Origin: Acholeplasmataceae bacterium
Lineage (GTDB): Bacteria; Bacillota_I; Bacilli_A; Izemoplasmatales; Hujiaoplasmataceae
Reading direction: 5' to 3'
Assembly (NCBI GenBank): GCA_012515085.1
Contig: JAAYZB010000087.1
Coordinates: forward strand, 1-34,568
DNA: 34,568 nt
The notes below the pieces were generated by a model. It did not search any database. It was not told where the DNA came from and saw nothing but the letters and a program-made list of their open reading frames with translations. Shown here piece by piece: positions 1 to 34,568 of this stretch (positions are counted from its first letter, which is position 1; each line of letters opens with the position of its first letter). The position numbers and the translations under genes are program-made.

Positions 1-68
1 GAGTGTCCTTTTTCCTTGAAGAATTCCAGCCAAAGATTTCTGATTTCATTTCCAGTCAATGCTTTCAT
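1..68 (-). CDS. alaS: Alanyl-tRNA synthetase, N-terminal fragment (runs off the window)
   Basis: Reverse-complement translation from the ATG at 68 reads MKALTGNEIRNLWLEFFKEKGH, a typical AlaRS N-terminus. GGAGG lies just upstream and a T-box leader precedes it. Confidence 0.9.
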   Translation of the reverse strand, partial: MKALTGNEIRNLWLEFFKEKGH

Positions 69-79
69 GTCTTGCCTCC

Positions 80-300
80 AAAAAAATAAAAACATCCTTT
101 TATTTGTAAAAAGGACGATTGATCGCGGTACCACCTTTGTTCTAGTTGCCTAGCACTTCAAGTCGTTAACGCCGAACTACGGATGTTATTAACATCTCTT
201 GAAAGGAGCTTCATGCGTCCTTGATGTCATCCGTTTTCACCAAATCCGGACTCTCTTTAAGACATTTTCGGGCATTACTTGGCTTTCGCATCGATTTATG
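80..300 (-). promoter_or_regulatory. T-box leader controlling alaS; boundaries approximate
   Basis: On the minus strand: canonical T-box AAAGGTGGTACCGCG (about 124-138), then a CGTCCTTTT/AAAAGGATG hairpin and T-tract (about 73-117). An AGAGAGT stem-I element lies upstream, with a plausible GCT (Ala) specifier in GAAGCTCC. Confidence 0.88.
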
Positions 301-347
301 ATAATTATATCGTATTGATTCTCTCTTTGCAAGTCTTTCAGAGGGAA

Positions 348-2585
348 TCACAGAAAATCTTCAATCGTCAATTCCTTGTCAGCGCTGAGCTGATGTGCTT
401 GCTGAAGGTACTCCCTCAATCTTGTTTTTCTGGGGAGATCATTGCCATAGATGCCTTTTTGGAGTGCGTATTTTTCGCCAATCATGATCAGCTTTTCTTT
501 TGCTCGAGTGATTGCTGTATATAACAGTTTCTTTTTGAGCATGATGCCATGGCTTGAAACCAGTGGCAATATCACCACGTTGAATTCACTTCCTTGGGCT
601 TTGTGGATAGACACCACATAGGCAAGGGTCAGATTGTCAAGGTCCTTCACATTGTATTTGACGATATTTCCAGAAAAATCCACATGAAGTTCTTTGTCTT
701 CAATGATTGCCACCACGATGCCTTGATCGCCATTCATGATACCGTCTTCTGGTTGATTCACCAGTTGCATGACCTTATCTTGAAATCGGAATTCCCGACC
801 ATTCACGGTGATTTTATGAGCGGCATGAATTCGATTGAACCTTTCCTGAATCAATTGGTTCAATCGATCAATACCGTTTGCTCCTTTGTACAAGGGCGAA
901 AGAACCTGGATGTCATCTAAGAGCGTCTTCCCTTCTGCCATTTCCTCGCGGATGCATTTCAAAATATAATCCGCAACCAAGTTTTCTTTTGTCACATGGA
1001 AGATTCGATCGGGAAGAAAGGAAAATACATCCTCCGTGATTTGTTGATTCAAAACGTCATAAGCCAAGCGGATGATGGAAGAATCCGCTGCTTGGCGATG
1101 AATTTCATCCAGCTTGCTGACCGAAAACAAATCGGATTCGATCATATCCGCCAAAACTTGCCCAGGTCCTACCGAGGGCAACTGATTGTCATCACCGACT
1201 AACACGATTTGAGTTCGCGGTTTCATGGCTGAAAATAACTGAGATGCCAGGATAACATCCAACATTGACGCCTCGTCAATGATCACCAATTTGGCATCGA
1301 GCGGATGATGACGTCCATACGTAAATTTTCCCTCATAATCATATCCTAGCAACCGGTGAATCGTGGTTGTCGGAAAACCAGTGGCTTCTTGGAGCCGTTT
1401 GGCTGCTTTGCCAGTCGGTGCTGCTAGCTTGATTAGTTCTTTTATGTCTTTCATTCCTTGATGCATCCGCAGGTAAACTTGAACAATGGCATCAATGATG
1501 GTCGTCTTTCCAGTTCCTGGACCACCGGTAATGATGGAAAAAGGTTCTTTGAGTGCCATCATGATCGCTTTTTTTTGCGTAGGAGTATAAATGACCACTT
1601 GAGTGGATGCAAACTTTTCAAGATATAGCTGGATCAATTCTTCGTCAAAATCATCCGAGGCTTCCCGGTTGAGCGCACTCAAACGTTCGGCCAATCCTTT
1701 TTCAGCATGATGGATCACTGATATACTGACGAAATTGCTGTCTTCTACGATTTTTCCCGATCCAACAAGCAAGTCAAATCCCGCCATAATTTCAGAAGGC
1801 TCCAAAAGCTTTTTCCCCTCTTTTGCCAAGTAACTTTCGGCATATTCAAGTAATTTATCTTTTTCAAGATAGGTGTCGCCATATTTATTCATATACTCAT
1901 TTAACAAATATAGCATGACCGCTCTCAATCTTTTGGGATCGTTCTCTGGAAATCCGATTTTCAGCGCAATCTCATCTGCGCGAATAAAACCGATATTATC
2001 AATATCGTCCATCAAGACGTAAGGATTGTCTTTGACGATATCAATGGCAGCGAATCCAAACTTTTGATAGATTTTCAATGCCATTTTTGGAGAAATCGCA
2101 AATCCGTAAAGCCATATCAGCGTCGATTCCATCGCCCGGTTTTCTCTGAGCGTTTCCCAAATGGCTTGTTTCTTATTCTCATTCATTCGCGGAATCTGAT
2201 CCAACACATCCGGATCGTTCATGATTTTATCCAGAGCGTCTGTGCCCAGACGTTCGACGATCGCTTCCGCGGTTTTCGGACCAATTCCTTTAAAGAGATC
2301 GGATGACAAGTATTCGGTAATCCCCGTTTTTGTCAAATTGATTACTCGCTCGAAACGACTGGCATTGTATTGAATGCCATACTTCGGGTGATCCGCGATT
2401 TCACCATAAAACCGGTAGGTTTGATTTGGTTCCAGACGCGGAAAAAACCCACAGATGACAATTGTGGGTTCAAAACGAATCAATTCGGATTCATCCGTAT
2501 TTTCAATCATTACACGCAATACCGAATACGAATTCTCTTCATTAAAAAATAAAGTTTGCTTAACCAATCCTTCGACAAATTTCAT
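348..2585 (-). CDS. recD2: RecD2-type (RecD/TraA family) ATP-dependent DNA helicase
   Basis: 745-aa ORF with Walker A GGPGTGKTT, LVIIDEASML, LVGDDNQLPSVGPGQVL, and C-terminal YVVSIHKAQGSEF and LYTAITRAKEKL helicase motifs. N-terminal HhH-like region. Confidence 0.92.
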   Translation of the reverse strand: MKFVEGLVKQTLFFNEENSYSVLRVMIENTDESELIRFEPTIVICGFFPRLEPNQTYRFYGEIADHPKYGIQYNASRFERVINLTKTGITEYLSSDLFKGIGPKTAEAIVERLGTDALDKIMNDPDVLDQIPRMNENKKQAIWETLRENRAMESTLIWLYGFAISPKMALKIYQKFGFAAIDIVKDNPYVLMDDIDNIGFIRADEIALKIGFPENDPKRLRAVMLYLLNEYMNKYGDTYLEKDKLLEYAESYLAKEGKKLLEPSEIMAGFDLLVGSGKIVEDSNFVSISVIHHAEKGLAERLSALNREASDDFDEELIQLYLEKFASTQVVIYTPTQKKAIMMALKEPFSIITGGPGTGKTTIIDAIVQVYLRMHQGMKDIKELIKLAAPTGKAAKRLQEATGFPTTTIHRLLGYDYEGKFTYGRHHPLDAKLVIIDEASMLDVILASQLFSAMKPRTQIVLVGDDNQLPSVGPGQVLADMIESDLFSVSKLDEIHRQAADSSIIRLAYDVLNQQITEDVFSFLPDRIFHVTKENLVADYILKCIREEMAEGKTLLDDIQVLSPLYKGANGIDRLNQLIQERFNRIHAAHKITVNGREFRFQDKVMQLVNQPEDGIMNGDQGIVVAIIEDKELHVDFSGNIVKYNVKDLDNLTLAYVVSIHKAQGSEFNVVILPLVSSHGIMLKKKLLYTAITRAKEKLIMIGEKYALQKGIYGNDLPRKTRLREYLQQAHQLSADKELTIEDFL

Positions 2586-2596
2586 TGGGTTTGGAT

Positions 2597-3868
2597 TCAG
2601 CGCTTCTTGGAGAGAAATGCCTGAATGTCGTCAACTTCTTTAATGATGCCTTCACTAAGGTTCTGGCACCCGTTTTCCGTAATGATAATATCGTCTTCGA
2701 TCCGGATTCCAATGCCTTCTTCCTCGACGTAAATCCCCGGTTCAATGGTTAAAACGACTCCAGGAACAAGCGGAATCTGATACGTGCCGACATCATGAAC
2801 ATCCAGCCCGAGGTAATGACTCACGCTATGATAATAATAATGTTCGATTTTAGCGGGATCATCGATCAATTTCATGCGAATCAATCCTTCTGCCAATCTT
2901 GTTTTCGCAATTTGGTTAAGTTCAGATACCATCATTCCCGGCTTGGCAATTTGGATTAGCTCCTTGTTCACTGACAGAACCAATTCGTACAACTGCCGTT
3001 GTCTTATGGAAAAAACACCATTGACCGGGAAAGTGCGACTGATATCGCCTGCATATGGTCCCGATAACGCACCGAGATCCAGCAAGACCAAATCGCCGTC
3101 ATGTAATGGTTGATTGTTTTCTTCATAATGGAGTACCGTCGCGTTTTTTCCGCCGGCTATGATTGAGTTGAAAGCAACACCTTCACTTCCTGCGAGGCGA
3201 ATTGTATAATCGAACAACGCATCCAGTTCATGTTCATTTCGTCCAGGAGAAGTCATATTCATAATGGCTTCGATTCCTTTTTTGGTGTAAGCAATCGCTT
3301 TTTCGATTTCTTGTCTCTCTTCTTTGCCTTTTTGTATTCTTAGTTGAAACAGGCTTTCGTTGGCGTTTTTAATGATGAGCTCAGGAAAGTGGTTGCGAAG
3401 GATGTCGGTTTCATTTAAACTGATTGGTTTTCCGAGCGGTCCATCCCGATAGAGGTCCAGATATAGAAACTGAGGCATCCCCATCAAAGCTTTTCGCGAA
3501 TCCGATAAGATTTGATCGGTCAAAAAGCCGGCATATTCGTTCAGAGTGCGGATTCGTTCTACTGGTATTCCGGAAATATCTGCCGCTTCTTCCTTGGTCA
3601 AACGACGCCCAAGCCATTTCGTTGCATAATCGCTAGCTTCCTCAATAAACAAATAATCAAAATAGGCCTCTTTCGATTTTGCAATCAATAAAATAAAGTT
3701 TTCTCGCTGAAGGCCGGTTAAATAATAAAAATTACGATTTGGAACATACGCATATTTTTGATCTGCGCTTTTATGGGGAGCCTTCCCAGAAAAAAACAGG
3801 GCAAATGCCTTGTCCATCATCTGGTTCACAAATGCTTGGCGATGTTCAATAAATATTTTTTTATCCAT
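2597..3868 (-). CDS. M24B family Xaa-Pro aminopeptidase
   Basis: GDLVLLDLGALSGPYAGDISRTFPVNG, YYHSVSHYLGLDVHDVG and TIEPGIYV metal-ligand motifs. Start placed at MDKKIF (3868) because of an AAGGTGA Shine-Dalgarno; the ORF track extends to 3898. Confidence 0.87.
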   Translation of the reverse strand: MDKKIFIEHRQAFVNQMMDKAFALFFSGKAPHKSADQKYAYVPNRNFYYLTGLQRENFILLIAKSKEAYFDYLFIEEASDYATKWLGRRLTKEEAADISGIPVERIRTLNEYAGFLTDQILSDSRKALMGMPQFLYLDLYRDGPLGKPISLNETDILRNHFPELIIKNANESLFQLRIQKGKEERQEIEKAIAYTKKGIEAIMNMTSPGRNEHELDALFDYTIRLAGSEGVAFNSIIAGGKNATVLHYEENNQPLHDGDLVLLDLGALSGPYAGDISRTFPVNGVFSIRQRQLYELVLSVNKELIQIAKPGMMVSELNQIAKTRLAEGLIRMKLIDDPAKIEHYYYHSVSHYLGLDVHDVGTYQIPLVPGVVLTIEPGIYVEEEGIGIRIEDDIIITENGCQNLSEGIIKEVDDIQAFLSKKR

Positions 3869-3912
3869 AAAGGTCACCTTGACTTTCTTTTTTTTCATTA
3901 TATCATATTAAA

Positions 3913-3947
3913 AAGGCAAAAAGCACGAAAACTGCGCTTTTTGCCTT
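3913..3947. terminator. Hairpin upstream of the M24 peptidase, at the end of the VTT gene region
   Basis: Inverted repeat AAGGCAAAAAGC (3913-3924) / GCTTTTTGCCTT (3936-3947), A/T-rich flanks. Confidence 0.65.
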
Positions 3948-3955
3948 GATAAACT

Positions 3956-4579
3956 TTAACTTTCCGGTTTGATATCTTCCTTCTTTTTACAGAAATGTCG
4001 CCAAAGAAGCCATAGTCCCAATAAAGCGAAATAGACTAGGAAGAGCCATAATATATTGAGTGGGTGCGTCTGAATATCAAACAGACTCCCAAGAAACACT
4101 AAGAAAGTGACGATGACTAAACGTGACGTAATCGTCAAAAACAAGTATCGAGAAAGTTTTGTCTTGGTCAAGGCAAGTGCATAATTCAGGATTGATGATG
4201 GCAGGAACGGATTGGATAAAATGACCAAAACCGCAAACAAGTTGGGCCCATCCACGACATTTAAGAACATGCGCCCGTATTTATTCTCTTCGACTTTACG
4301 AGCAAAATAGGGAGCGAGCGTCATGCGGATCAAACCAAATATCAAAATCATACCCGCCATAGATCCCAAAGTCGATAATAAAATCGTATAGGCAGTGCCT
4401 GCCACATTGCCAAAGACGCTAGCCATGATACTCAAATTGAAACCGATTAGAACTGTGAGTGGCAAAGAAGGTATTATCGCTTCAAGAAAGGGCAAAAGCA
4501 CCGCAGAAAGCGGCGCAAACCATAAATGAGTTATCACGAATGCTTCCAGTTTATCCAGAAAATTGTATAAAAAATCCAA
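3956..4579 (-). CDS. VTT/DedA-like (TVP38/TMEM64) membrane protein
   Basis: 207-aa polytopic protein. Pattern PFLEAIIPSLPLTVLIGFN...GNVAG...GSMAGMILIFGLIR...NPFLPSSILNYALALTKTK fits the VTT domain family. Confidence 0.68.
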   Translation of the reverse strand: MDFLYNFLDKLEAFVITHLWFAPLSAVLLPFLEAIIPSLPLTVLIGFNLSIMASVFGNVAGTAYTILLSTLGSMAGMILIFGLIRMTLAPYFARKVEENKYGRMFLNVVDGPNLFAVLVILSNPFLPSSILNYALALTKTKLSRYLFLTITSRLVIVTFLVFLGSLFDIQTHPLNILWLFLVYFALLGLWLLWRHFCKKKEDIKPES

Positions 4580-4600
4580 AGAGGTTCTTCCTTTCAGAAA

Positions 4601-4622
4601 AAAGCATCCTTCCGGATGCTTT
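4601..4622 (-). terminator. Terminator downstream of gap
   Basis: AAAGCATCC (4601-4609) / GGATGCTTT (4614-4622) hairpin; minus-strand T-rich tail. Confidence 0.8.
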
Positions 4623-4625
4623 TGT

Positions 4626-5639
4626 TTAGATTAGTTCCGCAAAATGCTTCAGTGTCCGCACCATTTGGGCAGTAAAGCCAAATTCGTTGTCATACCAAGA
4701 GATCACTTTGACCATCTGCTTGCCATCTTCCGTATTTAGCACGAGAGTGCTCTGGGCATCAAACAAGGTCCCGTAAGGCATACCGATCACATCCGATGAG
4801 ACGATGGGATCTTCGGTATATCCGACCGTATCGGATTGAGCGTTCTTCACGGCTAAATTAATTTCTTCTTTGGTCACCGGTTTCTTCAGTTCCACAACCA
4901 AATCAACGACTGATCCTGTAATCACGGGAACTCGAAGCGCAATGCCGTCCATTTTCCCTTTCAGTTGCGGCAAGACCAAGGCCACTGCTTTTGCGGCTCC
5001 GGTCGAAGTCGGAACGATATTCGCAGCAGCAGCGCGTCCGCGACGAGAATCAATCCCCTTCGAATGAGGAATATCCAAGGTCGCTTGGTCGTTGGTATAA
5101 GCATGAACAGTCGTCATGATTCCGCGAACGATTCCAAAGTTATCATCCAAAATTTTGGCAATTGGGGCTAAACAGTTGGTGGTGCAGCTCGCCGCTGACA
5201 AAATCGTTTCATCACCAGACAACGATTGTTCATTGACGCCGAATACCACGGTCGGAATGTCTTTTTCTTTCGCAGGAGCGCTGATGATGACTTTCTTAGC
5301 ACCGGCTTCCAAATGCCATCCGGCTTTTTCACGTGACGTGAAGATTCCGGTGCATTCCAACACCACATCGACTTTGTATTCTTTCCAAGGGAGTTCCGCC
5401 GGGTTTTTCACGGCAAATACAGGCACTCTCTTTCCTTCAACAACTAAATAATTATCTTCAAATGTAACATCTTTTGCATATCTTCCTTGGCTACTGTCAT
5501 ACTTGAGCAAATACGCGAGTTGTCTGGCATCTGTCAAATCATTGATCGCGACAATGTCAAAATCCTTGTTTCCAAACATGACCCTAAACGCCAAACGCCC
5601 GATCCGGCCAAATCCATTGATAGCTACTTTTACTGACAT
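4626..5639 (-). CDS. gap: Glyceraldehyde-3-phosphate dehydrogenase, type I
   Basis: N-terminal [15 protein letters not shown], active-site [13 protein letters not shown]-terminal [13 protein letters not shown]. Confidence 0.97.
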
Positions 5640-5674
5640 GATTATTCCTCCAATGTTTTCTGTCTTCCGTTATT

Positions 5675-5703
5675 ATTTTACTCGATTTATTTAAGTTTAT
5701 CAA
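5675..5703 (-). promoter_or_regulatory. Predicted sigma-A promoter of gap
   Basis: Minus strand: TTGATA (5698-5703), 17-nt spacer, TAAAAT (5675-5680). Confidence 0.72.
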
Positions 5704-5739
5704 GGTTTCCCGTTGTTAAAACGTTTTCAGATATGAAAA

Positions 5740-5777
5740 TGCCGAGAGCCGTCTCATCCAAGACTCTACCCCCGGCA
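5740..5777 (-). terminator. Bulged GC-rich hairpin between spx and gap; likely spx terminator
   Basis: Minus strand: TGCCG...AGAGTCT-TGGATG-AGA...CTCTCGGCA followed by TTTTC. Confidence 0.45.
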
Positions 5778-5801
5778 AATGGATCTCATAATCCGTGATT
5801 C

Positions 5802-6254
5802 TCACAAAGTGTGAACCGCTCTGTTTTTTTGCAACGCATTTCGAACACAACGTTTGTATTCACAGTTTTCGTCACATTCCTGACACATGATTTCATCACG
5901 AAATTTTCGGGGAATAAAAGCACGGATCTCATCTTCATTATATCCCGTCTGCATGATTTTGTCATTGATGATGATGGGACGTTTCAAGATGGTGGGATTA
6001 TCGATGATGAATTCCGCAAGTTCACCAAATCGCATTTCTTCCGTATCCAGATTATGTTCTTTGAATACTTTGGATCGCGTTGAAATGATGTCCTCAAAGC
6101 CGTTTTCCGAATGTTTGAGCATGTTGATGATATCATCTCTCGTCAAGCGGATGCCAATAATGTTCTTCTCTCTATAAGGAATTTGATTATCTTCGAGCCA
6201 TTTTTTGGCCTTCCGGCAGGAGGAGCAACTGGAACTAGTATAAAGTGTGATCAT
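5802..6254 (-). CDS. spx: Spx-like ArsC-family transcriptional regulator with a Cys-rich C-terminal tail
   Basis: MITLYTSSSCSSCRKAKKWL puts CxxC at positions 10/13 as in Spx; EDIISTRSKVFKE and KRPIIINDKIMQTGYNEDEIRAFIPRK are Spx-like. C-terminal MCQECDENCEYKRC extension. The ORF track starts at 6260. Confidence 0.85.
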   Translation of the reverse strand: MITLYTSSSCSSCRKAKKWLEDNQIPYREKNIIGIRLTRDDIINMLKHSENGFEDIISTRSKVFKEHNLDTEEMRFGELAEFIIDNPTILKRPIIINDKIMQTGYNEDEIRAFIPRKFRDEIMCQECDENCEYKRCVRNALQKNRAVHTL

Positions 6255-6326
6255 ATCCATTCCTCGCTTTCGCCGCTTTATTATATCACGAAAGCGGATA
6301 TATGGTTATTATTTTTTATATTTTAG

Positions 6327-6335
6327 TGGTATAAT
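6327..6335 (+). promoter_or_regulatory. Extended -10 promoter element for pepF
   Basis: TGGTATAAT upstream of an AGGAGG and the pepF start; -35 weak. Confidence 0.5.
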
Positions 6336-6365
6336 TAAAAAAAATACCGTCAGGAGGAATTCATC

Positions 6366-8126
6366 ATGAAATGGGACTTAACTTATCTTTTTCCGACACT
6401 TGATGCCTATGAAGCGGCTTATGCGCTGACTTTGGACTTAATCGAAAAATTCGCATCATACAAAGGCAAACTAGGCAATGAAACTGATTTTCGCGATTAT
6501 TATTTACTTCATAAAGAGATGCAAAAAACTGGATATCGAGTTTATCAATACGCATCATTGTTATCCGACTTAAATAAAAAAGATTCGCAGAATGCCGCAC
6601 GATTGCAAAAGGTTCAAATCGCTTTTGCGAAATTCCAACAACAAGTCGCTTTTGAAGAACCGGAGTTAATTGCTCTTGGGGAGAACAAAGTGTTGAGTTT
6701 TGTGAATCGTTATCCCGAGTTAGCAGAATTCAAGTTCAATTTTGAAAAATTGTTCCACCGACAAGAACACATCTTGGATGACCGATCCGAACAATTGCTT
6801 GCCAATTATACACAATTGTCTGCTTCGGGATCTGGCTTGTACAGTTCATTATCGGTTGCTGATATTGAAAATCAAGATGTGATGCTTGATAGTGGTGACA
6901 TTGTACAAATTTCAAACAGCAACTATCGTGCTTACATTCAAAAAAGTCGCAATCCGAAAGAACGCAAAGATATTTTTGAAGCGGTATTTTCTTATTATGA
7001 TATTCACAAACATACCTATGCTTCAATCTATAAAACTGTTTTGGATGCGGATCATGCGTTGATGAAAGCCCGTAAATATCCCACTTGTTTGGAAAGTTAT
7101 CTCTTTAACAACCAAATCCCAACGGATGTCTATTATTCGCTTACCAATGTAGCTCGTAAAAATACTCAAGCAATCAAAAAATATCTTGACCTTCGGAAGA
7201 AAGCGCTCCATTTGGAAGAATATCACACATATGATCGTTTCCTGGATTTGGCACAAAGCGACAAAGAGTACGAATTCTCCGAAGCGAAACAACTGTTTTT
7301 CGAATCGATAAAATCATTCCCAGCTGATTTCCAAGAAAAAGCTGCCGAGGTCTTAAAAGACGGCTTTGTCGACGTATATGAACAGCCGGGGAAACGGACG
7401 GGCGCCTATTCTTCTTCCATGCCCGATACACATCCGTTCATCCTTCTGAATTATTCCAAAACATTGGCCGACGTCTTCACAGTCGTTCACGAAGCCGGTC
7501 ACTCGATGCATTCCCTCTATGCGATGGAAAAACAACCGAGCGCTTTACAGGATTACACTATTTTTGTGGCTGAAGTGGCCTCCACATTCAACGAGCATAA
7601 CCTATTGGATTATTTTATTCAGTCGAGCAAAGCGACAAAATCAGAAAAAATCATGCTACTACAACGGGCAATCGATGATATCCTTGCGACTTTTTACCGA
7701 CAAACTCTATTTGCGATTTATGAGCTCGAAGCTCATAAATTGATTGAGAGCAATCAACCAATCACCGCGGATCAATTATCCAAAATCATGATTGACCTTT
7801 ATCAGGAATTTTATGGTTTGGACATCACCAAGGAAGAAGTCAAGCAATACGTTTGGGCTTATATTCCTCATCTGTTCTACTATCCTTTCTATGTGTATCA
7901 GTATGCGACTAGTTTTGCGGCTTCCTTGAAAATCTATGAAGACATCAAAAATCAAGTCCCAGGAGCATTTGACCGCTACATCGGGTTACTGCAATCCGGA
8001 GGAAGTGATTATCCCGTCAAGCAACTTCAAAAAGCCGGCGTGGATCTCACCAAAGAAGATGCTTTCCAGGCGGTTGTCAAGCGTTTAACGGATTTGGTCA
8101 ATCAATTAGCCATTGAACTCGAATAA
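6366..8126 (+). CDS. pepF: M3 family oligoendopeptidase F
   Basis: 586 aa, zinc motif VVHEAGHSMHS, C-terminal RYIGLLQSGGSDYPVKQLQKAGVD typical of PepF. Confidence 0.93.
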   Translation: MKWDLTYLFPTLDAYEAAYALTLDLIEKFASYKGKLGNETDFRDYYLLHKEMQKTGYRVYQYASLLSDLNKKDSQNAARLQKVQIAFAKFQQQVAFEEPELIALGENKVLSFVNRYPELAEFKFNFEKLFHRQEHILDDRSEQLLANYTQLSASGSGLYSSLSVADIENQDVMLDSGDIVQISNSNYRAYIQKSRNPKERKDIFEAVFSYYDIHKHTYASIYKTVLDADHALMKARKYPTCLESYLFNNQIPTDVYYSLTNVARKNTQAIKKYLDLRKKALHLEEYHTYDRFLDLAQSDKEYEFSEAKQLFFESIKSFPADFQEKAAEVLKDGFVDVYEQPGKRTGAYSSSMPDTHPFILLNYSKTLADVFTVVHEAGHSMHSLYAMEKQPSALQDYTIFVAEVASTFNEHNLLDYFIQSSKATKSEKIMLLQRAIDDILATFYRQTLFAIYELEAHKLIESNQPITADQLSKIMIDLYQEFYGLDITKEEVKQYVWAYIPHLFYYPFYVYQYATSFAASLKIYEDIKNQVPGAFDRYIGLLQSGGSDYPVKQLQKAGVDLTKEDAFQAVVKRLTDLVNQLAIELE

Positions 8127-8139
8127 ATTCCGTGATATA

Positions 8140-8353
8140 ATAAATCAAACGATGACATGGAATAGTACGTTTAGGTGTTGAAAAAAGCGACCTTGTGGCC
8201 GGTGAAAACAAGGCAACCACAAACCGAATGGACCATGGAGTGATGCTAATCCCATCCGTTTGCCGCGTTAAGGCGATGAGTGCCAACAAACATTTGTTGG
8301 AATAAAGGTGGTACCACGAGCAAATCGTCCTTTTCGAAGGACGATTTTTTATA
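8140..8353 (+). promoter_or_regulatory. T-box leader controlling trpS
   Basis: AAAGGTGGTACCACG T-box (about 8304-8318), terminator AAATCGTCC-TTTTCG-AAGGACGATTTTTT (about 8322-8351), plausible TGG (Trp) specifier at 8229-8231 in CCGAATGGACC. Confidence 0.9.
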
Positions 8354-8367
8354 TTTAGGAGGTCATT

Positions 8368-9360
8368 ATGAAACGCATCGTATCCGGCATCAAACCCAGT
8401 GGAACGCTAACTCTTGGCAATTATATCGGCGCGATCCGCCAATTCGTTCAACTCCAACAGACCCTATCGGACACGGAGTTCTTTTTGTTCGTCGCGGATA
8501 TGCACGCTATCACCGTCGAACAAGATCCCGCGCAACTCAAAAAGCACATTCGGGAAATCGCGGCGATGTATCTTGCCGCGGGTTTGGATCAAGACAAAAC
8601 CGTGCTATTTATTCAGTCAGAGATCCAAGAGCACGTCGAGCTCGGATATTTGTTACAATCCCTCACCTACATGGGCGAACTTGAACGGATGACTCAATAC
8701 AAAGACAAAGCCAAGAAACAAGAAACCGGAATCACATCCGCCCTTTTCACTTATCCGGTCCTGATGGCAGCGGATATCATTTTGTATGATGCCGATTATG
8801 TACCGGTCGGAGAAGACCAAAAACAGCATTTGGAAATCACCCGCGACATCGCAACCCGTTTTAACAATCGGTATGGATCATTCTTTAAAATCCCCGAGCC
8901 GATTATCCCTAAAATTGGAGCTCGAATCATGGATTTACAAAATCCCGAACAAAAGATGAGTAAGTCGTCCTCATCAGACAAAGGTTATATTGCCTTACTC
9001 GATGATCCGAAAGTCATTACAAAAAAAATCAAATCCGCGGTAACAGATTCCTACGGCAAGGTGCAATATGATCCCATCAATCAACCCGGGGTTGCCAATT
9101 TGCTACAAATATATGCCACGTTGACAAATCAAGAAATCGACACTATTGTCGATCAATATCAGACCTTGGGATATAAAAATTTCAAAGAAGACTTGGCTGT
9201 TGTGGTCGTTGATACTCTCGTTCCAATTCAAAAAAAATATCAAGAAATCCTAGCATCCAATCTTTTGGACCATATTTTGGATCAAGGGAGAACTCGAGCT
9301 CAAGAAATCGCCGTGAAAAAACTAACAAAGTGCAAACGTCTTATCGGTCTTGGACGATAA
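8368..9360 (+). CDS. trpS: Tryptophanyl-tRNA synthetase
   Basis: SGIKPSGTLTLGNYIGAI signature; MSKSSSSDKGYI (KMSKS loop); preceded by a T-box with a Trp specifier. Confidence 0.96.
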   Translation: MKRIVSGIKPSGTLTLGNYIGAIRQFVQLQQTLSDTEFFLFVADMHAITVEQDPAQLKKHIREIAAMYLAAGLDQDKTVLFIQSEIQEHVELGYLLQSLTYMGELERMTQYKDKAKKQETGITSALFTYPVLMAADIILYDADYVPVGEDQKQHLEITRDIATRFNNRYGSFFKIPEPIIPKIGARIMDLQNPEQKMSKSSSSDKGYIALLDDPKVITKKIKSAVTDSYGKVQYDPINQPGVANLLQIYATLTNQEIDTIVDQYQTLGYKNFKEDLAVVVVDTLVPIQKKYQEILASNLLDHILDQGRTRAQEIAVKKLTKCKRLIGLGR

Positions 9361-9385
9361 AAAAAATGACCATCGGTGATGGTCA
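9361..9385 (-). terminator. Terminator of ptsH, overlapping its stop codon
   Basis: TGACCATC (9367-9374) / GATGGTCA (9378-9385), followed on the minus strand by a T-tract. Confidence 0.75.
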
Positions 9386-9667
9386 ATGAGCGGAATAGAA
9401 CGTGGGAAGTTGATTGATTTCGGTCACTACAACGCGAATTGCAGCCATTGCCGATTGCTCGTCAATTCCTTCGATTTTTACAATAAAAGGGCTATTTTCT
9501 GGAACTCCTAGAGACAAAACCCCCATAATAGATTTCAAATTGACTGTTCGTTTGTTGAACTCTAGTTCAATGACGGAATCAAATTGAGCCGCTTTTCCGA
9601 CCAACATCGTCGCTGGACGAGCATGCAATCCATGAGGATAGGTAATGACAAACTCTTCTCGGATCAT
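9383..9667 (-). CDS. ptsH: HPr phosphocarrier protein
   Basis: 94 aa, PHGLHARPAT (His15 region) and NLKSIMGVLSLG (Ser46 region). Confidence 0.92.
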   Translation of the reverse strand: MIREEFVITYPHGLHARPATMLVGKAAQFDSVIELEFNKRTVNLKSIMGVLSLGVPENSPFIVKIEGIDEQSAMAAIRVVVTEINQLPTFYSAH

Positions 9668-10083
9668 GATTGGGGCTCCTGAACATTTTTTTTGAGATAG
9701 TTGGCAAGTTCATGTGCTTCATTTGGCCACATTATTTTTATAGTATCGCCGGAAATAAAGACCCCGGTCGCTCCCAACTCTTTTAATTTTTGATAATCGC
9801 AACGGGATTGATCGGACACCCAGAGCGTAATTCGCGATCCCTGTTGGGCGACGTTGATGATATTTGCTTTTCCACCCAAAAGCGATAACACCTCGGAATA
9901 GTCCTTGCCTGCTTTGCTTCTGGATGGCAAATTTCGGATTAATGCGAGAATCATCGTTACAAAAACACTCCCCAGAATCAAAATCAAAATTGGAATCAAC
10001 CACCAAGTACTGCTGCTTAAGACTATTCGTGGCCATCGAGCTGATATGGACATTACCATCATACTCAATAAGTAATTGTTCAT
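9664..10083 (-). CDS. Membrane-anchored EIIB-like domain protein (glucose-family PTS EIIB fold), probably lacking the phospho-acceptor Cys
   Basis: N-terminal TM helix WWLIPILILILGSVFVTMILALI, then LLGGKANIINVAQQGSRITLWV...LKELGATGVFISGDTIKIMWPNEAHELANYL, which resembles GlcB-type EIIB. Start at 10083 from a GGGGTGG ribosome-binding site; the ORF track extends to 10104. Confidence 0.65.
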   Translation of the reverse strand: MNNYLLSMMVMSISARWPRIVLSSSTWWLIPILILILGSVFVTMILALIRNLPSRSKAGKDYSEVLSLLGGKANIINVAQQGSRITLWVSDQSRCDYQKLKELGATGVFISGDTIKIMWPNEAHELANYLKKNVQEPQS

Positions 10084-10197
10084 TATAACCACCCCATATC
10101 CCATATTTTATCATAAGTATGGATAAATCAAACGCGTTTTTTTGGCTTTCCACCATGCAAAACGCTGATAATAGTTTAGAAAAGGAAGGAAAGGACC

Positions 10198-10692
10198 ATG
10201 TCGTATGTGATTGAGGCCATCATCGAAATACCGATGGGGACACAAAACAAATATGAAGTGGATAAAAAGAATAACCGAATCAAATTAAATCGCGTCTTGT
10301 ATTCCAAAATGACTTATCCCGCTGAGTATGGTTTTATCGAAAACACGTTGGCAGACGACGGTGATCCGTTGGATATCCTAGTGCTCGCAACCACCCAAAC
10401 TTTCCCGGGTTGTGTTGTGGATGCCCGGGTTGTCGGTTATTTGGATATGATTGACTCCGGAGAACCCGATGAGAAAATCATTGCGGTCGTTGATGCGGAC
10501 CCGCGTTTTGAAGATATCCACGACATTCACGACATCAAAGAATTACAATTGAAAGAAATCTAACTTTTCTTTCGCAACTATAAAGAATTGCAGCCCGCTC
10601 ATCATGTCGACGTATTCGACTACTACCCGAGAGAAGCGGCTATGAAATTGATTGATCAATGTCATAAGGCCTACATCGCCGCCTCTGAATAA
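10198..10692 (+). pseudogene. ppa: Family I inorganic pyrophosphatase interrupted by an in-frame TAA (10561-10563)
   Basis: First ORF (10198-10563): IPMGTQNKYEVDKKNNRIKLNRVL...YPAEYGFIENTLADDGDPLDILVL...DADPRFEDIHDIHDI...LKEI. Same frame after the TAA: LFFRNYKELQPAHHVDVFDYYPREAAMKLIDQCHKAYIAASE, stop at 10690-10692, matching the family I C-terminus. Confidence 0.85.
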
Positions 10693-10741
10693 ACAAATCG
10701 CTGGCACACAGAAATAAAATAATGATCTGAGGAGAAATTTT

Positions 10742-11950
10742 GTGGTCTTATTGTTGATCATCATCTATATTGCTTTCATATCGCTCGGTCTTCCTGACTC
10801 GCTTTTTGGGGTTTCATGGCCATTGATGCATGTGGAGTTCGGACTTGATAACGCCCTTGCAGGCGTGGTGACGATCATCGTTATCGTGGGAACCATCGTC
10901 ATGAGTCTTTTGACAGGAAAGCTAATACGAAAGATCGGAACAGGGAAACTGACCGCTTTGTCGGTGTTGCTGACCGCTTTGTCCTTAATTGGTATTTCTT
11001 TTTCGCCCACCATTTGGTTCATATTACCCTGTTCAATTCTCCTAGGAATCGGGGCGGGAGCTGTCGATTCTGCTCTCAACCATTTTGTCGCAACCCATTA
11101 TCGCCCACAACATATGAATTGGCTTCATTGCTTCTGGGGAGTGGGCGTCACCGTCAGTCCTCTCATCATGTCTGCCTTTTTGGTCGATAATGGTAATTGG
11201 CGAGACGGATATTTGACGATTGGGTTGATTCAAATTTTTCTAACGCTCATCTTATTGATTTCTTTACCTTTATGGAAACAAAAAAAACCGCAATCGCCAT
11301 GGGTGAATGGCTCCCAACCCGAGCAGTCCATTGAAGAAAAAAAGGTATTGAGCAGATCGCCATTCCGACCTTTGAAAATTCGAGGTGTCACTTTTGCCAT
11401 TCTCATCCTAGGCCTTTATTGTGCTTGGGAAAATATTCTCGGTACATGGGGTGCTACCTTTTTGATTCGCACCCGCTCTGTGGATCCCGCAATGGCTGCT
11501 CGTTGGATCTCGTTCTATTACGGCGGGATCATGGGTGGAAGATTTATCGCTGGATTTCTCTCTTATAAGGTAAATGATAAAACACTGATCCGCGCCGGAA
11601 TCGGTTTGGCATCGTTTGGAGCATTGATCTTGCTACTCCCTCTTGGAAAAGTGACGACCTTTATTGCTTTATTATTGATAGGATTGGGTTTTGCGCCGAT
11701 TTTCCCGAGTTCGATTCATGCCACTGCAGATCGTTTTGGCAAAGAAGCCGCACCCGATATCGTCGGATATCAAATGGCAGGCGCTTATTCTGGGATCCTG
11801 ATCTTGCAGCCAATTATCGGTTGGGTTTCCTCGAAAACAACCTTTGCCATCTTGCCTTATTTCTTCATCGGCTTTGCCCTGATATTATTCATTCTGACGG
11901 AGCGCTTGAATCAGACGATATCACAACCGCTCGCTTCCATCGGTCAGTAA
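10742..11950 (+). CDS. Major facilitator superfamily transporter
   Basis: 402 aa polytopic, GTG start after GAGGAG; MFS-like loop GKLIRKIGTGKLTALS and 11-12 hydrophobic segments. Confidence 0.82.
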   Translation: MVLLLIIIYIAFISLGLPDSLFGVSWPLMHVEFGLDNALAGVVTIIVIVGTIVMSLLTGKLIRKIGTGKLTALSVLLTALSLIGISFSPTIWFILPCSILLGIGAGAVDSALNHFVATHYRPQHMNWLHCFWGVGVTVSPLIMSAFLVDNGNWRDGYLTIGLIQIFLTLILLISLPLWKQKKPQSPWVNGSQPEQSIEEKKVLSRSPFRPLKIRGVTFAILILGLYCAWENILGTWGATFLIRTRSVDPAMAARWISFYYGGIMGGRFIAGFLSYKVNDKTLIRAGIGLASFGALILLLPLGKVTTFIALLLIGLGFAPIFPSSIHATADRFGKEAAPDIVGYQMAGAYSGILILQPIIGWVSSKTTFAILPYFFIGFALILFILTERLNQTISQPLASIGQ

Positions 11951-11968
11951 AGCATTCAATCGCAAAAA

Positions 11969-12000
11969 AACCGCGGAAAGGCTTCCCGCGGTTATTTTTT
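11969..12000. terminator. Bidirectional terminator between convergent MFS and amidohydrolase genes
   Basis: AACCGCGG (11969-11976) / CCGCGGTT (11986-11993) with an A-run before and a T-run after. Confidence 0.85.
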
Positions 12001-12008
12001 AGTTATTT

Positions 12009-13184
12009 TTAAGCTTTTTCGTAGGCGATTTCTCCATTGATCATGACGAGATCGGTCTTGGTGAGATAATGCAGTGGATGGTTATCCCAAATCACTAAAT
12101 CCGCATCTTTTCCTTTTTCAATGCTTCCCAATCGCTCTTCAATGCCATTGATCCTGGCCGCATAGAGCGTGACTGCCCGGAGTCCTTCCAATTCAGGAAG
12201 CCCTTCTCGAACAAAGATAGCGACCTGAGTCAGCGCATTGGCAAGATTGATGACGGGATGGTCCGTCATAATCGCAAACGGGACTTGATTTTCGGACAAA
12301 ATTTTGGCCGCTTTGAAACTTTTATTGCGAAGTTCATATTTTGATTTGGAACCCAATGTGGGTCCGATGATCACCCGTTGATTCTTTTCCTTTAAATAAT
12401 CCACAATCAAGTGCCCTTCGGTCGCATGTTCGATTGTGCCATCCAAGTTGAATTCTTCAATGATGCGAATAGCGGTGACGATGTCATCTTGTTGATGGGC
12501 GTGGATTTTGACGCTCATTCCTTGAAATACTCTTGCCAATGATTCCCACTTCATGTTGAAGTCGGGCTTGTTTGCCTCTTTTCCAGCGGCAACGTCTTCT
12601 TGATATTTGGTTTTCTTTGCCAGATATTCTTTGGCTTTTGTCAATGCTTCACGAATCAATGCCGCAGAAGCCATTCGCGTTGTCGGCGTTTGGCCTTTGC
12701 TATTATATACCCGCTTCGGATTTTCTCCGAGCGCCATCTTCATGGATGATTCCTTGACGATAACCATGGACTCCACGGTGTCTCCAATAGTTTTCAAGAC
12801 ACAAAACGTCCCGCCGATGACATTGCCGCTACCGGGTCCTGTACAAACCGTTGTCACCCCGGCTTCCAACGCATCTTTAAACGCCACGTCTTGGGGTTTG
12901 ATGCCATCGATTGCTCTTAATTCGGGGAATACGGGATTGGTAAGTTCGTTTACATCCAACCCTTCAAAACCAATGGCTTCCTCATAGATGCCGATATGGC
13001 AATGAGGGTCGATGATCCCCGGTGTCACATAACGATTTTTGGCATCAATGATTCGGGCATTAGGGTAATCGGCTTCATCATAATGGCCGACACCTTGAAT
13101 TTTTGATCCTTCAATCATAATGTCGCAGATTTCATAGTTGATGTCTTTCATGCTGATCAGATTTGCGTTTTTAATCAGTAACAT
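12009..13184 (-). CDS. Amidohydrolase superfamily metal-dependent hydrolase (imidazolonepropionase/dihydroorotase-like)
   Basis: VTPGIIDPHCHIG; KIHAHQQDDI; TIEHATEGH; IMTDHPV; GSIEKGKDADLVIWDNHPL. Confidence 0.85.
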   Translation of the reverse strand: MLLIKNANLISMKDINYEICDIMIEGSKIQGVGHYDEADYPNARIIDAKNRYVTPGIIDPHCHIGIYEEAIGFEGLDVNELTNPVFPELRAIDGIKPQDVAFKDALEAGVTTVCTGPGSGNVIGGTFCVLKTIGDTVESMVIVKESSMKMALGENPKRVYNSKGQTPTTRMASAALIREALTKAKEYLAKKTKYQEDVAAGKEANKPDFNMKWESLARVFQGMSVKIHAHQQDDIVTAIRIIEEFNLDGTIEHATEGHLIVDYLKEKNQRVIIGPTLGSKSKYELRNKSFKAAKILSENQVPFAIMTDHPVINLANALTQVAIFVREGLPELEGLRAVTLYAARINGIEERLGSIEKGKDADLVIWDNHPLHYLTKTDLVMINGEIAYEKA

Positions 13185-14362
13185 AGTTTTCCTCCTTGAG
13201 AAGTATCGATAACAAGATTGGTTAATACTTGGACCCCGTCAATTAAGGCGCTTTCGTCAATATTGAACAAGGGGTGATGCAAGGAATAACGAGTATGTTC
13301 ATCCTTGGCCGTTCCGAGCCAGGCAATGCATCCTTGTTTTAAGTCGATATATCGGAAAAAATCTTCTCCGCCCATGGATGGTCTCGATAATTCCAAAAAA
13401 TGATTCTTCCCCATGGTAGTGGTCACTACTCTTTCCAGTTGACAAACTAAATCTTTCGTATTGTGAACGGATCGATATTCGTCGATAAAATCAAGATGAT
13501 AGTGTCCTCCATGACCAGAGGTCACGCCATCCAAAATCAAAGTCATCTCTCTTTCCACCAAATTTCTCGCTTCGGTAGAGAACGTTCGAACCGTTCCTTC
13601 CAAATATGCAGAATCCGGAATGATGTTATGCGTGGATCCAGCGATAAATTTCGCAACACTGACCACGGCACTCTCCCAGACCGGTAATTTCCGGGATATA
13701 ATCGTTTGAAATCCCAAAATCGCTTCGGATGCCATGATCATTGGGTCAATACACAAATGCGGATAAGCGGCGTGCCCGCCTCTCCCATTGATCGTGATTT
13801 TAAAAGTATTGACCGCCGCAAAGGCAACGCCCGATTTGATCGCCACCACGCCTGAAGGAAACTCTGGGGATACGTGCAAAGCATAGAATTGATCGACATC
13901 AGCCAGTAATCCGGATTTGATGATTCCATCCGCTCCTCCGGGATGGGGCCCTTCCTCCGCTTCTTGAAAGATGAATTTCACAGTTCCGTTCCAAAGCGAT
14001 TTGTTTGTCGCAAGAAATTGAGCTGTTGTGATTAACATTGCGGTATGTGCATCATGCCCACAGGCATGCATCGCCCCATGATTCTCCGATTGATAATCGA
14101 TGGTGGGATTATTTTCAATCAAAGGAAGCGCATCCATATCCGCTCGTAATCCAACGATTGGACCGGCTCCGTTTTCTAACACTGCCACTAACGAGTTTCT
14201 ACCCACATGAGGATGTATCACCAAGGAAAGTTTCGCACATTTCGCCTGAATGAAATCGTGTGTATTTGCTACCTCGAATCCTACTTCCGGATGCCGATGT
14301 AACCATCTTCTAATTTGAATCAAATCGTTTTTCAATGACTCAAGATCGCTTCTTGAAACCAC
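13175..14362 (-). CDS. M20 family amidohydrolase/peptidase (N-acyl amino acid hydrolase type)
   Basis: IRRWLHRHPEVGFE; GLRADMDALPL; MHACGHDAHTAMLI; FQEAEEGPHPGGADGII; PSMGGEDFFRY. Confidence 0.9.
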   Translation of the reverse strand: MVSRSDLESLKNDLIQIRRWLHRHPEVGFEVANTHDFIQAKCAKLSLVIHPHVGRNSLVAVLENGAGPIVGLRADMDALPLIENNPTIDYQSENHGAMHACGHDAHTAMLITTAQFLATNKSLWNGTVKFIFQEAEEGPHPGGADGIIKSGLLADVDQFYALHVSPEFPSGVVAIKSGVAFAAVNTFKITINGRGGHAAYPHLCIDPMIMASEAILGFQTIISRKLPVWESAVVSVAKFIAGSTHNIIPDSAYLEGTVRTFSTEARNLVEREMTLILDGVTSGHGGHYHLDFIDEYRSVHNTKDLVCQLERVVTTTMGKNHFLELSRPSMGGEDFFRYIDLKQGCIAWLGTAKDEHTRYSLHHPLFNIDESALIDGVQVLTNLVIDTSQGGKLCY

Positions 14363-14412
14363 TCTATCACCTCAATCAATATTACACAAAATTCACAATA
14401 ATCATTTGTTCA

Positions 14413-15348
14413 TTATTCTTTTATATTCTCCCCAACTGTCGCTTCCAGCCTTACGAACAGTCTGGCGATGAAGCAGCCAATTGCCAGCACCACGATCCCA
14501 ATTATCGTCGGCACAAGATGCGTCGATACATAGCCGAAGAAATCGTGAAAAATTGGGGTTTGATCAGAAAACAAAGCGGATGAGGCCGGGTTGCGGATTT
14601 CGAGGAAAATCCCGATGATTGACGCAACGACCAATCCGATAATAGCAGCATATGTGCTTGACGGAAAACGTTTCAACAAATACTCAATCAATTTTGAGCA
14701 AAGGAAAATACCAATCAACACTCCGATTCCAAAAGGAATGAGCACAAAGAGATGATAGCCAAAAAGGCTAAAATCAAAAATGTTCCCGACCACATTCGTC
14801 ATAATAGCTGTATAAACCCCAAGCGCCATCAATAAAGCCGATCCTGATATCCCGGGCACGACCATCGTCATCGCTGAAACCATTCCGATTAACAAAATCA
14901 AGAAAAAGTGACCGGCGTTTATTTCAAAGGTATCGATTCCGCTATTCTCCTGTAGGAATGTAAAAATGATGAAAGCGGTCAAAGCGACAAAGGCGATGAG
15001 TCCCGGTATGAGTGTCCGAATTTTAATTGGGGATGTTCCCAGTTTTTTAACTAAACTGGGTATTCCTCCGGATATCAATCCCATAAAAAAGAACAAGGTG
15101 ATGAAGGAATTCCAATCAAGCAACCAGCCAATCAGCTTGGCTGTCACCACGATGCTGAATGCAACACCCACCAAGATTGGCAATAGCAACTGAACGCTTG
15201 CTTTGAATTCGCGATGTATATGCCCAATCGCATGCAATATTTGGTCGTAAACACCAAGATACACCGCCAAAGTTCCCCCGCTGACGCCAGGGATAATAAA
15301 AGCCAAGCCAATCAGAAATCCTTTTAGTAGTAAGATAAGGATCGTCAT
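14413..15348 (-). CDS. DUF368 family polytopic membrane protein
   Basis: 311 aa, FIIPGVSGGTLAVYLGVYDQ and MVVPGISGSALLMALGVY, the duplicated DUF368 motifs. Confidence 0.83.
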   Translation of the reverse strand: MTILILLLKGFLIGLAFIIPGVSGGTLAVYLGVYDQILHAIGHIHREFKASVQLLLPILVGVAFSIVVTAKLIGWLLDWNSFITLFFFMGLISGGIPSLVKKLGTSPIKIRTLIPGLIAFVALTAFIIFTFLQENSGIDTFEINAGHFFLILLIGMVSAMTMVVPGISGSALLMALGVYTAIMTNVVGNIFDFSLFGYHLFVLIPFGIGVLIGIFLCSKLIEYLLKRFPSSTYAAIIGLVVASIIGIFLEIRNPASSALFSDQTPIFHDFFGYVSTHLVPTIIGIVVLAIGCFIARLFVRLEATVGENIKE

Positions 15349-16652
15349 GTTGTCACCTCAATAATGGCATCACCCAATAAATCATAGCCAATTGCTTCTT
15401 TGATCTGAACCGGGACAATTCTCCCGATTTCTAAAGGGATTCGGGACTGAAACACAAGATTCCCATCGATGTCATCCGGCGCAAAAGCCTCACTACGACC
15501 ATAATAAAACAAGGTCTCAGAATCAAATACTTCCACCAAGGTATGGTGTACTTTTCCGATCTGCTGGCGACTTTTCTTACGACTGATTTTCTTTTGTAAC
15601 CGCATGAGCCGATCATAACGGGATAATCCTTCTTCTTCAGATATACGGCCAGGAAAATCGATGGCTGGGGTGTCTTCTTCCGGTGAATAGATAAAAGCTC
15701 CCAACCGATCAAATTCCACTCTTTCGACAAATTCAAGAAGTTCCTGAAACTCCGCTTCGGTTTCTCCTGGAAAAGCGACGATCAGCGTGGTACGCAAGGT
15801 CGCTTCGGGCATGACCGACCGAATGTTGGCGATTTGTTCGAGTAATCGTTCTTTGCTCCCTCGTCGATTCATTTGTTTTAAGATTCGATTGACACAGTGT
15901 TGAATTGGAATATCGAAATACTTGGCGATGCGAGGATTTTTTTCCATTGTAAGTAATAATTCATCGGTAAGAGAATCCGGGTATAAATATAATGCTCGAA
16001 CAAGAAAAATCCCGGGAATGCGACTGACCCTTTCCAGCAATTTAGCCAAATTCCATCCCCCTGGCAAATCCGTTCCATACCGCGAAGTATCTTGACTGAT
16101 CAAATTGATTTCCTTCGCCCCTTGTTGGACTAATCGTTCACATTCAGCAATAATGTCTTCGGCTTGACGTGACTGATATTTTCCGCGAATCAAAGGAATC
16201 GCACAATATGTACAACGATTATCGCATCCATCACCAATTTTGACATAAGGGGAATAAGGCGATCCTGTTAACAAGCGTGTTTCAAACGCCAAAGGCAGAT
16301 GCTTCAATTTATCTTCCCGAAGTGTCTTTGCAAGAATCAAATGGATTTTTGGATACTCTCTCAAGGTGATCACTCGATCAATAAAGGGCATCTCTTTTAG
16401 CAACTTCTCTTTGTAGCGTTGCGCATAGCAGCCACATACGATCAATTTTTTACCGTATTGGTGCATCTCCATTATCGCATCGAGTGTCTCTTTTTTCGCA
16501 CTTTCAATGAAGCCGCAGGTATTGATAATGATGGCGTCAGCCAATTCGGGCTGATCGACGAGTTCAATCCCAGCTGATTTCAAAATTCCTAAGATCATTT
16601 CTGAATCCACAAGGTTTTTTGCACAACCTAAAGCGATAAAACCCACTTTCAT
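15345..16652 (-). CDS. rimO: Ribosomal protein S12 methylthiotransferase, radical SAM
   Basis: FIALGCAKNLVDSEMILG; GDGCDNRCTYCAIPLIRGKYQSR; IVAFPGETEAEFQELLEFV; C-terminal TRAM-like region. Confidence 0.93.
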   Translation of the reverse strand: MKVGFIALGCAKNLVDSEMILGILKSAGIELVDQPELADAIIINTCGFIESAKKETLDAIMEMHQYGKKLIVCGCYAQRYKEKLLKEMPFIDRVITLREYPKIHLILAKTLREDKLKHLPLAFETRLLTGSPYSPYVKIGDGCDNRCTYCAIPLIRGKYQSRQAEDIIAECERLVQQGAKEINLISQDTSRYGTDLPGGWNLAKLLERVSRIPGIFLVRALYLYPDSLTDELLLTMEKNPRIAKYFDIPIQHCVNRILKQMNRRGSKERLLEQIANIRSVMPEATLRTTLIVAFPGETEAEFQELLEFVERVEFDRLGAFIYSPEEDTPAIDFPGRISEEEGLSRYDRLMRLQKKISRKKSRQQIGKVHHTLVEVFDSETLFYYGRSEAFAPDDIDGNLVFQSRIPLEIGRIVPVQIKEAIGYDLLGDAIIEVTT

Positions 16653-17596
16653 CGCTCATTCCTCAATTTGAATGCGTGTAATAGTGATGCTTTCCCCTTC
16701 ATCTGAACAGCATCGACTTTCCAAGGAATTATAAACGCGTCTCCTTTTTTGAAGGGCAATTGTTGGACGGTTCCTTCTCCTTCTAGCACAACAAAAAGAG
16801 AAGTGGATTTCTCCTTATTAGTCCAGAGTAAAGACGAAGATATCGTCCACTTTTCAACGGTAAAAAAGGGCGATGTCACAAGTCGAACTATACCTTGAGA
16901 ATTCGAATAATTGATAATGGAGATCGAGGGCGAAGGCACGGTTGTGACCGCAAGTGCCTGTTGGAGATGCAGTGGTCTTTTTCTCCCAAAAGTATCTTCA
17001 CGATCATAATCATATACTCGATATGTCACATCTGATGCTTGTTGGATTTCCACCAAGCGAACATGATCGCCGATCGCATGAAGCAACCCTGCGGGTATGT
17101 AGACAAAATCTCCTTTTTGAATCTTCACTTTTCTTAACAAGTTTTCATAATCGCCAATCTGGATCATTTCTGCCAGTTCGCTTTTCGTGTTTGCCGTATG
17201 GCCTAAAATCAAATAGGAATTCGGACCGGCTTCGGTCACATACCAGCATTCGGTCTTCCCCCGGCTGTTTTCCATTTTTTTTGCCTTGGCATCATCCGGA
17301 TGGACTTGAACTGATAATTTGGCTTGCGCATCAATCCATTTAACAAGCAAAGGAAACTCGGGGCTTTCAGAAAAGCCGAAATAATCTGGGTTCTCACGAA
17401 AACAATCCCGGAGGGTTTTCCCGGCATATTTCCCATTTTTGATGGTTGACGAGGCATTTTTCATTCCAGAAATCAGCCAAGCCTCGCCAATCGGTTGTGT
17501 GGATGACAAAGCGTTATAGAGGTGGCGGAGATGATCTCCGCCCCAAATGCGCTCATCCAAATGTGGTTCAAAAAACAAAATATCAGTCATCTTCAT
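16649..17596 (-). CDS. manA: Mannose-6-phosphate isomerase, class I
   Basis: FEPHLDERIWGGDHL; KWIDAQAKLSVQVHPDD; GKTECWYV; IPAGLLHAIG. Confidence 0.9.
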   Translation of the reverse strand: MKMTDILFFEPHLDERIWGGDHLRHLYNALSSTQPIGEAWLISGMKNASSTIKNGKYAGKTLRDCFRENPDYFGFSESPEFPLLVKWIDAQAKLSVQVHPDDAKAKKMENSRGKTECWYVTEAGPNSYLILGHTANTKSELAEMIQIGDYENLLRKVKIQKGDFVYIPAGLLHAIGDHVRLVEIQQASDVTYRVYDYDREDTFGRKRPLHLQQALAVTTVPSPSISIINYSNSQGIVRLVTSPFFTVEKWTISSSLLWTNKEKSTSLFVVLEGEGTVQQLPFKKGDAFIIPWKVDAVQMKGKASLLHAFKLRNER

Positions 17597-17709
17597 GCAC
17601 CCTCAATGGTTTGTGATACGTCATATTATATCCTCTTTACATAGAAATGAAAAGTCAAAACCTGGTTTGATTATGCCTTATGATAAAAAAAAGAGGATAC
17701 AATATCCTC

Positions 17710-19599
17710 TTAAACCAATGGTTTTAAAAACTGACTTTGATATAGCTCGTAATATGCGCCTTTTTTCGCTAGCAACTCCAGATGATTCCCCTGTTCGACA
17801 ATGTCGCCGTTCTCCATGACCAAAATAACCGATGCTCGCTTGATGGTGGACAAGCGATGAGCAATCACGAAACTGGTGCGTCCTTGAATCATGAAATCCA
17901 TCGCGTTTTGAATATAGGCCTCCGTCCTTGTATCGACGGATGATGTGGCTTCATCTAAAATCAGGATCTTTGGATCATACAAGATTGCGCGGGCAATCGT
18001 CAATAGTTGTTTTTGCCCTTGGCTCATATTCGAAGCATCTTCCGAAAGAATCGTGTCATACCCGTGAGGGAGAGTTTCAATAAAGTGATGAACATGGGCT
18101 TGTTGGCAGGCTTTTGTCACTTCTTCAAGCGTTGCGTTTTCTTTCCCATAAGCTACATTCTCTCGAATCGTGCCCGAAAAGAGCCAAGTGTCCTGCAACA
18201 CCATACCAAAGAGTTTCCGAAGTTCTTGACGGCTGACATCTGTGGATTTGATTCCATCAATTCGAATTTCGCCGTCTTTGATCTCATAAAATCGCATCAG
18301 CAAATTGACTAAGGTGGTTTTCCCAGCGCCGGTCGGTCCCACAATAGCGATTTGTTTACCGGGCTCAACAACCAAATTTAAATGCTTGATTAACTGATGA
18401 TCCGGTGTATAGGAAAACTCAACATCCTGAAAATCAACGGCACCTAAAAAGTGATCTTCGTCAAAGTGCTCCAACCGGCTTTCCAGTACCTCTTCGTCTT
18501 CATCCAGTAAATTGAAGATTCGTTCTGCTCCAGCAATCGAGGCCTGCATCAGGTTGATCATATTGGCCAGGTTTAAAATCGGATTCATAAAACGTCGATG
18601 ATACGTGACGAAAATCGTGATGTCACCAATCAACAGTGGATTGACCGCTCCGGCCAAGATGCCCCCAATGACGACGATTAGAACATAACCGATGTTGCTG
18701 ATAAACTCCATGATCGGTCGAATTAGACCACTCAAAAATTGAGCAAATTTCATTTCATTCGCCAACCGACCATTGATGGAGGAAAACTTCTCAAAAGCAT
18801 CGTCTTCTCTTCCGAATAGTTTGACGATATGGTGAGCCGTATACATTTCTTCAATGTAGCCATTGAGATTTCCTAATTCATCTTGTTGCCTTTTAAACCG
18901 TTTTTGCGAGCGCTTTGCGATAAACGTTGTGGTCAAGATATAAAGCGGCAATATCCCGATGGTAATCAACGTAAGTTTCCAAGAGATGACAAACATCATG
19001 ATGATGACACCAATAATTGTCAAAAAGGATTGAATCACGGAAATCAAACTTTGTTGGATCGACCCCGTCACTGCATCCACATCGTTAGTAAACACCGACA
19101 AAATGTTTCCTGTTTGATTTGAATCAAAAAAACGAATGGGCAATCTTTCGAGTTTTTCGCGAAGTTTGTTACGAAAATTCTTTCCAATCTCAGCGCTGAC
19201 GTAATTTCCAAATAGATGAGCAACCAGTTCCATGATAAACGTCAATAAATAGAGCGAAAGCGTCAAGATAAACAAGTTTTGAATCAAAGATATTCCCGCT
19301 GTTCGATCCGCTGTACCATCGATGATTTCCTGCAACGCGTTTAAGATTTGCCGAGTAAAGTTCGGTGTAATGACACTGATAATCGTCACTGCCACCGTCG
19401 CAATCATCATAATTACCAATAATGCCAGTTGTGGACGTAGAAAGCGGACAAGCCGTTTCAATGTTCCTTTGAAATCTTTCGCTTTTTCCATCGCTATTCC
19501 CAGTGGCATTCCGCCACCCGGACCATGACCACCGCGACGAGGTCCAACTCTTCTGGGAGGAGTTGAATGAGAAACTTGCGATTTGGGATCGTTTTTCAT
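17710..19599 (-). CDS. ABC exporter (TMD-NBD) half-transporter with canonical Walker B Glu and H-loop
   Basis: Walker A GPTGAGKTT, signature MSQGQ, ILILDEATSSVD, FVIAHRLSTI. Start MKNDPKSQ at 19599, with ATGA overlap to the upstream gene. Confidence 0.9.
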   Translation of the reverse strand: MKNDPKSQVSHSTPPRRVGPRRGGHGPGGGMPLGIAMEKAKDFKGTLKRLVRFLRPQLALLVIMMIATVAVTIISVITPNFTRQILNALQEIIDGTADRTAGISLIQNLFILTLSLYLLTFIMELVAHLFGNYVSAEIGKNFRNKLREKLERLPIRFFDSNQTGNILSVFTNDVDAVTGSIQQSLISVIQSFLTIIGVIIMMFVISWKLTLITIGILPLYILTTTFIAKRSQKRFKRQQDELGNLNGYIEEMYTAHHIVKLFGREDDAFEKFSSINGRLANEMKFAQFLSGLIRPIMEFISNIGYVLIVVIGGILAGAVNPLLIGDITIFVTYHRRFMNPILNLANMINLMQASIAGAERIFNLLDEDEEVLESRLEHFDEDHFLGAVDFQDVEFSYTPDHQLIKHLNLVVEPGKQIAIVGPTGAGKTTLVNLLMRFYEIKDGEIRIDGIKSTDVSRQELRKLFGMVLQDTWLFSGTIRENVAYGKENATLEEVTKACQQAHVHHFIETLPHGYDTILSEDASNMSQGQKQLLTIARAILYDPKILILDEATSSVDTRTEAYIQNAMDFMIQGRTSFVIAHRLSTIKRASVILVMENGDIVEQGNHLELLAKKGAYYELYQSQFLKPLV

Positions 19600-21446
19600 A
19601 CCAATTCCTCCTCGCTTAATTGTGATAGGGCTATCTCGCGATAGACATCGCAATTTTGAATCAATTCCCGATGTGTTCCAATTCCCACGATCCGACCTTC
19701 GTGAAAGACAATAATCTTATCAGCATCCATGATGGTACCGATTCGTTGGGCGACAATCAAAACCGTCGCATCTTTTATTTCCGAACGAAGTGCCAACCTT
19801 AAAGCCGCATCCGTCTTAAAATCCAAAGCGGAAAAACTATCATCAAACACATAGATTGGCGAGCGACGAACCAACGCCCGCACGATTGACAACCGCTGTT
19901 TTTGTCCACCGGAAAAATTCACTGCACCTTGTTCAACAACCGCTTCATATCTTTGATCAATCGCTTCGATAAAATCATCTGCTTGCCCGATTCTTACGGC
20001 TTTTTCGATTTCTTCTTCCGTAGCATCGGGATTACCATAAGTAATGTTCTCACGGATTGTCCCCGAAAACAATGTCGCTTTTTGAGGAACAAACCCGATC
20101 AGCGAACGGAGTTTTTTTAGTGACAACTGGCGAATGTCAACGCCATCAATCTTGATTTCTCCACAAGTGACATCAAAGAAGCGTGGCAATAGATTGATCG
20201 TCGTCGATTTTCCCGATCCAGTGGAACCAATTAGCGCCACCACTTCACCTGGAGATGCACTAAAAGAAATATGCTCAAGCACATTCTTTTCAGCGTCATC
20301 ATACTTGAAACAAACATCGGAAAATTCAATCTCTCCCCGAAAATCCTGAGTATCATATTGTGGATCGCCGCTATCTTTGATTTTAATATCCGTTTCCAAG
20401 ACTTCCGACACCCGTTTTCCCGATACTTCTGCTCGGGGATACATGATAAAAGTAAACGTCAGCATTAACAAACTAAACATTATTTGAAAGGAGTATTGCA
20501 TCACCGCCGAAACATTCGCCAGTGCTTGATAATCACTCGATTGACTACCAAGAATCAGTCGATAAGCAAAAAAGATGACGGCTAAAATAACGATGCTAAA
20601 AACCAGATTGACTGCTGGATTCATAAATGCCAGAATATTACCGGTTTTCACCATGGTCTTAGTTAAGTCATTATTCGCTTCCTGAAAGCGATTGACTTCT
20701 TTATCCCCTTTATCAAACGCCCGAATCACTCGAACACCATTGATCCCTTCTCGGGTCACCAAAGTGATTTTGTCAATCTTTTTTTGCATCACCCGAAACA
20801 AGGGCAATGCAAGAATAAAGACGACAATGACTAAAATGGCGAGCACTGGGACTCCCCCAAATAAAACCTGGGTGAGTTCTTTGCTTTTGTTCCAACTCAG
20901 AATCAGAGCTCCGGTAAAAATAATGGGGATCCGAACCACCATGCGTAAAAACATGATCAGGAAATTTTGAATTTGAACGACATCATTTGTGGATCGAGTG
21001 ATCAGTGAAGATGTGCCAAATTGGTCTGTATCGGCCATTGAGAATTGGTTGACTTTGCGAAAAATATCGGCACGGATGCTTTTCCCAGTTAAACTAGAGA
21101 CCTTGCTGGAGAGATACATGAGCAAGATAGCTGCTCCCGTCGAGGCCAGCGTCACGATGGCCATCCAACCCCCATAATGTAATATGATATCCATGTCACT
21201 TTCTTGACCGATGATCCGACATGTATCTGGTGATGCGTTGATGTCGCAAAAATCGGTCGATACGAAGGCCTCGCTCGTAGGATCATACACTTCATAGATC
21301 GGTTTGATCCCTTCGCCAATCATCTTGCTCATGAAATCTGGCAATAATAACTGCCCCATTGCCGAAATGGCGACCAAAAACAATATGACTAGGACCGACA
21401 CCCAGTGCGGTTTTAAATATTTAAACATCCTTTTCACTAGGGTCAT
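19596..21446 (-). CDS. ABC exporter (TMD-NBD) half-transporter with degenerate catalytic residues; start could be 21446, 21437 (GTG) or 21428
   Basis: Walker A GSTGSGKSTT, signature FSGGQ, YVFDDSFSALD, VLIVAQRIGTI. Confidence 0.9.
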   Translation of the reverse strand: MTLVKRMFKYLKPHWVSVLVILFLVAISAMGQLLLPDFMSKMIGEGIKPIYEVYDPTSEAFVSTDFCDINASPDTCRIIGQESDMDIILHYGGWMAIVTLASTGAAILLMYLSSKVSSLTGKSIRADIFRKVNQFSMADTDQFGTSSLITRSTNDVVQIQNFLIMFLRMVVRIPIIFTGALILSWNKSKELTQVLFGGVPVLAILVIVVFILALPLFRVMQKKIDKITLVTREGINGVRVIRAFDKGDKEVNRFQEANNDLTKTMVKTGNILAFMNPAVNLVFSIVILAVIFFAYRLILGSQSSDYQALANVSAVMQYSFQIMFSLLMLTFTFIMYPRAEVSGKRVSEVLETDIKIKDSGDPQYDTQDFRGEIEFSDVCFKYDDAEKNVLEHISFSASPGEVVALIGSTGSGKSTTINLLPRFFDVTCGEIKIDGVDIRQLSLKKLRSLIGFVPQKATLFSGTIRENITYGNPDATEEEIEKAVRIGQADDFIEAIDQRYEAVVEQGAVNFSGGQKQRLSIVRALVRRSPIYVFDDSFSALDFKTDAALRLALRSEIKDATVLIVAQRIGTIMDADKIIVFHEGRIVGIGTHRELIQNCDVYREIALSQLSEEELV

Positions 21447-21864
21447 CCTCCTGAAAGTACTGTCTTAAAGACATGGAAATTTTCTGATAAATCTGTTGTA
21501 GATCTTCTTGCTCTTTTTCCGTTAACATACTTTTGATCAGTTTGTCCCAAGCGGAAAAACCTTCTAGCACACTGAAAGCAATCTTTTCTCCTTCTGGCGT
21601 AATGCTGACCAAAAAGCCGCGTAGATCATCGGGATCGGCTTTTTTCTCTACCAAATGCCGTTTAGTTAACCGGGCTATCGCCCGTGTCGCGTGCGACTTG
21701 TGAAAGGGAGCATCCGCTACGATCGTACTCATTTTTGATTGTTTCTTGTGATTGATTTTTACCAAATACATGGCATCTGGATTATTTAAATCCAAGCGTT
21801 TCAAATAATCTTCCATAAATCGCGCTCGATACCGAGCGATTCGATGATCGACGTAACTAAACAT
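21421..21864 (-). CDS. MarR-family transcriptional regulator
   Basis: 147-aa winged helix: MSTIVADAPFHKSHATRAIARLTKRHLVEKKADPDDLRGFLVSITPEGEKI; directly upstream of and overlapping the ABC genes. Confidence 0.9.
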   Translation of the reverse strand: MFSYVDHRIARYRARFMEDYLKRLDLNNPDAMYLVKINHKKQSKMSTIVADAPFHKSHATRAIARLTKRHLVEKKADPDDLRGFLVSITPEGEKIAFSVLEGFSAWDKLIKSMLTEKEQEDLQQIYQKISMSLRQYFQEDDPSEKDV

Positions 21865-21887
21865 GTCAACACCTCACAGATGGTTCA

Positions 21888-21920
21888 ATTATATCGCTAG
21901 TTAGTTGCGTTGTCAACTAA
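21888..21920 (-). promoter_or_regulatory. Consensus sigma-A promoter with overlapping inverted-repeat operator for marR-ABC
   Basis: Minus strand TTGACA (21911-21916), 17-nt spacer, TATAAT (21888-21893). Perfect inverted repeat TTAGTTG (21901-21907) / CAACTAA (21914-21920). Confidence 0.85.
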
Positions 21921-21952
21921 AAGAATGACTAGCTTTTGCTAGTCATTCTTTT
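21921..21952 (-). terminator. Terminator of degV overlapping its stop codon
   Basis: AAGAATGACTAGC / GCTAGTCATTCTT hairpin with T-rich tail on the minus strand. Confidence 0.8.
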
Positions 21953-22806
21953 TCGATGTATAGAATTCCGATCGTTCCTTTACCGCAGTGCGAGGAGATG
22001 ACGCATCCGGCAGCGGTTTCATATATATGTTTGATTTTTAAATTGTGTTTCGCAAGTTCCTGTTTGATATAAACCGCTTGCTCATCTGCCAGCGAATGTG
22101 TGATCATTAGGAAGTCTTCGTCCACTCGATCCTCAAGTTCCAATAATTCTCGAATCATCAAATCGATTCCAATTCGAATATTTCCCCTTGGTTTTTTTCC
22201 CACTGCCATCAACCCATTGTGAACCTTTATAATGGGTTTGATCCGCAACATGGTTCCCATGAAGGCAGACAAGGCGTTCAACCTTCCCCCTTTATAAAGG
22301 TACTCCAAGGTGTCGATCACAAACTGACTGCGTACGCGGGAGCGGATTGCTTCCAATTTTTTTACAATCATCTCAGCGGAATCGCCTTCGGAACGAAATT
22401 TGGCTGCTTTTAAGACCAATAGCCCAGAGCCACTCGAAAGATTTTGGGAATCTACAAGATGAATTTTGGTTGAATCCAGCATTTTTTTTGCGGTATTAGC
22501 GCTGGTAAGAGACGCCGAAAAGTTCCCGCCAATTCCTGTATAGATGATTTCATACCCTTCCGCTAAATATTCCTTGAAGACATTATAGAAATCTCCGGGA
22601 GATGCGGCTGCGGTTTTAGGTAAAAAGCCTTTTTTTTGAACCAGGTCATACATGTTTTTTGGATTGAGTTCAAATAGATCGCGATATGTTTCTTCTTTGA
22701 AGTTAACATATAATGGAACCATTGTTATTTGATGTGCTTCAATTAGATCTGGAGATAAGTCGCTGGTGGTATCGGTAATTAGTTTGATTTTGTGCATAAC
22801 AGTCAC
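21943..22806 (-). CDS. DegV family fatty-acid-binding protein
   Basis: KLITDTTSDLSPDLIEAHQITMVPLYVNF; KTAAASPGDF; GGNFSASLTSA; LEYLYKGGRLNALSAFMGTMLRIKPII. Confidence 0.93.
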   Translation of the reverse strand: MTVMHKIKLITDTTSDLSPDLIEAHQITMVPLYVNFKEETYRDLFELNPKNMYDLVQKKGFLPKTAAASPGDFYNVFKEYLAEGYEIIYTGIGGNFSASLTSANTAKKMLDSTKIHLVDSQNLSSGSGLLVLKAAKFRSEGDSAEMIVKKLEAIRSRVRSQFVIDTLEYLYKGGRLNALSAFMGTMLRIKPIIKVHNGLMAVGKKPRGNIRIGIDLMIRELLELEDRVDEDFLMITHSLADEQAVYIKQELAKHNLKIKHIYETAAGCVISSHCGKGTIGILYIEKE

Positions 22807-22935
22807 CCCATGTGAGAATTATAACGAAATTTATGGATAAAGTAAAGAATATCACGCTTTTCGTTAACTTCTATTCTTCGATTCTTCATTGGAGTTGATG
22901 AAAGGACATGATATAATGATGTTTGAGGTGGATTT

Positions 22936-23790
22936 ATGAAAACAATTAATCGCGATTCTCTCATTCAGACTGTCCGGAACATGGTTATCCAAGCCGCCAC
23001 TATTTTGAATCCTTTAGTGATTCAGAAACTGAAAGATGCTGAAAAACAGGAAACATCCAGTCTGGCTAAAAATGTCCTAAAATCCATTTGTGATAATGCG
23101 GCTATTGCCAAGAATGATAACATCCCTATGTGCCAAGACACTGGAGTCGCAGTCTTTTTTCTTCATATTGGAAATGAACTATTTTTCCCCTATTCCTTAT
23201 ATGAAGCAATTCAAGAAGGTACTCGTCAAGGATATCTTGATGGATACTTAAGAAAATCTGTGGTAGCACATCCCTTAGAACGAATCAATACAAAAGACAA
23301 TACTCCTGCGATTATTCATACAGAACTCGCGATGGGAGATACCTTGGATATTTGTTTCGCAGCCAAGGGAGCCGGCAGTGAAAATATGAGTCGACTTACG
23401 ATGTTGACACCGGCGGATGGTGAAAAAGGCGTGAAAGATTTTGTATTAGAAACAATTCGTTTAGCCGGAGGAAAACCTTGCCCTCCGATCATCGTCGGTA
23501 TCGGCATTGGCGGCAATTTTGAGAAATGTGCCTACTTGGCAAAAACAGCGCTCATGCGCCCGCTGGATGATGAAGCCGCTAATCCGATAGATCGAAGACT
23601 TGAAAATGAATTACTGGAAGCCATCAACGCTTTAGGAATCGGTCCAATGGCCTTTGGTGGCAAGACAACTTGCCTTCAAGTCAAAGTCAATTCGTATCCT
23701 TGTCACATCGCCTCTTTACCGGTTGCGGTCAATATTCAATGTCATGCGGCCAGAGAAACTCACGTCATTCTAAAGGGGGAAGATTTGTGA
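22936..23790 (+). CDS. Class I fumarate hydratase (or L-tartrate dehydratase) alpha subunit
   Basis: IPMCQDTGVAVFF, GAGSENMSRLTMLTPADG, IGIGGNFEKCAYLAKTALMRP, AFGGKTTCLQV, NIQCHAAR; Fe-S Cys positions present. Confidence 0.88.
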   Translation: MKTINRDSLIQTVRNMVIQAATILNPLVIQKLKDAEKQETSSLAKNVLKSICDNAAIAKNDNIPMCQDTGVAVFFLHIGNELFFPYSLYEAIQEGTRQGYLDGYLRKSVVAHPLERINTKDNTPAIIHTELAMGDTLDICFAAKGAGSENMSRLTMLTPADGEKGVKDFVLETIRLAGGKPCPPIIVGIGIGGNFEKCAYLAKTALMRPLDDEAANPIDRRLENELLEAINALGIGPMAFGGKTTCLQVKVNSYPCHIASLPVAVNIQCHAARETHVILKGEDL

Positions 23791-24317
23791 GACATTTACA
23801 GACACCCATCGATGAAGCCACACGTCTTGCTCTACGTGTAGGTGAAGAAGTCATGCTATCAGGGATTATTTACACGGCCCGCGATCAAGCCCACAAGCGA
23901 CTTGTGGAATCGCTCAATAAACAAGAACCATTGCCCTTTCAGTTTGCTGGTCAAGTGGTGTACTATACGGGCCCCACTCCGGCTAAACTGGGACATCCAA
24001 TCGGTTCCTGTGGCCCGACATCCAGTTACCGGATGGATCCTTATAGTATCATCTTAATGAATGCCGGCCTGAAAATCATGATTGGAAAAGGCAATCGTAG
24101 CGAAGAGTTCAGACGGTCGTTGATTCAAACCAAGTCGGTCTATCTTGTCGCTGTCGGTGGCATTGGAGCACTGCTTTCAAAAACCGTGAAAACGGCTAAA
24201 TTGATAGCTTATCCAGATTTACAATCGGAAGCGGTAGTTGAATTTGAAGTCGAAAATTTTCCCGTTATTGTCGCAACAGATTCGGTCGGCAACGACCTAT
24301 TCGATCGTTCAAATTAA
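23787..24317 (+). CDS. Class I fumarate hydratase (or L-tartrate dehydratase) beta subunit
   Basis: LRVGEEVMLSGIIYTARDQAHKR; YYTGPTPAKLGHPIGSCGPTSSYRMDPY; IGKGNRS. Start GTG at 23787 overlapping the alpha stop (GTGA). Confidence 0.86.
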   Translation: MRHLQTPIDEATRLALRVGEEVMLSGIIYTARDQAHKRLVESLNKQEPLPFQFAGQVVYYTGPTPAKLGHPIGSCGPTSSYRMDPYSIILMNAGLKIMIGKGNRSEEFRRSLIQTKSVYLVAVGGIGALLSKTVKTAKLIAYPDLQSEAVVEFEVENFPVIVATDSVGNDLFDRSN

Positions 24318-24335
24318 TCCCCATTCTTAATCAAA

Positions 24336-24361
24336 AAGCATATCCTAAAATGGATATGCTT
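24336..24361. terminator. Bidirectional hairpin between convergent fumarase and proS
   Basis: AAGCATATCC (24336-24345) / GGATATGCTT (24352-24361). Confidence 0.7.
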
Positions 24362-24387
24362 ATTAAACTTTCTTACTTTGAATCCAC

Positions 24388-25830
24388 TTAATAGGCTTTC
24401 GCGAAATACACAAGGTATTTGGCTTTTTCACCACATACGGGGCAATAATCCCCCAAATGTTCTTGTATAAAAGGGATGCAGCGAGAAGTTGCAGTTGTTT
24501 CTTCTTTGATCTTTGTTTCACAAGCGGAATTCCCACACCACATCATTTTAACATATCCGGCATTATTGGCGATCAATTCTTTAAATTCGGCATAACTCTG
24601 AGCTTCATGAGTATTATCTTGGGCATTGTCAAGAGCTTTTTGATACATCTCGTCATGAATTTCTTGAAGCATACTTGGCATTTTATCGGCGACAACGGTC
24701 AATTTTTCCACAGTCTTTGAATGATTGACTCGTTTGACGACCACACATTCGCCTTTTTCCAAATCACGAGGGCCGACCTCAATGCGGATCGGTATCCCTT
24801 GCATTTCCGATTCTGAAAATTTCCAACCAGGTGATTTATCAGATTTGTCCACTTTCACACGAAGGTGTTTGTCGCTCAATCTTTGAGCCAATGCATCACA
24901 TGCTTCGATGATTCCTTCTCGATCAGTTTGAATCGGCACAATAATCACTTGAATTGGCGCAACAAAGGGAGGTAAAACCAGTCCTGAATCATCTCCATGA
25001 ACCATGATGATCGCTCCGATTAACCGAGTCGATACGCCCCAAGAAGTCTGATGAACATATTGAAGTTGATTGGATTGATCTAGAAATTGAATGCCAAAAG
25101 CTTTTGCGAAGCCGGTGCCTAGATAATGAGTTGTCCCTGATTGCAGAGCCTTGTTATCATGCATCAGCGCTTCGATGGCATAAGTATCCACCGCTCCGGC
25201 AAATTTTTCTTTTTCGGTTTTTTTCCCTGTTAAAAACGGAATTGCCAGCAATTCTTTTCCTAAATTTCGGTAAATATCTAAAATATCCATCGTCTCTTGT
25301 CTGGCTTCGGTTTCGGTTTGATGAATCGTATGGCCTTCCTGCCATAAGAATTCAGACCCACGAAGAAATGGACGAGTTGTTTTTTCCCAACGGACCACAC
25401 TGCACCATTGATTATATTTTTTTGGCAGATCCCGGTACGAAGAAATAATGTGCGAAAAATGATCGCAAAACAAAACCTCGGAGGTCGGTCGAATGATCAA
25501 CCTTTCCGATAATTCTTCTTTTCCGCCGATGGTCACAATTGCCGTTTCCGGTGCAAAACCTTCCACATGATCGGCTTCTTTTTGAAAAAGCGATTCTGGA
25601 ATGACGAGTGGAAAATAGACGTTGTCATGTCCCGTTTGCCGGAACTTTTCATTCAGATATTCTTGGATGTTCTCCCACAGTCGATAGCCGTATGGACGAT
25701 AGATGATAAATCCTTTCGCCGCGGTATAGTCCATCAGTTCAGCTTTTTTACAGACGTCGGTATACCATTGGGCGAAATCTTCGTCTCGACTGGTGATAGC
25801 CTTCACCAATTTTGTTGTTTGTTTGCTCAT
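24388..25830 (-). CDS. proS: Prolyl-tRNA synthetase, short (archaeal/eukaryal-like) type
   Basis: AKGFIIYRPYGYRLWENIQ; RPTSEVLFCDHF; FLRGSEFLWQEGHT; TSWGVSTRLIGAIIMVHGDDSGLVLPP. About 480 aa and no bacterial editing insertion. Start MSKQTT. Confidence 0.93.
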   Translation of the reverse strand: MSKQTTKLVKAITSRDEDFAQWYTDVCKKAELMDYTAAKGFIIYRPYGYRLWENIQEYLNEKFRQTGHDNVYFPLVIPESLFQKEADHVEGFAPETAIVTIGGKEELSERLIIRPTSEVLFCDHFSHIISSYRDLPKKYNQWCSVVRWEKTTRPFLRGSEFLWQEGHTIHQTETEARQETMDILDIYRNLGKELLAIPFLTGKKTEKEKFAGAVDTYAIEALMHDNKALQSGTTHYLGTGFAKAFGIQFLDQSNQLQYVHQTSWGVSTRLIGAIIMVHGDDSGLVLPPFVAPIQVIIVPIQTDREGIIEACDALAQRLSDKHLRVKVDKSDKSPGWKFSESEMQGIPIRIEVGPRDLEKGECVVVKRVNHSKTVEKLTVVADKMPSMLQEIHDEMYQKALDNAQDNTHEAQSYAEFKELIANNAGYVKMMWCGNSACETKIKEETTATSRCIPFIQEHLGDYCPVCGEKAKYLVYFAKAY

Positions 25831-25896
25831 AATTCCACCTCGCAAATGCGTTATATATTATATCATGCCTTACCGATTAAAGCAGACATTTTCTGC

Positions 25897-27372
25897 TTAT
25901 CTGCAGGCTTTTTCGACAAAGTCAATAAAGGCTTTTCGATCTGTCCGTTTGAAAACACCACAGTCCTCGATAACTTCTTCAAAGATGCGTCCGACTTCCA
26001 TTTGGAGAAAAAGATCCATCCGAAACGCCTTGAGAACCTTGTCCCGTATCTTTTCGATCCATGGTTCATGCTTTTTTAATTCAGGATAATCAGTTAGCGG
26101 TAGATTGTTTTTCAAAACGTGTTGAATCAAATCCAATTCTTGTTTCAATCTGCCCGGAAGAATCGCTAATCCCATGACTTCGATCAAACCAATATTTTCT
26201 TTTTTTATGTGAAACAACTCTTCCCGTGGATGGAACAATCCATATGGACGTTCGGTAGTCGCCCGATTATTTCTCAACACCAAATAGAAATGGTATTGAT
26301 CTTGTTGTTTTCTCATGATGGGAGTGAATGTATTATGACATTCGATAGTCTTGGCCAAAATACCAAGATCAGGATTGGAATAAGATTGCCAATAATTCAG
26401 CATTTGCTCCGCCATTGCCAAAAGTTTTGTTCGATCTCGGCTACTAAGCCGAATAACGGAAAGTGGCCAATCAAGGACGTCCACAATCACTCTGCCTTTT
26501 TTGATGGTGTGAACAATCTCCGCTTTCTGAATCGGAAAATCAGTCCGTCCACCCTGGAAATGATAATGAGACAAAATCGATCCACCCACGATTGGCAATC
26601 CCGCATTCGATCCCATTAAATAATGAGGAAACTGATCAACAAAATCCGCAAGCTCTCGAAAGGTTTTGACGTCGACTTTCATCGGGATATGCTCTTTTTT
26701 TAGGATGATCGTATGTTCATTGAAATAGGCATAGGGAGAATACTGAAATCCCCAACCATCAACTTCTTGGTCAAGTGTAATAGACACCACGCGATGGTTG
26801 CTTCGCGATGCTTTGTCGGAAGACCCATAATACCCGACATTTTCCATGCATAAGGCACACTTGGGATAATCAGTGTCGGGATTTTCCCGTAGCAATCCTA
26901 TCATTCTAGGATCTTTTTCTGGTTTTGACAAATTGATCGTTATCTCGAGTGGAGCATACTTTCCTTCATAGACAAAGGAAATATTTTTTTTGATTCGTTG
27001 GGTTTTTATATAGTTAGTGGCTTGGGAAAAATGAAAAAAATAATTCGTTGCTTTGACGGGATCAATGCGTTTCAATTCATGGAAATGACGATTGAGTTCG
27101 GAAGGCCTTGGCAAAAAACAATCGATGATCTTCGCTTCGAAATGATCTTTATAGGTGATGTCATTCTCAATTAAACTGCGTTGAATTGCCTCATCCAACA
27201 ACTCTTCCATCACTTGGAAAAAATCGACAGGCTCGTCAATCGCTTCTTTTTCAAATGTGTCGATATGGTACAGATACAAAACGCGATTGATGGCATAGTC
27301 GCAGTCTGCTTTTTCCAAAAAATGATTTTCAAGCGCGTAGTGAACCAATTGATTGATCGCTTTGTTTAACAT
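25897..27372 (-). CDS. galT: UDP-glucose--hexose-1-phosphate uridylyltransferase, family 2
   Basis: CALCMENVGYYG; FQYSPYAYFNEHTIIL; GSNAGLPIVGGSILSHYHFQGG; family-2 GalT length (491 aa). Confidence 0.9.
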   Translation of the reverse strand: MLNKAINQLVHYALENHFLEKADCDYAINRVLYLYHIDTFEKEAIDEPVDFFQVMEELLDEAIQRSLIENDITYKDHFEAKIIDCFLPRPSELNRHFHELKRIDPVKATNYFFHFSQATNYIKTQRIKKNISFVYEGKYAPLEITINLSKPEKDPRMIGLLRENPDTDYPKCALCMENVGYYGSSDKASRSNHRVVSITLDQEVDGWGFQYSPYAYFNEHTIILKKEHIPMKVDVKTFRELADFVDQFPHYLMGSNAGLPIVGGSILSHYHFQGGRTDFPIQKAEIVHTIKKGRVIVDVLDWPLSVIRLSSRDRTKLLAMAEQMLNYWQSYSNPDLGILAKTIECHNTFTPIMRKQQDQYHFYLVLRNNRATTERPYGLFHPREELFHIKKENIGLIEVMGLAILPGRLKQELDLIQHVLKNNLPLTDYPELKKHEPWIEKIRDKVLKAFRMDLFLQMEVGRIFEEVIEDCGVFKRTDRKAFIDFVEKACR

Positions 27373-27426
27373 TTCTTCACCTCTTCAGGTTTCTCAGCTG
27401 GTTTCAATATTTTTCTCTAGCACAAA

Positions 27427-28440
27427 TTATTTCTCATTTTCTATTAATCGATATTGAATTTGATGACGATACCACTCGCCTTTATTGAGTCTATAGACTG
27501 GCGAACTTGTCTTTTCATCCAGTCTTAGCGGATAATGCGGTTCCATGGCAATGGCCGAATGCAATCCTAGTAACCGTCCGGTTTGAATCGGCACTTTGGG
27601 ATCGGGATAATTCGTGGTATAGATTGTGATCCCAGGATAAGTGCTTATGATCGTGAGCGAGCGGTTGGATTTTTTCGACGTCAATACCAGATCTAGATCT
27701 CGAGGTTTTTTGAGAATAAAATAATGATCCAACCCGTTTGATCCCTGGCTTTTCAGCAAAGGATCTGTAATGCTTGGCATCACAAAACGACGTTGTCTAA
27801 AATCGAAGAGAGTGTCGTCAACAGAAATTTTCTCGGTCCCGAGAATATCGTCATCCACTAAGACTACTTCATCGGCATTGATCAACAATTGATGAGATGT
27901 AATTGGATGATCAAAATCACCATCCAAGTTAAAATAGGCGTGATTGGTCATGTTCAACAAGGTGTCTTCATTGGCTATAGCTTCATAAAAGACGGTGAGC
28001 CCGGAATGATCGACGACATAGGTGATTTCAATCTTTACCAGTCCCTTCATGAAAGGGTGCCGATAGTCGCTTTGAAATACGACAGTCGCGCCTTGAAGGG
28101 TTTCCTCTGTCTTGACCAAATCAAAGTTGATAAAGGAGAACCCGTATTCCGCACTATGAAGCAAGTGCGGATGGTTGCACTTCACTTGATAGTTTTTTGC
28201 CTCAAAACAAAATTCGCTGTTCGGGATTCTTCCGGTCATCGGTCCAATGGTCGATCCTAAATACATTCCCGGCGATTGGTAATGGTGATAATTTGCATAT
28301 CGGCTAACAAGGTCGGTTCCATCCGCAGCCCTCCATTTAGTCCAAGTCGCTCCCAATGTAAGAAAGGCAAATACTTGCTGATTGGCCAACGTGACTGTTA
28401 CTTCGCGGATATTGTCAAATACGGGTTGAATAGAAATCAT
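27427..28440 (-). CDS. Aldose 1-epimerase (galactose mutarotase)
   Basis: GSTIGPMTGRIPNSEF; LNMTNHAYFNLDGD; GLDHYFIL; LHSAIAMEPHYPLR. Confidence 0.87.
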   Translation of the reverse strand: MISIQPVFDNIREVTVTLANQQVFAFLTLGATWTKWRAADGTDLVSRYANYHHYQSPGMYLGSTIGPMTGRIPNSEFCFEAKNYQVKCNHPHLLHSAEYGFSFINFDLVKTEETLQGATVVFQSDYRHPFMKGLVKIEITYVVDHSGLTVFYEAIANEDTLLNMTNHAYFNLDGDFDHPITSHQLLINADEVVLVDDDILGTEKISVDDTLFDFRQRRFVMPSITDPLLKSQGSNGLDHYFILKKPRDLDLVLTSKKSNRSLTIISTYPGITIYTTNYPDPKVPIQTGRLLGLHSAIAMEPHYPLRLDEKTSSPVYRLNKGEWYRHQIQYRLIENEK

Positions 28441-29165
28441 TGATCATTGTCTCCTGTTCTATAGTCACTAGTAAGATATGGTTCAATTTGTTTTTTATAA
28501 GGCGAAAAGAGCGGTCCTTCCGGAGCAAACGAAAAAAATTGGATTTCTCTGGTTATCGGATGTGGAAACTGTAGCCGATAGGCCCACAGTCCGATGTCAT
28601 TGGTTTTTAATAAAGCAGATGCTCCATATTTTCGATCATTGAACAAGGGGTGGCCTCGAGACGCAAATTGGATGCGGATTTGATGAAATCTTCCCGTAAC
28701 TAGGGTAATCTCCACAAGGGTTCCCTTTTGTTTCTGCCAAGTGACATGCGCCAGCGATTCATACTTCAGAATTGCGGTTTTTCCAGAAGAATCAACTGAA
28801 GCAATGTGTTCTTCCAGATCTTTTTTTAGTTCATCACTCAGCATCTCTACTGGGTTGAGTAAAGATAAAGACCCTTCCACTAACGCGAAATAGGATTTGC
28901 AGAATTGCCCCTCACGAATTGCTTGACTTAACCGACTGGCTGCTTTCGATGTTCGAGCAAAAACCATAACTCCGCCCACATTAAGATCGAGTCGGTGAAC
29001 CAAACCAAGAAACACATTTCCCGGTTTCGAGTACTTTTCTTTCAAATAGCTTTTTATTTCCGTCAACATGTCCGGAAGTGGCTTACTGCCTTTTTGACTC
29101 AAAATTCCCGGAGGTTTGACGCAGACGATCACATGATTATCTTCATACAAGACTTTGAGTTCCAT
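28437..29165 (-). CDS. RluA family pseudouridine synthase
   Basis: LVHRLDLNVGGVMVFARTSKAAS; LVTGRFHQIRIQFASRGHPLFNDRKYG; LWAYRLQFPHP. Confidence 0.92.
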   Translation of the reverse strand: MELKVLYEDNHVIVCVKPPGILSQKGSKPLPDMLTEIKSYLKEKYSKPGNVFLGLVHRLDLNVGGVMVFARTSKAASRLSQAIREGQFCKSYFALVEGSLSLLNPVEMLSDELKKDLEEHIASVDSSGKTAILKYESLAHVTWQKQKGTLVEITLVTGRFHQIRIQFASRGHPLFNDRKYGASALLKTNDIGLWAYRLQFPHPITREIQFFSFAPEGPLFSPYKKQIEPYLTSDYRTGDNDQ

Positions 29166-29166
29166 C

Positions 29167-29967
29167 TTATCCCAACGCTACGTCCAAAATCATCATCACG
29201 ACAAAACCGAACATTACCGCCATCGTACCGATGTTTGAATGTTTCCCAAGCAATGCTTCCGGAATCAATTCTTCTACTACTACATAAATCATTGCGCCCG
29301 CCGCAAACGCCAAAAGCCACGGCATGACCGTGACCAATTGACTTGCCAACAAGAGTCCGATAACCGCAAACACCGGTTCAACGACGCCACTCAAAGCGCC
29401 ATAGAAAAAGGATTTTCCTCTGGACATCTTTTCTTGTCTCAGCGGTAGTGAAATGGCGGCGCCTTCCGGAAAATTCTGAAGACCGATCCCAATGGCCAAA
29501 CCAAAGGCCGATGCGATGGCGATTGCGGAATTGCTTTGAAGCGCGAGGCCAAAAGCCAAACCAACAGCCAACCCCTCAGGAACATTGTGAAGTGCCACGG
29601 CAAATACAAGCATAGTGGTTCGTTTCCAGCTGGCATGTAAGCCCTCCGGTTTATCTTCGCCAATATGGAGATGCGGCAACAAAGTGTCCACTAGTAACAA
29701 GAATAGGCCACCACCCACGAAACCTACTGCGGCCGGAATCCACCCGATCATTCCGAGTAACTCCGCTTCTTCAATTGCGGGATTCAAGAGCGACCAAACC
29801 GACGCGGCAATCATGACTCCCGCCGCAAATCCAAGTGATAAGCGTTTGAACAGATCGCTCATCGAGTGTTTAAAGAAGAACACCATGGCCGAACCGGCTG
29901 TGGTCATCACGGTTATAAAGGATATTCCAATGGCTGTAATTGTTCCATCTGATAAGCCAAACATCAA
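29167..29967 (-). CDS. ZIP family divalent metal transporter
   Basis: FAAGVMIAASVWSLLNPAIE; AVALHNVPEGLAVGLAFG; IGIGLQNFPEGAAISLPL; AGAMIYVVVEELIPEA. Confidence 0.92.
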   Translation of the reverse strand: MMFGLSDGTITAIGISFITVMTTAGSAMVFFFKHSMSDLFKRLSLGFAAGVMIAASVWSLLNPAIEEAELLGMIGWIPAAVGFVGGGLFLLLVDTLLPHLHIGEDKPEGLHASWKRTTMLVFAVALHNVPEGLAVGLAFGLALQSNSAIAIASAFGLAIGIGLQNFPEGAAISLPLRQEKMSRGKSFFYGALSGVVEPVFAVIGLLLASQLVTVMPWLLAFAAGAMIYVVVEELIPEALLGKHSNIGTMAVMFGFVVMMILDVALG

Positions 29968-29976
29968 ATTTTCCTC

Positions 29977-32319
29977 CTATTGATAGTTCAAATTATTCGT
30001 CCAAACAAAATCGATTGGAAATGCTTCTTCGAGTAATCGTTGAAGGTCGGGATTGGGACACGCTTTCGCTTCCCCTTTGGGCCCAAACACCAACCGGTGA
30101 AGTTGATGTATGTCTTGCATCGCCCAAGCCATGTTGTTTAGCATTATCGTCGGAAAAGTTGTCTCCGCGACCGTCCATGATTGAAGTGCAGGGCATTGTT
30201 TTTTGACTAGTGGCCAGATTTCTTTGATGAATAATGGCCAATTCACAACTTTGAAACTGGCATATTGATCTGTCATTGATGCAGGAATGTACTTGAGATT
30301 ATCATGAATTGAATCCTGATATCGAGCGGGCAACAACAATAACGATTTATGATGCTTCTCCAACAATAAAGGGAATGCCGCCACAATTGATTGACGATTT
30401 CCGGCAAATTCGTGAATCAAGCATTCCTCGCTCTCTCGTTCCAGTCGAAGAACGACATAAGCACTGATTTTTCCTTGTTTCTCTATGATTTCCAATGCAT
30501 GATCCACCATCATTCGCGGAATCAGCGTTCCTTTGATCAATCGTTGCATCGACTCAAGTGTTCGTTCGTAACGAAATGGTTCGGATTCTGACAATTGAAA
30601 TATGGTTGGCAAATCTTGTTCTTGATAATCTCGAATTATGACGGCATCTGTTTTTTTCATCACAGAAGGATCCATCATATACCCCTTCACATGCCCGACG
30701 CGAGTCGCCCCAAAACGTTCATAGAGCGATCCTTCTCCGGATATGATCGCCAAGCTGATTTGCTCGCTAAGCATCTTCGTTTCCGCCATTTTTAGCAATG
30801 CGGAAGCCAATCTGCGGCCTTGATAGTCTTTTCTTGTACAGACAGATCCAATCGATCCCACCTGCAAATATGCGTCTCCAAGATGAAGGCTCGCAGGATA
30901 ATAGCTGACTAAAGAAAGTACTTCTTCGTCTTTTGTTGCGACAAACATTCGCTCTTGATTTGCTTTTCCAAGTAATAAGGGATACTCGCGATCCATGGCT
31001 TCCTTGAATGTTTCCGATGCCAAACGAATCGCTCCGTGATACTCTTCCTCCCGACAAGGGTGAAAAGCGATAGGGGCAGTCATTTTATCGATATAATTGG
31101 CATAATCAACCATGGTCTTTCTCTTTCGAGACTCTTCGGCGGCAAAAGCTAATAAATGGCTCGCTATTGACGCATCCAAATCAGCTTTATCACGATTGGC
31201 ATCCGTTTCTATGAAACCGATAAAAGCCTCCATGATCCCTTGATCGCCACCACCATGACCCGTTTCGCCTGGATCGCAGTGCTTCGTTTCAATGACGCCT
31301 TTTCCGAATTGGATCAATTCCAATTCGCTTTTTTCCAGATGACCACGGATTTCTCCCAGAGTTCCCATCAGTTTGATCGTTCTTGTGTTCTCTTCAGTAA
31401 AGGCCGTCATTGTAAATGCAACCGTCACTTCATTCTCAAACTCAATGATGGTCACTTGATGATCGACGACATCGTTGTCATTGTGATAAACACAGCGTCC
31501 ATAGGGTCCGTTTTTTAACGCTGCGAGGAGCGATTCGTCAGTCATTTGGTTTGAAACGGGCAGTTTCATCCAAATTGGTGCCTTTAAATAGACTTTTGGC
31601 GCATAAAATAAGCAGGTGTCTTTCACCGGGCAACCATCCATGCAGAAAGGTGGGCTACCTTTCGGCGCATTGGATTCTTTATAGTGAGTCAACTTTCCAA
31701 GCGAAGATACTTGTTTGATTTTGCTGTTAGAAAGCCAAATCATCAGGTCCAAATCGTGACAAGATTTGGCGAGCAACATCGGTGCCGATTTCTTTTCATT
31801 GTGCCAGTTTCCCCTCACATAACTGTGAGCATGATGCCAATAGGATACGTTTTCGTTATGTTGGATCGTCATCAATTTTCCAATTTTTCCGTCATCCAGC
31901 CATGCTTTGATTTGTGAAAAAAACGGCGTATAACGCAAGACATGTCCAATCATCATCTTTCGATTCCATTGCTTTGCCTTCTCTCCAAGAAGCAGACAGT
32001 CTTCCGGGGTGACAGCCATTGGTTTTTCCAAGAAGATATCATATCCGAGTTCCATCGCTTTTAAAGCCGGCGCAACATGCAAGGTATCTTGGGTACAGAT
32101 AAAACAAGTATCGGCCATTTTGGGAGAAGCCAATATCTCTTGATCCGTCGGATATTGCTTATCGATAGGTATCTGGTGTTGATAACTAAAATAAGCCCGT
32201 CTTTCGAGATCAGGCTCGGCAACCGCCACAAACCGAATCGCTTCCGGATGCTTTAATCCGTATTCGCCGTAGACACCAATGCCTCTGGCGCCTGCGCCAA
32301 TTAAGATTGCTGTGATCAT
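29977..32319 (-). CDS. Fusion: N-terminal Gfo/Idh/MocA oxidoreductase plus C-terminal Eis-like GNAT acetyltransferase region
   Basis: N-terminal AILIGAGARGIGVYG nucleotide-binding motif, FLEKPMAV, and FCMDGCPVKDTC. GNAT region from about residue 413 (about 31083 downward): VGSIGSVCTRKDYQGRRLASALLKMAE. One uninterrupted 780-aa ORF. Confidence 0.85.
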   Translation of the reverse strand: MITAILIGAGARGIGVYGEYGLKHPEAIRFVAVAEPDLERRAYFSYQHQIPIDKQYPTDQEILASPKMADTCFICTQDTLHVAPALKAMELGYDIFLEKPMAVTPEDCLLLGEKAKQWNRKMMIGHVLRYTPFFSQIKAWLDDGKIGKLMTIQHNENVSYWHHAHSYVRGNWHNEKKSAPMLLAKSCHDLDLMIWLSNSKIKQVSSLGKLTHYKESNAPKGSPPFCMDGCPVKDTCLFYAPKVYLKAPIWMKLPVSNQMTDESLLAALKNGPYGRCVYHNDNDVVDHQVTIIEFENEVTVAFTMTAFTEENTRTIKLMGTLGEIRGHLEKSELELIQFGKGVIETKHCDPGETGHGGGDQGIMEAFIGFIETDANRDKADLDASIASHLLAFAAEESRKRKTMVDYANYIDKMTAPIAFHPCREEEYHGAIRLASETFKEAMDREYPLLLGKANQERMFVATKDEEVLSLVSYYPASLHLGDAYLQVGSIGSVCTRKDYQGRRLASALLKMAETKMLSEQISLAIISGEGSLYERFGATRVGHVKGYMMDPSVMKKTDAVIIRDYQEQDLPTIFQLSESEPFRYERTLESMQRLIKGTLIPRMMVDHALEIIEKQGKISAYVVLRLERESEECLIHEFAGNRQSIVAAFPLLLEKHHKSLLLLPARYQDSIHDNLKYIPASMTDQYASFKVVNWPLFIKEIWPLVKKQCPALQSWTVAETTFPTIMLNNMAWAMQDIHQLHRLVFGPKGEAKACPNPDLQRLLEEAFPIDFVWTNNLNYQ

Positions 32320-32386
32320 GTCATCTCACCCACTTAAAGAATATTGTATCACAAAATTGAATAATTGCGATGGTTCCAACAAAAAA

Positions 32387-32403
32387 CCGGGTAGAAAACC
32401 CGG
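32387..32403 (-). terminator. Terminator downstream of the AspRS gene
   Basis: CCGGGT/ACCCGG hairpin with a minus-strand TTTTTT tail. Confidence 0.78.
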
Positions 32404-32412
32404 CTGTTTATT

Positions 32413-33732
32413 TTAAGGATTCACTCGATTGGGTCCCCGGTAAAGGAAGGTCACATCCCGAATGCTTTCGGTATCGAAAAGCCGCATCAGAAAACGGGTG
32501 AGGCCATACCCATAGCCCCCGTGTGGTGGCATGCCGTAGCGGAAAAAATTAAAGTAGAAATCCAGAGGTTCCAACGACATCCCTTTCATCAACGCTTGGG
32601 ATTTCAGCACATCCAATCGGTGTTCACGTTGAGCTCCCGTTGTGATTTCCACTCCGCGGAAAATCAAATCGAAACTCTTGGTCAAGCCTGTATCGGGATC
32701 AAGCATATGGTAGAAAGGCCTCGCTTCAAACGGATAATCAGTCACAAACACATAGTCTGATTTAAATTCCTTTTTGGCATATATTCCAATCAGTTCTTCT
32801 TCGCGACGGTCGAAATCATATTCTTTTTCCCCAGAATAATGGTATTTCTCCCGGATGATTTTTTTTGCTTCCAAAAGCGGGATACGTGGAAACGTGGGCA
32901 ATTCTGCCGACCATTCTTTTTTATAGAGCTCGAAATATTCGGCCCCAATGGACTCGGTCAGTTTTTGCATGACCCGTTTGCAGACCATTTCTTCCATATC
33001 CATTACGTCATGGTGTGACTCGATCCAACTGATCTCGCAGTCAACACTCGTGAATTCGGTCGCATGAAAAGCCGTATGCGAATTCTCCGCTCTAAAAGCC
33101 GGCGCAATTTCAAAAACATTGTTAAACCCAGCTGCCATGGCCATCTGTTTATAGAACTGGGGAGACTGAGCCAAATATACCGTTTTGCCAAAGTAGTCCA
33201 TTTTAAATACTTCAGCTCCAGACTCTGATGCGGTGCCTAGAATCTTTGGTGAGTGGATCTCAATGAAATTATGTTCTAGCCAATATTCGCGCATCGCCAT
33301 TTCCGCTATTGTTTGGGCTTTAAAAATCAAGTAGTTCCGATCCACACGAAGATCTAAGAATCGATTGTCTAAACGTAATTCTTTGTTTGACTTGTTCGTA
33401 TAGTCCAAGATATCAATCGGTAATTCTTCGGCACTCTGACTGGTCACGATCAGATCAGTGGGGATGAGTTCCATCCCCCGAAGTTTGACCGATGGTGCCT
33501 CATGCAATATTCCTCGCACTTTGACGGTGCTTTCTTTGGTCAACTTCGTCACGATTTGATTCATTGCTTCATTCGCATCGTTTTTTTCAATGGTGACTTG
33601 TACTTTCCCCGAAGAATCGCGAAGAACAACAAATTGAACAAACTGTAAATCCCGGATTTTATCAACAAATCCGGAGATTTCAAGCTCTTGATTATAGTAT
33701 TGTGGTAAGTCTTTAAAATAGATTGTTTTCAT
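32413..33732 (-). CDS. Aspartyl-tRNA synthetase, archaeal/eukaryal-like short form; Asp versus Asp/Asn specificity unresolved
   Basis: Class II motifs YLAQSPQFYKQMAMAAGFNNVFEIAPAFRAENSHTAFHATEFTSVDCEISW and GGYGYGLTRFLMRLFD. 439 aa without the bacterial GAD insertion. Confidence 0.8.
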   Translation of the reverse strand: MKTIYFKDLPQYYNQELEISGFVDKIRDLQFVQFVVLRDSSGKVQVTIEKNDANEAMNQIVTKLTKESTVKVRGILHEAPSVKLRGMELIPTDLIVTSQSAEELPIDILDYTNKSNKELRLDNRFLDLRVDRNYLIFKAQTIAEMAMREYWLEHNFIEIHSPKILGTASESGAEVFKMDYFGKTVYLAQSPQFYKQMAMAAGFNNVFEIAPAFRAENSHTAFHATEFTSVDCEISWIESHHDVMDMEEMVCKRVMQKLTESIGAEYFELYKKEWSAELPTFPRIPLLEAKKIIREKYHYSGEKEYDFDRREEELIGIYAKKEFKSDYVFVTDYPFEARPFYHMLDPDTGLTKSFDLIFRGVEITTGAQREHRLDVLKSQALMKGMSLEPLDFYFNFFRYGMPPHGGYGYGLTRFLMRLFDTESIRDVTFLYRGPNRVNP

Positions 33733-33806
33733 AAGTCACTCTCCATGCTTTTCAGCGTATTATATCATAGACCTTCATTCGATACAATCATCTCCAGATG
33801 AGTTCT

Positions 33807-34568
33807 CTATTCGGCTTTGTTTGCCTGGTGTACGACCACTTGGGGAAAGGGAATTTCAATCCCGTTGGCATCAAGGATTTCTTTGACTCTTTGGCGCATC
33901 AAACGTTCCACCCCGTAATGTTTTTCGGTCATGGTTTTGGCAATAACTCGAAGATCGACACTACTCGCCCCTAAGGAAACGACGCCAACTACTTGAGGAT
34001 CTTCAATAAGGTCTTCGATTTCCTTGCGAAGTTTGGGTAATTCTTCTTTCAATAAGGAGATTGTTTTTTCGATATCTTCATCATAGGCAATTGAAAAATC
34101 AACAATTGCTATCGATGGATTTCGAGAAAAATTGATCATCGACGAAATTGACCCGTTGGATATGATATTGATTTCCCCGCGCCAATTACGAATTCTCGTT
34201 GTTTTCAACCCGATTTCTAGGACTTCGCCTTTAAATCCACCAATATCGACGATATCTCCGACGTCAAAATGGTGTTCAAAAATGATAAAAAATCCCGCAA
34301 TCAAGTCGTTAATAAATTTTTGTGCCCCTAATCCGATTACCAAACCGGCAACCCCTAGTCCAGCCAATGCCGGAACGACATTGACTCCCCACAAAGCTAA
34401 AATAATGATAATTGCCATGATCCCAACTAAATATTTGATAATGCTCATCGTCACTTTTGCAATTGTTTTTTTACGTTTTTGCATTGGCCCGGGTTTCTGG
34501 CCAACTCGGAACAACGCAATTCGGCTCACTTTTTGAATGGCCATCATCACGACAATGACCGCGATCGA
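33807..34568 (-). CDS. MscS family mechanosensitive channel; 5' end truncated by window edge
   Basis: ALAGLGVAGLVIGLGAQKFINDLIAGFFIIFEHHFDVGDIVDIGGFKGEVLEIGLKTTRIR. The frame stays open to the window edge (SIAVIV upstream of 34550). Confidence 0.9.
   Translation of the reverse strand, partial: SIAVIVVMMAIQKVSRIALFRVGQKPGPMQKRKKTIAKVTMSIIKYLVGIMAIIIILALWGVNVVPALAGLGVAGLVIGLGAQKFINDLIAGFFIIFEHHFDVGDIVDIGGFKGEVLEIGLKTTRIRNWRGEINIISNGSISSMINFSRNPSIAIVDFSIAYDEDIEKTISLLKEELPKLRKEIEDLIEDPQVVGVVSLGASSVDLRVIAKTMTEKHYGVERLMRQRVKEILDANGIEIPFPQVVVHQANKAE

Follow-up and report, generated by a model that had tools for sequence, protein, structure and literature searches.

A private in-frame TAA in the soluble family I pyrophosphatase gene of an Acholeplasmataceae bacterium

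Described systems closest to the locus

Family I soluble inorganic pyrophosphatase (PPase), represented by the Pfam profile PF00719, is the described enzyme closest to the product of the locus considered here. The Escherichia coli member serves as the reference for its active site and for the residue numbering (Y141/K142 and the other positions given below). The locus resembles this family in that all 14 catalytic positions checked are present when the frame is read past an internal stop, and differs from it in that a TAA at codon 122 truncates the protein before Tyr128/Lys129. It is also comparable to a recent nonsense pseudogene or a consensus error, with which it shares a single private lesion and the retention of both the downstream frame and the natural stop. 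With regard to decoding, UAA is reported to be the bacterial stop with the least readthrough; it can nevertheless be misread by Gln, Tyr and Lys tRNAs, and a C at position +4 raises readthrough in yeast (PMC5289835).

The pyrophosphatase frame and its internal stop

The window, that is, the whole 34,568-nucleotide stretch analyzed, corresponds to contig 27 of a draft genome that comprises 252 contigs and 1.49 Mb and is 91% complete. The following features were placed at the PPase gene (ppa).

10184..10194, + strand: likely ribosome-binding site GGAAGGAAAGG, 5' of the ATG at 10198 (sequence inspection only)
10198..10563, + strand: ppa ORF (family I inorganic pyrophosphatase), 121 aa as read up to an in-frame TAA (ORF reading, PF00719)
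10561..10563, + strand: in-frame TAA at codon 122, a Lys position (AAA/AAG) in all 34 Bacilli relatives aligned (codon alignment)
10564..10692, + strand: continuation in the same frame, a PPase C-terminus of 42 codons that includes the NYK motif (Y128, K129), followed by the natural TAA (frame, alignment)

Reading of the frame confirmed what the first-pass annotation had described, namely a PPase frame at 10198-10692 that is split by a TAA: the ATG at 10198 is followed by 121 codons, the TAA at 10561-10563, 42 further codons and the natural TAA at 10690-10692, and neither a further frameshift nor another stop occurs in this frame between the internal TAA and the natural end. The same annotation had regarded the downstream part as a good family I C-terminus, and the full read-through frame indeed aligns with positions 1-152 of the 153 in PF00719 (E = 1.1e-56), so that the conserved continuation is not due to chance. 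A PF00719 profile search of the genome, which is 91% complete, recovered the ppa locus (2.2e-56, with one TAA inside) as its sole match.

Twelve of the 14 active-site positions checked lie upstream of the stop and are intact, the residues identical in the alignment being those of E. coli E20, K29, E31, R43, Y51, Y55, D65, D67, D70, D97, D102 and K104. The remaining two, Y141/K142, align to Y128/K129, both of which are encoded 3' of codon 122, so the earlier claim that truncation removes the Tyr-Lys catalytic pair holds. All 14 positions are invariant across 35 aligned relatives. Decoded by table 11, the product is without the equivalents of Y141/K142; a protein of 121 aa that lacks Tyr128, Lys129 and the C-terminal helix should be inactive. 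That the short product, or an enzyme assembled from two pieces, is functional would be in keeping with the 12 positions that precede the stop; however, the invariant pair is missing from the short form, and no ATG is present between the stop and the pair, which leaves no plausible second cistron bearing it. A functional product of either kind is accordingly rated as most improbable.

The gene order trpS, a small divergent gene, ppa and an amidohydrolase gene is conserved in most of the nearest relatives, which are metagenome-assembled genomes (MAGs) titled Bacilli, Tenericutes or Candidatus Izemoplasmatales bacterium. In the window, a gene for an MFS transporter (10742-11950) starts 50 bp after ppa and separates it from the amidohydrolase gene. 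At the relatives' loci the amidohydrolase gene mostly follows ppa directly and no match to the transporter is found, while the nearest homologs of the transporter (56-57% identical) are located on other contigs in other genera; it thus looks like a lineage-specific insertion. Two additional features of the window are a T-box leader (RF00230, 101.9 bits) at 8143-8335, immediately 5' of the gene for tryptophanyl-tRNA synthetase at 8368, and an ORF of 780 aa at 29977-32319 whose N-terminal part appears by eye to be Gfo/Idh-type oxidoreductase-like and its C-terminal part acetyltransferase-like.

The stop site among relatives

A PPase match was obtained in 107 of the 149 genomes searched (106 relatives and the genome of the window), and among these 107 a TAA inside the match is confined to the window's genome. 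The few other matches with internal stops contain TGA only and belong to distant class members at 34-44% identity. The codon alignment at the stop comprised 35 relatives, of which 29 belong to the same family, five are further Bacilli and one is a distant Parcubacteria MAG. The site is occupied by Lys in all 29 family members and all five further Bacilli (25 AAA, 9 AAG), and by GTG in the Parcubacteria MAG. The first-pass annotation had assumed an ancestral Gln codon (CAA) altered by a C-to-T change and had proposed an alignment with close relatives as a check; this alignment returned Lys rather than Gln, and the proposal fails because AAA or AAG stands at the site in all 34 aligned Bacilli. 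The TAA would most parsimoniously be a private A-to-T change from a Lys codon.

In one relative of the same order (G066:C59:2969-3777), the PPase match falls into two pieces, residues 4-100 and 119-160. The gap of approximately 390 bases between them is suggestive of an insertion within this gene. A phage or viral origin of ppa was considered and rejected: phage records contain no close relative (best match 46% identity), and none is present in viral contigs.

Age of the lesion

The two portions of the gene, residues 1-121 and the tail after the stop, were compared by a branch test in which a protein tree of 30 family members was kept fixed. The window's own terminal branch accounts for 0.160 of a tree length of 4.086 (3.9%) in residues 1-121 and for 0.229 of 6.021 (3.8%) in the tail, and it is the fourth longest in both partitions. 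No branch-specific rate excess was therefore detected in the tail on this 30-member tree, although the test is coarse, as the tail offers only about 38 comparable codons. Because the tail takes the same share of the branch as the rest of the protein, it shows no evidence that constraint has been relaxed. Of the 38 nucleotide differences between the tail and that of the nearest relative, 27 fall at third codon positions. Between species, synonymous sites have reached saturation, and a tail long left untranslated would therefore be expected to have decayed. What characterizes an ageing pseudogene, relaxed constraint and additional lesions 3' of the stop, was not found. Judged from the sequence, the lesion would thus be very young, not real, or followed by a tail that is still translated.

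Decoding of the internal TAA

The last of these possibilities, in which readthrough of UAA yields some full-length enzyme, draws on the constraint in the tail, on the C that follows the stop and on the known misreading of UAA by Gln, Tyr and Lys tRNAs together with the +4C effect in yeast (PMC5289835). Programmed readthrough is recognized by a stop that is conserved along with a constrained tail, whereas no relative shares the TAA and a Lys codon takes its place. Moreover, UAA is the least leaky of the bacterial stops (PMC5289835) and the commonest in this genome, closing 116 of 220 matched genes (70 end in TGA and 34 in TAG). A readthrough stem-loop was rejected, as the sequence 3' of the stop has no folding advantage over shuffled sequence (z = 0.25, with 113 of 200 shuffles folding at least as well) and no stimulatory RNA structure was found there. 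Readthrough, which the first-pass annotation had listed as an option, is favored by the intact tail alone; with a normally used stop that no relative shares, no TAA-decoding tRNA found in the 91%-complete genome and a downstream fold that does not exceed shuffles, it is quite unlikely, and nothing suggests programmed decoding. The more specific proposal that some full-length soluble PPase made in this way tunes soluble versus membrane-coupled pyrophosphate hydrolysis is less probable still.

Recoding of TAA, either genome-wide or by a suppressor tRNA, has a practically negligible probability, and no positive support for it was found. A genome-wide code change was rejected, being contradicted by the 116 of 220 genes that end in TAA and by the lack of any other convincing mid-gene TAA in 360 kb surveyed. 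A suppressor tRNA was likewise rejected. Among 38 tRNA places, only one (C113:601-649) overlaps a TTTA-R anticodon-arm pattern; it reads CT-TTT-AA, and its stem and loop identify it as tRNA-Lys(TTT). None of the 10 directly readable tRNAs is a suppressor, and a non-exhaustive search of the 91%-complete genome found no tRNA with the anticodon TTA. Release factor RF1, assigned from its sequence by eye, is present, which also speaks against recoding. The incomplete genome yielded no RF2 even though TGA closes 70 of the 220 matched genes; most relatives have two release-factor genes, and the missing RF2 is probably an assembly gap.

Assembly error or recent mutation

The locus is very probably an ordinary soluble family I PPase gene that carries a private single-base nonsense change, either a consensus error or strain variant, or else a mutation of very recent origin. 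Of the options that the first-pass annotation had favored from the conserved downstream frame (an error, a very recent mutation or readthrough), the first two fit best. In both cases a single base would have turned a Lys codon into TAA in a gene that is otherwise an ordinary ppa.

The background of such lesions was surveyed by comparing 1371 mechanical ORFs (not annotated genes) of a complete relative (G026) with 360 kb, approximately 24% of the genome, which yielded 259 non-redundant homologous segments and 81,738 aligned positions. The stop in ppa is the sole convincing mid-gene stop in the 360 kb; the remaining stops lie at alignment ends or in a single partial match that is weak (33% identity). 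The comparison also showed one possible frameshift (L080 5557-5887), where a short gene may depart from the frame of a G026 ORF. A random single-base change in these genes creates a stop in approximately 4.8% of cases, and one stop per roughly 82,000 codons would therefore take just about 20 base errors at random across 245 kb, or about 1 in 10,000 bases.

Such a modest error rate is compatible with an intact real gene whose base at 10561 is either miscalled in the consensus or drawn from a minority strain. The draft state of the assembly in 252 contigs, the private nature of the change and a fully constrained tail with no other lesion point the same way, whereas the absence of any second such lesion from the 360 kb surveyed indicates an otherwise clean assembly; the chance of this explanation is put at nearly even. 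The other explanation is a real and very recent nonsense mutation that inactivated the soluble PPase and left pyrophosphate to be hydrolyzed by a membrane PPase. The first-pass annotation had raised a second PPase elsewhere in the genome and named a search for ppaC or a membrane PPase as a check. The membrane enzyme was found, as an uninterrupted frame of 708 aa (G000:C18:432-2444), and occurs in 82 of 91 genomes searched; a family II PPase as backup was rejected, there being no PF02833 match in the window's genome. The intact membrane PPase, the absence of a family II match and a tail that has not yet decayed are all consistent with a real mutation, in which case pyrophosphate would be cleared by the membrane enzyme. 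Nevertheless, every same-family genome that is at least 90% complete keeps the soluble enzyme, nearly always beside a membrane PPase, so that a real stop would be unusual; this argues against easy loss. A real mutation is accordingly held as a tentative reading, at somewhat under an even chance.

Implications

The locus has little import beyond annotation. A real stop would offer a snapshot of the first step in the loss of the soluble PPase, in a lineage that possesses the membrane enzyme as well. An erroneous base at 10561 would instead caution against calling a gene lost on the strength of a single position in a draft assembly.
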